A stretch of 64,000 bases of DNA from positions 17,911,027-17,975,026 of the forward strand of contig NC_134834.1 in assembly GCF_004210375.1 (NCBI RefSeq). The letters run 5' to 3'. The stretch is from Tachypleus tridentatus (Eukaryota; Arthropoda; Merostomata; Xiphosura; Limulidae). Below are positions 1 to 64,000 of this stretch, one piece after another. The translations under genes and the position numbers were made by a program. The notes beneath the pieces are model-generated. The model had not been told where the DNA came from, ran no database searches, and worked only from the letters and a program-made list of their open reading frames with translations. How positions within the stretch are numbered: position 1 is the stretch's first letter; the number at the start of each line of letters is the position of its first letter.

Positions 1-665
1 ATTTTTTCATCCCACTTCTGATAAATATTATAATTTTTATGATCCAACTTCTGATGAACATTATTATTTTTATGATCCCACTTCTGATGAACATTATTAT
101 TTTTTATGATCCCACTTCTCATGAATATTATTATTTTTTGATCCCACTTCTGATGAACATTATTATTTTTTATGATCCCACTTCTGATGAACATTATTAT
201 TTTTTATGATCCCACTTCTGATGAACATTATTATTTTTTATGATCCCACTTCTGATGAATATTATTATTTTTTGATCCCACTTCTGATGAACATTATTAT
301 TTTTTATGATCCCACTTCTGATGAACATTATTATTTTTTATGATCCCACTTCTCATGAATATTATTATTTTTTGATCCCACTTCTGATGAACATTATTAT
401 TTTTTATGATCCCACTTCTGATGAACATTATTATTTTTTATGATCCCACTTCTGATGAATATTATTATTTTTTATGATCCCACTTCTGATGAACATTATT
501 ATTTTTTATGATCCCACTTCTGATGAACATTATTATTTTTATGATCCCACTTCTCATGAATATTATTATTTTTTGATCCCACTTCTGATGAACATTATTA
601 TTTTTTATGATCCCACTTCTGATGAACATTATTATTTTTATGATCCCACTTCTGATGAATATTAT
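1..665. repeat. Minisatellite, ~34-bp unit (array continues left of window)
   Basis: About 20 head-to-tail copies of a unit of 31-34 bp, with core GATCCCACTTCTGATGAACA followed by an ATT/T-rich run. Two variants alternate: one reads GATGAACATT and the other CATGAATATT with 3 bp fewer before the next GATCCC, giving a loose higher-order pattern of three to four units. The open frame across the array is a by-product of the repeat. Confidence 0.9.
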
Positions 666-1192
666 TCCTCTAATGATTACATTTCCGAAGAAGTTCTGCT
701 TGCGGTAAGCTGAGCTTTAAACTGTTTTCATGGCACGTGGAAATTTTGCTGAACATTCGTTGTCAAGTTCATAGCTACTTCCATCACAGAGCAGAGGGAG
801 TATTTGTGATTTGTTAACCGCTTAGCAGTCGGCTGCAAAGATTACTCATTGTATAAAACCATTAAAAAACGCAATATCTGCGATCTTATGATCCGGTTTT
901 CAGGTGTTAAAGTGATTGAAAAACGCACACTTCGTCTTACACATGAACACGTGTTACTACTTCATGCCTAAGAATTTGTTATACCTCACCTCTACTCTTA
1001 TAGTATTTTTTATCATGACGACATGTTGCATGTTTGTTAGTCTATACTTGAGAAAAGGTTGTACGAATCTCTAAACCCCTCCCAAAAAAATCTAAAACAA
1101 AGATATTAAAATACTTTGTCATTTGAAAGTAGGTTTGGAGAGAAAATGAGTACAAAAAAGAAAAAATAATGTACACTGCAGCTCAATATATA
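666..1192. other. Spacer, nothing recognised
   Basis: Ordinary AT-rich sequence. I see no long open frame, tRNA head or tandem repeat. Confidence 0.5.
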
Positions 1193-1464
1193 GGGTCAGG
1201 AGATGGCCAGGTGGTTAGGGAACTCGACTCGTAATCTGAGGGTCACTGGTTCGAATCTCCGTCACACCAAATATGCTTACCCTTTCAGCCGTGGGGTCAT
1301 TACACCGTAACGCTCAATCTTACTATTCGTTGGTAAAAGAGTATCCTAAGAGTTGGTTGTGAGAACTGATGACAAGTTGCCTTCCTTCTAGTCTTACAGT
1401 GCAATATTACTGACAGCTAACGCAGGTAACCCTTGTGTAGCTTTGCGCGAGATTCTAAGACAAA
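1193..1464 (+). mobile_element. SINE family A (tRNA-Thr-like head), diverged
   Basis: This family is called A here. It is ~280 bp long: a tRNA-like head with A box (TGGCCAGGTGG) and B box (GGTTCGAATC), an anticodon loop CTCGTAA that reads as CGT (Thr), a body with AACATGCTCGCCCTTTCAGC and GACTAGCTGCCTTCCCTC, and a tail TAGCTTTGCGCGAAATTC plus CAAA repeats. This copy is diverged through the body. Confidence 0.85.
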
Positions 1465-1742
1465 CCATGGCCAAGCGTGTTAAGGCGTGCGACTCGTAAG
1501 CTGAGGGTCGCGAGTTCGCATCCCCGTCGCGCCAAACATGCTCGCCCTTTCAGCCGTGGGGGCGTTATAATGTTCGGTCAATCCCACTATTCGTTAGTAA
1601 AAGAGTAGCCCAAGAGTTGGCGGTGGGTGGTGATGACTAGTTGCTTTCCCTCTAGTCTTACACTGCTAAATTAGGGACGGCTAGCGCAGATAGCCCTCGA
1701 GTAGCTATGTGCGAAATTCAAAAAAAACAAACAAACAAACAA
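1465..1742 (+). mobile_element. SINE family A, directly abutting the previous copy
   Basis: Full-length copy starting at CATGGCCAAGCGTG within the A-rich tail of the upstream SINE, so it probably inserted into that tail. It has the GCGTGC/GTCGCGC variant of the head and ends in a CAAA repeat. Confidence 0.88.
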
Positions 1743-2214
1743 TCCAAGACAAACAACTCAATATATACATATATATAGGTACAGACGTTTCAAAATTAAC
1801 ACCATAGTTAGGGCTGGAATATCACTTGTAAGGACTAAAGGAATAATTCGTTTGGTTTCAACATACGAAAGCTGAGAATATTAGATGACGAATCTTGTTT
1901 CTTACAACTTTCTTCAATAAATGTTTGTCAAGGCAGAAGAGACTCGTGCAGTTTTGTTTTATGGTTATTTGTTAAAGTAGAAACCTGAGTAGTCAGATTT
2001 CTTCAACAATTATTAGAGCACAGATTTGTTTAATAAATTTTTATTTGATGATAAGAGTTTCTTAAGGCTGGTGTTTTTGTATAAATGTTTCCTTCTTGCA
2101 CACAATGACTCCTGTAAAGTGTGATGTGGAATTAGTTTCACGTGTTTACACTTCTGCTCAGAAAGTCTTCAAGATTGGGTTTCTTGCAAAACTCCCTCTC
2201 TTCTGCCCCCACAC
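1743..2214. other. Spacer, nothing recognised
   Basis: AT-rich sequence with a short TATATA run near 1760. No gene or repeat is visible. Confidence 0.5.
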
Positions 2215-2336
2215 GGTGCCTCGTTGTTAAAATTTGGGGCTTGTAACGATAAAATCCAGGATCTGATCTCTCCAGTGAGACGGCGCGGATAGCTTATTGT
2301 GTATCTTCGTGAGCAACATTCGATAAACAAACCTTC
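2215..2336 (+). mobile_element. Degraded Val-like tRNA SINE relic
   Basis: Weak match to the B/C families: a CTTGTAACGATAAAATCC anticodon-side block, then GCGGATAGCTTATTGTGTA, which resembles their shared tail, then AAACAAACC. The A box is not convincing. Confidence 0.45.
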
Positions 2337-2517
2337 TCTCATACATTTAGCTGGTAATCAGTGACGTCACATGTTAGAGTTAAATTACCTAACCAATACT
2401 GAGGTCCTGTGGCTTTGAAACAATTCTTTTATTACGACGGAAGTAGCATTACACATCATCAGAAAATATCATAGAAATACTCCATGTTATTTGATTAGTA
2501 TTTGTCATCCTCGGATA

Positions 2518-2836
2518 AGATATACAGTAATACACTAGTACATGATAAAATATACAATAATACACAACTACATTATAATACATATAGTAATACACTATCA
2601 CAGGATAACATATACAATAATACACTAGTACAGGATAACATATACAATAATACACTAGTACAGGATAACATATACAATAATACACTAGTACAGGATAACA
2701 TATACAATAATAAAGTACCACATAATAATATATACAATAAAACACTACCACATAATAATATATATAATAATGCACTGTCACATGATAATATATACAATAA
2801 TACACTTACCACATGATATGATATACAATAATACTC
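2518..2836. repeat. Minisatellite, 30-bp unit
   Basis: About 10-11 copies of a 30-bp unit around GGATAACATATACAATAATA with CACTAGTACA. Because 30 is divisible by 3, several frames stay open on both strands. These are not genes. Confidence 0.9.
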
Positions 2837-2847
2837 TGATACATCTC

Positions 2848-3608
2848 ACAGTTTATAAACATGTATGTGGACTAATTGTTATGGCTAAAACCATAGTTAG
2901 TACACGTACATGTGTGGACTAATTGTTATGGCTATAACCATAGTTAATACACGTATATGTGTGGACTAATTCTTATGGCTATAACCATAGTTAATACACG
3001 TATATGTGTGGACTAATTCTTATGGCTATAACCATAGTTAATACACTTACATGTGTGGACTAATTCTTATGGCTATAACCATAGTTAATACACTTACATG
3101 TGTGGACTAATTCTTATGGCTATAACCATAGTTAATACACGTATATGTGTGGACTAATTCTTATGGCTATAACCATAGTTAATACACGTATATGTGTGGA
3201 CTAATTCTTATGGCTATAACCATAGTTAATACACGTACATGTGTGGACTAATTCTTATGGCTATAACCATAGTTAATACACGTATATGTGTGGACTAATT
3301 CTTATGGCTATAACCATAGTTAATACACGTATATGTGTGGACTAATTCTTATGGCTATACCCATAGTTAATACACGTATATGTGGACTAATTCTTATGGC
3401 TATAACCATAGTTAATACACGTATATGTGGACTAATTCTTATGGCTATAACCATAGTTAATACACGTATATGTGTGGACTAATTCTTGTGGCTATAACCA
3501 TAGTTAATACACGTATATGTGGGGACTAATTCTTATGGCTATAACCATAGTTAATACACGTATATGTGTGGACTAATTCTTATGGCTATAACCAAAGTTT
3601 ATAAACGT
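2848..3608. repeat. Minisatellite, 47-bp unit with internal dyad
   Basis: About 16 copies of a 47-bp unit containing GTGTGGACTAATTCTTATGG and AACCATAGTTAATACACG. Each unit carries the imperfect dyad TATGG-CTATAA-CCATA. AGTTTATAAAC flanks both ends of the array. Confidence 0.92.
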
Positions 3609-3856
3609 TTATATTAATACTTCACGGATATTTACTGTTTCGTTTTCTTTTGAAGAAATTATTTTCGAAACCAATTTTAGTTGCTAAAAATAGATCGTGA
3701 ATAGCATTTTAACACTTATGTACGAGTTATAGTTTGAACGCTTTTCAACGCAAGAGATGTGGAAGCTTTACTGTTTGTTTGTCGTAATGCTATACAGTAA
3801 GCTGTCTGCGCTGTGCCCTCTATAGATATGGAAACTTGGTTTTTAGTGTTATAATT

Positions 3857-4140
3857 TGTTTTGTTTGTTTGTTTTTTTGAATTTCGCACAAAGCTACTCG
3901 AGGGCTATCTGTGCTAGTCGTCCCTAATTTAGCACTGTAAGACTAGAGAGAAGGCAGCTGGTCATCACCACCCACCGCCAACTCTTGGGCTACCCTTTTA
4001 CCACCGAATAGCGGGATTGACCGTCACATTATAACGCCCCCACGGCTGAAAGGGCGAGCATGTTTAGCGCGATGCGGGCGCGAATCCGCGACCCTCGGAT
4101 TACGAGTCGCACGCCTTACGCGTTTGGCCATGCCAGGCCA
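3857..4140 (-). mobile_element. SINE family A (GCGTGC subfamily)
   Basis: Near full length in reverse orientation, from the (GTTT)n tail complement to the head GCCTGGCATGGCCAAACGCG. It carries the GCGTGC and GTCGCGCT variants. Confidence 0.9.
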
Positions 4141-5228
4141 CTCTCCAGAAGTAATCTAGACTTTTTAATCAAGGACGACCTAGACTTCCTCCATTAGGGG
4201 TTATATTATCTTTCTTACTCGTGGGGCGTGTTAGTTTTCCTACATTAGGGGTTATAGAGTTATAAGTCCAGACAAGTACTGAAGGGGTGGGCAAGTGTGA
4301 TGCTGAAGTTATGGCTATTCCTTAAACCTAATCTTAATATTATTCGTCACAATAAACAATGATGAAACCACAGTTCCCTCAAGAACAACATGTGCCTTTT
4401 TTGTTGTATTGTGTTGTACCAGAAGTATTCATTAAAACAATGAATGTCCTGGAATTTCTCAAACAACATGATGTACTTGTGACCAGAAGTCGATAAACCA
4501 ACAAACAAAGAGTCACTGGGTAATTTTTTTCGGGTCTCGTTTGGAAATTCCAAGGAAATCACGAAAGGATAAAATCTCTCGGTGATCAGTTTTATTTATG
4601 AAAAACGGAAAATTATGTTTATCTGGAGCAGTGATTATTCTACGGATAAAGTCAGCACGAGCTTTGATGGCTGCCATAAAAGATAAAGTAAACACGTGTC
4701 AGATCCTTTGATATGGAGAATTTGTTCTGTCGTACGTAGGCTATTAAGTTCCTTTTCTTAGACAGAGACAGGGAATTAATATAGCCGAAGGTCGCTTCGT
4801 TAAGATGGATGAGCTCGGTTCGGATTCCCGGAATTTACCGATATTGTTTAAATATTATTAAATACACGACAAGAAGTCGAAAACATTTCTTTATCCGCCT
4901 TACTGGTGCAGTGAGTATTGTAGGCTCTGGGCTGTCCAGGGAAACGCGATACTGAAGAAATGTCATTTAGTCTTTTGATGGCAACACTAATAGATGATAT
5001 TTGTATGTAAATATACACAAGGGAACGTCATATCAGGATTATTAGTCTTCTCTTACAAGATCAGACAACAGCTGGAAGAGTTCGGATGACCGGATTCGTT
5101 CGTTTCTATATTTTCATTAAGTGTCACATTAAATATAGTAAGTTGATGATTTTAACTAGAGTTAAAGAGACGTAATTTTTCCGTCGCATGAAGACGATGG
5201 AAACAGTTTCCCAATAATATTGTTCCCT
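4141..5228. other. Spacer, nothing recognised
   Basis: Two short open frames lie at 4347-4695 on the minus strand, with no recognisable domain or codon signal. A GGTTCGGATTCCCGG near 4816 resembles a tRNA B box but has no matching A box. Confidence 0.45.
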
Positions 5229-5238
5229 CTTTTTAAGT

Positions 5239-5520
5239 AGGGCCCCGGCATGGCCAGGTGTGTTAAGGCGTTCGATTCGAAATCTGAGAGTCGCAGGTTC
5301 GAATCCCCCGTCGCACCAAACAAGCTCGCCCTTTCAGCCATGGGGGCGTTATAATGTGACGGTCAATCCCACTATTCATTGGTAAAAAAGTAGCCCAAAA
5401 GATGGCGGAGGGTCGTGATGACTAGCTGTCTTCCCTCTTGTCTTGCACTGCTAAATTAGGGACGGCTAGCGCAGATAGCTCTCGAGTAGCTTTGTGCGAA
5501 ATTCAAAACAAACAAACAAG
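5239..5520 (+). mobile_element. SINE family A with 10-bp target-site duplication
   Basis: Full-length copy. CTTTTTAAGT occurs immediately before it (5229-5238) and immediately after its CAAA tail (5521-5530), a clean duplication that marks a comparatively recent insertion. Confidence 0.92.
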
Positions 5521-5576
5521 CTTTTTAAGTGTTTCTCACTAAGATGTTCTGATTTATATAAAAATACATAAATATG

Positions 5577-5695
5577 CTCCCAGTGGCTCAGCGATATGTC
5601 TGCGGACTTACAACGCTAAAAACCGGGTTTCGATACCCGTGGTGGGCAGAGCACAGATAGCCCATTGTGTAGCTTTGTGCTTAATTCAAAACAAC
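5577..5695 (+). mobile_element. SINE family C (Val-like tRNA head)
   Basis: Family C is ~115 bp: GTGGCTCAGCGATATGTC (A box), GGACTTACAACGC (anticodon loop with TAC, as in tRNA-Val), GGGTTTCGATACCCG (B box), GGTGGGCAGAGCACAGATAG, and a tail TAGCTTTGTGCTTAATTCAA. This copy is nearly consensus. Confidence 0.88.
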
Positions 5696-6194
5696 CTCTC
5701 CCAGAAGAGCAGATGTTGAGAATCAACCTCGACAATTCGATCTCGCCAGGTAATATAACAACCAGGCAAGACTGCTTCCGAAACACAGCTGTATACCTTT
5801 TTTTTTTTTTGGAAAGCTATGATTTGAGCTATATTTGGTGATATATATTGGTAATATATTGGGTAAAATAGATAAAACTCGTTGGAAATGCTTGTCAAAC
5901 AGAACAATCGAACAGTTAAATTACTTCATCGGAATAGCTGTTGTTTTTTTTTGCGTGATAATCGCGCTCGAAATAACGTTAATTTATGTGTTGATTGTAT
6001 TATGATGAAACGGATGTCAATCTTTTGCTTCCACATCTTGAAAAAGAACCTTCTTATTTTATATCAGCATATTCATCATTTTCCATCGAAATTTCGTTTG
6101 AATTGTTATATAAAATAATAATGGAGTCGAAGGTAAGGCTCGTGGCGAGTTAGCAATGTTTTGCTGAATTCTTGGAATTATTATGTGTACACGG
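5696..6194. other. Spacer, nothing recognised
   Basis: Short overlapping open frames on both strands show no domain. A T-homopolymer lies near 5800. Confidence 0.45.
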
Positions 6195-6454
6195 AATTAC
6201 AAGATCCTTTGTAGAACCTGGAGTGTCGCGGGCTCGAATCCCGGTCGCACCAAACATGCTCGCCCTTTCAGCCGTGGGGGCGTTATAATGTGACGGTCAT
6301 TCCCACTATTCTTTGGTAAAAGAGTAGCCCAAGAGGTGGCAGTGGGTGGTGATGGCTAGCTGCCTTCCATTCTGGTCTTACACTGCTAAATTAAGGACGA
6401 CTAGCGCAGATAGCTCCTGTGTAGCTTTGTGCGAAATTCAAAACAAGCAAACAA
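6195..6454 (+). mobile_element. SINE family A, remodelled anticodon arm, head truncated
   Basis: The copy starts inside the head at TTACAAGATCCTTTGTAG instead of the usual CGACTCGTAATC block, then follows family A (GGGCTCGAATCCCGG onward) to the tail. The same replacement occurs in the copy at 24543. Confidence 0.8.
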
Positions 6455-6776
6455 AAGCTTTCAAATGGTCTAGATGTTAAAACATCCAATTCTTATTAGA
6501 AATTGGAGCTGTTAAGCCTGGCTAGAGAAAAACATCTACTTTGAAATACAGTTAATGAGAGAACTTCTTCAGGCTAAGACCAATAGTACTTAAATGTGGT
6601 TAGTAGTAGATATGCTTTGTTAGTATTTGATTGGTAAAAAGTCCTAACTTGCATATAAATTTCTGTATTTTGAAACTGTCCATTGTTTTTCATATTTTTA
6701 TGAAACTTCTTTGGACATGTTAAGCTATTTGTTAAATTTGCCTGTTGTTATATATATTTATCCGACTAAAGCGCAT

Positions 6777-7822
6777 AACATTTGATTATAGAAATGTCTT
6801 CATGGTCGTCGTCCTGATGAGATGCTGTACCACTTTATTCAGAAAATCTGCTGACATGCGGTTATAGAAATGTCTTCATGGTCATAGTCCTGATGAGATG
6901 TTGTACCACTTTATTCCAAAGAGCTGCTGACATGCGGTTGTAGAAATGTCTTCATGGTCGTTGTCCTTATGAGATATAGTACTACTTTATTCCAAATAGC
7001 TGCTGACATGTGGTTATAGAAATGTCTTCACGGTCCTTGTCCTGATGCGGTATAGTACTACTTTATTCCAAATAGCTGCTGACATGTGGTTATAGAAATG
7101 TCTTCACGGTCCTTGTCCTGATGAGGTATAGTACTACTTTATTCCAGAGTTGCTGACATGTGGTTATAGAAATGTCTTCACGGTCCTTGTCCTGATGAGG
7201 TATAGTACTACTTTATTCCAGAGTTGCTGACATGTGGTTATAGAAATGTCTTCACGGTCCTTGTCCTGATGAGGTATAGTACTACTTTATTCCAAATAGC
7301 TGCTGACATGTGGTTATAGAAATGTCTTCACGGTCCTTGTCCTGATGAGGTATAGTACTACTTTATTCCAAATAGCTGTTGACATGTGGTTATAGAAATG
7401 TCTTCACGGTCCTTGTCCTGATGAGGTATAGTACTACTTTATTCCAGAGTTGCTGACATGTGGTTATAGAAATGTCTTCACGGTCCTTGTCCTGATGAGG
7501 TAGAGTACCACTTTATTCCAAAAAGCTGCTGACATGTGGTTATAGAAATGTCTTCACGGTCCTTGTCCTGATGAGGTATAGTACTACTTTATTCCAAATA
7601 GCTGTTGACATGTGGTTATAGAAATGTCTTCACGGTCCTTGTCCTGATGAGGTATAGTACTACTTTATTCCAGAGTTGCTGACATGTGGTTATAGAAATG
7701 TCTTCACGGTCCTTGTCCTGATGAGGTAGAGTACCACTTTATTCCAAAAGCTGCTGACATATGGTTATAGAAATGTCTTCATGGTCCTTGTCCTGATGAG
7801 GTATAGTACCACTTTATTAAGA
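6777..7822. repeat. Minisatellite, 69-73-bp unit
   Basis: About 14-15 copies of GACATGTGGTTATAGAAATG ... CACGGTCCTTGTCCTGATGA ... GTACTACTTTATTCC. Length varies because some units end in CAGAGTT and others in CAAATAGCT or CAAAAAGCT. Outer copies are the most diverged. Confidence 0.93.
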
Positions 7823-8446
7823 AGATTTGCTGTTGTTGTGCTAAGCATATTCTCGACTAAGGTTCAACAAGTGTATGACGTAACTAGTTTTCATTGTTGT
7901 GTTTAAAGCTCGGTCTGTTGCTGACGAGCGGAAACCTTTGGTCCAAACAATGTTCTAGAAAGATAAGTTATATGATATGAGAATGATCTACATAACATTG
8001 ATATCGTTATTTCGAAATCAAATAAGAGTCGTAGGTACATTGTAACAGAAAACACTATCTTTAGAACGCCACTTTAGCCAATTTACCAAACAGAGTATAT
8101 CGTTGCTTCTTCAGCATGATTCCTGTTAAAAATTTATTTAATATTTACTTCTATTTTAATCATAAAGCGTATTTTGACTCTAAATGTGTTAAATATTCTA
8201 TGGAAATCTTTTAAAACGAACGGGTACAAGTACTGAAACATTCTGTTGACTTCAACCATTGCAAGCAATTTCCTGTATTTTGATGACTTCTTTTCTTCTC
8301 TGATAAACCTCGCTGTGCTGAGAAGTTGCCTATGCTACCATTTTAAACGTTAGAACAGGAGGAAAAGTTTCACCTTTGGGGTGGTGGATATACTTCGGGG
8401 GGTTAAGTCCCCCCATTCGATCAAACAGAAGTAGGCTAACAACTGA
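7823..8446. other. Spacer, nothing recognised
   Basis: AT-rich single-copy-looking sequence with a purine/C-run block near 8390-8415. No gene seen. Confidence 0.45.
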
Positions 8447-8523
8447 GAGCGAGTGGTGTTGACTAGCTGTCTTCCCTTTTGTTCTATTATGTCAAAATCA
8501 GAGACTTCTGAAATAAACAAACA
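8447..8523 (+). mobile_element. Relic of SINE family D tail
   Basis: GACTAGCTGTCTTCCCTTTT and GTCAAAATCAGAGAC match the 3' part of the family D copy at 15.6 kb. The head is not recognisable. Confidence 0.5.
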
Positions 8524-8933
8524 GTATGGCTTAATTCTCAGATTGGTGCTGACGCTACATTATCCTTTGTTGTAACAGCTTATCACGGAACGGTTAAGCA
8601 CAATCACATAAGCTGTGTAAATCTTAAAAGCTAACGACTGTTTATTTATGACTATCGCAAGTAAACCATGCATGATGTTTTTTAAATATAGCTTGGTAAT
8701 ATTATTTATTATAATGTTTTATGTATTATTATTATTTTTTACTTGTATGCCAATTACTTTGCATTGTTAGCTTAATACGCACTCTTAGAACTAAATCGGA
8801 CCACTTGATACGCAGACTTGAACTAGCTTATGTCTAAATCCGACCACAATTCACGATCTTCTGATAAGAAAAGATTACATATGTTGTAATTCTATTTCGC
8901 CGATTTTCCCAGTAATAAAATTACCTAGGGTAA
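8524..8933. other. Spacer, nothing recognised
   Basis: AT-rich, with a run of ATTATT near 8700-8740. Confidence 0.45.
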
Positions 8934-9055
8934 CCCTCCGCTAGTACAGCGGTATATCTCCAGATTTACAACGCTAAAATCAGGGGTTCGATCCCCTTCG
9001 GTGGGCTCAGCAGATAGCCCTATGTGGCTTTGCTATAAGAAAGCACACACACATA
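8934..9055 (+). mobile_element. SINE family B (Val-like tRNA head)
   Basis: Family B is ~115 bp: CCCGCTAGTACAGCGGTA, GGATTTACAACGCTAAAATC, GGGGTTCGATTCCCC, GGTGGGCTCAGCAGATAGCC, then GTGGCTTTGCTATAAGAAAA and a CA-rich end. This copy has a few substitutions. Confidence 0.88.
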
Positions 9056-9106
9056 CTTAGGCTAGATACGTACAAGAAATAGGCGAAGTAAAAAAAAAGG
9101 ATTCTT

Positions 9107-9364
9107 TTGTGTTTGATTTTCGCGCAACACTACAAGAGGACTATCTGCGCTAGCCGGTCCTAATTTAGCAGTGTAAGATTAGAGAGAGGGAAAGCAGATA
9201 GCCATCACCACCCACTGACAACTCTTGGGATAGCGGGATTGACCATCACGCTATAACGCCTCCATGGCTGAAAGGGAGAGCATGTTTGGTGTGACGGAGA
9301 TTCGAACCCACGATCTTCAACTTAGGAGTCACGCGTTGTAACCACCTGGCCATGCCGCGCCAGG
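9107..9364 (-). mobile_element. SINE family A
   Basis: Reverse orientation, tail complement at the left and head CTGGCGCGGCATGGCCAGG at the right. A short deletion lies in the middle of the body (the ACTCTTTTACC block is missing). Confidence 0.88.
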
Positions 9365-10184
9365 GAGTTTGTTAAAAACTCCATACGTTTAGATTGTCGG
9401 TATATGCTGCCCAGTGTGAAATGATTCCAACAAATATTGATCCACGACGAGAAGGGAATGACATTAGGAAATTATGTTTTAAACTATAGAAAATAAACCC
9501 CAGTGTGATATTATTTTACTAACAGTTAATACGTTTATATGTTTTTAAAGTGCAGAAAAATAAATCAGCCAGAAACGCGCTAGTTGTGACGTCAGCTACT
9601 TAAACAACGAAGCTGAAGTGGATTTCATGTTTGGACTCACTGTTGTATATCAGAATATGTAGACGTAGGAACACTGCGGGTACTTTAGATGTAAACGGTT
9701 CAGGTCCTACAGCTTTCTACGTTCTACAAGTAAAAGAAGAGAACCGTTCTCCCAGTTCAAGCTTCGCAACTTCTTAGTTTCGAAAAATAAAAGCAGCAGT
9801 TTTTGTTATTATTATCTTCTTCCACATCGATCGTGCCTCTGTATAATTAGCTCGACGGTGGTTTTGAAAGTATTCACTCACGAGAACGATACAGCCTATT
9901 CAAGGGTACTCTTTGATGAAAAATCTTAATGCATGCTGTGTCTACAAAGAGATTTGAAGACCCGAGTGACCCGAATATCTAGCTAAAGGAATTAGAAAAG
10001 TTCTTTCTATTCATCTCTCTCTATCTTGGTCTATCTGAATGTTTATATATGGCTAGCTATTTGATAAGGTTGATCAGGAAATGCTTTAAAGAATATGAAA
10101 TACATACGAATTTACATAGAAAGGTAAACTACCTGTAATTTATGAGACCTTAGCCAACACAGGAACGCTGAATTACAAGGTTAA
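9365..10184. other. Spacer, nothing recognised
   Basis: No open frame with coding character and no repeat recognised on either strand. Confidence 0.45.
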
Positions 10185-10298
10185 GCCCCCCGCTAGTACA
10201 GTGGTAAGTCTACGGATTTACAACGCTAAAATTAGGGGTTCGATTCCCCTCGGTGGGCTCAACAGATAGCCCGATGTGTTTTTGCTATAAGAAAACGC
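10185..10298 (+). mobile_element. SINE family B
   Basis: Near-consensus copy in plus orientation. It forms an inverted pair with the family B copy starting 80 bp downstream. Confidence 0.88.
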
Positions 10299-10378
10299 CC
10301 TTACAACGTTAAAATATGATTTATTCGCTTTTATGCTAACCTATGTGAACTATTTGTTTTACGAAGTTTACCGTAACG

Positions 10379-10492
10379 TGTGTGTTTCTTATGGCAAACC
10401 CATATCGGGCTATCTGCTGAGCCCACCGAGGGAAATCGAACCCCTGATTTTACCGTTGTAAATCCGTAGATTTACGCTGTACTACCGGGGCT
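10379..10492 (-). mobile_element. SINE family B, inverted relative to neighbour
   Basis: Full-length copy in reverse orientation, from the TTTCTTAT complement of the tail to the GCCCCGGTAGTACAG head. Confidence 0.87.
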
Positions 10493-10926
10493 TGCTGGAA
10501 TAAGGTTACATGATGTTGTTTTGGTTTTCTATGCATTTTGATTTTGGTTGCAAGACTGTATTTATTTTTATTATTTGTAAGTGGAAAAAATCAAAATAAT
10601 TCTTTTACTGTTTTACGTTTCTCTTAAATCAATGTTGATCTTGTAATTATACATCCATCAGGTTTGTTGATTAATTTTTCGTCATTGCAGTAATTAACTG
10701 AATGTAACACCTGACTGTCGGGGTGTGAAACTTAATTATCAAGTGTGATATTCATCTGTCGAGTGTAACATTTATGGTGGAAACATCGGCTACGAAGATC
10801 TGTGAAACTACCCCGAGTCAGAAGAACGTTATTAGGAGAAGTCTGAATGTAGGGGTCGTGATGACAAACTTAACTAAAGACAAAAACAATTAATGAAATC
10901 TAAGCGAGAAAAGATTTTCTCGAGTT
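10493..10926. other. Spacer, nothing recognised
   Basis: AT-rich. Around 10690-10770 there is a loose internal repetition (GTAACACCTGACTGTCG, GTGATATTCATCTGTCG). Confidence 0.45.
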
Positions 10927-12075
10927 TAAAGTTTAGAGTCCAGATACTGAAACACTGAAAGATAGCAGCTGTGATTGATCCATGTCAGGAGCTTCTTCTG
11001 GAGTTTAGAGTCCAGATACTGAAACACTGAAAGATAGCAGCTGTGATTGATCCAAGTCAGGAGTTTCTCCTAGAGTTTAGAGTCCAGATACTGAAACACT
11101 GAAAAATAACAGCTGTGATTGATCCAAGTCAGGAGTTTCTCCTAGAGTTTAGAGTCCAGATACTGAAACACTGAAAGATAACAGCTGTGACTGATCCAAG
11201 TCAGGAGTTTCTCCTGGGGTTTAAGAGTCCAGATACTGAAACACTGAAAGATAGCAGCTGTGATTGATCCAAGTCAGGAGTTTCTTCTGGAGTTTAGAGT
11301 CCAGATACTGAAACACTGAAAGATAACAGCTGTGATTGATCCAAGTCAGGAGTTTCTTCTGGAGTTTAAGAGTCCAAAAACTGAAACACTGAAAGATAAC
11401 AGCTGTGACTGTTCTAAGTCAGGAGTTTTTCCTGGGGTTTAAGAGTCCAGATACTGAAACACTGAAAGATAACAGCTGTGACTGATTCAAGTCAGGAGTT
11501 TCTCCTGGGATTTAAGAGTCCAAAATCTGAAACACTGAAAGATAACAGCTGTGACTGCTCTAATTCAGGAGTTTCTCATAGAGTTTAGAGTCCAGATACT
11601 GAAACACTGAAATATAACAGCTGTGACTGATCCAAGTCAGGAGTTTCTCTTAAAGTTTAGAGTCCAGATACTGAAACACTGAAAGATAACAGCTGTGACT
11701 GCTCTAAGTCAGGAGTTTCTCTTAGAGTTTAGAGTCCAGATACTAAAACACTGAAAGATAACAGCTGTGACTGATCCAAGTCAGGAGTTTATCTTAGAGT
11801 TTAGAGTCCAGATACTGAAACACTGAAAGATAACAGCTGTGACTGATCCAAGTCAGGAGTTTATCTTAGAGTTTATTGTCCAGATACTAAAACACTGAAA
11901 GATAACAGCTGTGACTGATCCAAGTCAGGAGTTTATCTTAGAGTTTAGAGTCCAGATACTAAAACACTGAAAGATAACAGCTGTGACTGCTCTAAGTCAA
12001 GAATTTCTGTTAGAGATTAAGAGTCCAGATACTGAAGTTCTTAAAGATAACAGCTGTGACTGATCCAAGTCGTTT
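10927..12075. repeat. Minisatellite, 72-bp unit
   Basis: About 16 copies of TTTAGAGTCCAGATACTGAA ... ACACTGAAAGATAACAGCTG ... GATCCAAGTCAGGAGTTTCT. Units differ by point substitutions, for example ATTGATCC/ACTGATCC/ACTGCTCT. Each unit contains the E-box-like palindrome CAGCTG. Confidence 0.94.
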
Positions 12076-12540
12076 GTTAGCAGTAGCTCTGAGAGTTTCT
12101 GTAACTGTATACATTTCTATTTAACATAATTATTTATAACACACTTAAGTTATAAGCGAATTGACATTGGAAATTAAAACTTAGATACGAGACCACGTGC
12201 TATCGTTCTCATGTGGCTACCATATCAAACTTTCCTTCTGAGAGACTCAATTCCACGCTCTCTGGGTCTCTTTTGCGTAGCTGATTGCTATATTAATCAA
12301 CTTCAAAAGTTGCTGAACTTTGCCATTTCTATAAGCTTCTTTAAAATGTTTATAGAAAGCGCTAAATACCACGTGACTGGACCGTAATATTTGAACTGTT
12401 TAGTATGCAACTACCACGAATTGTACTCGTCTATAAATTCTATCTATACTTTATCGTTCAAATAGTTTTTCTGTTATACTCTATTTACTATTAGTGGAAT
12501 AGTTCTTCAATTATATTAATATATAGTAAAACCCCTGAAT
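12076..12540. other. Spacer, nothing recognised
   Basis: AT-rich sequence between the 72-bp array and the LINE remnant. Confidence 0.45.
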
Positions 12541-13530
12541 TCCTTAAGGAACAGAGGGCCTCAAACGCAAACTAACGTGGCAGGGGTTTAGTTTAGAGAG
12601 AGAGAAATCGTAAGAATTCTCTCTCCAACTGGGGTGTTCAGGAACGTTGTGGTTCCTCTTCGTCCCCTTTCGTGAAAGGTTATTAGGTTTAGTTTTATTT
12701 ATTAAATAATTTTTTACTCTTTTTTGGGTGAAGGAGGTCATTCTTAATGTTATCCTAGACCGAGGCAAAGGCAGTACCGGAGAGAACGGCCAGGTCCCGT
12801 CCCGAAAGACAGTAATAAAAGTAAATATGAACATGAACTCAAACGACCCGACTCATGGTCTGGCAATAAAGTTGCCTGGGCTGGGATCTAAAAATTAGAT
12901 AACACTTAAGTGATATTTCCGTTATTCTATCTCTTAGTGTTGGTAAATTACTAATTTGATGTATACAATTTACTGGCGTGAATGACGGTAGACTGAATGC
13001 AGATCTTAGTATTCTGTTCTGTTGAACTTGGATTTTCTGGAGTGTGTTGTTTGACATATTGTATGCTCCTTGACATCCATACTCTATTAGTGGACGGATG
13101 TAAGCCTTGTATATTTGGATAATGGTGTTTGATGAACATTTCGATTGTCTACTGGTTAGAGTGATTAGGTGTGAAATCCGTTTTCTAATTGATGAGTGTA
13201 TATTGTTAACATGTTTTTTCCATGTTAGTTTTGTGTCGAAAGTGATGCCAAGGAATGTGATGTTTTTGCTCATGTTAATGGTCGTATTTCCGAGTGATAA
13301 TTTTATTTTTTCTAGATTTTTCCTTTGTTTTTTTAATTTCCTGTAGAAGGTGATTGCTTGTGTTTTGGTTGGATTTAAAACTACTCTCCACTTGTTACTC
13401 CAGGTCGAGACGTTGTTCAGTGATTTTTGTACGCGAGACATGGCCATCACTGGGTTTCTGGAGGTGCTCCAGATAGCAATGTCGTCTGCGTATTGTGAAT
13501 TATGAGTGTATGTTAGATTTGGGAAAAGAC
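12541..13530 (-). mobile_element. LINE (non-LTR) remnant: 3' part of reverse transcriptase plus 3' flank
   Basis: Reading leftwards on the minus strand, the frame contains QYADDIAIW, the RT catalytic YADD box, near 13470-13500. It continues uninterrupted to a stop at 12839, through KWRVVLNPTKTQ, ITFLGITFDTKLTW and YIRPLIEYGCQGAY. These are the thumb and C-terminal motifs of Jockey/CR1-type LINE polymerases. The endonuclease and the N-terminal half of the RT are missing; the frame closes upstream near 13530, so the copy is 5'-truncated. Downstream, 12541-12838 is probably the element's 3' untranslated end, with no clear poly(A). No other part of the LINE is seen. The clade is inferred from motif style only. 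Confidence 0.85.
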
Positions 13531-13628
13531 CTCAAAGGGCCTCAAACACTGCGTTTTCCGTAACAGGCTGGTTTTTAAGTGAGCAGGTTGTTAGCCTACT
13601 GCACAACCCCCAATTCGGAGGACAATTT

Positions 13629-13688
13629 CTCAGCCCACAGAGGGGAATCGAACCCCTGATTTTAGCGTTGTAAATCCGCAGGGGGGCT
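13629..13688 (-). mobile_element. SINE family B fragment
   Basis: Only the B-box half is present (CAGCCCACAGAGGGGAATCG through GTTGTAAATCCGCAG), followed by a run of G. Confidence 0.75.
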
Positions 13689-14375
13689 CTTCAATTATAC
13701 TATATATATATATTATTAATGAAATGTTTCTTTAGTTTTTACTTTATATATTATTGGTTAAATGGTTCTTCAACTATATTTACTATTCGTAAAATTATTT
13801 TTCCACTACATTCTATAATACTAGTTGAAAATCAGTGTTCGGACCATTAATGTGCTCCAACCTGCTTATTTTGGGCAGACTAGGCATGGAGAAGTTTATT
13901 CGTTAGCGAGACTTTTCAAGCCACGAAACCGAAAACTCTTAGCTCGTGTCCGCCATCTGGAACAATGGATGATAAAATGACGTAAAAATATGGTTGTTCG
14001 TCCAGGAAAAAGATAGGCCAGGCAAGTGGCTTTGACTTATTACTCTCTGGTCTATCGGTTGTAAGTGCAACTTATGCAGATTTGTGCAATAATGCAAAAA
14101 ACAATAGCCACTAAGAGCAAACAAGATTTTTTTTAAACGATTGCACATTAACCTCTTCAGAATCTTCCACTAACTCCAGATGGAAGTGATAATGTTCTAG
14201 CGAAACCACAGCCAAGGGAACTGGCTTGGAGAAATCAGTGGGAAAAGAAGACTCTGTTGACTATTTAGGTCGTTGCATATTTTGTACATACAAACGCTGA
14301 GGATTGTTCATATATAATGTTTGTTTCGGATATTTGCTCATAGGTAGAGAAAAAATATAAAACTATTTCATAAAT
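13689..14375. other. Spacer, nothing recognised
   Basis: AT-rich, with TATATA runs near 13700. Open frames on the minus strand at 13.9-14.1 kb show no domain. Confidence 0.45.
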
Positions 14376-14522
14376 CAATTCATCTTTGGTTAACAGGTTT
14401 TTCAGACTGTTGGAAACCGGATTTAATCGGTTATAGAAAACCGGTATGAAAAACAAATCATCTTTGGTTAAAACCTTTTAGACTGTTGATTACTGTAGCA
14501 ATCGGTTACAGAAAACCAGGTT
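14376..14522. repeat. Two-copy degenerate direct repeat, ~70 bp
   Basis: ATCTTTGGTTAACAGG ... CAGACTGTTGGAAACC ... AATCGGTTATAGAAAACCGG is followed by a diverged second copy ending AATCGGTTACAGAAAACCAG. It looks like an old local duplication. Confidence 0.6.
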
Positions 14523-14690
14523 TGGTTAATAAGATTTAAATATCTTCGAACACCAGAATAAACGTGTTAGAAGGAGCTAATACAAAATAAATAACTGGTT
14601 AACAAAAAACTGTTTATCAAAAACTGGTCAAAAGAGTTCAGTTACTCTGTTGTGGAGGACAATTCATGAACCAGGGTTTTATTGGTTTTT

Positions 14691-14965
14691 GGGGCTCGGC
14701 ATGGCCTGGTGGTTAGGGCGATCGACTTGCAATTTGAGGGACGCGGGTTTGAATCTCTGTCACACCAAACATGCTCGCTCTTTCAGCCGTGATAGAGTTA
14801 CAATATGACGGTCAATCCCTCTATTCGTTAGGAAAAAGAGTAGCCCAAGAGTTGGCGATGGGTGGTGATGACTAGCTGCCTATCCTCTAGTCTTACACTG
14901 CTAAATTAGGAATGTATAGAGCAGATAGTTCTTGCGTAGTTTTGCGCGAAATTGAAAAACAAACG
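14691..14965 (+). mobile_element. SINE family A
   Basis: Full length, with head GGCTCGGCATGGCCTGGTGG and anticodon block GACTTGCAA. No target duplication is recognisable. Confidence 0.88.
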
Positions 14966-15562
14966 ACTAGAAATTTACTGATTTTCGAATAACACTTGAA
15001 GCTGGGTAAATTTAAGGTCACGTAAGATCATCTAATGAAAACCTAACTAAATGGAAATGCAGTTATTTGTTAATTAATATATACCACAGGATAGTAATAT
15101 AAAATTCATTGCTCTTAGACGTGCTCGAAAACTGAATCATTAAAGTCAAAATACAATCAGACAGTAATCTGAGTTCATGTGTGGCTAACTACAAGAATCC
15201 GATTCATTCTGCCCAACACGAAACGTATTTGATCATATTGATTTTTTTGGATTAGTTGCTCCTAATCGTGAAAAGACGAATAACACTTATTATAGCACCA
15301 TTGTCGATCTGGCTGAGCTCATCAGATCTGATGTAGCTTCTAGATGCAATTATCAGCTGATCAGAAATATCCACAGTAAGCAAATATGTTTCATATTTGG
15401 TAAGAAGAGTTCATGTGCTTTCGGGCTACTGTTTGACTTATCTCCATAAGTTTAAGCTGTGATAAGAGGTGGTACTTGTGCATAAGTAACTAAATTAAGA
15501 GTACCAGAATATTAAACAGTGCACAATACCTTTTGGTACTTGTTTTTGTTATTTTACACGAA
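14966..15562. other. Spacer, nothing recognised
   Basis: AT-rich sequence without coding signal. Confidence 0.45.
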
Positions 15563-15774
15563 CTGAGCCGGTCCTGAATTAGTGGTTAATGTGTCCAAGG
15601 TTTCATGGTTCGCTACCGGATGCCACGTACACTCGCACTGGCTTTTGGAGCCGTGGGTGCATTGCAAGAGTGATGGTCAACTTCCACTATTCAGTTAAAC
15701 AAGAATAACTTAAGAGTTGGAAGACGATGTTATTGTCTTTCCTCTTGTCTGTCAGATCAAAATCAGTAACGTCT
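15563..15774 (+). mobile_element. SINE family D (His-like tRNA head)
   Basis: GGTCCTGAATTAGTGGTTAA (A box region) and CATGGTTCGCTACCGG form a tRNA-like head. The body has GAGCCGTGGGTGCATTGCAA, and the 3' part GTCTTTCCTCTTGTCTGTCA parallels family A's central block. It is diverged. Confidence 0.65.
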
Positions 15775-15784
15775 ATATACTAAT

Positions 15785-15886
15785 ATCCCGGAAGTTTACG
15801 GATTTACAATGCTAAAATCAGGGGTTCGATTTCCCTCGGTGGTCTCGGCAGGTAGCCTGATGTGGCTTTGCTATAAGAAAAACACA
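15785..15886 (+). mobile_element. SINE family B, 5' end lost
   Basis: Begins just before GGATTTACAATGC and runs to TGCTATAAGAAAAACAC. A family A tail fragment (TTGCGTAAGTTTGCGCGAAA) follows at once. Confidence 0.8.
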
Positions 15887-16034
15887 TTTCTTGCGTAAGT
15901 TTGCGCGAAAACCTGAAAAAATAACTGGTTCGAAACTGTACCATTAGAAATTGGTAACTGCGCTATAACTAAGCTTCATATTTAAACGAGGACGGCGATA
16001 ATAGTGATTTCTTAAGAATCAGCCGTTTCTCTGA

Positions 16035-16159
16035 CGGGTTCTCCGTTGGTACAGCGGTAATTTAATGAACTTACAACGCTAAAATCAGGGGTTCGATTCC
16101 CATCGGTGGACTCAACAGATAGCCCGATGTGGCTTTGCTATATGAAAAAACACAAATAC
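16035..16159 (+). mobile_element. SINE family B
   Basis: Near full length, with an altered stretch between A box and anticodon loop (GGTAATTTAATGAACTTACA). Confidence 0.82.
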
Positions 16160-16423
16160 AATATATTTCTCTGACGGAAGTGACGTCGTTAGCGATATTC
16201 GTTTTCACTAAGTTCTGTAATCTGAGTTTATTAAATGAAAGAGGAGTCATAAAACTGTAATAAACGAACACGTTCTACTAAATACGAAACGCATGTTGGT
16301 ATTTTTTATCAGCTGCCACCCAATGCTATCTCAAATAAACACCAACAATTTCTATTACATGTGATTCAGTAAATATCCCAAATAACTACAGAATATTTAT
16401 GGAAAACCACGTGTTATTAGGAC

Positions 16424-16860
16424 TGACGTTATTGGTTTGTTTATATTCTTAAGTGAATTGTATTGGTTTATTTATATTCTCAAATGGATATTATTGGTTT
16501 GTTTATATTCTTAAGACGGACATTATTGGTTTGTTTATATTCTTAAGATGGGCATTATTGGTTTGTTTATATTCTTAAATGTATATTATTGGTTTGTTTA
16601 GATTCCTAAGACGGACGTTATTGGTTTGTTTATACTATTTTGACGAACTTTGTTCGTTTTTTATATTATTAAGACGGTCGTTATTGCTTTGTTTATATCT
16701 TTAAGATGGATATTATTGGTTTGTTTATATTCTTAAGATTGACAACATTAGTTTGTTTATATTCTTAAGGCGGACGTTACTGGTTTGTTTGTACTATTAA
16801 AACGGACTTTATTGGTTTCTTTATATTACTAAGATGGACGTTATTGGTTTGTTTATAATC
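16424..16860. repeat. Minisatellite, ~32-34-bp unit
   Basis: About 13 copies of TATTGGTTTGTTTATATTCT followed by TAAGACGGAC or a variant. Copies are rather diverged, which suggests an older array. Confidence 0.88.
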
Positions 16861-16912
16861 GTCTTTAAAAAGGAGATACAGGCTGAAACTTGTGTGCTTG
16901 ATGTATGTTTAA

Positions 16913-17010
16913 TTTGTTTGTTTGAAGTTAAGCACAAAGCTATACCTCACCACAGGTATCGAAACCCAGTTTTTACCATCGTAAGTCGGCAGACATACTA
17001 TGGTGCCACT
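16913..17010 (-). mobile_element. SINE family C, diverged
   Basis: Reverse copy: TTAAGCACAAAGCTATAC at the tail side, CACAGGTATCGAAACCCAG as the B box complement, and TCGGCAGACATAC at the head side. Confidence 0.72.
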
Positions 17011-17085
17011 AAAGATACGCATATCTTTAATATTTCCGAAATAAACGTTCAAATATCCATTTTCTTTGTATCAATCAGAATTTAA

Positions 17086-17292
17086 TAAAAAATAAATAAA
17101 TAAATAATAGATAATTAAATAAATAATAAAAATAAATAAATAACAGATAATTAAATAAATAATAAAAATAAATAAAAAATAGATAAATAAATAAAAATAC
17201 ATAAATAAATAAATAAAAATACATAAATAAATAAATAATAAATAAATAAATAAAAAATACATAAATAAATAAATAATAAATAAATAAAAAGA
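17086..17292. repeat. Simple repeat (AAAT/TAAA)n with interruptions
   Basis: About 200 bp of AAATAAATAAATAA with GATA and TACA interruptions. It directly abuts the inverted-repeat element at 17293. Confidence 0.92.
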
Positions 17293-17472
17293 GATAAATA
17301 AAAATTTATTTTATCCAACGTTTCGCTTTGTCAGCTTTCCCACACAAAGCTGATTGAAATAGCGCCTTAACTTAAAAATTAACTTTTGATAGCCTATCTC
17401 TCTCAGTTTTATGTCAACCCTGAAGAATTTGTAAAGGCAAAACGTTGAATAGAATAAATTTTTATTTATCAG
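17293..17472. mobile_element. Inverted-repeat element with hammerhead-like ends (second family)
   Basis: The left end reads GATAAATAAAAATTTATTTT then ATCCAACGTTTCGC. The right end, read on the minus strand, is GATAAATAAAAATTTATTCT then ATTCAACGTTTTGC. About 38 bp of each end match imperfectly. Read outward, each arm has a CTGA...GAAACGTTG-like order (CTGAAGA at 17418 on plus), the arrangement of hammerhead ribozymes known in Penelope-like retroelements. The cores are degenerate. The ~100-bp centre is unrecognised. Confidence 0.5.
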
Positions 17473-17685
17473 AAATAAATGTTCATTTCTCTCTATCTTT
17501 ATTTTTATTTAATTAATAGCAAATATATTACATTTAGCATTAAAAACAATAACATCAGAAAATATATTTTCAGTACTGTCGTATCTTACGCTGATGTCGT
17601 CGGAAGGTTACGAATTGGTAAGTACTATTTTAGAGAATATTTACATAGAAAAATTTGTACTGAATGAAATGTTTTTATGGAGAGT

Positions 17686-18115
17686 AGCAACGGACGACGT
17701 TTCAGTGTCCTCGCTGAGGCAGATGCAGTCTATCGACTATTTAGACTCCAATAGATACAGTAATGTTCACTGGAATATAGAAACGGATGACTCTTGATGA
17801 CGCGAAACCCAATTTCTTCACCTGAAGATGACCTAGGAAGGTCGAAACGTTGTTCTCTCCTTATCAATAAAAGTATTAATACTCATACCAACCGTTCTAA
17901 GATACAAAAATGGATGACGTTTCGGTTTCAATGCTGAGGAAAGTATAGTAGATAACTGTTGAATTTCTAATAAATACAATACTGTTGACTGGCTTGTAGG
18001 AATGAACGACGTTTCGGTTTCCCTGCCAAGGTAGATATAATCTGTAAACATTGATATTGTAATAATACACAATATTGTTAACTGGCGTGTAGGAACGGTC
18101 GACGTGTTGAGTTTG
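17686..18115. repeat. Degenerate ~90-bp tandem repeat, interrupted
   Basis: Four or so diverged units each contain GGA(C/T)GACGTTTC(A/G)GT, then a GCTGAGG-like block, then AATACAATACTGTTGACTGG. Units lie near 17690, 17910, 18000 and 18090. The first two are separated by ~110 bp that contain the hammerhead-like sequence at 17815. Confidence 0.6.
17815..17860 (+). ncRNA. Hammerhead-ribozyme-like motif
   Basis: CTGAAGA (CUGANGA box) is followed by a stem TGACC-TAGGA-AGGTC and then GAAACGTTG, the order and spacing of a hammerhead core with a minimal stem III. Pairing for stem I is poor, so activity is doubtful. It resembles the copies at 44.7 and 63.5 kb in stem II and the GAAACGTTGTTC block. 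Confidence 0.45.
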
Positions 18116-18121
18116 GTACAA

Positions 18122-19094
18122 TATATAAACGCTAAAATTCCGTTAAATATGAGTAAAAATCGAGTAAACTCAGTAAATACAATATTGTTGATAAAATATT
18201 AAGAAAAAAAAACACTACAATATTCTAGCGTCTTTGTTAAAAACGTAACCTGTTAAGTTTATAGTTTGCTGTTTGGTAGAGATACGAAAAAACTAGAAAA
18301 GAATTTAGGACTAACATGAACAAGAAACGTTTGTTATTATTTCATTTAGAGAATCGGTTTTCGTGAGTTATTGGCAGGGATTATAACTCTATGACATATC
18401 CTTACGTCCTTAATAGAATTATTTGAAATTACGAACGTGAATTTTAATAGGCTTAAAGAACTAGAATCAGATGATCACGTGATTATGGCTTCTAAACATT
18501 TAAGAATGTTGACTTTACTTTCAGCTAACGCGTTAAATTAGATTCAGTCTAGTTGTTTATTTGTTTCTGTCGACCTTCTGAAAATTTGAGAACATTCTAC
18601 TAATGGAAGCATTAGTTCTTTAGAAGTTTCTGTAATCCTTTTGTCGAGCTGCTTTGAAGGAAAGCCGAAATTCTTACGAAGCGGTAAAGGCTGAAGAAAG
18701 AGTTTTATTTGATAATTCTTTTACATCTCGCTAGGGCACTCTTATATATATATAACAAAAAGAAAGGGACCATTCGTAAAATTACAATTTATGACGAATT
18801 AAGTTGAAATAGGATATTTCAGTGAAGCCTAATTACAGATATTATTTCTGTCCAATTACAGGTTGTACGAACAATGAAGGATCTGAGGCGTTTACAAAAT
18901 ACAGTGACGTCATGGATTCACACTTTTCGTAGCAAGAGAACACTTTGTGACCTACCAAGTTATTTTAACAAAACCTACGTAACAGGTAGGCATAAATTAT
19001 GTGTAGAAAAAAATCCTATTATGTTTTTAAATTTATTTTTTCTAAACTTTTCGAAAGTTCAGTCTTTCTAGTTAAATTTCTGTCTCTTGGTTCG
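18122..19094. other. Spacer, nothing recognised
   Basis: AT-rich. A short open frame at 18874-19071 (plus) has no recognisable domain. Confidence 0.45.
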
Positions 19095-19330
19095 GTTTGT
19101 TTTGAATTTAGCGCAAAGATACACTAGGGCTATCTACGCTAGCCGTCATAATTTAGCGGTGTAAGACTAGAGGAAAGACAGCTAGTCATCACCACCCACC
19201 GCCAATTCTTGGGCTACTCTTTTATCAACGAATAGTGAGATTGATCGTCACTTTATAACGCCCCAACGGCTGAAAGGGCGAGCATGTTTGGTGCGACCGG
19301 GATTCGAACCCGCGACCATCGAATTACGTT
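19095..19330 (-). mobile_element. SINE family A, head truncated
   Basis: Reverse copy from the tail complement to the B box and the CGAATTACG anticodon-side block. The A box half is absent. Confidence 0.85.
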
Positions 19331-19343
19331 CTGTCTCTTATAT

Positions 19344-19500
19344 CGGGGTCAGGTGTGGTCTAGTGGTTAACGCGGTGGTCTGTGAATCTGATAATCCATG
19401 AATCGCGTCCCGTTGCCACAAAATTTCTTTTCGAATTTTGGGACCATAGGTGTGTAATAAGAGTGACGGTACAATCTTACTATTCGAATAACGGAGACTT
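19344..19500 (+). mobile_element. SINE family D (His-like tRNA head)
   Basis: GGTCAGGTGTGGTCTAGTGG gives an A box and CTGTGAA gives an anticodon loop GTG (His). The B box is eroded to AATCGCGTCCCGTTG. The body has GGACCATAGGTGTGTAATAA and GTGACGGTACAATC. Confidence 0.65.
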
Positions 19501-19886
19501 TATTCTGCAACATTATTGAGACTAGTTTAGATATTCCTTGCATGAATCTTCCAGGAAAAATCTCATTATTTATATAATATATCAGATTACAGGTTGGAAG
19601 GTCCAAGGTTCGCGTCCTGAATGTTTGACATGCCTATTATCAATTATAGCATTCAAATCTTTATTCGATTGATAACAGAAAGGGGGTCGGTTGGTATCAT
19701 TTACCTGGAGTAGTTCTAAATTAAAGATACCTGAACTTTGGCCTCTCTTATTTAACTATTTAATCCATAAGTCGCATAAGTTGTTGTCGCTCATGTTTAA
19801 AATATTACGTGTAAAATACTTTCCTATCTTATGATCAGTCCTTTTACCTATTAACTCGTCATATGTTAATATGTCTTTCTCCACCT

Positions 19887-20167
19887 GGTCTGGCATGGCC
19901 AAGCGTGTAAGGCGTGCGACTCGTAATCCGAGGGTCGCAGGTTCGTGCCCGCGTCGCGCTAAACATGCTCGCCCTCCCAGCCGTGGGGGCGTATAATGTG
20001 ACGGTCAATCCCACTATTCGTCGGTAAAAGAGTAGCCCAAGAGTTGGCGGTGGGTGGTGATGACTAGCTACCTTCCCTCTAGTCTTACACTACTAAATTA
20101 GGGACGGCTAGCACAGATAGCTCTCGAGTAGCTTTGTGCGAAATTCCAAAACAAACAAACAAACAAA
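19887..20167 (+). mobile_element. SINE family A (GCGTGC subfamily) with target duplication
   Basis: Full-length copy flanked by CTTTCTCCACCT (19875-19886) and CTTTCTCCCCCT (20168-20179), a 12-bp duplication with one mismatch. It shows the GGCGTGCGAC, GTCGCGCTAAAC and CCTCCCAGCC variants. Confidence 0.92.
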
Positions 20168-20179
20168 CTTTCTCCCCCT

Positions 20180-20759
20180 AATTTCTAATCTAGTCACCCT
20201 TATATAATTTCATTAGATATTAATTTGTTTGAAACATAATTAATTTAACAACAATATTAGTATAGCTAAACCGATGACGAACCTTGCTGTACAATATGCA
20301 ACTAATTACTTACACAGTTTTTCATTCATCCATTTATCACGTGCCACGTGCATTGAAACCTTAGGGACAAATGGATGGATAAGTGTTTTACTGTACTGAA
20401 ATACACATGTACGAGTTACACCTGTGTGCGTTACTAACTTGCTCTGTTCATCTTACGATCTAGAGAACCAATATGTATGTACGTAAGGTGCCGAAATTGA
20501 TAGGGCCAATTTGCACCGGTCATTTATCATATGGCTAAATTACACAGTTGTTGTGTTGTTGTTTTTCAATCTGTTTCCACGTATGATTCCTGCGTTTAAC
20601 TTAGCGATACGCCAGTAACGAAGACTGCCATTTGAAAATCTGTGAAATACGTTCATTGAACAATATTTGAAACAGATTATACATGAGAAGTAATTTTGCT
20701 ATATAAGTAATATAATTATATGCAAACTAACTTTCGTTAATCGAGAGAAAGAAAAAAAC
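20180..20759. other. Spacer, nothing recognised
   Basis: AT-rich, no gene signal on either strand. Confidence 0.45.
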
Positions 20760-21026
20760 AATTTTGAATTTCGCGCAAAGCTACTCGAGGGCTACCTGCG
20801 CTAGCCGTCCCTCATTTAGCAGTGTAAGACTAGGGCTAAGGCAGCTAGTCATCACCACCCTCCGCTAACTCTCAGGCTACTCTTTGACTTATGAAAAGTG
20901 GGAATGACCGTCACATTATAACGCCCCCACGACTGAAAGGGCGAGCATGTTTGGTGTGACGGGGATTCGAGCCTGCGACCCTCGGATTAGAAATCGAGTG
21001 TCTTATCCACCTGACCGTGCCGGCCC
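20760..21026 (-). mobile_element. SINE family A
   Basis: Full-length reverse copy, tail complement TTTCGCGCAAAGCTAC to head GGGCCGGCACGGTCAGG. Confidence 0.9.
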
Positions 21027-21326
21027 AACGTTTACTGCCCGACAAAGTAAAACTTGTAGCTGATAAATGAGATATAAAAACGTCTTCAGGCACTGACGCT
21101 TTCACCTTGTTGACAGTTGAATATTTCTATGACTTTTATACACTACGGTTGTTCACAGGATTTAAACCAATATTTATATTAAACTGAATTATTCACATTT
21201 CCATATCACCACGCAAGTTTCATTAACAAAAAAGGGAGAATCTAAAAATTTCGACTATATCTTTTTCCGTATACATTTAACATTACAGAAAACACATTCA
21301 AACTAGCTCAGTGCATCGTCTAGCAG
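21027..21326. other. Spacer, nothing recognised
   Basis: AT-rich single-copy-looking sequence. Confidence 0.4.
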
Positions 21327-21448
21327 TCCCCCGCTAGCACAGCGGTATGTCTGCGGATTTACAACGCTAAAATTAGGGGTTCAATTCCCCTCGGTGGGCT
21401 GAGCAGGTAGCCCGATGTGGCTTTACTATAAGAAAACACACAAACACA
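21327..21448 (+). mobile_element. SINE family B
   Basis: Near-consensus, complete from CCCCCGCTAGCACAGCGG to the CA-rich end. GTCTAG occurs close to both ends and may be a short target duplication. Confidence 0.88.
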
Positions 21449-21703
21449 AATTGTCTAGTAAGTTGGATACCCACGAAAAAGGTTAAGACCTCCGCCTGCA
21501 CGTGTGACAGTTTTTAATGACTTGCTTAATGCGTTACGAAAGTGGGTTTATTGTGTTCACCTAAAACTCTTGGTTTGTAGAATAATACAAACAAAAAATG
21601 GTTTCTTGGGTAACTATGAATTTTTATCTATATAAATAATATCTTATGTCTGGAAAAATATAATTATTATTATTATTAAAATTATTTATATCTTTATGTA
21701 TGG

Positions 21704-21820
21704 ATCCCCTCCGGTCGGGCTGCACTGAGGGTACAGGCTAAAATATGGGGTTCGATTCCTCCCGACGAAAAGAGTGGAAATAGCCTATTGTGTAGCTTTA
21801 GGGCTAAGACAATAACAACA
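21704..21820 (+). mobile_element. SINE related to family C with altered head
   Basis: GGGGTTCGATTCCTCCCGAC (B box) and GAAATAGCCTATTGTGTAGC match C, but the 5' half (CCGGTCGGGCTGCACTGAGG) lacks the usual anticodon block. It is either a separate subfamily or a rearranged copy. Confidence 0.65.
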
Positions 21821-21848
21821 ACTTATACATATTTATAAAACATTAAAC

Positions 21849-22136
21849 GGCCGGCATGGCCAGGTAGTTAAGGTAATCGACTCGTAAACCTAGGGTCACG
21901 TGTTCGAATCCCCTTCACACCAAACATGTTCACCATTTCAGCTGTGGGGGCGTTATGATGTAACGCTCAAGCACACTATTCGTTGGTAAAAAAAAAGTAG
22001 TCCAAGAGTTGGCGGTGGGTGGCGGTGAGGAATAGCTGCCTTCCCTCTAGTCTTACACTGCTAAATTAGGGACGGCTAGCGCAGATAGTCCTCGTGCAGC
22101 TTTGCGCGAAATTGAAAAAAAACAAAACAAACAAAG
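21849..22136 (+). mobile_element. SINE family A
   Basis: Full-length copy, GGCCGGCATGGCCAGGTAG to the CAAA tail, moderately diverged. Confidence 0.9.
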
Positions 22137-22819
22137 CACAAATTGAAATGCAGTTCTAAATATAGGTTTAATATCTACCATTTCTTACCTGTACTACAAT
22201 ATTTACATTTTCCCTCTGTGATTAACTTATCATATCGACTATTCATCTTGCTGTGCTAATAACTGAACGTGTTTTTGAAAGGAAAGGACTAGTATGTGTT
22301 CAACGCGAAAGGAAAAATCTGTGAAACAAAATAAAATAAAGAAAAGCGAGTGTCACGTGATCAATATCAATGTCTTTATAAAGACAGAATCTTTGCTGCG
22401 AATGAGGCGTCAACATTACGTGAAACAACAGACAAAATTACACGTAGTCAGCCGGTCTACTGCTTTGTCAAGCTTCGAATACCTAACTAACACGCTTTCA
22501 CCCACTAGCGTGGCCCGAAATTACTCGCTTCGGTTGGCGCCCTAATGAGATTCGTGATTAGGACATGTTGTTTGGTCTTCAACAGAGATAATTCTGTTTC
22601 ACCTTATAATTTTTTTCTCATTTCTTCATCTCTTCTCTCTCTCATCAAGCTGAATCACATCTTTATTTAACACTTTTTTGTTGAGAAATGCTTTTAGTTA
22701 ATCAACACGTTTTCTCGTATTTTGTTTCTTGTTACGTCATTATTTTCATTATTTAACGAAGAAAAAAACATGGTGGTCATTTTCTTCGTTTTTTTTCTTA
22801 TTACTGCCGAGTTCTTACT
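22137..22819. other. Spacer, nothing recognised
   Basis: An 83-codon open frame at 22294-22545 (plus) is basic but has no recognisable domain, repeat or homologue known to me. Read as chance. Confidence 0.45.
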
Positions 22820-23074
22820 CGGCCCGGCTTGGCCAGATACTTAGGGCTCTCGACTCCTAATCTGAGGGTCACGGGTTCGAATTCCCGTCACAACAAACGT
22901 GCTCGCCCTTTCAGCCGTAGGAGCGTTACATTTTACGGTCGTTGATAAAAGAGTAGCCCAAGAGTTGACGGTGAGGACTAGCTGCCTTCCCTCTAGTCTA
23001 ACACTGCTAAATTAGGGACGGCTAGCGCAGATAGCCCTCAAGTAGCTTTGCGCGAAGTTCAAAAAACAAAAAAC
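22820..23074 (+). mobile_element. SINE family A, small internal deletion
   Basis: Head GGCCCGGCTTGGCCAGATAC, with the CAATCCCACTATTC block missing from the body. The tail is intact. Confidence 0.88.
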
Positions 23075-23112
23075 ATCACTTCTATTGGCTCATAATCAAT
23101 CATTCACCTATG

Positions 23113-23226
23113 CGTGTTTTTCTTATAGAAAAGCCACAATGGGCTATCTTCTGAGCCCACCGAGAGGAATCGAATCCCTCATTTTAGCGTTGTAAATCCG
23201 TAAACTTACTGCTGTACTAACGGGGG
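23113..23226 (-). mobile_element. SINE family B
   Basis: Full-length reverse copy with near-consensus B box complement GAGAGGAATCGAATCCCTC. Confidence 0.87.
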
Positions 23227-23299
23227 ACGACCTTATCTCTAATATTAGCTTATTTTTTAGTTAATTTCAGAAATATGGTTATTTTCTCAAGATGTTTTT

Positions 23300-23429
23300 C
23301 TTTAATTTCGCACAAAGCTACTCGAGGGCTATCTGTGCTAGCCGTCCCTAATTTAGTAGTATAAGACCAGAGGGAAGGCAGCTAGTCATCACCACCCACC
23401 TCCAACTCTTGGGCTACTCTTTTACCAAA
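23300..23429 (-). mobile_element. SINE family A, 3' half only
   Basis: Reverse copy covering the tail and central block. It stops after CTACTCTTTTACC, so the tRNA head is absent. Confidence 0.87.
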
Positions 23430-23451
23430 AAAACACCTCAGGCATAGATTG

Positions 23452-23674
23452 CTTTGTTTGTTTGTTTTGGAATTTCGCACAAAGCTACTCGAGGGCTATC
23501 TGTGCTAGCCGTCCCTAATTTAGCAGTGTAAGACTAGAGGGAAGGCAGCTAGTCATCACCACCCATCGCCAACTATTGGGCTACTCTTTTACCAACGAAC
23601 AGTGGGATTGACCGTCACATTATAACGCCCCCAAGGCTGAAAGGACGAGCATGTTTGGTGCGACCGGGATTCAA
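23452..23674 (-). mobile_element. SINE family A, head truncated
   Basis: Reverse copy lying in tandem orientation with the previous one. It ends within the B box (CGACCGGGATTCAAG). Confidence 0.88.
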
Positions 23675-24207
23675 GGTGAAGAATTATTCAGAGAAAAAGA
23701 ATGAGAGAAAGATAAAGATGATAAGATACAGCTACTGGCTGAAATTGACGAGAAGCTTTAGACTTAAAATGAAATTGACACACGCACACAAAAAAAAGTC
23801 CAGCCATCACTGAACCGTAATAAATTTATATGATCGATTTATTTCATAACGTTTCCTGAGCTTTGTGCCGAGTTCGGTACAGTTAAAACCAATATTTTCT
23901 GGGATTTGAAATTAACATATAAGCAGGCACGTCTGTTTTGTTTTTTTTTTTTTGATTAAGGATTTGGGAAAGTAATTACCAAAGGAAATGAATTCTAGGT
24001 AAAGTAACAAAACAAATGTGGTATTGACTTAGTAAATCAAACTTCTAATAATAACTCATGTTAGAACACGTGATTGATCTGTCCTGTAAACGACTACTCT
24101 GTCAATGCATGTTACAAAAAATGTTAAAAATGATAAAGATACGTTTCCATTAACAATAATAAAAAAAATTTCAAGCTTAGCTGGAACTAAAAGACTGTTA
24201 TTAAATG
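23675..24207. other. Spacer, nothing recognised
   Basis: AT-rich, with purine-rich AGAGAAAAAGAATGAGAG near 23690 and a T run near 23940. Confidence 0.45.
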
Positions 24208-24446
24208 GTTTGGTTTATTTTGAATTTGGCACAAAGCTACTCGAGAGCTATCTGCGCCAGCCGTCTCTAATTTAGCAGTGTAAGACTAGAGGGGAAGCAG
24301 CTAGTCATCACCACCCACAGCCAACTCTTGGGCCACTCTTTTACCAATGAATAGTGGGATTGACCGTCATATTATAACGCCATCACGGCTGAAAGGGCAA
24401 GCACGTTTGGTGTGACAGGGATTTGAACCTGCGACCCTCGGATTAA
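24208..24446 (-). mobile_element. SINE family A, head truncated
   Basis: Reverse copy ending at the CCTCGGATTA anticodon-side block. A small inverted repeat starts exactly at this end. Confidence 0.87.
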
Positions 24447-24492
24447 ATGTAACATCCCAAACGTTTTATAAACCTTTCGGGATGTTATATTT
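24445..24492. repeat. Short imperfect inverted repeat
   Basis: AAATGTAACATCCC (24445-24458) and GGGATGTTATATTT (24479-24492) pair at 13 of 14 positions across a 20-nt loop. Confidence 0.6.
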
Positions 24493-24542
24493 AAAAGGTA
24501 AAATTAATTTGTTAATAAGAAACTCAGCTGATTGTAAGACAC

Positions 24543-24835
24543 GGCTCGGCATGGCCAAGTGGGTTGAGGCATTCTACAAGATCCTTTGTAGAATCTGCGG
24601 GTCGCGGGTTCGAATCCCCGTCGCACCAAACATGTTCGCCTTTTCAACCGTGGAGGCGTTATAATGTTACGGTCAATCCCACTGTTCGTTGGTAAAAGAG
24701 TAGCCCAAGAGTTGGCGGTGGGTGGTGATGACTAGCTGCCTTCCCTCTAGTCTTACACTGCTAAATTAGGGACATCTAGCGCAGATAGCTCTCGAGTAGC
24801 TTTGCGCGAAATTCAAAAAACAAACAAACAAACTC
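24543..24835 (+). mobile_element. SINE family A, remodelled anticodon arm, with 10-bp target duplication
   Basis: Full-length copy bounded by TGTAAGACAC on both sides (24533-24542 and 24836-24845). The normal anticodon arm is replaced by CTACAAGATCCTTTGTAG, a hairpin with 6-bp stem CTACAA/TTGTAG. A and B boxes are otherwise intact (TGGCCAAGTGGG; GGTTCGAATCCCC). Confidence 0.92.
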
Positions 24836-25033
24836 TGTAAGACACCTGAAATTTAGTTATGATCTAACCTTCCTGAGAAATTGAAGAGAAAAATCGAAGA
24901 AAGCGACAAGTGTATTCTGTACTTATTAAGAATTTTTATTCTTAGTATTAGTAAAGGTCGCTTTTAGATATGTCTTAATATTATATACGAACTCTGTCTT
25001 CAACTTGCGTGGATACAGAAATTCCCGCTGGTA

Positions 25034-25932
25034 TTAGGTTGTCCAGAAATAAATGTTGTTTTTGAAATGCGATATTTGGAAAAGTTTTAACCAGTGTTGT
25101 AAAACATGATTTAATCAAAGTAAAAACCATTTGCTTCAACACACTTTTGCCAACGTGTAACGATGCTATTTATGTCCCTGCTGTAAAAATCAGAGTTTTG
25201 TACGGTCAATGAACTCCCTGAAAGCTTCTTCTGCAGCTGTCTGGTTTTGAAAGCGTTTATTGTTCAAAAAAGTTCTCAAAATTCTTGAGAAAATGAAAAT
25301 CTGTATGGGAAAGGTCTGGGGAGATAAGGTGGATGAAGCAGAACCTCGATTTCCAATTCGTTCAATTTTTGAAGCGTCATCCTTGACAGGTCTTATGACG
25401 CCGATTTTGTTGATCTTCAGTCAGCTCATGTGGAACCCACTTATCCAACTTTTTTGTCTTTTCAATCGCACTCAGGTGGTTAGTAATGCTTGATTTGCTT
25501 GTGCCTAGCTTTTCTGCAAGCTCACGTACTGTTGTGCGATGATCTCTCTCAACTGCTTCCCTTAATGTGTTTTCACCTAAGGATGGCTTCCTTCCACGAC
25601 CTTCACGGTCTTGAAGACTTTCATTTCCATGTCGAAACCTTTGAAACCAACGCTGAACTGTACTTTCAGTAACAGATCTATGGTAGAATGTCTGGTTGAT
25701 GTCCCGTTTAGTTTCGGTAGCTTTTCATCCAAGTTTGAAGTCGTAGAGGGAAGTCAGATGAAAGTCCTTCTTGTCCACGCTGCCTTAGGGATTGTGAAAC
25801 GTATTGTGACTAGAGTTGAAACAGCAGACAATTAAGACACCTTGTAAGCGACAAACGTTATATTAAACCAACCAACGATAAGCTTCTAAATGTCATCCTG
25901 AGAATTCCGACATTTGTTTCTGGACAACCCAA
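25034..25932 (-). mobile_element. Mariner-type DNA transposon, internally deleted
   Basis: The ends TTAGGTTGTCCAGAAATAAATG (25034) and, on the minus strand, TTGGGTTGTCCAGAAACAAATG form terminal inverted repeats with a TA on each outer side, the mariner target. Minus-strand frames give TESTVQRWFQRF, RTTVRELAEKLGTSKSSI (helix-turn-helix) and WVPHELTEDQQNRR, which is diagnostic of mariner transposase. C-terminal-like pieces (SRDINSIVTRWQKCVEANGF) follow. At 899 bp it is about 400 bp short of a full mariner: the catalytic region between the WVPHEL block and the C-terminal part is missing, and the remaining frame is broken by shifts and stops, including in the N-terminal part. It is non-autonomous, but both ends look intact. 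Confidence 0.93.
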
Positions 25933-25949
25933 TAATTGTCTTCCCTCTT

Positions 25950-26245
25950 GTGTTTGCTGATCTTTTCGTTCCAGAGTTTCGCGTAAAGTTACTAAGGGGG
26001 TTTCGTTATCTGTGCATAGCTGCTCCTAACCTTGAACTTACAGAACAGAGAATAATGAAGGCTGCTGGTCAAAGGTATCAATCACCAGCTCTAGAGTTAG
26101 CCTTGCTTGACCGAATAGTGGGATATGACCGTCACATGTTTAGCGTACCAAAGTGCAGAGCAAGCAATGAATCATCAGACCCACTGTTCCGGTACGCTAA
26201 TCATTGGCCTAGACCTGGTTCGTTACTAATCTTGCCACTACGATA
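25950..26245 (-). mobile_element. Strongly diverged SINE family A
   Basis: Recognisable blocks in order are GAGTTTCGCGTAAAGTTACT, TTATCTGTGCATAGCTGCTC, CTTGACCGAATAGTGGGATA and TGACCGTCACATGTTTAGCG. This is the reverse of family A with many changes. The 110-codon open frame across it is incidental. Confidence 0.6.
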
Positions 26246-26454
26246 GTTAGCGTTCCTAATAATACCGTCTAGTTTAAAGATAAATAGTGGTAAATATTTC
26301 CAATTTTGTCTTTTACTTCCATTGCAGGGTATTTACAACCAGAGCGACACCTTGAGTGAAGCAACAAAATTAGAAACTTGTAAGGGGAAAGAAAAAAACA
26401 CCAAATCTAAAAAGCAATTATTAATTATCGAAAATAAACGGATGTCATTACCAC

Positions 26455-27255
26455 AAGCACATCATATTTTATTCCCACACTTTCCACAGGTAGATTATAT
26501 TATATTCTAACACTTTCCACAGGTAGATTCTATTATATTCTAACACTTATCACAGGTAGATTATATTATATTCTAACACTTATCACAGGTAGATTATATT
26601 ATATTCTAACACTTATCACATGTACATCTTGTTTTATTCACACACTTACCACAGATTCATCATATTTTTGCTAAAACTTACCATAGGTATATCCTTTTTT
26701 ATTTTAACACTTACCATCGATACACCATATTTAATTTTAACACTTACCACAGATACATCATATTTTATTCTAAAACTTACCACAGGTACATCGAGTTTTA
26801 TTCACACACTTACCACAGATACATCATATTTTATTCTAAAACTTACCACAGGTACATCGAGTTTTATTCACACACTTACCACAGATACATCATATTTTAT
26901 TCTAAAACTTACCACAGGTACATCGAGTTTTATTCACACACTTACCACAGATACATCATATTTTATTCTAAAACTTACCACAGGTACATCGAGTTTTATT
27001 CACACACTTACCACAGATACATCATATTTTATTCTAAAACTTACCACAGGTACATCGTGTTTTATTCACACACTTACCACAGGTACATCATATTTTATTC
27101 ACACACTTACCACAGGTACATCGTGTTTTGTTCACACACTTACCACAGGTACATCATATTTTATTCTCACACTTACCACAGGTACATCATATTTTATTCT
27201 CACACTTACCACAGGTACATCATATTTTATTCTAACACTTACCACGTCTAACACT
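26455..27255. repeat. Minisatellite, 33-bp unit with 66-bp higher-order repeat
   Basis: About 24 copies of ACTTACCACAGGTACATCAT plus ATTTTATTCT and a variable end. In 26755-27060 two unit types alternate (CATATTTTATTCTAAA and CGAGTTTTATTCACAC), giving a 66-bp period. Because 33 is divisible by 3, a 230-codon frame stays open with an 11-residue repeat (LTTGTSYFILT). No start context, signal or domain supports a protein. Confidence 0.92.
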
Positions 27256-27831
27256 ATTCTAACGCTTATCAAACTCGATGTTAGGATTTACTACGTTTGC
27301 TCTTATGCGTAAAGCTTTTACGTGTCTGTTATCCATACACGCAGTAACAAATGAAAAAAACAAACAGAGAGGCAGAACAGGCACACTTCGTGACTTCTCC
27401 ATTTCAATATTTACTCACTTAAATCATTCATAAAGAAGCACGAATTTCTAGTTAGAAACTCACGAAATATTTTTTGAGAAAATCAAAATATTTCTTATAT
27501 GGCAGAAAACAGACATTAAGAGTTTAGCTTTCAGTAGCGCCATAGATGCAAACATAAAAATTACGTGAAGCATAATTGGTGTTTCTGAGTCAGGATAAAT
27601 GAGAAGGAAAAAACTTGATATTTTATGTATGATACGTATTTGGAGTTTTATGCATGTTACATGTACGTAGCTTGAATGATGTATGGGTCGTAGTTTGTGT
27701 GTGAAACGTAGGCTGATGTTTTATGGCCGATTCGTAGTTTGATGGTTTTAAGTTTTGTACATAGACTAACGCTTTATAATGTTCATGCGTCACCACCATA
27801 GTATTATGTCGTTCAGGGACTAGATACTCAG
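27256..27831. other. Spacer, nothing recognised
   Basis: AT-rich sequence without coding signal or repeat. Confidence 0.45.
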
Positions 27832-27957
27832 TCCATAGTGGCTCAGTGGTATGTCTGTGGACTTACAACGCTAAAAACCGGGTTTCGATACCCGTGGTGG
27901 GCAGAGCACAGATAGCCCATTGTGTAGCTTTGTGCTTAATTCAAAACAACAACAACA
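27832..27957 (+). mobile_element. SINE family C
   Basis: Near-consensus full-length copy ending in (CAA)n. Confidence 0.9.
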
Positions 27958-28137
27958 CTCGATAAAAAGTCATGGTTGAATGTTAAAACCATAGGGTTAT
28001 TTTCACCCTTGTTAGGCTAAAGGAATGAAGGTTTTCTAAGTGCTTGTTCCGTCTAATGCCTATTATAAAAATTCTAACTGGTAGCCAATGAATTTAGTTG
28101 AAGAATGAATGTAAATCGTGGTTATATCAAACTTTTG

Positions 28138-28252
28138 AGACAGTTAAGCGCAAAGCTACATGATGGGCTATATGTGCTCTGCCCACCACGGGCATTGAAA
28201 CCCGGTTTTTAGCGCTGTATGTTCGCAGACGTACCGCCGTGACACTGGTGGT
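28138..28252 (-). mobile_element. SINE family C
   Basis: Full-length reverse copy, with GGGCATTGAAACCCGG as the B box complement. It faces the family C copy 180 bp upstream. Confidence 0.85.
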
Positions 28253-28454
28253 TAAAGTCTGCTACCTAAGAAAAAAAATCACATGAGGTTAACGTAATCA
28301 AATGTGCTTTAATAATGGCAGAAAAAATATTGTTTATATAAATGTATTGTGTTTATGTACACGCTAATTTGTAAATATAAATAATTAAGAGTTTACTATA
28401 CAACATTTTTAGAGAAAAGAAAACACGGTAAATTATAAAGTTAAATTAACAAAA

Positions 28455-28551
28455 CGCCCCCCCCGGTTGAAAGGGTGAACATGTTTGATGTGACGAGGAT
28501 TCGAACCCGCGACTCTCAGATTGGGAGTCGAACGCCTTAACCACCTGGCCC
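28455..28551 (-). mobile_element. SINE family A, head part only
   Basis: Reverse head and first body block (GGTTGAAAGGGTGAACATG through CCACCTGG), abutting a plus-strand copy head to head. Confidence 0.85.
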
Positions 28552-28812
28552 AGCATGGCCAGGTTGTTTAACGCGTTCGACTCGTAATCCGAGGGTAGCA
28601 GGTTTGAATCCCTGTCACACCAAACATGCTCGCCCTTTCAGCCATGGGGACGTAATAAGTGACGGTCAATCCCACTATTCGTTGGTAAAAGAGTAGGCCA
28701 AGAGTTGGCGGTGGGTGGTGATGACTAGCTGCCTTCCCTCTAGTCTTACACTACCAAATTAGGGACGGTTAGCGCAGATAGCCCTCGAGTAGCTTTTCGC
28801 GAAATAAAAACA
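28552..28812 (+). mobile_element. SINE family A
   Basis: Full-length copy beginning at CAGCATGGCCAGGTTG, directly against the inverted head at its left. Confidence 0.89.
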
Positions 28813-29149
28813 AAAACAAAACCTAAACCATCTAGCCATAAAAACGGAATGCAAGGTATGATCACAGAATTTTAATGTTTATTGTTGTTTTTCACAATGA
28901 TAATTGCTTAAAAAAAAAGTGTAATGACGTGTATTTTAGAAAACAAGTCTTAAGTGTTATAACATAATAAAAATTTTACCCTTTCCGCTTGCTTATGTAC
29001 TTAATTCCACAACTTAAAATATATTTCACTTTTTTATTTAAAGTAAATTAAAATCAAAACTATTTTTCATTATTGATTTTGGCTTATTTTTTTCTTTTTC
29101 CCAGCAGTTCCATTTCAGGTTTTCGAAACTAGGAGCGATATCAGGGTTA
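28813..29149. other. Spacer, nothing recognised
   Basis: Very AT-rich. No gene. Confidence 0.4.
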
Positions 29150-29407
29150 GTTTGATTTGGTTTATGTGCAAAGCTATACGAGAACTATCTTCGCTAGCAG
29201 TCCCTAAGTTCGCAGTGTAAGGCCAAGGAGAAGGGAGCAAGTCATCACCCCCTACCTCCAACGTTTGGGCTACTTAGGAATAGTGGGATTGACCGTCACT
29301 TTATAACGCCTCCAGGGCTGAAAGGGCGAGCATGTTTGGTGCAAGAAGGATTCGAACACGCGAACCTCAGATTACGAGTCGAGCGCCTTAACCATCTGGC
29401 TATGCAA
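29150..29407 (-). mobile_element. SINE family A, diverged
   Basis: Full-length reverse copy, with tail TTATGTGCAAAGCTATACG and head CCAGATGGTTAAGGCGCTC on the minus strand. Confidence 0.85.
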
Positions 29408-29412
29408 AGTCA

Positions 29413-29580
29413 CATTCGGCTATCTACTGTATAGACCTAGAGGAATCAAACTTCGGATTTTACCATATCAAATCCTTAGAGATGCAGCTATCCCACTTAG
29501 GGACATTTGCTGTGTCCACCGAGTGGAATCGAACCTCTGATTCTAACGTTGTAAATCCGAAGACTGGTTGTCGTCCCAGC
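29413..29580 (-). mobile_element. Two degraded SINE family B relics
   Basis: Reverse fragments at about 29413-29495 and 29500-29580. The second keeps CCACCGAGTGGAATCGAACC and GTTGTAAATCCGAAG. Confidence 0.6.
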
Positions 29581-30152
29581 TTGGGAATAAATATGGAAAC
29601 ATGACAACTGGTGATTTAAGATAAATGAAACTTTCACAAAAACGCTACTTTTGCGTTACAATTTTTATGAGGTCTTATTTTTTTATTACACTGTATTAAC
29701 GTAGAATAATTCATGAATCTCATTCACTGCCTTTTCCACATAATTCATCTTATTACTATTGTTAAAACCCTTCTAACACGCATTTTTAACAACTTCATGA
29801 CAAATTAACCGAGTTTCAGTTAAAAAAAACGATAATAAATGTCTTCAAGTTTCTTAACACAGATAGATATGACAAAAAAAAATTAATAAAAACTATTTTC
29901 AGCAGCAATAAGTTATTGCGATGGGCTGACCTCGCTCTAGGATGCGTTTTTAGTACGGTGTTTGACAGTGAAATTTTATTATAAATATATTTTGCATACT
30001 GTTAAAAAAAACGTCTACATATGAAACTCATCCATTTAAGTAATATTGAACTACAGAATTATAATGTAGAACAAGTTTATCTTAATTATTTAATAAAACC
30101 TATTTATATATATGCATGTTTTCGTTTCTTATGCGTTGCTTCAATCAAAACT
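29581..30152. other. Spacer, nothing recognised
   Basis: AT-rich sequence with several A runs. Confidence 0.4.
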
Positions 30153-30284
30153 CGGTCCGGCATGGCCAAGCGTGTTAAGGCGTGCGACTCGTAATCCGGG
30201 GGTCGCGGGTTCGAATCCCGGTCGCACTAAACATGCTCACCCTCCCAGTCGTGTGGGCGTTATAATATGACGGTCAATTATTCG
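30153..30284 (+). mobile_element. SINE family A, 5' half (left arm of an inverted pair)
   Basis: Head GGTCCGGCATGGCCAAGCGT through CGGTCAATTATTCGTCGG, then stops. The reverse copy starts at once. Confidence 0.85.
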
Positions 30285-30492
30285 TCGGTGTAAGACTAGA
30301 GGGAAGGCAGTTAGTCATTACCACCCACCCCCAACACTTGGCCTACTCTTTTACCAACGAATAGTTGGATTGATCGTACATTATAACGCCCCCACGGCTG
30401 AAAGGGCGAACATGTTTGGTGTGGCAGGGATTCGAACCCGCGACCCTCGGATTACGAGTCGAGTGCCTTAACTACGTAGCCATGCCGGGCCT
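30285..30492 (-). mobile_element. SINE family A, tail lost (right arm of an inverted pair)
   Basis: Starts inside the central block (GTGTAAGACTAGAGGGAAGG) and runs to the head GGCCCGGCATGGCTACG. Both tRNA heads face outward. Confidence 0.86.
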
Positions 30493-30703
30493 AACCTGTT
30501 GGTAAGTTTTTGTGTATCGATACAATACGAATAATGGTTAATATGAAATATTCATATTAGTTACATGGTTGACAGTTATGTATTATACAGCAACCACATT
30601 AATTTGTATTTGTGTTTACAAAACAGTATTTGTTGTGTTGAATTGTTAAATAATATTTTAAAGGATTTGTATGTATTGTCAGATTTATTTTTATTCATTT
30701 ACT

Positions 30704-30986
30704 TTGTTTGTTTGTTTGTTTGTTTTTGAATTTCGCACAAAGCTACTCGAAGGCTATCTGTGCTAGCCGTCCCTAATTTAGCAGTGTAAGACTAGAGGGA
30801 AGGCAGCTAGTCATCACCACCCACCGCCAACTCTTGGGCTACTCTTTTACCAACGAATAGTGGGATTGACCGTCACATTATACGCCCCCACGGCTGGGAG
30901 GGCGAGCATGTTTAGCGCGACGCGGGCGCGAACCCGCGACCCTCGGATTACGAGTCGCACGCCTTACGCGCTTGGCCATGCCAGGC
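30704..30986 (-). mobile_element. SINE family A (GCGTGC subfamily) with 12-bp target duplication
   Basis: Full-length reverse copy flanked by perfect TATTCATTTACT at 30692-30703 and 30987-30998. Head and body carry the GCGTGC, GTCGCGCT and CTCCCAGCC variants. It looks young. Confidence 0.93.
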
Positions 30987-30998
30987 TATTCATTTACT

Positions 30999-32477
30999 AT
31001 AGCTACCTTCTCTCCCACACGTAGGTTTAATGCAGTCCGACGTACCTGCCCGCCGTTTGATGAATTTTAAGATACATATCGAATTATGACTTAAATGAAG
31101 CAATCAGATAACAAAAGTGTACACTTCTCGAGTTAGTAATAAACAAAATATGTTATTTGCTTAATCAAGTGAAGTAATACTATCAGTCTTAACATATGAA
31201 TTATGTTTACCTAAGATCAGTATTTAAATATTATTGTTTAACAGTACAATGATATTAAACATGCTTATATTTTCAAACATTACTAAACACCAAAGTATCG
31301 TTTTACGAACGCTTTACGCTTTCGTATGACGTTTTATTTTTCGTCGCGAAAGGGCGTTAATTTGATCGAATAGTAGTATCTATTTTATGTTAAGTCTATA
31401 CATGTTAAAATAAATAATATCAAAAGTTTTATTTGTGACCCACATGGTTGCTGTATTTTTTTCTGATTAATAAAAATTAGGTTTTTTTATTGTGATAAAA
31501 TGTAATTTTTATATATTATAATTCATCAGTTTAACCAAATATTTCGTTAACAGTAAATACACGCATATATCGGGTTTTCTGTTCAGCTGATTGTTGTGTA
31601 ACTTTTAGATAAGATCGTACACCATAACAAAGTGAAAAACTTTTGGGGTAGTATGGGTAAGTTTGAAAATTAAAGTAACTTAATAATATATTGTAGTAAT
31701 TACTACATATTTTTAAGAATATTGTATTATAGGTGATTAGTTAGCACTCTTAATTTATAAGAATGTTGTTCTTGTTATTAAAGCTTTTATGTTCATATCA
31801 AGTTTGTTATATTAAAGCCTACATGGCCTCAGTAAAAACCGGTTTTTTCCATGTTCCCTCCAAATCTCACGCGCATATTATTTTACTTTACTTTGTTAGG
31901 AGCGGTTTTATATGTATATAATTATTATTATCCACATTTCCAGGCACTTATTAAATATTAACTGTTTCATTTTTCAGATGCCAGTCTAGTTTGTATTACT
32001 TTAATTAAGTTTCCAAGATGTACAAAAACTTTTTTTATTATTATTTATAGCTAAAGATAACAATCCGAAATTTATTATATTTGAGATTAAAAAACAAAAT
32101 TCTAGCTAAAATTGCGCGTAAAAAGAACAACATAAAGGTTTTCGTAAATTGAATATGAAAAATTCATTCATTATATTTTACAGATGGCAAACGTATTTTG
32201 CATAAAACTATAACCCATGTTATTTTAAATAATATCGGTAAATTTGTTTCAGTTTCTAATTATAAAAGTAAAAGGTACAGTAAACTTTGATCACTCTGGT
32301 GTTAGCAGTTCTTTATAGTTCTGTAAGAGAGACATAGTTTATAATATATTGTCGTAACTATCGTTACAAGTTCAAGTTGCTTATTAGCACAAGTACAACG
32401 GTATAGTACACATATTACTTTTACTAACAGATAATAGAGGGAGTGATCATCAAATAATTTTAGTCGTTTGTTCTAAA
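30999..32477. other. Long AT-rich spacer, nothing recognised
   Basis: About 1.5 kb with no SINE, tandem repeat or open frame of note. It is the longest repeat-poor stretch left of the glycosyltransferase gene, and may hold distal promoter or unseen 5' exon sequence. Confidence 0.4.
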
Positions 32478-32568
32478 ATTAAAACTACACGATGGGCTAA
32501 CTGTACTCTGCCCACCACGGGTATCGAAACCCAGTGTGTGTCCGCAGAAACATATTGAAGTGCCACTT
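32478..32568 (-). mobile_element. SINE family C, shortened
   Basis: CTGCCCACCACGGGTATCGA is nearly consensus. The anticodon region is deleted. Confidence 0.75.
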
Positions 32569-32624
32569 AGGTATTTGATATTAAGTAAATGTTGGATATT
32601 AAAACCTATAAGTTCTATTTCATT

Positions 32625-32870
32625 AGGCCCGCCATGGCCAGGTGGTTAAGTCACTCGACTCGTAATCCGAGGATTGCAGATTCGAGTCCCCGTTATTCCA
32701 AACATGCTTGCGGTCAAACCCACTGTTCGTTGGTAAGAGTAGCTCACGAGCTAGCGGTGGGCGGTAATGATTAATTGCCTTCCTTCTTGTCTTACACAAC
32801 AAAATTAAGGACGGCTAGCGCAGATAGCCCTCGTGTAGCTTTGCGCGAAATTAAAAACAAACAAACAATC
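32625..32870 (+). mobile_element. SINE family A, body shortened
   Basis: Head GCCCGCCATGGCCAGGTGG to (CAAA)n tail. The CCTTTCAGCCGTGG to GTGACGG segment is missing. Confidence 0.87.
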
Positions 32871-33420
32871 TTTTCGATTACATCATCTGCTGTATATTAT
32901 TTTGCTTCGTTTGTGTAAGCTATTTATGATACCATAGTTTCGTCTCAACAGATTTACAAAAATAAGGTATGATTAAATAATTCATAGTGATATTAATTAA
33001 AGACATAAAAACATTGAAAGATAAATAATTACACTTGGTGTTGTAGTAACCTATTTAAACGTTATAATTTACAATATTGCACAGACTTAAAAATGAGGCT
33101 TATTTCTATCTGCCGCTTTGTATGACAATGTAAAAAACAAACCAGGACATGATAAGTCAGGTGCATATAACAATTTTATTTTTTTATTACAGGTGGCGTC
33201 AGTCGTTCTTGAGAAAAAAAAAAACAACAGTTTACGTTCTGTATAAAACCACATCTTTCGTTTAGTCTTAGAAACTTTGCCAAAGTTTTATGTTGAACAT
33301 TGTTCTTTCTTCAGAAAACTATTACTTATATAGATGTCTTGGTTTCTGTTTATATTGCATTTTAGAAGCTAGTATATTCAGACACATTGACTTGAATTGT
33401 GAAAATTCTGAACTGTTCTG
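32871..33420. promoter_or_regulatory. Upstream region of the glycosyltransferase gene
   Basis: AT-rich. A pyrimidine tract plus ATTACAG at 33178-33192 could be a splice acceptor for a 5' untranslated exon leading into the coding sequence. No TATA box or initiator can be assigned. Confidence 0.3.
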
Positions 33421-34371
33421 ATGTTTATTTATAGACGTTTTAATGCGTGTCGTTATTTCTATGTCCTCGTATTTATTTTAACGTGTTCCTTATTTATTTC
33501 ATTATGGTCTCCATTGTCTGTTCAATTGGCAATCGTTCGCAATTTTTTAGCTGGTGAAATAGTGGATTTCGCTGGTGCCGATAATGAAACTGGATTTAGC
33601 ACCTTTATTATCCCAAATGTGGTTCATTTCGTGAGGCTGGAAAATCATCAGATGAACTTTGTCGACGTGGTCACTCTAAAAGCTGCCTTTCTTCACCAAA
33701 GTCCAGAAAAAATTGTGATACACTGTGATTGTCATACTCTTCGAGGTAAATACTGGGAAATGGTTAAAGACTTACCAGGTTTAGAGGTAAAATTCATTGA
33801 CAAACCTACTCACGTTTTTGGCCAAAAATTGAGTTCTGTTCGCCACGCCTCGGATATCGCTCGCCTAAAAATTTTGATGTCAGAGGGAGGAATATTTCTT
33901 GAAAACGATGTTTATATCGTAAAACCTTTGGATTCGTTCCTAAAATTTGAAATGGTAATTGGATGGCCACCGGATAAACACCTGGGAACCCAAATGATAC
34001 TGGCTCATAAGAATGCTCGATTCTTAAAGTTGTGGTATCAATCTTACAAATATTATAAACCCGACAGATTGTACTACAATGCAGGGGAACTCCCGACAGA
34101 AATGATACTTGAGAGGCAACCAAACTTGGTTCATCGAGTACCGTATGAATTTGGTCTTCGTAACTTATCTTATTTTTTATACGGCGTTCACCGTACTGAT
34201 TGGAAAAATTTTCACGTAATTCACCTCTCGAGCAATAAAGCTCATCTTGTTTCCAATGTCCATTTGGAAGAGTTTGACGAAGAAAACATTAAAATATACA
34301 ACAGGACTTTTGGAGACATGGCCAGGCTTGTTCTTTTTGGGAAAACCAAAATGGTTGTGAATTCAAATTAG
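33421..34371 (+). CDS. Type II membrane glycosyltransferase, sugar-binding DXD family (single exon)
   Basis: 316 codons in one exon. The start is fixed by an in-frame TGA three codons upstream. A short basic cytoplasmic end (YRR) is followed by a hydrophobic anchor at about residues 13-32, then a lumenal domain, the layout of a Golgi type II transferase. The core at 141-164 (RHASDIARLKILMSEGGIFL then ENDV) is the nucleotide-sugar/metal site of the Gly_transf_sug (PF04488) family. The usual L-D-x-D-V is L-E-N-D-V here, a conservative change that may still bind metal. The PNVVHF start of the fold (65-70), GWPPDK-LGTQM (181-192) and the C-terminal FDEENIKIYNRTFGDMAR are features I recall from a large, mostly uncharacterised invertebrate family. 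Possible N-glycosylation sites are N55, N248 and N294. Donor and acceptor sugars cannot be predicted. The frame is intact and nothing suggests a pseudogene. Confidence 0.88.
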   Translation: MFIYRRFNACRYFYVLVFILTCSLFISLWSPLSVQLAIVRNFLAGEIVDFAGADNETGFSTFIIPNVVHFVRLENHQMNFVDVVTLKAAFLHQSPEKIVIHCDCHTLRGKYWEMVKDLPGLEVKFIDKPTHVFGQKLSSVRHASDIARLKILMSEGGIFLENDVYIVKPLDSFLKFEMVIGWPPDKHLGTQMILAHKNARFLKLWYQSYKYYKPDRLYYNAGELPTEMILERQPNLVHRVPYEFGLRNLSYFLYGVHRTDWKNFHVIHLSSNKAHLVSNVHLEEFDEENIKIYNRTFGDMARLVLFGKTKMVVNSN

Positions 34372-34700
34372 TAACACATTTTATAAATGTATTATTTGAA
34401 GTAAAATCATTGATTATAACCATGGATTCGAGTCAAACTACTCTATTTTAACATTGTTGTACTTTGAAGTGAATGGAACTTTAGATAGATTTATTTTTCT
34501 TAACAGTAGGAATAACAAAAATAAATGAAAAATATTTTTATAATTATTAAAATATTCCAGAATAGATGTTTATAAAATAAAATATTTTGTTGTTGATACA
34601 TGAAACCTTGTGTATTATATTCTTGTAATTTTTGTATTAGCAAGAGAGAAGTTTCTCTGTAACCACGGATCGTATAGCGGAAGAAAGCTAGTTCACTCTT
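34372..34700 (+). other. 3' flank of the glycosyltransferase with candidate poly(A) signals
   Basis: AATAAA occurs at 34520-34525 and 34576-34581, about 150-210 bp after the stop. Either could end the transcript. Confidence 0.45.
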
Positions 34701-34978
34701 TGTTTTGGAATTTCGCGCGAAGCTACACGAGGGCTATCTGCGCTAGCCGTCCCTAATTTAGCAGTGTAAGACTAGAGGGAAGGCAGCTAGTCATCACCAC
34801 CCACTGCCAACTCTTGAGTTACTCTTTTACCAACGAATAGTGGGATTGATCGTAACATATAACTCCTTCACGGCTGATCCTTCCCGGCTGAAAGGGCGAG
34901 CATGTTTAGTGCGACTCGAACCCGCGACCCTCGGGCTACGAGTAGAACGCCTTAACCCACCTGGCCAGGCCGGACCCC
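34701..34978 (-). mobile_element. SINE family A
   Basis: Full-length reverse copy, with a short duplication near the ACGGCTGA block (CACGGCTGATCCTTCCCGGC). Confidence 0.89.
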
Positions 34979-35350
34979 TCTCGTTTTTAATACAATTATG
35001 TTCCTAACCCACGGGCATGGTATTTATTTTTTTGCAATGACCCTGGCGTTCTTTCAATTGTTACTCAAGTGCGTACATCGTTTTGCCAATCCTTTCATTT
35101 TATGAACCAGGCAGCTCGATATTTTAATTCGAAGAAAGGTTTGAAACCTAGAGACTACATGTAGGATGTGACTTTGAGGTTCTGCAGGCAATGTATCTTT
35201 TTCTCTAGGAGAGTGGTAGAAGAAACTTGAATGGTGGAGCGTGAGTGTAAGTTCTATTAGTTTTCTTTTTGTACCAGTTTCGTAATTTCCATGACTATTG
35301 TTTGTTGTCATACATATAAAACGTAATTTTCCCCCTTATTTAATACGTTG

Positions 35351-35630
35351 AAGGCTCGGCATGTCCAGGTGTGTTAAGGCGTTCGACTCGTAATCTGAGG
35401 GTTACGGGCTCGAATCCCGTCGCACCAAATATACTTGCCCTTTCAGCCGTGGAGACGTTATAACGTGACGATCAATCCCACTATTCGTTGGTAAAAGAGT
35501 AGCCCAAGAGTTGGCGGTGGGTGGTGATGACTAGTTGCCTTTCTTCTAGTCTTACACTGCAAAATTAGGGAGGGCTGGCGCAGATAGCCCTCGTGTACCT
35601 TTGTGCGAAATTAAAAAAAAAACACAAAAC
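35351..35630 (+). mobile_element. SINE family A with 10-bp target duplication
   Basis: Full-length copy flanked by perfect TAATACGTTG at 35341-35350 and 35631-35640. Confidence 0.92.
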
Positions 35631-35640
35631 TAATACGTTG

Positions 35641-36639
35641 TACCTACGAAATAGACAAGAAGCAAAGTTTGATAAAAATTAACCTTTGTTTAGGTTAACT
35701 TCTAATATTTCTATAAATGTCTGTGTCACTGGAAGTTTCCTTTCGACTTCGATAAACCAAATTAACTTAATTGTATTTAAGTTTTTTAGACTACAGCTTT
35801 TACACTAAATCTGCGATGGGCCCCAACTGACAGGTTTTTCACTTTGTTAGTTAAAAAAATAAACGAGTGTTTGCGAATCAAACACTCGACAACAAAACCA
35901 CAAAACAATGCCATCTAGTAATAAATATTTTAAACAATACTTTTAAAATTACACTATTGTTAAAGTTTTTATTAAAAGAATACAATATTCAAAGAACTTG
36001 TAGATAAAATGTTATTATTTGTGACTTTGATAGATTAAGTTTACTATACGAAATTTCAACTTTCGAAAGTTAAACACATACGACACTCACAATTATTTAC
36101 AATTTTTCTGGATATTTACGTAATTATTAGCACTTACAAAAAACAGTTGAAAAATTTGCTTTTTATTGCAATATAGAAATGGACTTTCAAGTTATACAAA
36201 ACATTTTAATTTTGTGAACTTAAAACCGTATTATTTATATAAACTAAGCTTGGTACGTCGTAAACAGGAAAGTAACGTCAGTTATCATTTTTTGTTATAT
36301 CATGCAAAAAATTTACCAACTTTAAGTAAGACACTGTATCACCAGTTCTTGTTTTTACAAATTTCAATTACCATGGTAGCAATTGTATTATTTGTTACTA
36401 ACGAATAATTCGTTATATGAAAATATATTGTAATCTCGTCATTAATAATATTTGCGATAAGTCGGACTTTCGGTCATTCATTATTTAAATGCAATGAAAA
36501 TTTGTATATTAAAAAACATCTGTAGCATTTCATAAAACTACAAATACTTAAAAAGGTCTAAGAAAAACAAGATGTTTGACATCAAAATGTATTTATTAAC
36601 ACACTTTAGTGATTTTTTTGTTTGATTGGCTTAAACAGT
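35641..36639. other. Spacer, nothing recognised
   Basis: Very AT-rich. An 80-codon open frame at 36166-36408 has no domain and low-complexity composition. Confidence 0.4.
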
Positions 36640-36700
36640 TGAATATTGAGCTACCTGTGCTGTGCCTACTGCAGGAATCAAATCTTGAATTTCAACTATT
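36640..36700 (-). mobile_element. Degraded SINE family C fragment
   Basis: GAGCTACCTGTGCTGTGCCT and ACTGCAGGAATCAAATC resemble the tail side and B box complement of family C. Confidence 0.4.
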
Positions 36701-36761
36701 ATACACCAGACGACTATCACGAAACAACTGAGATAGGGGGCAGTTTTGTGGGAAAACAATG

Positions 36762-37012
36762 TGTTTGTTTGTTTTTTGGAATTTCGCACAAAGCTACTCG
36801 AGGGCGATTTGTGCTAGCCGTCCCTAATTTAGCAGTGTAAGACTAGAGGGAAGGCAGCTAGTCATCACCACCCACCGCCAACTCTTGGGCTACTCTTTTA
36901 CCAACGAATAGTGGGATTGACCGTCACATTATAACGCCCCCACGGCCAAAAGGCCGAGCATAGTTGGTGTAATGGGGATTCGAACTCGCGACCCTCAGAT
37001 TACGAGTTGACC
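36762..37012 (-). mobile_element. SINE family A
   Basis: Reverse copy, well conserved from the tail to the anticodon block. The A box end is truncated. Confidence 0.9.
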
Positions 37013-37099
37013 AGAGACTGTGTTTTAATTAACAACTGATTAAATAGTGCTTAATATAAAATTTTATTCACCAAAAGTTCGTTTGCTTCTTGTTTAATG

Positions 37100-37303
37100 T
37101 ATTTGGTTTCGTTTTGAGCAGCTACTCGAGAGCTTTCTGTCCCTAATTAAGCAGTGATAAACAAGAGGGAAGGCAGCCAGTGGAATTGATAGTCACATCA
37201 TAATGTCCCCAATACCGAAAGGGCGAGCATATTCAGTGACAAGGATTAGAACTCGTAACTCACATGCTACGACTTGAGTACCCTAATCACCAGGCCACGT
37301 CAC
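37100..37303 (-). mobile_element. SINE family A, internally deleted
   Basis: Tail and head are recognisable (GGCCTGGTGATTAGGGTAC on the minus strand), but the centre between GGCAGCCAGT and GGAATTGATAGTCAC is missing. Confidence 0.8.
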
Positions 37304-37467
37304 GTGTAACGTATGACAATGTGTTATTACAATATACTTTCTACAGGTGAATTTAAGTTATATCATGATGTAAAAAGTACATTTTTGGAAAAAAATTCTT
37401 CCCAATTTAATGTTGTATCATTGTGTCACAAGGTATATCAATTTTTCTGAAAGTTGTTTTATATGTC

Positions 37468-37540
37468 TGTGTTTTCTTATAGCAAAGCTATATAGGGCTA
37501 TCTGTTGCGTTCACCAAGGAGAATCGAACTTACCGCTGTC
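37468..37540 (-). mobile_element. SINE family B fragment
   Basis: TTTTCTTATAGCAAAGC and GGGCTATCTGTTGCG with CACCAAGGAGAATCGAAC. The head is lost. Confidence 0.65.
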
Positions 37541-38773
37541 TCAGAGGACATTCTTTTTGCATCTTATTAAGTACAAATAATTAAGTGTCGGCTTTAGAAG
37601 TAACGTAACAACATTCCTCAAAATGAATTTGTTGAATATAAATTTTTCATTGAATTTGAAGTACGTATATTAATGCAGAGACAAAAGTAATGAAACTAGT
37701 TCACACAGACGAAACAACTCTAGCTCCACCTGTCAGTGGGACAGAGAACTGCAAAAAGGTATGTAATACATAAAAAAATGACGTTAAGTAAACAAAGCTG
37801 GCTTATTAGAAAACTCTACAGTCTTGAACTTTCTATCATATGTGCAGTTTGATGTTTATGAATATAAGGTCTTGTTTTCAATGGCGATTTAAAAAAAAAT
37901 CTTTAGAGGGACAGGTCCCCCTAAAACACTTTTAAGTGAATTGAAAGTGACACCCTGTCTCAAACTTATCAGTGTCGGTATGTAGTTTTTAACTACATAA
38001 CACATTTGCAAAACATAAGACTAATATGTTTTTACACTCCACTGATAAAATTTTCTGAAATAACAGACTGCTTCCCTTTCCAATCAAAAAGTGTCATTTC
38101 GCACCAACAAAAAAGGGTTTATCTTTATTACTTTTCTAAGCAAGAGGTTTTTTTTTCTTGATAAATTACAGTTGTAGTGACTTTGGTTTTAATATTTACT
38201 TTTATTTCCTAACAAAAGGGCTGAAGTTATGTGACTGTGTTCAATTAGAGCTTACAGACACACCTACACATTACATAAATGCATACCACACGTCTTTGAA
38301 AGACCATTCATACAAATTGTAAATACTTACCATGCTTGAGCCACTAGCTTGCAGAAAAAAAACATTACATTAGTCAGTTGAAAGCTTTATTCTACCTCCC
38401 TTAATACTGTTCTTCAGTTAGTTCAATTACTTTAAAATAATCTATTCCTTTTTTAACTTAGCATTTTTTTTAAATAGATGGCACTACAATAATTGTTTTG
38501 TCTGCTTGTTTTTATAGGACACACTCTACACACAAGTATTTTAAATTTTTTTTCCCACTGCCTTCACCTATATTCACATAAGTTCTTACATCTTGTTTTT
38601 TCAACCTGATGGTATTGTTTCTTGAACCATAAAATATACAGTCACTGATTACATAAATGTTCTTTACATGATGAAAATGCTGACCCTCATCCCCACATTT
38701 TTCAATAGAGGTTAGAGCTTAAACTGGAACTATTCTGCAAATTACGGTTAAGAAACTACAATAGTTTATAACA
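37541..38773. other. Intergenic and DDX51 3' flank
   Basis: AT-rich. On the minus strand an AATAAA lies at 38391-38386, about 380 bp past the DDX51 stop, and is the best candidate poly(A) signal I see. Nothing else is recognised. Confidence 0.4.
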
Positions 38774-40952
38774 CTAATGTTTAATCTGCTGTCCATTCAT
38801 CTTAAAGTTCGAAACTCTCTTTAGTTTCAGTTTCTTTTTCTGACATGGATTTCTTAATGCCTGCTTTTCCTGAGTTTCTTGAGTAATTAGTTTTGAAGTT
38901 GCACTGAGGGCAGCTTTGTAGTTCTCTTTGTACGGTTCCAGATCAGTCTGGCTCACTTTTAGTTCCGATACTTTCTCTTTTCCAGCAGACGTCAGCATCT
39001 TTTGAAATTTTCTCACTCCTTTTCTCTGCAACAGTGTTATTGCTATACCTTCTCTGCCAGCTCTTGCAGTGCGTCCCACCCTGTGGATGTACGTCTTAAC
39101 AAACGTGGGAGGGTCATAAGAAATAACATAGTCTACATTCGCAACATCAATCCCCCGGGCCATGGCATCAGAGCAAACCAAAATATCTATCTTACCACTT
39201 GAAAACTGTCTTAAACATTTTTTTCTTTTGACTAAATGTAGACTGGAAGAAAATTCTTGGACTGTTACACCACCTAGACTTTTCAGCAACGTACAAAGGC
39301 GATGAGTGCTTTCCACTGAACCAGTAAAACAGAGAACATTTTTGAAACCTTTGTCTTTTAAGAAATACCAAACAACAAGAGGTTTCATTGATAACTCACA
39401 AATGGTATAATGTTCCTTAAGTTCTTCTGGTGTGGTATATTTACCAATAAATTTTCCTGTTTTCTCAGACTGGTTTGTAGAGACATCCAGTCCAAGTGTT
39501 CTTGTGATTGATGTGAAGAGTTTTGGCTGAAATAGAGTTAGCTGTTGAAGTTTTTCAGGATCTTGAGACAATGTTGCCGAGTAAAGAAGCTTTTGCAGTG
39601 GTTCCAAAATATGAGAAAATGTGCAGGCTGTAAGAGGAAAAGATGACAAAGATCTCTTGCTGTTCTTGATTGTGCAGGGACAGTTCCTACTTGTCGTGGA
39701 ATCCTTAAAAACAGCTTTCTCGACAGCAGCAAGCCAGCCATGAGTAATTTCTTCCATCATACGATCGGCTTCATCAATAATCAGATAGCGAAGACTCTCC
39801 AGGGAGAAACCAGGAGTTCTCTGGACATGATCAACAATTCTTCCTGGTGTTGCCACCACAATATCTACTAAACTCATAACATTTCGTACGCCCTGCTTGA
39901 CTAATGTATTTTGTTCCTCAGTAAATGTTTTCTGTCCCACAGCGAGTCCAACTCGTAGAGATGTTCCTTTGCAATAGGAGTAAAAGACATTGTACACTTG
40001 AACGGCAAGGTCACGAACAGGCAAGACTGCCAGAGCCCGCACACGACAAACAACTCGACTTTTCAAAGCTTGAATAATTGGAAGAACAAAAGCAAGGGTT
40101 TTTCCACTACCAGTAGGAGCAGATACACAAATATCCTGGGGCCGATAACAGTCCTGTTGGATCGAGTTTCTCAACAACCACGGTATCACCACTTTCTGCA
40201 CTGGGAAGAAGTGATGTATGCCAGAAAGTTTTAGGTTTTGTTTCAGGAGAGAATCAAGACCAGAAAAGCTATCAACTGTTGTTTCGGTATCTTTTAGATC
40301 AACAGTAACAACAGTTGGATTAGCCAGCCAATCAGGTAAAACACGTTGAACTTTTTCTTTCCGTTTCCTCTCAACCTCACCTAGAACGGGGAATGCTTCT
40401 GAAGGATTACTCTCATCTTTGATATTAGTCACCTCATTATTTGATTCATCAAGTATGACTGTTGATTCGTCTTGCTGAGGTTCAAAACCTTTTTCATTTT
40501 TCTGTTTCTCGTTAGTAATTTTCCGTTTTTTGGGGGTGAAGTATTCGTGTTTATTAATAGGAGATCTTTGGTGTTCATCACAAGTAATTAGATTTTTGGA
40601 AGATATTCTTTCTGGTTTACTTTCTTCAATAAAACTTTCTGAAATACGTTTTTCTGACACCTCCTCACCTATACTATTATCCTGCCTCTTTCTTTTCCTT
40701 TTTACCTTATCTTTTGCATCATTTGATTTTAAAGCATCTTTTGGCATTTCAAGGAAACCTTTTTGCTCATCTTTTGGTTCGGTTTGTTTTACTTCTGATG
40801 AAATATCCAACTCTTGTTCTGTTGAGTTTTGACACGTACTTGAAGATTCTTCGTAATGTTTCTTACGTAATTTGGCTTCAGTCAGAAGTTGAATTAGCAA
40901 CTGGTCTCTCTTTTCATTAAACTCAGTCGTTCGTTCAGTATCTTCCCCATAT
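38774..40952 (-). CDS. DDX51: DDX51 coding exon 2 (2179 nt)
   Basis: Contains the whole helicase core and the stop codon. The open frame extends 11 bases further upstream through the acceptor to an in-frame ATG, but that ATG lies in the intron and would give an atypical MCFRYG start. Confidence 0.93.
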
Positions 40953-43900
40953 CTAAAACACACGACATACAGAAATTATTTTAATGTATTTAACGGCAAA
41001 TAAAACGTTATTACACGTAAAAAAAACGTTTCATAGTCAGTTAATGTAACTACGTTATTTCACATGCATTCTTCAATACTTGCTATTCTAAAACCTTTCT
41101 GTACGTATGTTGAGAGTAACAAGTACACAGAAATACAAACACTATACTTATAATCTAATAAATAATTGGCTGCATGATACCAAATGTTACTTAAGTTATC
41201 TATTTGGTGTTCTCCAAAGATCTGTTGATTAATAAAAGTAAATGGAACGTATGTTTCAATTTAGAAACTAGATACGAAATATTTCCACTTGTTGAACTGG
41301 AAGCCACACGATTAGACAGTTGAGATAAAAAAATTGTACAATGAGAGTTGGGTTGCCATCAAGAAGAATAATGATGCATTAAATATTGGAAAATAATTTT
41401 CGATACACTGACTGGGTTGTAGCCAAATTATGTGAGAAAGATTACCAATGTGATTCATCCTGGTTTTCTTTACCAAACTGTCAGAAATCCAACCAGAAGG
41501 AATGCCATTTTAGATTTACTGCTAACCCTAATAAAGATACGATGGAGAGAGAGTAAAGGTTTTGATTTACTGCTAACCCTAATAAAGATACGATGGAGAG
41601 AGTTCAAGTAAAGGTTTAGATTTACTGCTAACCCTAATAAAGATACGATGGAGAGAGTTCAAGTAAAGGTTTAGATTTACTGCTAACCCTAATAAAGATA
41701 CGATGGAGAGAGTTCAAGTAAAGGTTTAGATTTACTGCTAACCCTAATAAAGATACGATGGAGAGAGTTCAAGTAAAGGTTTAGATTTACTGCTAACCCT
41801 AATAAAGATACGATGGAGAGAGTTCAAGTAAAGGTTTAGATTTACTGCTAACCCTAATAAAGATACGATGGAGAGAGTTCAAGTAAAGGTTTAGATTTAC
41901 TGCTAACCCTAATAAAGATAACGATGGAGAGAGTTCAAGTAAAGGTTTAGATTTACTGCTAACCCTAATAAAGATACGATGGAGAGAGTTCAAGTAAAGG
42001 TTTAGATTTACTGCTAACCCTAATAAAGATACGATGGAGAGAGTTCAAGTAAAGGTTTAGATTTACTGCTAACCCTAATAAAGATATGATGGAGAGAGTT
42101 CAAGTAAAGGAACAGTGGAAGAATGATAACTGCATAATTATGTTAAGGTTTGCCTGAAACATCAAACAAACACAATGAAAATTTGGTTTGTAGTTTTCAA
42201 AATTCCGAATGTAAACATTCAAAAATAAAAATTTGAATTCTCTACTGCACAACTGACGTGATGCATTGTGTTTCTCACAATAAACTACAATCCAAAATTA
42301 AAAGTGTTCATGTACTTTTCAGAGCTAATTGTAAACGGTTTCTCTGACATCTTGGACTTATTTAAACTAACACACACACACCACCACCACCATCAACATC
42401 TGGTTATCGATACTAAATGTTCAGTTATTACTAACTGTAGACAATGTGTACTAATGACTTGCTTATTATGACATAAAACAGTTACAAGGCATGCTCACTG
42501 TGTAAGCCAGCCAGAGATTCAGTACTATCTTATACTCAATCTCACCAATCAGAACATGGCACTGTTTAGTAACCATAATAACAAGAGAAAATAGCACAGT
42601 AATATTTTTGATAAAACTAAGCAGTCTTTAATGGTTAAAATGAACTTCAGACAAAATTATGTACTATCTCTGGGCTCTTAGAAATAAAAATAAACAAGTT
42701 TTTAAAGACCATAAGAATCCCATCACTGACCTCTTCTATGGGATTAAGTAACCTATAAATATTGTCATTTACAAAACTTTCTAATTTTAGAATCCCTGAA
42801 TGTGACCCATACAGATTCAATCTCTTAACTATAATTTTTTTTTAATGTATTCAACCCTTACAGGATGCACTCATTCATTACATAAAAGTAAACCCACCCA
42901 TCTTTAAGAAATCTTAAAATGCTGGAAATCAGGTTTTGACACCTGTGGTGGGTAAAACACATAATGCCCATTGTGTAGCTTTGTGCTGAACTTCAAATAC
43001 CAACAACTTTAAGAAAATCTATCATTATGAAATAACTAACATAAAACATGACAACAATTCCCATCATCAACATTCCACATGTACAATCAAGTTTTAGTAA
43101 CTCCTATTATACCAGTCGTCTATTTCAACTAAATCCCTTAACTCATGCATTGTCTCTCATTCTCACATAAAAATGATAGGCTTAGCTTATTCATTGGTTA
43201 TACAGTCATCATTAAAGCCTGTGATTCAAAATAAAATAACAATGTGAAATACTTTATTGACTGTTATTTATAAATACTTGTTTTAAATAACTTCATATTT
43301 TAAATACTTATTACACCCATTCTGAGTTGTCACATTCAGTCAAATTATATTCTCTACTAGTACTAAAAATATTACAAGTTTCACAATATAATGCTTGCAA
43401 ATATTTAATATACTGATGTTATAAACTTATTATTATTATGAAAGTCCCACTCTTGCACATTTTATGTACTATAAAATATCATAATTAGCTTAGCAATAAT
43501 AACATTTCTATTGCTACTTAATGGTTTGATAATTTAACTACATGTCACATGCAACTACGAATACTTTGATAAATCAATTTCAAAGAAAACTTAACTGAAG
43601 CTTTAAATCCTTATTTAAGAATTACACCCGAGAAGCTTAGGTTAAAATAAAACCGAACAGTTGTTTTTAACCTTTTTGTTTATCGTTTAAATCGGCACCT
43701 TTTTATGGAGTGGTGCAATTTTCAAATTGCACATAAATAAGTCTTAAGTACGTTTGTTGTTATTATAGGAACTTCTGGTCAGCGGAAAATAAATAACCTA
43801 TAACAGTACGTTATCCACACTACATCTACTTTATATAGTGCCGTCCAGACCTTTTACCTAATATCACAATTTATATTATCAGGTAATATTTTTATTCTCG

Positions 43901-44108
43901 TCAAAATATAATTAGGGTTGATGTTAATAACAATACCTGTACTTCCCATTTTTACACACATAAATGAAATAAAGTTAGTCATTGTAACATTTTTAGGTGT
44001 ATAAATTTGCAAAAATAAACAATACACAAAACATAAATTTTGATTAAGAATCAAACCTTTAAATTTAAAGTGTGAAACTTACCTATTTATAACGAATAAC
44101 TGATCCAT
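38774..44108 (-). CDS. DDX51: ATP-dependent RNA helicase DDX51 (two coding exons)
   Basis: DEAD-box helicase of the DDX51/Dbp6 group, which acts in the nucleolus in 60S subunit assembly and release of U8 snoRNA from pre-rRNA in vertebrates. The model joins exon 1 (44108-44083) to exon 2 (40952-38774), 2205 nt and 734 residues. The N-terminal ~200 residues are charged and low in complexity with NLS-like KVKRKRKRQ at 91-99. The helicase core then shows the Q region (FFPVQKVVIPWLL), APTGSGKT at 287-294, ATPGRI, DEAD at 402-405, SAT at 467-469, VLCFTGS, DAMARGIDV and HRVGRTARAGR at 632-642. All motifs are intact. An insertion of about 50 residues between DEAD and SAT is typical of this group. The lysine-rich C-terminus (QKKKLKLKR) is also typical. 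The intron holds a minisatellite. Confidence 0.95.
41508..42110. repeat. Minisatellite, 55-bp unit, inside the DDX51 intron
   Basis: Eleven copies of TTTAGATTTACTGCTAACCC ... GATACGATGGAGAGAG ... TTCAAGTAAAGG. Inner copies are almost identical, which suggests recent homogenisation. Each unit contains CTAACCCTAA, resembling a telomere-like CCCTAA, though arthropod telomeres are usually TTAGG. Confidence 0.94.
42111..44082 (-). other. Remainder of the DDX51 intron
   Basis: AT-rich intron sequence containing a family C SINE fragment at 42924-43010. No extra exon is needed to complete the protein. Confidence 0.6.
42924..43010 (+). mobile_element. SINE family C, 3' part
   Basis: CAGGTTTTGACACCTGTGGT, then CCATTGTGTAGCTTTGTGCT and a (CAA) end. 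The head is lost. Confidence 0.75.
44083..44108 (-). CDS. DDX51: DDX51 coding exon 1 (26 nt)
   Basis: Minus-strand ATGGATCAGTTATTC... encodes MDQLFVIN plus two bases, followed by a consensus GTAAGT donor. Joined to exon 2, which follows a TTTTAG acceptor, it restores an Arg codon and gives MDQLFVINRYGED, close to the N-terminus MALFYVARYPG of human DDX51 as I recall it. The start has a good context (A at -3, G at +4). Confidence 0.85.
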
Positions 44109-44315
44109 GATAAAGTACTTGCAAAGAATGATACTGGAAAAACGAATGAATTTTCACACCTCGCCAAAAGTAATTCGTTTAGAAAATAGTATTAGCAACG
44201 ATACCATCAGTAAACCTTCTATGTAGTGCACATGGCTACCGATTGACGAGCGCTACCTTGTGCTAGCTAATTAAATTAAATAAAAAATTAAAAAAATAGT
44301 ATAAAATTAACAAAT
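44109..44315. promoter_or_regulatory. DDX51 5' flank / probable promoter region
   Basis: Lies immediately upstream of the DDX51 start on the minus strand and faces the spectrin gene. No TATA box stands out. The assignment is positional. Confidence 0.35.
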
Positions 44316-44327
44316 ATATTTTATTGG

Positions 44328-44479
44328 TCAGTGATGACGAGAAACCCACTTGTTGAGAAATTTATATGCAAAAACGGCTCGTTTGGGCTGAGAAAACACT
44401 TTACATAGAAGAGCGAACAACGTTTCGACCTTCTATGTAAAGTGTTTTCTCAGCCCAAACGAGCCGTTTTTGCATATAA
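44328..44479 (-). mobile_element. Small palindromic hammerhead-bearing retroelement with 12-bp target duplication
   Basis: ATATTTTATTGG flanks the element at 44316-44327 and 44480-44491. Inside, 44361-44411 and 44430-44480 are perfect 51-bp inverted arms around an 18-nt loop; the right arm's last base coincides with the first base of the right-hand duplication. On the minus strand the loop and left arm read GGTCGAAACGTTGTTCGCTC, the 3' half of a hammerhead core. The left side keeps a 3' tail (TTTCTCAACAAGTGGG ... CATCACTGA on the minus strand) that is also at the right end of the element at 63 kb. Confidence 0.75.
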
Positions 44480-44647
44480 ATATTTTATTGGATATTAAAA
44501 TACTTCTCTAGAAAATTATATATTAAGTATTATAAAATATTGGAGACTCCATGACCTAAAAATCTTTCAAATAAACATTTTGAAGTATCGATGTAATTGT
44601 TTTAATAAAAAGCACTGATTTATTTTGAAACATTACAAAGCTTAATT

Positions 44648-44760
44648 TTTATATGCAAAAACGGCTCGTCTGGGTTGAGAAAATATTTTACATAGAAGAG
44701 CGAACAACGTTTCGACCTTCTTCGGTCATCGTCAGGTTCACATCCAGTCTTATTTGTTAT
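44648..44760 (-). mobile_element. Single-arm copy of the hammerhead-bearing element
   Basis: Same sequence as one arm of the neighbouring palindrome (TATATGCAAAAACGGCTCG, TTTACATAGAAGAGCG), continuing through a complete hammerhead-like core. Its right limit is unclear, no target duplication was found, and the CATCACTGA tail is absent. Confidence 0.65.
44700..44741 (-). ncRNA. Hammerhead ribozyme-like motif, complete core
   Basis: On the minus strand: GTGAAC (stem I), CTGACGA (CUGANGA box), stem II GACC-GAAGAA-GGTC, GAAAC, GTT, then GTTCGC, which pairs with GTGAAC over 6 bp (one G-U). Stem III is only the self-complementary ACGU, so cleavage would favour a dimer, as reported for Penelope-like element hammerheads. 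Predicted from sequence only. Confidence 0.65.
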
Positions 44761-45358
44761 TGTCACTTCGTATTACGTATCGACGTGAATTATCTGCTGT
44801 TATTATTTTACACCTGCTCAATAACAATTAAATACAAGCTACCTCATTTCAAGTTTCTTTGAAATATTTTTTTATTTTAGATTTGTATATGTTCTCGGAA
44901 AACTTAACTTTGGCACTGGAAATTATTTAGATGACTCTTTTATGGATGCTCTTTACCTAACTTACACAAAAGCCAGTGTGCGTCACATCACGCTTGATTT
45001 TTCGGAATAGAAAGTAATAAAAGCCCAAATCCATTTATTTGCATAAAATTGTTTGATTACTGTCTGCCCGTTACGATTTTATTGACAGGTAAGGACGCAA
45101 GGGGGGCCGTAAGGAGGTGCTATGAAACCATATAAGTGTAGTGATTGTTAGGATAATAAACCTAAAGTAAAAACGTAGTGTGGGATTATATAGAGTAGAG
45201 CCAATATAATTTATCACTAAAATAAAAACATCCATTCTTTTTTAAACTTAAACCGTTTCTGAATTAAGTTATTTTAAGATTGGTTCATAGAAAGAATTTA
45301 CCGACATTTGACTGCACATATCTATCTCTTTATTAATCAAGCTTGATTTTATAAACTT
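44761..45358. other. Spacer, nothing recognised
   Basis: AT-rich, between the hammerhead element and the next SINE. Confidence 0.4.
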
Positions 45359-45370
45359 TATTCACTTCAG

Positions 45371-45655
45371 GTTTGTTAGGTTAGGTTTTTGGAATTTCGC
45401 ACAAAGCTACTCGAGGGCTATCTGTGCTAGCCGTCCCTAATTTAGCAGTGTAAGACTAGAGGGAAGGCAGCTAGTCATCACCACCCACCGTCAACTCTTG
45501 GGCTACTCTTTTACCAACGAATAGTGGGATTGACCGTAACATAATAACGCCCCCACGGCTGGGAGGACGAGCATGTTTTGGCGCGACTCGGGCGCGAACC
45601 CGCGACCCTCAGATTACGAAGCGCACGCCTTAACGCGCTAGGCCATGCCAGGCCC
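45371..45655 (-). mobile_element. SINE family A (GCGTGC subfamily) with 12-bp target duplication
   Basis: Full-length reverse copy flanked by TATTCACTTCAG at 45359-45370 and 45656-45667. It carries the GCGTGC and CTCCCAGCC variants. Confidence 0.92.
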
Positions 45656-45745
45656 TATTCACTTCAGTTAGCTACGAAATGTGAAATTTGGGTATACTAT
45701 GGAGTGTCATTGGTAGTACCTACCCCGTTATTTTTTACATTTTTT

Positions 45746-45862
45746 GTTTGTTTAGAGTTAAGCACAAAGTTATACAACAGGTTATCTGTGCTCTGCCAAC
45801 CAAGGGTATTGGCACCCAGCTTCTAGCGATATGAGTCCACAGACATACCGCTGGGTCACTTG
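45746..45862 (-). mobile_element. SINE family C, diverged
   Basis: Reverse copy: TTAAGCACAAAGTTATAC, CTCTGCCAACCAAGGGTATT, and ACAGACATACCGCTGGGTCA at the head side. Confidence 0.78.
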
Positions 45863-45971
45863 AGTTGGGACTTTTTTTTAACAGTTTATAATCTTGTGAT
45901 TGAACAAATCGCATCTTGGTATTACAGATTACTGTAGAAAAAACTATTTTTCCCATAGTCGTTTACGTATT

Positions 45972-46250
45972 GACCCGGCGTGGCCAGGTGGTTAAGGCAC
46001 TCGACTCGTAATCCGAGGGTCGCGGGTTCGAGTACCTGTCAAATCAAACATGCTCGCCATATAAGCCGTAGAAGCGTTATAATGTTAAGATCAATACCAC
46101 TATTCGTTGGTAAAAGAGTAGCCTAAGAGTTGGCGGTGGGTGGTGATGACTAGCTGCTTTCCCTCTAGTCTTACACTGCTAAATTTGGGAAGGCTAGCAC
46201 AGAGAGCCCTCGTGTAGCTTTGCACGAAATTCAAAAACAAAACAAACAAA
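45972..46250 (+). mobile_element. SINE family A with 12-bp target duplication
   Basis: Full-length copy flanked by perfect CGTTTACGTATT at 45960-45971 and 46251-46262. The head is of the CAGGTGGTTAAGGCACTCG type. Confidence 0.93.
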
Positions 46251-46262
46251 CGTTTACGTATT

Positions 46263-49200
46263 ATTGGTTTTATGACATATATTACAATAAATCTGAATTA
46301 TTGCACTCATATTTAAAATTGCGAAAAATATTATAATGTATTTATATATATATATATATAATGTCACGTCTTTAGTTTTGATACCCACTCCTTTCAGTAC
46401 AGTCGTTTATCAAAGGAAGCTGAGCCCTTGACACTTTTTGTTGACGAACGCGAAAGTTGGGCGTTGACCTACCGGTTGCGGAAGTACATGTTTAAGTTGT
46501 TGTTGACAGTGCACTGTATAGTAAGTAAGTCTATGTTTTATTTTTAGAGATTTCATTTTAATACTCACAAATCCATATTTCTGATGTGCATATTCACTCA
46601 AAAGCCGCAAATACTTGCTTAAAAGTTATTAAATAATCATTTCGTATATCATATAAGTTCCATAACTCGAAATCTATGTTTTCAAAATGTAATGACTAAA
46701 GTAAATTAATACTAATTAAATAATTTACTGGTAATACTAGTAGTGTATTACTACATCTACTACTGTTACTAGTATTAGTACTAATTAAAATAGACTTGAA
46801 ATAATTTTCTTACTGAATACGTTTACTTAGATAATAACATTATACAAAGTTTAATAACGTAATTATTAGCAGAAGTAATAAATTGTGTATAATTCTTGTT
46901 AGTATTGTATTGTTATACAATTATTACTTTCACACATATATCTGAACTGTATAGAATTTATTTGTCATACTATGATTTTGTAGTTGTGTTCAAAGAAATG
47001 AGCTTTAACTATTTATAGTCAGTTATATATATATATAACAGCTAATATAGTGAAATACAATATAGGATAAAGTTACATATATAATTTATGCATTGCAGTA
47101 TGAAACCTCTAAGAAGCGGAATAAATTATGTCTATATACGTAGACATACACTTTTATTATGTGAGATGTTGATATTACGCAAAGTTTAGAAAGAACACAT
47201 TAAAGTGGTTAATATGTTTATGTTTAGCAGGTTGAAAGAAACTGCTGAGATGTGAATATGTTGAGAAATTGAGCAACTTGAAGCTGACTGAATAAAGTAA
47301 TGTTTGTAATAATTGAACGGTTATCCTGTTCATGTGAATAGAACGAGTTTATGGTATTACATATTGTAAGACTTACTAGTTTGCATCCAGTTAAATAAGC
47401 AAATTATTAACCAGTGAACCTTTTTTTAGCAAATAAAGAATAATAGATATTAATTAAGTAGTGGCGTTTTTAATTAATCTTAACATAAGTAACACTGTTT
47501 ACACTGGAATCTTATAATAAACGTAAGCAATATATTACGTTAAAGCTACACTATTTTCCAGCGCAAAGAAGTCTGACGTAAGAAAAAAACAGTCATCAGT
47601 CTGACAATAGTTATGTGGCAAAATTTTAATTATTTGGATAATTGGAATAATCAGAATTTCTAAATTTGATTAGGTTATTATTTCCAAGACAGTAGTAGAT
47701 TTAATTGTAATCTTGATAAATCATTTTTTCCCAATGATTCTAATTAGTGTAATCATTTAACCGAGTTAATAACCAAGTTAAAGTGAAAATATGATATTTA
47801 AATATGTCCTGTTACATATATTGTTGCTAATAAAAGTTTTTCTATGTTTTCATTTGCTTTAAACACTAATTCAAATATCTTTTGGTGTATATTAACTATT
47901 GGATGAATGATTTTTACATTAAGACACCAATACAAGGTTCCCCTAGTGATAACATATGGATACTAATTTATTGTGTAGCTGTATAAAGAATGTTAAGTGC
48001 TTAGTCATGTGATATATACACATTGTTATTACCTATGTGGCTGAATAAGGATAAAGGTTATGTTATCACTCCTTATAATCAGCAAGATTTCTCAAACAGC
48101 TTACTACATATGGCTGACAATTGGTATCAAGTTGGACTGTGGCCTAACGTAGAAGTTAGGGGTGAAGTTCTACTGGTACGCGGTACTGAGTTTGTTTTAT
48201 ATTTACGCATTCTTTTCAAATACAGGTCCATTTCACTAGGATGAATCCCTCTACTTTGTTTTGAGAATTTCACCCCTGTTAGAAGTGATTAATTTTGGAG
48301 GGTCAAGGTCACACACACACAAAAAAAAAAAAACAGCATATTTTTTAAGATGGAGACTGATTTTTTTTCACGTTATTTTTGCTCCATAACTTGGTCAAAA
48401 GGTGACTGGATTTTGATTAAACTTGTTGGACATAAGTAGAATTTCTCATTTTCATTCCAAAAATGGTTTATGTACATTGATAACGATAAACTTATTTTTT
48501 GTATCATTTGGAGCCGAATGTGATCGAAGCTGTATGGCAGAGATATGCACTCTACTGAATGGTCCCTCAAGTTTTACAAGTTACGGTAATAGTTCAACTA
48601 CAAGTGGTAGAGTGAGTGTTCAGTGACCAGTAGAACTTAATTACAAAGACATATAATGACAATGTCAGATAATTTCACGAGCTTATAGTTAATTTTAAAA
48701 CATTTTGGTGAACAAATTAGTATCTGCAACCCCCAAAACCCAAAATGTTTAGCTTTGTATTCTAACTCTTTTATTCTATCACTGAAGAATATCAGGTGTG
48801 GGGAGATTAACCAAACTCTTAATAGTTTTTATGCCCTATGGATTTTGAGTTGTTGTTTTTTACAAGATATGATGTGCAAACAGTTTCTGGTTGAAAAGAT
48901 ATTTAATCTATAAAAGAGAAATTCGAAAATATTCAACTTGTTTTTTTTTTAAATACAGAAGAAAGGAAAACAGAAAGGTTTTGGCTGTGAGGTTGTAATG
49001 GTGGAAAACAATTTTTCATTTACTAACATGTAGTATTACATTAATTTTTCACAAGTTAGAATAATGCTGTAGAATCTTTTAAAACTAATTTCTTGAATAT
49101 ACAACTTTATTAATGGTTTCTGTTTTGGAACTTCACAATTGATTCAGTACCAGTAATAAACGGACGTTTTATTCTGCTGAAGCCTGTTTGTCAAGGCATG

Positions 49201-50019
49201 TGGGTGTAATTTACATGTATGTGGTAGACATGTTCAGCCAAAACAAAAATAGCTATATGTATATATACATGTTTGAATGGGTGAGCTATTTATTAGTAGT
49301 AATAATACGAGGTTACTGTTACGTGTACTGATTTTCATAAATAATGACATATTAACAAGTGATGTAATTTATTCATATTAAACTATTTTAAAACGTACAT
49401 TATATCTGCTATGCCCAACACAGTTGGCTTTAAATCTTAGTGTGCAGCTGTCACTTTCAGTTTAATTATAGTTGTATAATTTTTCTCTGTACTGCATGTC
49501 TGGGATGACTAGAATTGAATGGTATAGACCCATTCTGGAGTCTATACAGAAGTTTATTGTCACTTCATAGAAGACTGGTTTAGTTGATTTGATTTTGTCT
49601 GGAGTTACTTACTTGGTTTTTGGTTTTCTTATTATAACAACAACATCTATCTGTTGCAAAAGGTGTGGTTAAAGGTTGAATGAATCAAGATTTTATCTAA
49701 CTTAGAAAAGCTGATTTACATGGACATGGTCAGATGGTTTAAACTGTTATTAACTAAAAAGCATTGTGGTTTGTTTAAATTGTCAGGGCCTGAATAAACT
49801 TCTTGTAAGATATATAATAAAAGAGTTAATGGTGACTTTGTGTTCAGAAGTCTTCTGACAATGGAGGAATTTCTTTTGCTTGGAAGATTGCAATGTTTTC
49901 TTTTCTTACCAGTTTATTTGATGAGGGATTTCCTGATAGAGATGGATTATTTAGTTGCATATTCATTGAATTGGTGAAAAGTTAAGCAGTATTTAGAAAT
50001 TTGACTTGGTTTTTAAAAA
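46263..50019. other. AT-rich spacer upstream of spectrin, nothing recognised
   Basis: About 3.7 kb that should contain the spectrin promoter and any 5' untranslated exon, but I cannot place either. TA dinucleotide runs lie near 46345 and 47030. Short open frames at 48.0-48.6 kb lack any domain. Confidence 0.4.
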
Positions 50020-50206
50020 AATGCTCACCCTTTCAGCTGTTGGGATATTATAATGTGATGGTCATTCCCACTATTTGTTGGTCAAAGAGAAGCCCAAGAG
50101 TTGGTGGTGGGTAGTGATGACTAGCTGCCTTCCCTCTAGTCTTACACTGCTAAATTAGGGAGGTCTTATGTAGCTTTGCATGAAATTCAGAAACAAACAA
50201 ACAAAC
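50020..50206 (+). mobile_element. SINE family A, head lost
   Basis: Begins at ATGCTCACCCTTTCAGC and runs to the (CAAA)n tail, with a short deletion before TGTAGCTTTGC. Confidence 0.87.
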
Positions 50207-50444
50207 CCTGTTTGATAAAAGATTTCAGTGTGATTGTTTCATTTTTCATATATATTGCTATAATTATATACATGAATGAAGTTTAGGTCAAGAAGTAATA
50301 ACAGTTGTTATTGGCTTATAGTATTTAAATTTTTTCTATTATTTGTACAGCTATTGGAGTACTTTCATATACTTTGTTACTAATAAGCTACTGTTTATTT
50401 ATTACAGTATATTCTTTGAAGTTCTTGTTGAACATCAGGTAGAG

Positions 50445-50687
50445 ATGGATGCTCAACCTCAGGATATTAAAGTTTTGGATAATGTGGAGGATATACAAAT
50501 GAGAAGAGAGCAAGTTCTAAACTATTATACAAAGTTAAAATGGGAGACTCAGATTAGACGTGAAAAACTTGAAGATGCCAGACGCTTCCAGTATTTCAAG
50601 CGGGATGCAGATGAACTGGAATCCTGGATTATTGAAAAACTACAAGTTGCTTCTGATGAAAATTACAAAGATCCAACAAATCTTCAG
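50445..50687 (+). CDS. SPTAN1: Alpha-spectrin coding exon 1 (residues 1-81)
   Basis: Encodes the tetramerisation helix and helix A of repeat 1, with conserved RFQYFKRDADELESWI. The exon may start at 50439 (after AACATCAG) or 50408 (after TATTACAG). Donor CAG|GTGCTT, phase 0. Confidence 0.92.
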
Positions 50688-53600
50688 GTGCTTAATAATT
50701 AATTAATTCAGTAATTAATATTTGTGAGAAATGATATGAAAAAGAAACAATATACAATAATAATTATTACACTGCTTAAAGCTTGATTGTATTAAATCTT
50801 CTTATCTGGCTGTCTGTTAAGGTGTTTAAGTTTAATTTATTTCTCAAAGTAAGTTTCTATTCTTGCTTTTGCTGATATGTTATTGGTGGAACCAAAACAT
50901 AAAACTTTGTTGTGTCATGAGTTAAGACTGATTTTTTTCAGTTTGTTTGTCTTCATATATAATTGTTTATTGAAAGTTTGTAAGTAATTATTTCTTTTTT
51001 TCAGTAGCTATCTTACATTATAGAATCTCATTTTAACATGTCATCCATGCTGTATGGGTCTTTCCTTATATTCTGTAGTATGTTTTTAACACAGACATAG
51101 AAAAATTTGGTTTTTGAAAACCAGCCTCTTGTAACAAAATGTAATAATGCACTGTATACAGTGTTTTATGTTTATAATATTAGATTTTATTTAGAAAACT
51201 TGAAATTCTGCATTTTTTTATTATTATATTTATTGCTTTAAGTAGGTCTACATCATACAGTATGTGTTGCACACCACACTTATTTTGTACCAGCACAGTA
51301 TTCTACCACCTATTTTATAATAGAGCAGTATTCTACCACCTATTTTATAATAGAGCAGTATTCTACCATCTGTTTTATAACAAAGCAGTATACTACCACC
51401 CAATTTATGACAGAGAAGAACAGTACCACCCAATTTATGACAGAGAAGAACAGTACCACCCAATTTATGACAGAGCAGTACAGTACCACCCATTTAATAA
51501 CTGAGCAGTACAGTACCACCCATTTAATAACTGAGCAGTACACTACCACCTATTTTATAATAGAGCAGTATTCTACCATCTGTTTTATAACAAAGCAATA
51601 TACTACCATCTGTTTTATGACAGAGCAGTACAGTACCACCCATTTAATAACTGAGCAGTACACTACCACCTATTTTATAATAGAGCAGTATTCTACCATC
51701 TGTTTTATAACAAAGCAATATACTACCATCTGTTTTATGACAGAGCAGAACAGTACCACCCAATTTATGACAGAGCAGTACAGTACCACCCATTTAGTAA
51801 CTGAGCAGTACAGTACCACCCATTTAATAACTGAGCAGTACAGTACCACCCATTTAATAACTGAGCAGTACACTACCACCTATTACTTGACAGTACATCA
51901 TACCAGTACCTATTTTGTGATGGTATAAAGTATAGGTATCTAGTTAATGTTTTTAATGTTTTGTTTTACAACAATGTCACTTGTGGTATGCTTACAATAT
52001 GGTTTTCTTCCAAGCAATTAGTCAGGTCAATTAAATGAAGATTCACAGAATACTGAACTGTAGAATATACTGCTTTTCTGAAACTATTCAGGAGAAAGAG
52101 TCAGTGTCAATAATTTCATAAGATTATAAATGTTTATTTAAATTACACTGTCACAATACACGCAAGAAACTAAACAAAGTTAAGAGTCACTCTGGTGGTG
52201 GATGTTGAAATTAAAACTATGATCAGTAAACTGAACAAATAATTTCTTACTTTAACATAAGCTAAATCATAATACATATTGAAAAGAAGCAAAACCTATC
52301 TTACTGTTGAAAAACCAAGTTTAAAACAATCTGATGTTGGAGTTTAAGCAAAACTCTCAGCCCAAACTAATAATTTAAACTTCACAAAGTCTGAGTTAAA
52401 TTATTAAGAAGACTCTGAAGTCACGTTGAGGTAAAAGGTGAATAGTTTGTCAAAGTTAAAACCAAAATTGAAGGTTAAAGCTGAAGAAAAGTTAACCAAA
52501 CGTTTGACCTGAGAACACTGTCGTCCAATAATTTCTTACCTTTGTCCATAAATGAATCTTAAATCATCCAAATATTCTATTTTACAGGGCTTTAAATACA
52601 AAAACATCATATAAACAAAGCCAAATTTGCACATACAATGCTCCTCACATTTGAGACCTGAGTCTACTGACAGCTGAGCTTTAGATTGTGGCTGATTCTG
52701 ACCCTGATGTGATTTGCTGAGAGGAAAGATAACTTCCTCTTTCTGGAGTCTCTCTCCAGTGGCACGTCTATGGACTTGTAGTGCTAGAAACTGGGTTTAG
52801 ATACCCATGATGGGCAGAGCACAGATGACCCTTTGTGTTTAACAACAACAACTCTTTCTAGACATTGTATGCTATCTTTCCCGTGAGAAAGTTGATTAAC
52901 TGTTAATTTGTGAAACCACATCTTCCCCTTTTTTCTTTTGAAAACAGGGAAAATTTATTGTTATATGAGCAAATCTGGTTATTTAGTTTAAAAACCCTGA
53001 AAGAGAACACTAATTTTGAAAACTTGACGTTTTAAGTAAGAGGTAGTAGGCGCATATATTAGTCACATATTATACACTTTATAAGGATTTTTATCCATTT
53101 TTGAATACTCAGGAGAAACATGGTTTTGACTCCATTTACGTATTGTACGAGTTGATTTCTCCTATCCTGTAAACAGGTTTGAATGTAATTCATGTGGATC
53201 ATTGCTGATAAAACTGCAAAGCTTCTTTACTCAAAAGATTATGTTCAGAAACAGTTCTTGAATACCAGACATTGCAGTTAAGTAAAACAAAAATGAATAA
53301 ACCTTTTGCAAACTGTTAATACTGTGACAACATCTGGTTACGTCATGTGCTGGCTACGTGTAGATTGTAGTGAAGCATTTCTGACCATTTCCTGGTTAAC
53401 ATATTTTAAGTTTTGTTGGATTTGTGTTTAAATGACATTGATATACGTTTAAGAACATAATAAATGTTTTGCTAATCACAAGTAGCAGCCTGGTATGACT
53501 AGGAAGTTAAGGCACTTGATGCGTAATCCGATTCGGGTTCGAATCTCGGTCACACCAAACATGCTCGCCCTTTCAGCCGTGGGAGCGTTATAATGTGATG

Positions 53601-56600
53601 GTCAATCCCACCATTCATTGGTAAAAGAGCAGCCCAAGAGTTGACGGTGGGTGGTGATGTCTAGCTGCCTTCCCTTAGTTTTACACTGCTAAATTAGGGA
53701 CGGCTAGTGCAGATAGTCCTTGCGTAACTCTGCGTGAAATTCAAAATAAACCAAATCACAAGTAAAACTTTTTTACATTGTTATTGTTCTTTAATTGTTA
53801 AATTCAAACTGACACTTGTTGTAGGCAAAGATCCAAAAACACCAAGCTTTTGAAGCAGAAGTGGCTGCTCATGGGAATGCTATTTTAGTGTTGGACTCTA
53901 GTGGAATGGAAATGGTAAACAGAAACCACTTTGCTTCTGAAATAATCAAGGTAACCATGATATAGATTTATGAATTTTAAGTTTCAACTTAAAGGGAAAT
54001 GAAATAAGAATTATATCTTACTGATACTTATGGCTGTAATTTTTTTTTTTTTCATTATATAGTTTTGTATTTATTGTAGTGGTAACTTAGACTTGGTATT
54101 GTGTTCTTTTTTTTTAATTTTTTGCAAAGATATAATATTTATTTAATATTTCACCATATTAACAAATGTTAGAAGTTTTTTTGGTGGGTAAAGAATTATG
54201 ATTAAAGAAATTGTCTTTACAAACTAGCTAGGTTCATCTTGAAGTAGCTAAGCCTTATTGTTTCAGCATTTGTTTTGCTATTGATATTTCTTAGTAATGT
54301 TAACCCTTTTCAGACTTGTGGTGTAACTAAAGTCACTTCTTTATAGTCACCAAAATTAATAATGGAGAAAAGAAATTGTTTTGAAACACAAATACTTCAA
54401 ATACAAAATCTTTGGACTTAAATTAATTTTTTTTTGTACGTTTACCATTAAAATAAAACAATAAACACAATGTGATATAACTGCATGGTATACTGTTATA
54501 CGACATGCCATTAACCATTGATGTGAAAGCCATGTTTCACACATTTATTAGTAAAATACAATCACAGACCTAATGATATTAAATAATCTGTTGAAAGCAA
54601 TGCTGTAATCCAATTCACTTTATCTCGTTAAAACTAGTAAAGATGTATATATGATATTTTGCTCACTATATTTATATATTAAAGTTGCCTCTGTAGTCCT
54701 TCCATAAATAATTTACAGCTGTTTCAAACAGACTATTTATAACTGTTAAGCTCATTCTGGAAGAAAGATTACTGTAAGATACTGTTAGTTTTAAGTTACA
54801 AGTGGGAGTTGTGTTTAACTTAAAAGGAACTGCAAAAGTAGTTATTTCAACAAAATAAACAAACAGGGGGAACTAGTAAATTCATTTCAAGTTGTTGATA
54901 TGCTTGTGAAATATTGTTACTCATTTCTCTTCTGTCAACAACACCCTTTAGTTCTGTTTGTCCTCATTGTACTGCTTTATGTGCATCATCTAACCCAGAG
55001 TTTTCCTCTATCCTTCTTTCCCATGTGATTTGTGAAAGCACCATGGAAATTATACATGTTCTACTTTCCCATTAAAAGCCAGGTTTTTCTTGTTGACTGT
55101 TTGTTTTGTAAAGTTCCTGCCTTAACCTGTTGACTGCCAAGTATTTCAGCTGATACAATACAACTCTAATGTTTCTTCATTTTGTAACTTTTTTCGTGAT
55201 GCCATTTTGGATCGAAAGTGAAACAATTTGTAAGTAGGTAAAATGCATGTATGGTGCTGACATCTAGTGTTAAAGTTAGGTATTATTGAGAACGAATTAA
55301 CTCGTCAGTGGCACTGTGTTACCAATTGGTTTGGACGAGTTATCTCATCTATGGCACTGAGCAGGTTAATATATTCTAAACGCATTCTGAAGTTAACGTT
55401 TGGCTTGATGTTAACACTTTTGTTTCTGCCTAAAATTCTACAACTCCTTGAAATTTTCTGTAAGCTCTGTTCACACAGTTTTCTTCTAGTGTGCAGAAAG
55501 TTTCCATTAGCTGTATTGTTTCAAATTGTATTGTGAGCTCTCGTTTATCATTGTATTACAGCTTTTAATGCTGTATCGGCTGTTGACATACCAGTCGGGT
55601 CTCAGGATCGCATGGATGCTGGAATGATTGATAATCCATCTTTTTCTTCTCTCATTTTGGTGAAGAAGCCCAGTGTTTGCCTTGGCCTATTCACCATCTT
55701 TAACTGGAGCAAAATTTGTCTGCTATTCTTAATGTATCTGGTGGTCTAATTTAATATTTTTAAATATTGATTCAGTTCTTGTTATGCACGTGGCTGCTAC
55801 GTTACATCAGATGATTAAGTTTTGAATTCTTGTGTTGTCTTACCTTTTCACTCTTGCTGCCACACACATAAATTAACAGAATGCTAATGACATTCATGTT
55901 CTTCATATTTCTCATGCAGGTGACCTGTTGGCAGGGTATTCTTTTATAATGTATCATTCTTGAAGTCTAGACCCCTCCTGGGTTGATGTTTGTTTTGATT
56001 TTTTTTGTAGGGGCTGCTATCTTTTTGTTTGTTTCTGTGGATGTATAATATTGAATATTACATTCTGTAACACTTACAATAGTTTAATACATACCACTGT
56101 TATATTTTATACAGGTTTTTTGATTGGAAGACATTTTGATTTTTTATGGATTGGCAAGAAATATTTGAAAAACAGAAAAGGTACAGTTGCCACTCTTATG
56201 GTATTCATGAAAACAGTCCTTATGATAATGTGTTAGATTAAGGACCAAACAGGAAAAAATCCCAAGGTAATAGTTTCACAGTAAATAGGTTTGTTTTGTA
56301 AAGATTCTTTCTTATATTTCACAACAATAGAAACGACTGGAAGAGCTACGTGCACTGTGGGAACTGTTGTTATCAAAACTTTCTGAGAAAAGCCTAAAGT
56401 TGAATCAAGTTTTACAGTTGGTTCAGTTCCTCAGACAGTCTGATGAAATGATGTTTTGGATCAGTGATAAAGTAAGTCAAACTGTTCTATAAAAACTAAC
56501 AAACTTAAGTTACAAACTCTTGTATATATTTTGGAAACATCTTTAATAAAATGATCTCTTGATGCTCTACTTACTGTGTTTGTTTTTTTGGTTTGTTTTT

Positions 56601-59600
56601 TTTTTAGATACTGTTCACTACCAGTGGTATCTACATACCATATTGTTTTTGTTTTGTTTTTCGTTTGGTTGTTAAAATACTCAGTGTAAAGCATTTGTTA
56701 AAATCTTTGCATAAAAATTACTTATTTTCTATATAAAATACATTGGGTTCCTACAAGTAATTTGTAAAATGAATTATTGATGGTAGTTGTGTGTGAATTT
56801 TTTCAAGCATCTCAGTTTGGTGATACTACAACCAACAAAGCTGTAGTGGCCCCACGTGCTGTTTAGTTTGTTAATGGTTTATAAAAATGGGTTTAAAAAG
56901 CCTGTTAGAAGTTCATATTAATTTTAGGGTTAATAAACACCTGGAAGGATATTTAAAGAACTTGTTAACTTTTCCTTTGAAATATTATCTCTTACTGCCT
57001 CATCTGATGTTTGATTTTGTTAAGAATGTTTAGATGTATTTATTTGTATAAAAAAAATAATTCTGCGTAAAAATACCTCGTAAAATGCTAGTGAAACCAT
57101 CGTTATGATCAACCTGTTAATAGTATTTATATGTGCTAATCTGTACGTATGAAATCGAGTCTCGTGCTCTGTGCTGAATCACAGCTGATTATTGTCCTGA
57201 GTTCACATTTTTTAAACTGAACACGTGTTACTTGCTAGCACTTCCTCGGGTCGGGCACCCAGAATTTGGGCTGTACGGCACTTCTTAACATTGTAAAATC
57301 ATCCAAGACTGAGGTAAAACTCTATTTTTAGCATTTTTGGGTTAAACTAACATTCCATACAAAGTTTTGCAAAATAATTCACAGATTTAGTGACACTATT
57401 GCAAGTTTATGGCTCACATAGTACACGGTAGTAAACTAAGATGATATATATGCACATGTGGTGTTGTGTTGTTGATTTACCTGCTTGGCCTCTTAGCTGA
57501 GATCAAGCATAGTGTGTTGTGTTCTTGGCCTTTTTTTTGTTTTCATAGCAGGTACGAAGGCCTCAACTTTGCTGTTAGTGAGATAATTCTCACCACCCGG
57601 ATCAATGGTACTCTATGGCTTTTGGTGTAGAACAGAGCGTACTGTAGGTTCTAGCTGAAACTCAAACTTCAGTCAACAGTGCCATCTGTCTGTTTCAAAA
57701 AGCTTATTCTTCAATCTTTCTTTCGTTTCTTTTGAATATCAACATCTAACGTAGCAGTGCAAGTACAATGTTCCTCAGAACATATTTCTCAGACAGAACA
57801 TGATGCACATCATTGGCAAATGAGAATAAGTTTGTGTCATCAGATTCCTTATAAACGTTCTTTCCAATCACAATCACGAAACCATCTGTAATTCCCTGGA
57901 ATCACATATTACATAGAATCCTTTTACACAGTCATGCAGAATGCAAGCAATCAGTTCTCGTTAAGAGCACTGGAACTTGATGTCATCCATCAAGTTTATT
58001 CACTTTGAAAGAATTGCCAAATTGAATAGAGTTCATTTCTGTACCTTGTTGGAGCTTTAAAACAATGCCTTGAACATCTTGCTTTCACACTTAAGATCTT
58101 GGACGATGTGGGTCATTTCTTGTGTCACAAAATCTAAGGAGTTTTCGGATGTTCTACTAGACATTTAACCTTCATCACTCTCTAATGGAGCAGCATAATA
58201 AGTCCTTTTTTTGCATCTTTAATTTGCTCTGCTGCTATTTCCCATCTTATTTTCATGCCATTTTGACCTCTAGGTCTAAACCGTTGCATTCACGATAACA
58301 TCGAGGGCACTTTCCACAAATACCACACATGAAGACTTTGCACTTACAGGCACCCATTTTCTTCTTTTCTTGTATGTCAGTAGTATGTTCACACCTGTTT
58401 TGTGGCTGGCCATGGATCCATGGCCATCAAGAGCCATTATGGGCCCCAGGGTAGCAAGCATTAAGGCTTTCCCTCTACACCAAGTGGCAAGGCATTACAT
58501 ATAGGTTCTCCTCCTGGGCCCTGAGGCACTGGCTCCCATGATCCCCCCCCCTCTCATTGGGCCTGCATGGATCCAGTTTTAACAAAGAGTGCAGCAATCA
58601 CCTGATTTTGTCCAATAAAGTTTTGTTAGAAGTGTTAGCCAATAAACATATGATTAGGAATGACTGGAAAAATTGTTTTGCAAAATCCTGAGCACCTGGT
58701 TCATGGAAGAACTGTTAAAAATTTTGATTAGTGTTTAGTCACATCCATTATCAGTTCAAAGCAAAATATTATAAAGCAGATACTGAAAAGTTAGTGAAGT
58801 ATTATTGTATTTTATATGAAAAAAAAACATTTTTATTAAAGAAATTTTATTAAAGTTTTTTTTTTGACAAAAGTATTTGTGAAACAAAAGGTGAAGCAGA
58901 TTTTCATATCTCTGTAATATATTTCTTTGTTAAACCAAATTTTTAGTATAGTTGAATGCAAACTACGAAATGTGATCATATTGTTTATCTAATCAAATTT
59001 TAATGTATATGTTAATATAATTTAATACAAAGTATGAGATGTGATCATATAGTTTGTATAAGGTCAAGAAATATAATTATTTCTGTTTTTGTAGGAAGCT
59101 TTTGTTACTACGGAAGAATTTGGTCTGGATCTTGAACACGTCCAACTATTGCAGCGAAAATTTGATGAGTTCCAGAAGGTAACTAAACGTTATGTAATTA
59201 GTGGTAAGCAATAAATAATTTTGTAAAACCCAAAAGTAAAATGTGGTGTTTTTAGGGTTAGAAGATTTGGGAAACTAAGTTGAAAAAAAAACCAAATAAA
59301 GTAGACAGGAAATGCTTGCTTTTGTTATTCAAATCTTGAAAACCAGAGTTTTATGAATTATGTTTTAGTCTCTAATATCTATTTCCAGAAAGAAGCAGTG
59401 TCATTTTAAACCTGAATATATTTAGTAATGTAGATTAGTGCATGTTTATGTCAACAGGACATGGCAAGCCAGGAGTTTCGAGTTAGTGAAGTGAATGAAC
59501 TCGGGGACAATCTTATCAAGGAAGGTCATTCGGAACATGATGTGATCCAGAAAAAGAAGAAGGTAAGTATAATCTAAAATTAAATCGTTTTGCCTTCAGT

Positions 59601-62600
59601 TGAATACTAACACATTTTAATTTTGTAACGTATTCCACAACTTGTACAGCTTTAATCTTATAAGAGAGTGTTTTTTAAGCATAATTTTTTTTTTGTAAAC
59701 TTCCAAAAAAAACTTTAAGGTTGGGGCAAAGGTTATTTCGTGCTTGTTGTTTTCTGCATGTATTGTTTTATTGTGTGTATTCAAATGTTTCTGTTATTTG
59801 ATGTTAACAATTTGAAATACTAACTAAGCAAAACAAAAGAAACAATCCAAACTCAGATTAAAAAATCGTGAAAATAACAACAACCACCTCAGTTGGGAAA
59901 GTCTACTTTTCTTTAAAACTAAATTACTGCCACAGAATTTTTTTTAAATGTTAACCATTGCTTGTGTATATATGTGTGTGTGTGTGTATTTTATATTTAG
60001 TTTGACATTACACTCAGTGGAAACTTTGAATCCCATGAATGAAAATCTTCCTGTTTTCCATTGTATTATGAGCTATTTTAATTTTTTTTTACTGTTAGCG
60101 TAGCTGGGCCTGGCATGGCCAATTTGTTAGGGCACTTGGCTTCAATCTGAGGGTTGTGGGTACAAATCTGCAGTACACCAAACATGCTTGACCTTTTAGT
60201 TTCAGGTTGTTATAATGTGACAGTCAATGGCACTATTTGTTGGTAAAAAACTAGTCCAAGAATTAGTTCTGGGCAGTGATGACTAACTAACTACCTTTTC
60301 TCTAGTCTTTTACTGCTAATTTCTGGATGGTTAGTGCAGATAGCCTTTGTATGAAATTCAAAACAAGCCAAACCTTTCAAATATCATCCAACCCAAGAGG
60401 ATAACAATAGATTATTATGTGAGCTGTTGTTGAACAGGAGAAAACTAACATCAGTGTTCAAAGTCTGAAGGGTTGTATAACACTAGAATGTTCAAAGGTA
60501 TTTTTCAATTATTGGTCAGTGAAATGTTGTCATTTAATCAGGAATTGCATGATGCATGGCAGAGACTGAAAGCACTGGCACTTCTGCGTCAAGAAAAGTT
60601 GTTTGGAGCACATGAAATTCAACGCTTTAACAGGTAATTATCATTAAAAAAAACATAAATAATAATGTACTTCTGATCACAAAGATATCTCTGTTCTTTA
60701 GGAAAGTTCTGGTTGTGTTTCAGGAACTTTGTCTGTTATTCCAAAATGTAGAAATGTGGACAGTACATAAAGTATTGATAGACAGTCTTCCATCTGTAAG
60801 CTCAGGAATGATTTTAAATAACTCATATATTGCAGCAGTAAATCTGGTTGTAATTAAATTCTGGAATAAACAATGAAATGATTTTAAAAATGTCTAATTT
60901 TATGCATACACAGAATGGGATGACTAAATATTAAGTGCATATCACCCTTTTGAAATTGGTTACTGTTTTATGTATCGTAAGTATCTAAGTGTTGAAGGGT
61001 GAGTTTTATATAAAGTTCATTATGTTAAATCTAGGAACTTAGTTAATATCTTAATAACATCATGATAAGGGTTAGCGTTTATATTTTTCTATTTTAAATT
61101 TTTAAATATATTTAGTCGATATTTTAGTCCTGAGGACGAGACGTAATACAAGATGACCCAAGATACGTCTGTTGTTGTTCCTAAACATTCGTTTTTAGAG
61201 TTTCTCAAAATGGTTTTTTTCCAGACTGTTTTGTCTTCTGAATTGAATAACTTTAGACCAAAGTTAAAAAACAACAACTTTGATTTCAAGTTAATCTTGG
61301 TATTTGGGATTGATTTACAAAAAGAATCACTGAAATAATGCAATATGGTTTTCTGATGGGCTTTTATTGTCTATAGGAGTTAGTGTGTTTCATACAACCT
61401 GTTAAGTTGAAGTTGGTTGCGAAAGGTAACTGTGTGGTCTGTAGGGAATTTCTGTTAATTTATTGTTACTATCATTTAAGATTGAGCTAAAGATTATAAT
61501 GTCTGTTAAAGTTTGGAGTTTAGAAGCATTAGAAAAGTACATTTGTTCAAATGAAATAAAATTATATTATCTGTTGCTTAAAAATGTACTTAAAATTTTA
61601 CTATGAATATTTTAACCATTGTAAAGGTATTGTTCATATTAAAAATATAGTATGTCAATGCTTGCTACTCATCAGAGATGCAGATGAAACAATTGCTTGG
61701 ATCACAGAGAAAGACTTGGTACTCTCTTCTGATGACTACGGTCAGGATCTGGTCAGCGTTCAAACTCTTCAACGAAAACATGAAGGGATTGAGAGAGATT
61801 TGGCAGCCTTGGAAGATAAGGTTTGTTCATCAGACTTTTTCATAGAACTTAGAATCTAGTTTCACTGGTTACTGACTTTAATCAACTTAAATTTCTGCAC
61901 GTTAAAATTTTATGATATTAAAAATAGTTTGTTGTAAGTAAAGTATGCAACTATCCAAATTATATTAGGGCTTTGTGGCTATTTTCAGTTTACTCCAAAG
62001 AAGACAAGTCTACCTTTTGAAAGAAATTAGTTTATAGGTTTTTGTTTTTCATTTTGTATTCAGGCTTTCCATATTTTCAATCATTTATCTTTGTCTTATT
62101 TGGAGGAATTTGATTTCTCAAGATAAATTGATAATTATTCAATACTTATCTTGTCCAAGGTGGTGACTATTGGGCAAGAAGCTGAACAATTGTGTGCCAA
62201 TCACGAAGACCATGCAGATCAGATACTATCCAAACACTCGGAAATTGTGTCCAACTGGGAGATGCTCAAGGCTAAGGTATCAGAAAATAATGTATTAATT
62301 AACTAAAGATAGAATTGTTGAAGTAATATTTCTATAGATACTTTAAAAGTCGTTTTATCAAAACATTTTTGGAAAAAATGGAGAATATCGTATTTGTTTT
62401 ATTATGATGTAAAATATGTAGTTGTTGGATATTAACCTTAAAAATTATTTCAGGTAACTTAGCCGATTTTTATTTTAAGAACTAAAATTTCGTTTCACGT
62501 GCAGTTTATTAAGTTTTCCTTTTGAAACTGAATGACGTTCTTGTCAGAAAAAAAAATTGTGTTACTCACTTTAATGTAAGGGTTTCAAAATTGGTGATGT

Positions 62601-62893
62601 TGTGTGATGAATTTGTTATTGAGAAATTTGATTTCAGAAAATAATCTCTACAAAAACACTTATGAAATTTTTATTTCTCCCCCAACCCCCAAATGCAACA
62701 TTAAAATACTTATACATAGGGTGAAGAACGACGTCAGCGACTGGATGAATCGTATTACTTGCATCATTTTCTGGCAGATTTCAGAGATCTTGTTTCTTGG
62801 ACTAATGACATGAAAGGTATCATCCTGGCCGATGAACTTGCTAAAGATGTAGCTGGGGCTGAAGTACTACTGGAGAGACACCAAGAACACAGG
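50445..62893 (+). CDS. SPTAN1: Spectrin alpha chain, non-erythroid type, N-terminal part (9 exons; gene continues past window)
   Basis: Alpha-spectrin pairs with beta-spectrin to make the actin-linked membrane skeleton. Nine exons with GT/AG boundaries join in frame to 409 codons: 50445-50687, 53825-53950, 56331-56471, 59095-59178, 59458-59562, 60542-60633, 61676-61820, 62160-62276, 62720-62893. The product follows human SPTAN1 as I recall it from residue 1 (VEDIQMRREQVLNYY; DENYKDPTNLQ; RKHEGIERDLAALEDK; DELAKDVAGAEVLLERHQEH). Residues ~14-44 form the lone helix that completes a triple-helical bundle with beta-spectrin in tetramers. Spectrin repeats 1-3 and the start of 4 follow; their signature Trp residues fall at 61, 166, 272 and 378, spacing 105-106. 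ATG 50445 has a good context (G at -3 and +4); the frame is open further upstream, but that is not spectrin-like and an acceptor lies at 50437-50438. SH3, CCC and EF-hand regions lie beyond the window. No defect is seen. Confidence 0.95.
51284..51900. repeat. Minisatellite, exact 30-bp unit with 120-bp higher-order repeat, in spectrin intron 1
   Basis: About 20 copies of CAGTACCACCCATTTAATAA followed by CTGAGCAGTA or variants, with almost no length change. The four-unit block 51541-51660 recurs at 51661-51780 with only a few differences. Frames stay open on both strands as a by-product. Confidence 0.93.
52755..52852 (+). mobile_element. SINE family C
   Basis: CCAGTGGCACGTCTATGGAC, GGGTTTAGATACCCATGATG and GGGCAGAGCACAGATGACCC, ending in (CAA)n. 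The tail is shortened. Confidence 0.78.
53485..53753 (+). mobile_element. SINE family A with 11-bp target duplication
   Basis: Full-length copy in spectrin intron 1, 71 bp before exon 2, flanked by AATCACAAGTA at 53474-53484 and 53754-53764. Four bases are missing from the anticodon arm. Confidence 0.91.
53825..53950 (+). CDS. SPTAN1: Alpha-spectrin coding exon 2 (residues 82-123)
   Basis: AKIQKHQAFEAEVAAHGNAI to NHFASEIIK, repeat 1 helices B-C. Acceptor TTGTAG, donor AAG|GTAACC, phase 0. Confidence 0.93.
53951..56330 (+). other. Alpha-spectrin intron 2
   Basis: 2.4 kb, AT-rich, carrying a 240-bp piggyBac-like MITE. Nothing else is recognised; open frames at 55.3 and 56.1 kb show no domain. 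Confidence 0.8.
55126..55365. mobile_element. piggyBac-like MITE with TTAA target duplication
   Basis: TTAA lies on both sides (55122-55125, 55366-55369). The left end CCTGTTGACTGCC matches the right end CCTGCTCAGTGCC (minus strand) at 10 of 13. At 240 bp with no transposase frame it is non-autonomous. TTAA targets with CC... termini are characteristic of the piggyBac superfamily. Confidence 0.68.
56331..56471 (+). CDS. SPTAN1: Alpha-spectrin coding exon 3 (residues 124-170)
   Basis: KRLEELRALWELLLSKLSEK through FWISDK, joining repeats 1 and 2. Acceptor AATAG, donor AAA|GTAAGT, phase 0. Confidence 0.94.
56472..59094 (+). other. Alpha-spectrin intron 3
   Basis: 2.6 kb. The stretch 57480-58600 is less AT-rich than its surroundings and contains an eroded coding remnant on the minus strand. 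Confidence 0.8.
57755..58460 (-). pseudogene. Eroded coding remnant of unknown identity in a spectrin intron
   Basis: Minus-strand pieces in different frames look protein-like: a Cys-rich segment (CKCKVFMCGICGKCPRC) near 58300-58350, TSENSLDFVTQEMTHIVQ near 58110-58160, QQGTEMNSIQFGNSFKVNKL near 57990-58050, and KESDDTNLFSFANDVHHVLS near 57790-57850. Frames are interrupted by several shifts and stops. I do not recognise the family. It could be a dead transposon gene or a processed host pseudogene. Confidence 0.35.
59095..59178 (+). CDS. SPTAN1: Alpha-spectrin coding exon 4 (residues 171-198)
   Basis: EAFVTTEEFGLDLEHVQLLQ RKFDEFQK, the A-B region of repeat 2. Acceptor TTTGTAG, donor AAG|GTAACT, phase 0. 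Confidence 0.94.
59458..59562 (+). CDS. SPTAN1: Alpha-spectrin coding exon 5 (residues 199-233)
   Basis: DMASQEFRVSEVNELGDNLI to a Lys-rich end. Acceptor CAACAG, donor AAG|GTAAGT, phase 0. Confidence 0.93.
59563..60541 (+). other. Alpha-spectrin intron 5
   Basis: 979 bp, with a TG repeat near 59975 and a diverged family A SINE at 60105-60373. Confidence 0.8.
60105..60373 (+). mobile_element. SINE family A, strongly diverged
   Basis: CCTGGCATGGCCAATTTG head, ACACCAAACATGCTTGACC and AGTGCAGATAGCC tail remain. It is an old copy. Confidence 0.8.
60542..60633 (+). CDS. SPTAN1: Alpha-spectrin coding exon 6 (residues 234-264)
   Basis: ELHDAWQRLKALALLRQEKL FGAHEIQRFN plus two bases of the next Arg. 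Acceptor AATCAG, donor CAG|GTAATT, phase 2. Confidence 0.94.
60634..61675 (+). other. Alpha-spectrin intron 6
   Basis: 1.04 kb AT-rich intron. Complementary short open frames at 61.09-61.34 kb on both strands are incidental. Confidence 0.8.
61676..61820 (+). CDS. SPTAN1: Alpha-spectrin coding exon 7 (residues 264-312)
   Basis: The first base completes Arg264. DADETIAWITEKDLVLSSDD to AALEDK is the A-B part of repeat 3 and the segment closest to vertebrate alpha-II spectrin. Donor AAG|GTTTGT. Confidence 0.95.
62160..62276 (+). CDS. SPTAN1: Alpha-spectrin coding exon 8 (residues 313-351)
   Basis: VVTIGQEAEQLCANHEDHAD to WEMLKAK, repeat 3 helix C. Acceptor TCCAAG, donor AAG|GTATCA, phase 0. Confidence 0.9.
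62720..62893 (+). CDS. SPTAN1: Alpha-spectrin coding exon 9 (residues 352-409)
   Basis: GEERRQRLDESYYLHHFLAD to LLERHQEHR, the start of repeat 4. Acceptor ACATAG, donor AGG|GTAATT, phase 0. No tenth exon is visible before the window ends, so intron 9 is at least 1.1 kb. Confidence 0.94.
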
Positions 62894-63045
62894 GTAATTT
62901 AAAATATTGGTTTAACTTAGGCCTAAATGCATTTTCTGACACTAGCACCATTAAAATTTACTGATATCTTTTATTTGTTTATTTTATCTTGAAAAATGAG
63001 TTAACTAATAGGTTTTTTGGGAAAACATAAAGTATTCACTTTTGT

Positions 63046-63589
63046 ATGCAAAAAATGGCTCGTTTGGGTTGAGAAAATATTTTACATAGAAGAGCGAACA
63101 ACGTTTGACCTTCTTTGGTCATCGTCAGGTTCACAAAGAAAGAGGTAACTGACCGGAAGCTGACCACATGTTTGAAAGGGGTTGTGTAACTGTGTGTCGA
63201 AATGTAGAGGGCGGTATTAGATGTTTGAATATATAATTTTATTTATTATATTAATATAGGTTATAAAGGCGTTCCTTTATATTGGTTTATTTTGGGTTTA
63301 AGTTGTTGTATAAGTAAGGCTTCTTTAATTTTGCATTTGTTTATGTTTGTTTCTTTATTTAGTATTTGAGTGTTTTCTATGGTTATGTTGTTATTTCGAC
63401 ACACAGTTACACAACCCCTTTCAAACATGTGGTCAGCTTCCGGTCAGTTACCTCTTTCTTTGTGAACCTGACGATGACCGAAGAAGGTCAAACCTTGTAC
63501 GCTCTTCTATGTAAAATATTTTCTCAACCCAAACGAGCTGTTTTTTGCATATAAATTTCTCAACAAGTGGGTTTCTCGACATCACTGAT
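63046..63589 (+). mobile_element. Hammerhead-bearing inverted-repeat retroelement with 13-bp target duplication
   Basis: Perfect TATTCACTTTTGT flanks the element (63033-63045, 63590-63602). Arms 63046-63203 and 63393-63550 are near-identical inverted repeats of 158 bp around a 189-bp AT-rich centre. A 39-bp tail ending CATCACTGAT is present only at the right. Each arm, read outward, contains GTGAACCTGACGATGACC and GGTCAAAC, a hammerhead-type order whose core departs from consensus in both arms. There is no reverse transcriptase, so it is non-autonomous. It lies in spectrin intron 9. A relationship to Penelope-like elements is inferred from the ribozyme-like sequence. Confidence 0.75.
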
Positions 63590-63602
63590 TATTCACTTTT
63601 GT

Positions 63603-64000
63603 GTTGATATCAGTATTTGTGTTTTCAGGTAAGAATTTGTGTTTTTTTCTGGAGAAGTTTAATATAATTACTTTGATTTTGCTAAGAATTTATCGCTTGA
63701 AATAATTTAGTTGTATCTTTTTATACTAAAAATGGCTATTAATCAGTGTTTAGTACAAAAATTTGTCGATGTTATTTTTAACACTCTGGCTTCCATATGT
63801 CCCACTGGTGGGCTGTGATAGTCTTCCAGTGAGACCCACATGACTCACTGGTAAATTGCACTCTGTTTTCTTTGTAAAGGGCCACTTACTGGCTGGGACA
63901 CAATGGCTGAATAAACAGATGAGAGTGGAACATCAGGACAACATTTCTTTTCTAAGTCCACCTATTGTTTCTTAAGTTCTTTTTATGTTTTATTAACCTG
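63603..64000 (+). other. Alpha-spectrin intron 9, right edge
   Basis: AT-rich. A stretch near 63790-63870 repeats CCCACTGGTGGG and TCCAGTGAGACCCACATGAC with partial dyad symmetry. No exon seen. Confidence 0.5.

What the first reader, a model, noticed from the sequence alone, without database searches (positions are those of the whole stretch)
63033..63602. Small inverted-repeat retroelement carrying outward-facing hammerhead-like sequences, inserted as one unit
Two 158-bp arms in inverted orientation, a 189-bp non-coding centre and a tail on only one side are enclosed by a perfect 13-bp duplication (TATTCACTTTTGT). The duplication shows that the whole palindrome-like structure was inserted together, not assembled later. 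Penelope-like elements are known to carry hammerhead motifs in their terminal repeats, but a ~540-bp non-autonomous unit made of two opposed ribozyme-bearing arms is not a type I know.
Basis: partly seen in the sequence, partly recalled or inferred. Interest (0 to 1): 0.78.

Follow-up and report, generated by a model that had tools for sequence, protein, structure and literature searches.

The report
Truncated, double-sided Penelope retrotransposon insertion
The palindrome is not a new kind of mini-element: it is a broken copy of a Penelope-type jumping gene, probably in a horseshoe crab, and copies like it record how the element seems to be copied into both cut ends of its target.

Summary
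The structure is real: 158-163 bp inverted arms (96% complementary), a 34-nt tail on one side, an exact 13-bp target-site duplication. It is not a new class of retroelement. The arms are pseudo-LTRs (pLTRs) of a Penelope-like element (PLE). The "non-coding" centre is the 3' end of the PLE ORF on the minus strand. The head-to-head junction was found once in the genome, so nothing indicates that the unit spreads as such.

The pLTR end has 10,865 near-exact matches. Among the first 100 exact ones, close neighbours face outward in 24 of 26 cases and are convergent in 0. Of 29 loci with two arms in hand, 24 have a duplication of 12-16 bp by script (18 exactly 13) and two more by reading; all 26 carry a tail on exactly one arm. 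Nicks favour N^GTT.

Best explanation: both target strands are cut 13 nt apart, each 3' end primes a cDNA, one from the tail site and one from the inner site, and the two truncated cDNAs are joined. Inverted pLTRs, tails and two start sites are published; the strictness of the one-tail rule I did not see in what I could read.

The parts
63033..63045 (.). target-site duplication, left copy TATTCACTTTTGT
   Evidence: exact 13-bp direct repeat with 63590-63602
63046..63203 (-). left arm: PLE pLTR, tail-less 3' end (cDNA presumably primed by the plus-strand 3' end at 63045)
   Evidence: 96.3% identical to the right arm; alignment ends at pLTR position 163
63096..63132 (-). hammerhead-like core GAAC-CTGACGA-TGACC..GGTC-AAAC-GTT-GTTC, one base shorter than the common GGTC-GAAAC form
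   Evidence: motif assignment and coordinates by eye, no Rfam match
63204..63391 (-). 3' end of the PLE ORF (C-terminus of the presumed endonuclease region), frameshifted near its end
   Evidence: translation; nearly the same reading ends the ORF in L026
63392..63392 (.). head-to-head junction (one base between the two truncated cDNAs)
   Evidence: pattern across it found once in the genome
63393..63555 (+). right arm: PLE pLTR
63464..63500 (+). hammerhead-like core, further degenerate (GGTC-AAACCTTGTAC)
   Evidence: coordinates by eye
63556..63589 (+). PLE tail (34 nt), present on this arm only
   Evidence: aligned to tails of other loci
63590..63602 (.). target-site duplication, right copy TATTCACTTTTGT, followed by GTT

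Best explanation
This is one 5'-truncated, double-sided insertion of a Penelope-like element, 140 bp downstream of an alpha-spectrin-like exon, presumably in an intron. Most likely course: a PLE protein, probably a dimer, nicked both strands of the target 13 nt apart, leaving 3' overhangs. Each 3' end primed reverse transcription of PLE RNA, probably from one source. One cDNA began at the outer (tail) start site, the other about 34 nt further in. The minus-oriented cDNA ran through the pLTR into the end of the ORF; the plus-oriented one stopped at the pLTR edge. The two free cDNA ends were joined head to head, and gap filling gave the 13-bp duplication. Shown here: anatomy, duplication, one-tail pattern, nick preference, greater likeness of arms within a pair. 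Inferred: dimer, endonuclease type, bilateral priming, one RNA source, end joining.
For: Arms, centre and tail are PLE parts: L026 and L028 hold a ~2.85-kb pLTR-ORF-pLTR partial tandem; the ORF of L026, in three pieces, has a reverse transcriptase (RVT_1, 44.6 bits, cut-off 29.6) and by eye a GIY..YIG-like motif (IIYKIQC..FYIGET). Genome-wide, 10,865 matches to the pLTR 3' end with <= 3 mismatches, reversed control 0. Among the first 100 exact ones, 26 neighbours lie within 4 kb: 24 outward, 0 convergent, 1 of each tandem type. In those 24 an exact-match tail is on one arm in 19, both in 0, neither in 5; reading the 5 showed one slightly changed tail in each, 4 of the 5 with a 12-14 bp duplication. 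In 67 loci examined (this one included), 29 have two arms in hand; 24 of 29 have a duplication of 12-16 bp by script, 18 exactly 13, L014 has 13 bp by reading and L044 14 bp with one mismatch; all 26 have exactly one tail. 36 nick positions (18 loci): G at +1 in 24, T at +2 in 24, T at +3 in 27, GTT in 12 against a 2.1% background rate. Arms of one pair are closer to each other than reassigned arms in 22 testable pairs (0 of 5000 shuffles as low), and 6 of 25 pairs share variants seen in at most one other arm. Published in vitro work on the anole PLE: both strands cut and extended, two adjacent internal start sites that bound the tail (PMC11167929, parts 1 and 2 of 4 read).
Against: The GIY-YIG endonuclease is not confirmed by any profile or PDB sequence search. 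The in vitro paper saw no difference in start site between strands, which does not predict a strict one-tail rule. 3 of the 29 paired loci have no duplication and break the rule: in L027 (two tails) the left pLTR is followed by more ORF, so it is internal; L048 (no tail) and L057 (two tails) are palindromes with mirrored host flanks (100% over 47 and 37 bp). 10 of the 24 script-found pairs came from a query that contained the tail, so had at least one tail by selection. In 19 of the 24 list-based pairs the absence of a second tail rests on an exact pattern that missed altered tails in 5 other pairs. One of the 24 list-based pairs (C1:2784201) is also L056. Likeness of arms within a pair could partly reflect subfamilies or age. 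No allele without the insert was found (0 matches), so the empty site is untested.
Confidence: 0.8

Rival explanations
1. A distinct small non-autonomous retroelement family made of two opposed ribozyme arms around a fixed centre.
For: Outward-facing pLTR pairs are common, and many are compact (11 of 24 listed pairs have pattern starts within 140 bp).
Against: The junction was found once; the junction points differ among the paired loci tabulated, and the centres are pieces of the PLE ORF; the compact pairs L080 and window 44328-44481 have other junctions.
Confidence: 0.03
2. Self-priming: one cDNA (or an antisense template) folds back at its end and copies itself, which gives the inverted arms; this was the reading favoured for Adineta vaga Penelope elements (PMC3846280, section 11).
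For: Arms of a pair are more alike than reassigned arms. L048 and L057 are palindromes including host flanks with the same tail state on both arms, as fold-back copying would give. Short inverted pieces at some 5' ends, e.g. L036 and L037.
Against: Fold-back copying should give both arms the same outer end; instead one arm ends at the tail site and the other at the inner site in all 26 duplication-bearing pairs. Fold-back does not by itself make a 13-bp duplication with similar nick motifs on both sides.
Confidence: 0.12
3. Two separate PLE insertions, or recombination between neighbouring copies, that happened to end up head to head.
For: The genome is full of copies.
Against: One duplication of 12-16 bp encloses both arms at 24 of 29 loci by script; orientation of close neighbours is 24 outward to 0 convergent.
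Confidence: 0.02
4. LINE-like twin priming on a single RNA: the second target strand primes within the same RNA, giving a 5' inversion.
For: Also uses both target strands and inverts one part.
Against: Twin priming (recalled, LINE-1) inverts adjacent, non-overlapping segments; here both arms contain the same pLTR segment, so the region was copied twice. A tandem RNA with two pLTRs would reconcile the two.
Confidence: 0.06

Closest known systems
Penelope elements of Adineta vaga with inverted pLTRs (Pen2a_Av; PMC3846280, sections 6 and 11 read)
   Same: direct and inverted pLTRs, head-to-head arrangement, 31-bp tail optionally on one of the inverted pLTRs, 9-bp target-site duplication
   Different: there the ORF is 842 aa with one stop; here the copy is cut to the last ~190 bp of the ORF, and this family's duplication is mostly 13 bp in the loci examined
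Poseidon PLE of Anolis carolinensis (PAc; PMC11167929, parts 1-2 of 4 read)
   Same: pLTR with minimal hammerhead, tail bounded by two internal start sites, both target strands cut and extended in vitro
   Different: cut preference reported as ATT there, N^GTT inferred here; no difference of start sites between strands reported there
Metazoan non-LTR retrozymes (PMC7229834, passages read)
   Same: small, non-autonomous, hammerhead sequences, low GC
   Different: retrozymes are tandem repeats with canonical type I hammerheads; this is an inverted pair derived from a protein-coding PLE

Membership tests
Penelope-like elements (Penelope/Poseidon type) | telomerase-like reverse transcriptase in the parent ORF | tested here: met
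   a reverse transcriptase is there: RVT_1 44.6 bits against a cut-off of 29.6 in L026:1382-2872; that it is of the PLE or telomerase-like type was not tested by phylogeny
Penelope-like elements (Penelope/Poseidon type) | C-terminal GIY-YIG endonuclease | tested here: inconclusive
   motif by eye (IIYKIQC..FYIGET); no Pfam, NCBIfam or PDB sequence match
Penelope-like elements (Penelope/Poseidon type) | pLTRs formed by partial tandem copies | tested here: met
   pLTR-ORF-pLTR with 2.85-kb spacing in L026 and L028
Penelope-like elements (Penelope/Poseidon type) | optional 30-40 bp tail at the 3' end of a pLTR | tested here: met
   34-nt tail, present on one and absent on the other end of pairs; in L014 and L038 it runs on by about 20 and 7 nt
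Penelope-like elements (Penelope/Poseidon type) | minimal hammerhead in the pLTR | tested here: inconclusive
   GAAC-CTGACGA..GGTC-GAAAC-GTT-GTTC in most copies by eye; no Rfam match
Retrozymes | head-to-tail tandem repeats with canonical hammerheads | tested here: not met
   arms inverted, core one base short in both arms
Foldback/MITE DNA transposons | one unit with fixed termini and fixed internal junction recurring at many sites | tested here: not met
   junction found once; the two ends differ by the tail
Twin-primed LINE insertion | inversion of adjacent non-overlapping segments of one LINE copy | tested here: not met
   both arms hold the same pLTR segment

The most novel reading that the evidence does not exclude
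PLE integration is bilateral and strictly asymmetric: in one event the two subunits of the integration complex start reverse transcription at two different positions of RNA from one source, one per target strand, so every double-sided insertion carries exactly one tail. The tail would then be the trace of which strand was served by which start, not an optional extension.
Probability: 0.5. Interest if true: 0.55.

Novelty: new member of a known kind. Interest (0 to 1): 0.3.

Why it matters
As an object the element is ordinary. Its family is useful because the genome holds some ten thousand pLTR ends, many in compact pairs. That makes an open question about PLEs (how the second side is made, and why some ends have a tail) testable by counting, and it gives a prediction for the in vitro system: start-site choice should be coupled between the two strands.

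Tried and rejected
Rfam with gathering thresholds over the whole window (0 matches), E <= 10 on the locus and E <= 5 on 12 loci: no hammerhead; the microRNA-like matches in L048 and L010 are below their gathering scores. Pfam, NCBIfam and PDB sequence searches for the endonuclease: nothing usable. PDB search with the reverse transcriptase piece: 0 matches. Empty-site search: 0 matches, uninformative if the assembly holds one allele. Whether the tail arm is the longer one: 16 longer and 8 shorter among the 24 script-found pairs; chains there are approximate, so no claim is made. A fresh tail-blind sample of 20 loci was wanted from the list; 3 were fetched, one of them (L080) chosen because the list showed it paired: it is a compact pair with one tail and a 13-15 bp duplication. 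L081 shows one arm only; L082 has an inverted ORF piece at its 5' side, the partner end lies outside.

It was therefore also left out by mistake.

Papers: eight searches. Craig et al. 2021 (msab225) is not held; Arkhipova 2006 and Evgen'ev and Arkhipova 2005 were seen only as references. So I cannot say that the one-tail rule is unpublished.

Rows dropped before counts: one of two rows for L003 (a second fragment; it was still in the 870 null pairings). In the motif count only pairs with an exactly 13-bp repeat by script were used (18 of 29). 38 of 67 loci have no pair with both ends in the stretch held; 16 of these show an inverted PLE piece near the 5' end, and L004 is a single copy with a 16-19 bp repeat at its ends.

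Full report
What is there. The described structure is in the sequence: inverted arms 63041-63203 / 63393-63555 (163 nt, 96% complementary, 189 nt apart), an exact 13-bp direct repeat at 63033-63045 and 63590-63602, and a 34-nt tail on the right. Flanks taken from different rows gave 13 bp in 1 of 870 pairings; random positions in this repeat-rich window gave 12 bp or more in 14 of 2,000 placements.

What it is made of. The centre is the end of a protein-coding frame on the minus strand (NITIENTQILNKETNINKCKIKEALLIQQLKPKINQYKGTPL, then a frameshift). Nearly the same reading ends the ORF of longer copies (L002, L007, L026). In L026 the unit is pLTR-ORF-pLTR with 2.85-kb spacing; its ORF, broken into three pieces, holds a reverse transcriptase (RVT_1, E 1.7e-11) and, by eye, a GIY-YIG-like motif that no profile search confirmed. 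With tail, partial tandems and minimal hammerhead-like cores this is a Penelope-like element. The host is probably a horseshoe crab: Coagulin (PF02035) gives 19 matches here and none in 14 control genomes; that this family is typical of horseshoe crabs is recalled. The insertion lies 140 bp downstream of a stretch (62723-62893) that matches erythrocytic alpha-spectrin in the PDB (E 1.4e-40) and Pfam Spectrin just below its cut-off (27.4 bits against 29.9); that this is an intron is inferred.

Is it a unit? Nothing says so. The junction-spanning pattern occurs once with up to 3 mismatches, and of 40 scored places for a 120-bp junction query only this locus aligns over both halves. With the whole element as query, 40 candidates were scored of 2,902 first-look places; apart from this locus the best matches cover one arm plus the ORF end, not the whole.

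What other copies look like. The pLTR 3' end occurs 10,865 times with up to 3 mismatches, reversed control 0. The first 100 exact places (0-83.7 Mb of one contig) contain 26 neighbours within 4 kb: 24 outward, 1 and 1 tandem, 0 convergent. This list was not chosen by tails. An exact tail lies on one arm in 19 of 24, both in 0, none in 5 (a fraction 0.0018 of 100,000 label shuffles reach 19). Reading those 5 showed one slightly altered tail in each; 4 have a 12-14 bp duplication, the fifth runs on into the ORF. If all 24 are taken as one-tail, random assignment of 24 tails to 48 arms gives 5e-7; but the 19 rest on an exact pattern for the tail-less arm.

Aligned pairs. In 67 loci examined, this one included, 29 have two arms in the stretch held. 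By script 24 of 29 have a duplication of 12-16 bp, 18 of them exactly 13; all 24 have one tail. By reading, L014 has a 13-bp duplication and one tail that is about 20 nt longer than usual, and L044 a 14-bp duplication with one mismatch and one tail. 10 of the 24 came from a query containing the tail and so had at least one tail by selection; 14 came from the searches, whose matches did not depend on it in the same way (the query contained the tail, but its best matches stop before it). The remaining three loci have no duplication: in L027 (two tails) one pLTR is internal, and L048 (no tail) and L057 (two tails) are palindromes with mirrored host flanks.

Geometry. With the duplication as 3' overhangs, the left arm begins as cDNA on the plus-strand 3' end and the right arm as cDNA on the minus-strand 3' end, which would explain why the 3' ends of both arms point outward (inference). 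Of 36 nick positions in 18 loci, 24 have G at +1, 24 T at +2, 27 T at +3, 12 GTT (background 2.1%). In this window the two nicks read CTT and GTT. Arms of a pair are more alike than reassigned arms (mean difference 2.9% against 4.1%, 0 of 5000 shuffles as low; 22 testable pairs), and 6 of 25 pairs share variants seen in at most one other arm. This suggests one RNA source for both; subfamilies and age may contribute. In the window pair taken alone the arms differ by 3.2%, unremarkable (42% of its between-locus comparisons are as low).

Hammerheads. 52 of 82 distinct pLTR rows keep GGTC-GAAACGTT; both window arms have GGTC-AAAC and the right arm more changes. They are probably inactive. Activity was not tested; in the published anole system hammerhead mutants did not affect insertion in vitro (PMC11167929).

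Comparison with print. PMC3846280 (sections 6 and 11 read, other passages by search) describes inverted pLTRs, a tail optionally on one of them, duplications and mostly head-to-head arrangements, and proposes self-priming. PMC11167929 (parts 1-2 of 4 read) shows cutting and extension of both strands and two internal start sites bounding the tail. PMC8969392 (passages) mentions inverted pLTRs and short 3' extensions as known peculiarities. So the architecture is known. The counted one-tail rule with a mostly 13-bp duplication was not seen in what I could read (search listings), and the main reviews were not read.

Verdict. An ordinary, truncated, double-sided PLE insertion, correctly seen but over-interpreted as a new type. 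The family-wide regularity deserves more interest than the locus.

Noticed in passing
window 44316-44491: A second compact head-to-head pair of the same PLE: tail on the left (44328-44434), tail-less on the right (44430-44481), 12-bp duplication ATATTTTATTGG.
   Followed up: yes
window 44648-44742: Tail-less pLTR fragment of the same family; no end repeat longer than 4 bp found.
   Followed up: partly
window 17820-17859: A diverged hammerhead-like stretch (CCTGAAGATGACC..GGTCGAAACGTTGTTC), 82% to the pLTR over 40 nt, perhaps of another PLE family.
   Followed up: no
window 1-64000: 67 inverted-repeat pairs of at least 60 nt within 5 kb; the 25 shown are 111-256 nt, probably dispersed repeats of other families.
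   Followed up: no
L048 and L057: Palindromes that include mirrored host flanks (100% over 47 and 37 bp) with equal tail state on both arms: fold-back copies, inverted duplications or assembly artefacts.
   Followed up: partly
L014: Tail arm runs about 20 nt past the usual tail end before a 13-bp duplication, so the outer start site is not entirely fixed.
   Followed up: partly
L008, minus strand: Fragments resembling a Tc1-type transposase beside the PLE copy, judged by eye from the translation.
   Followed up: no
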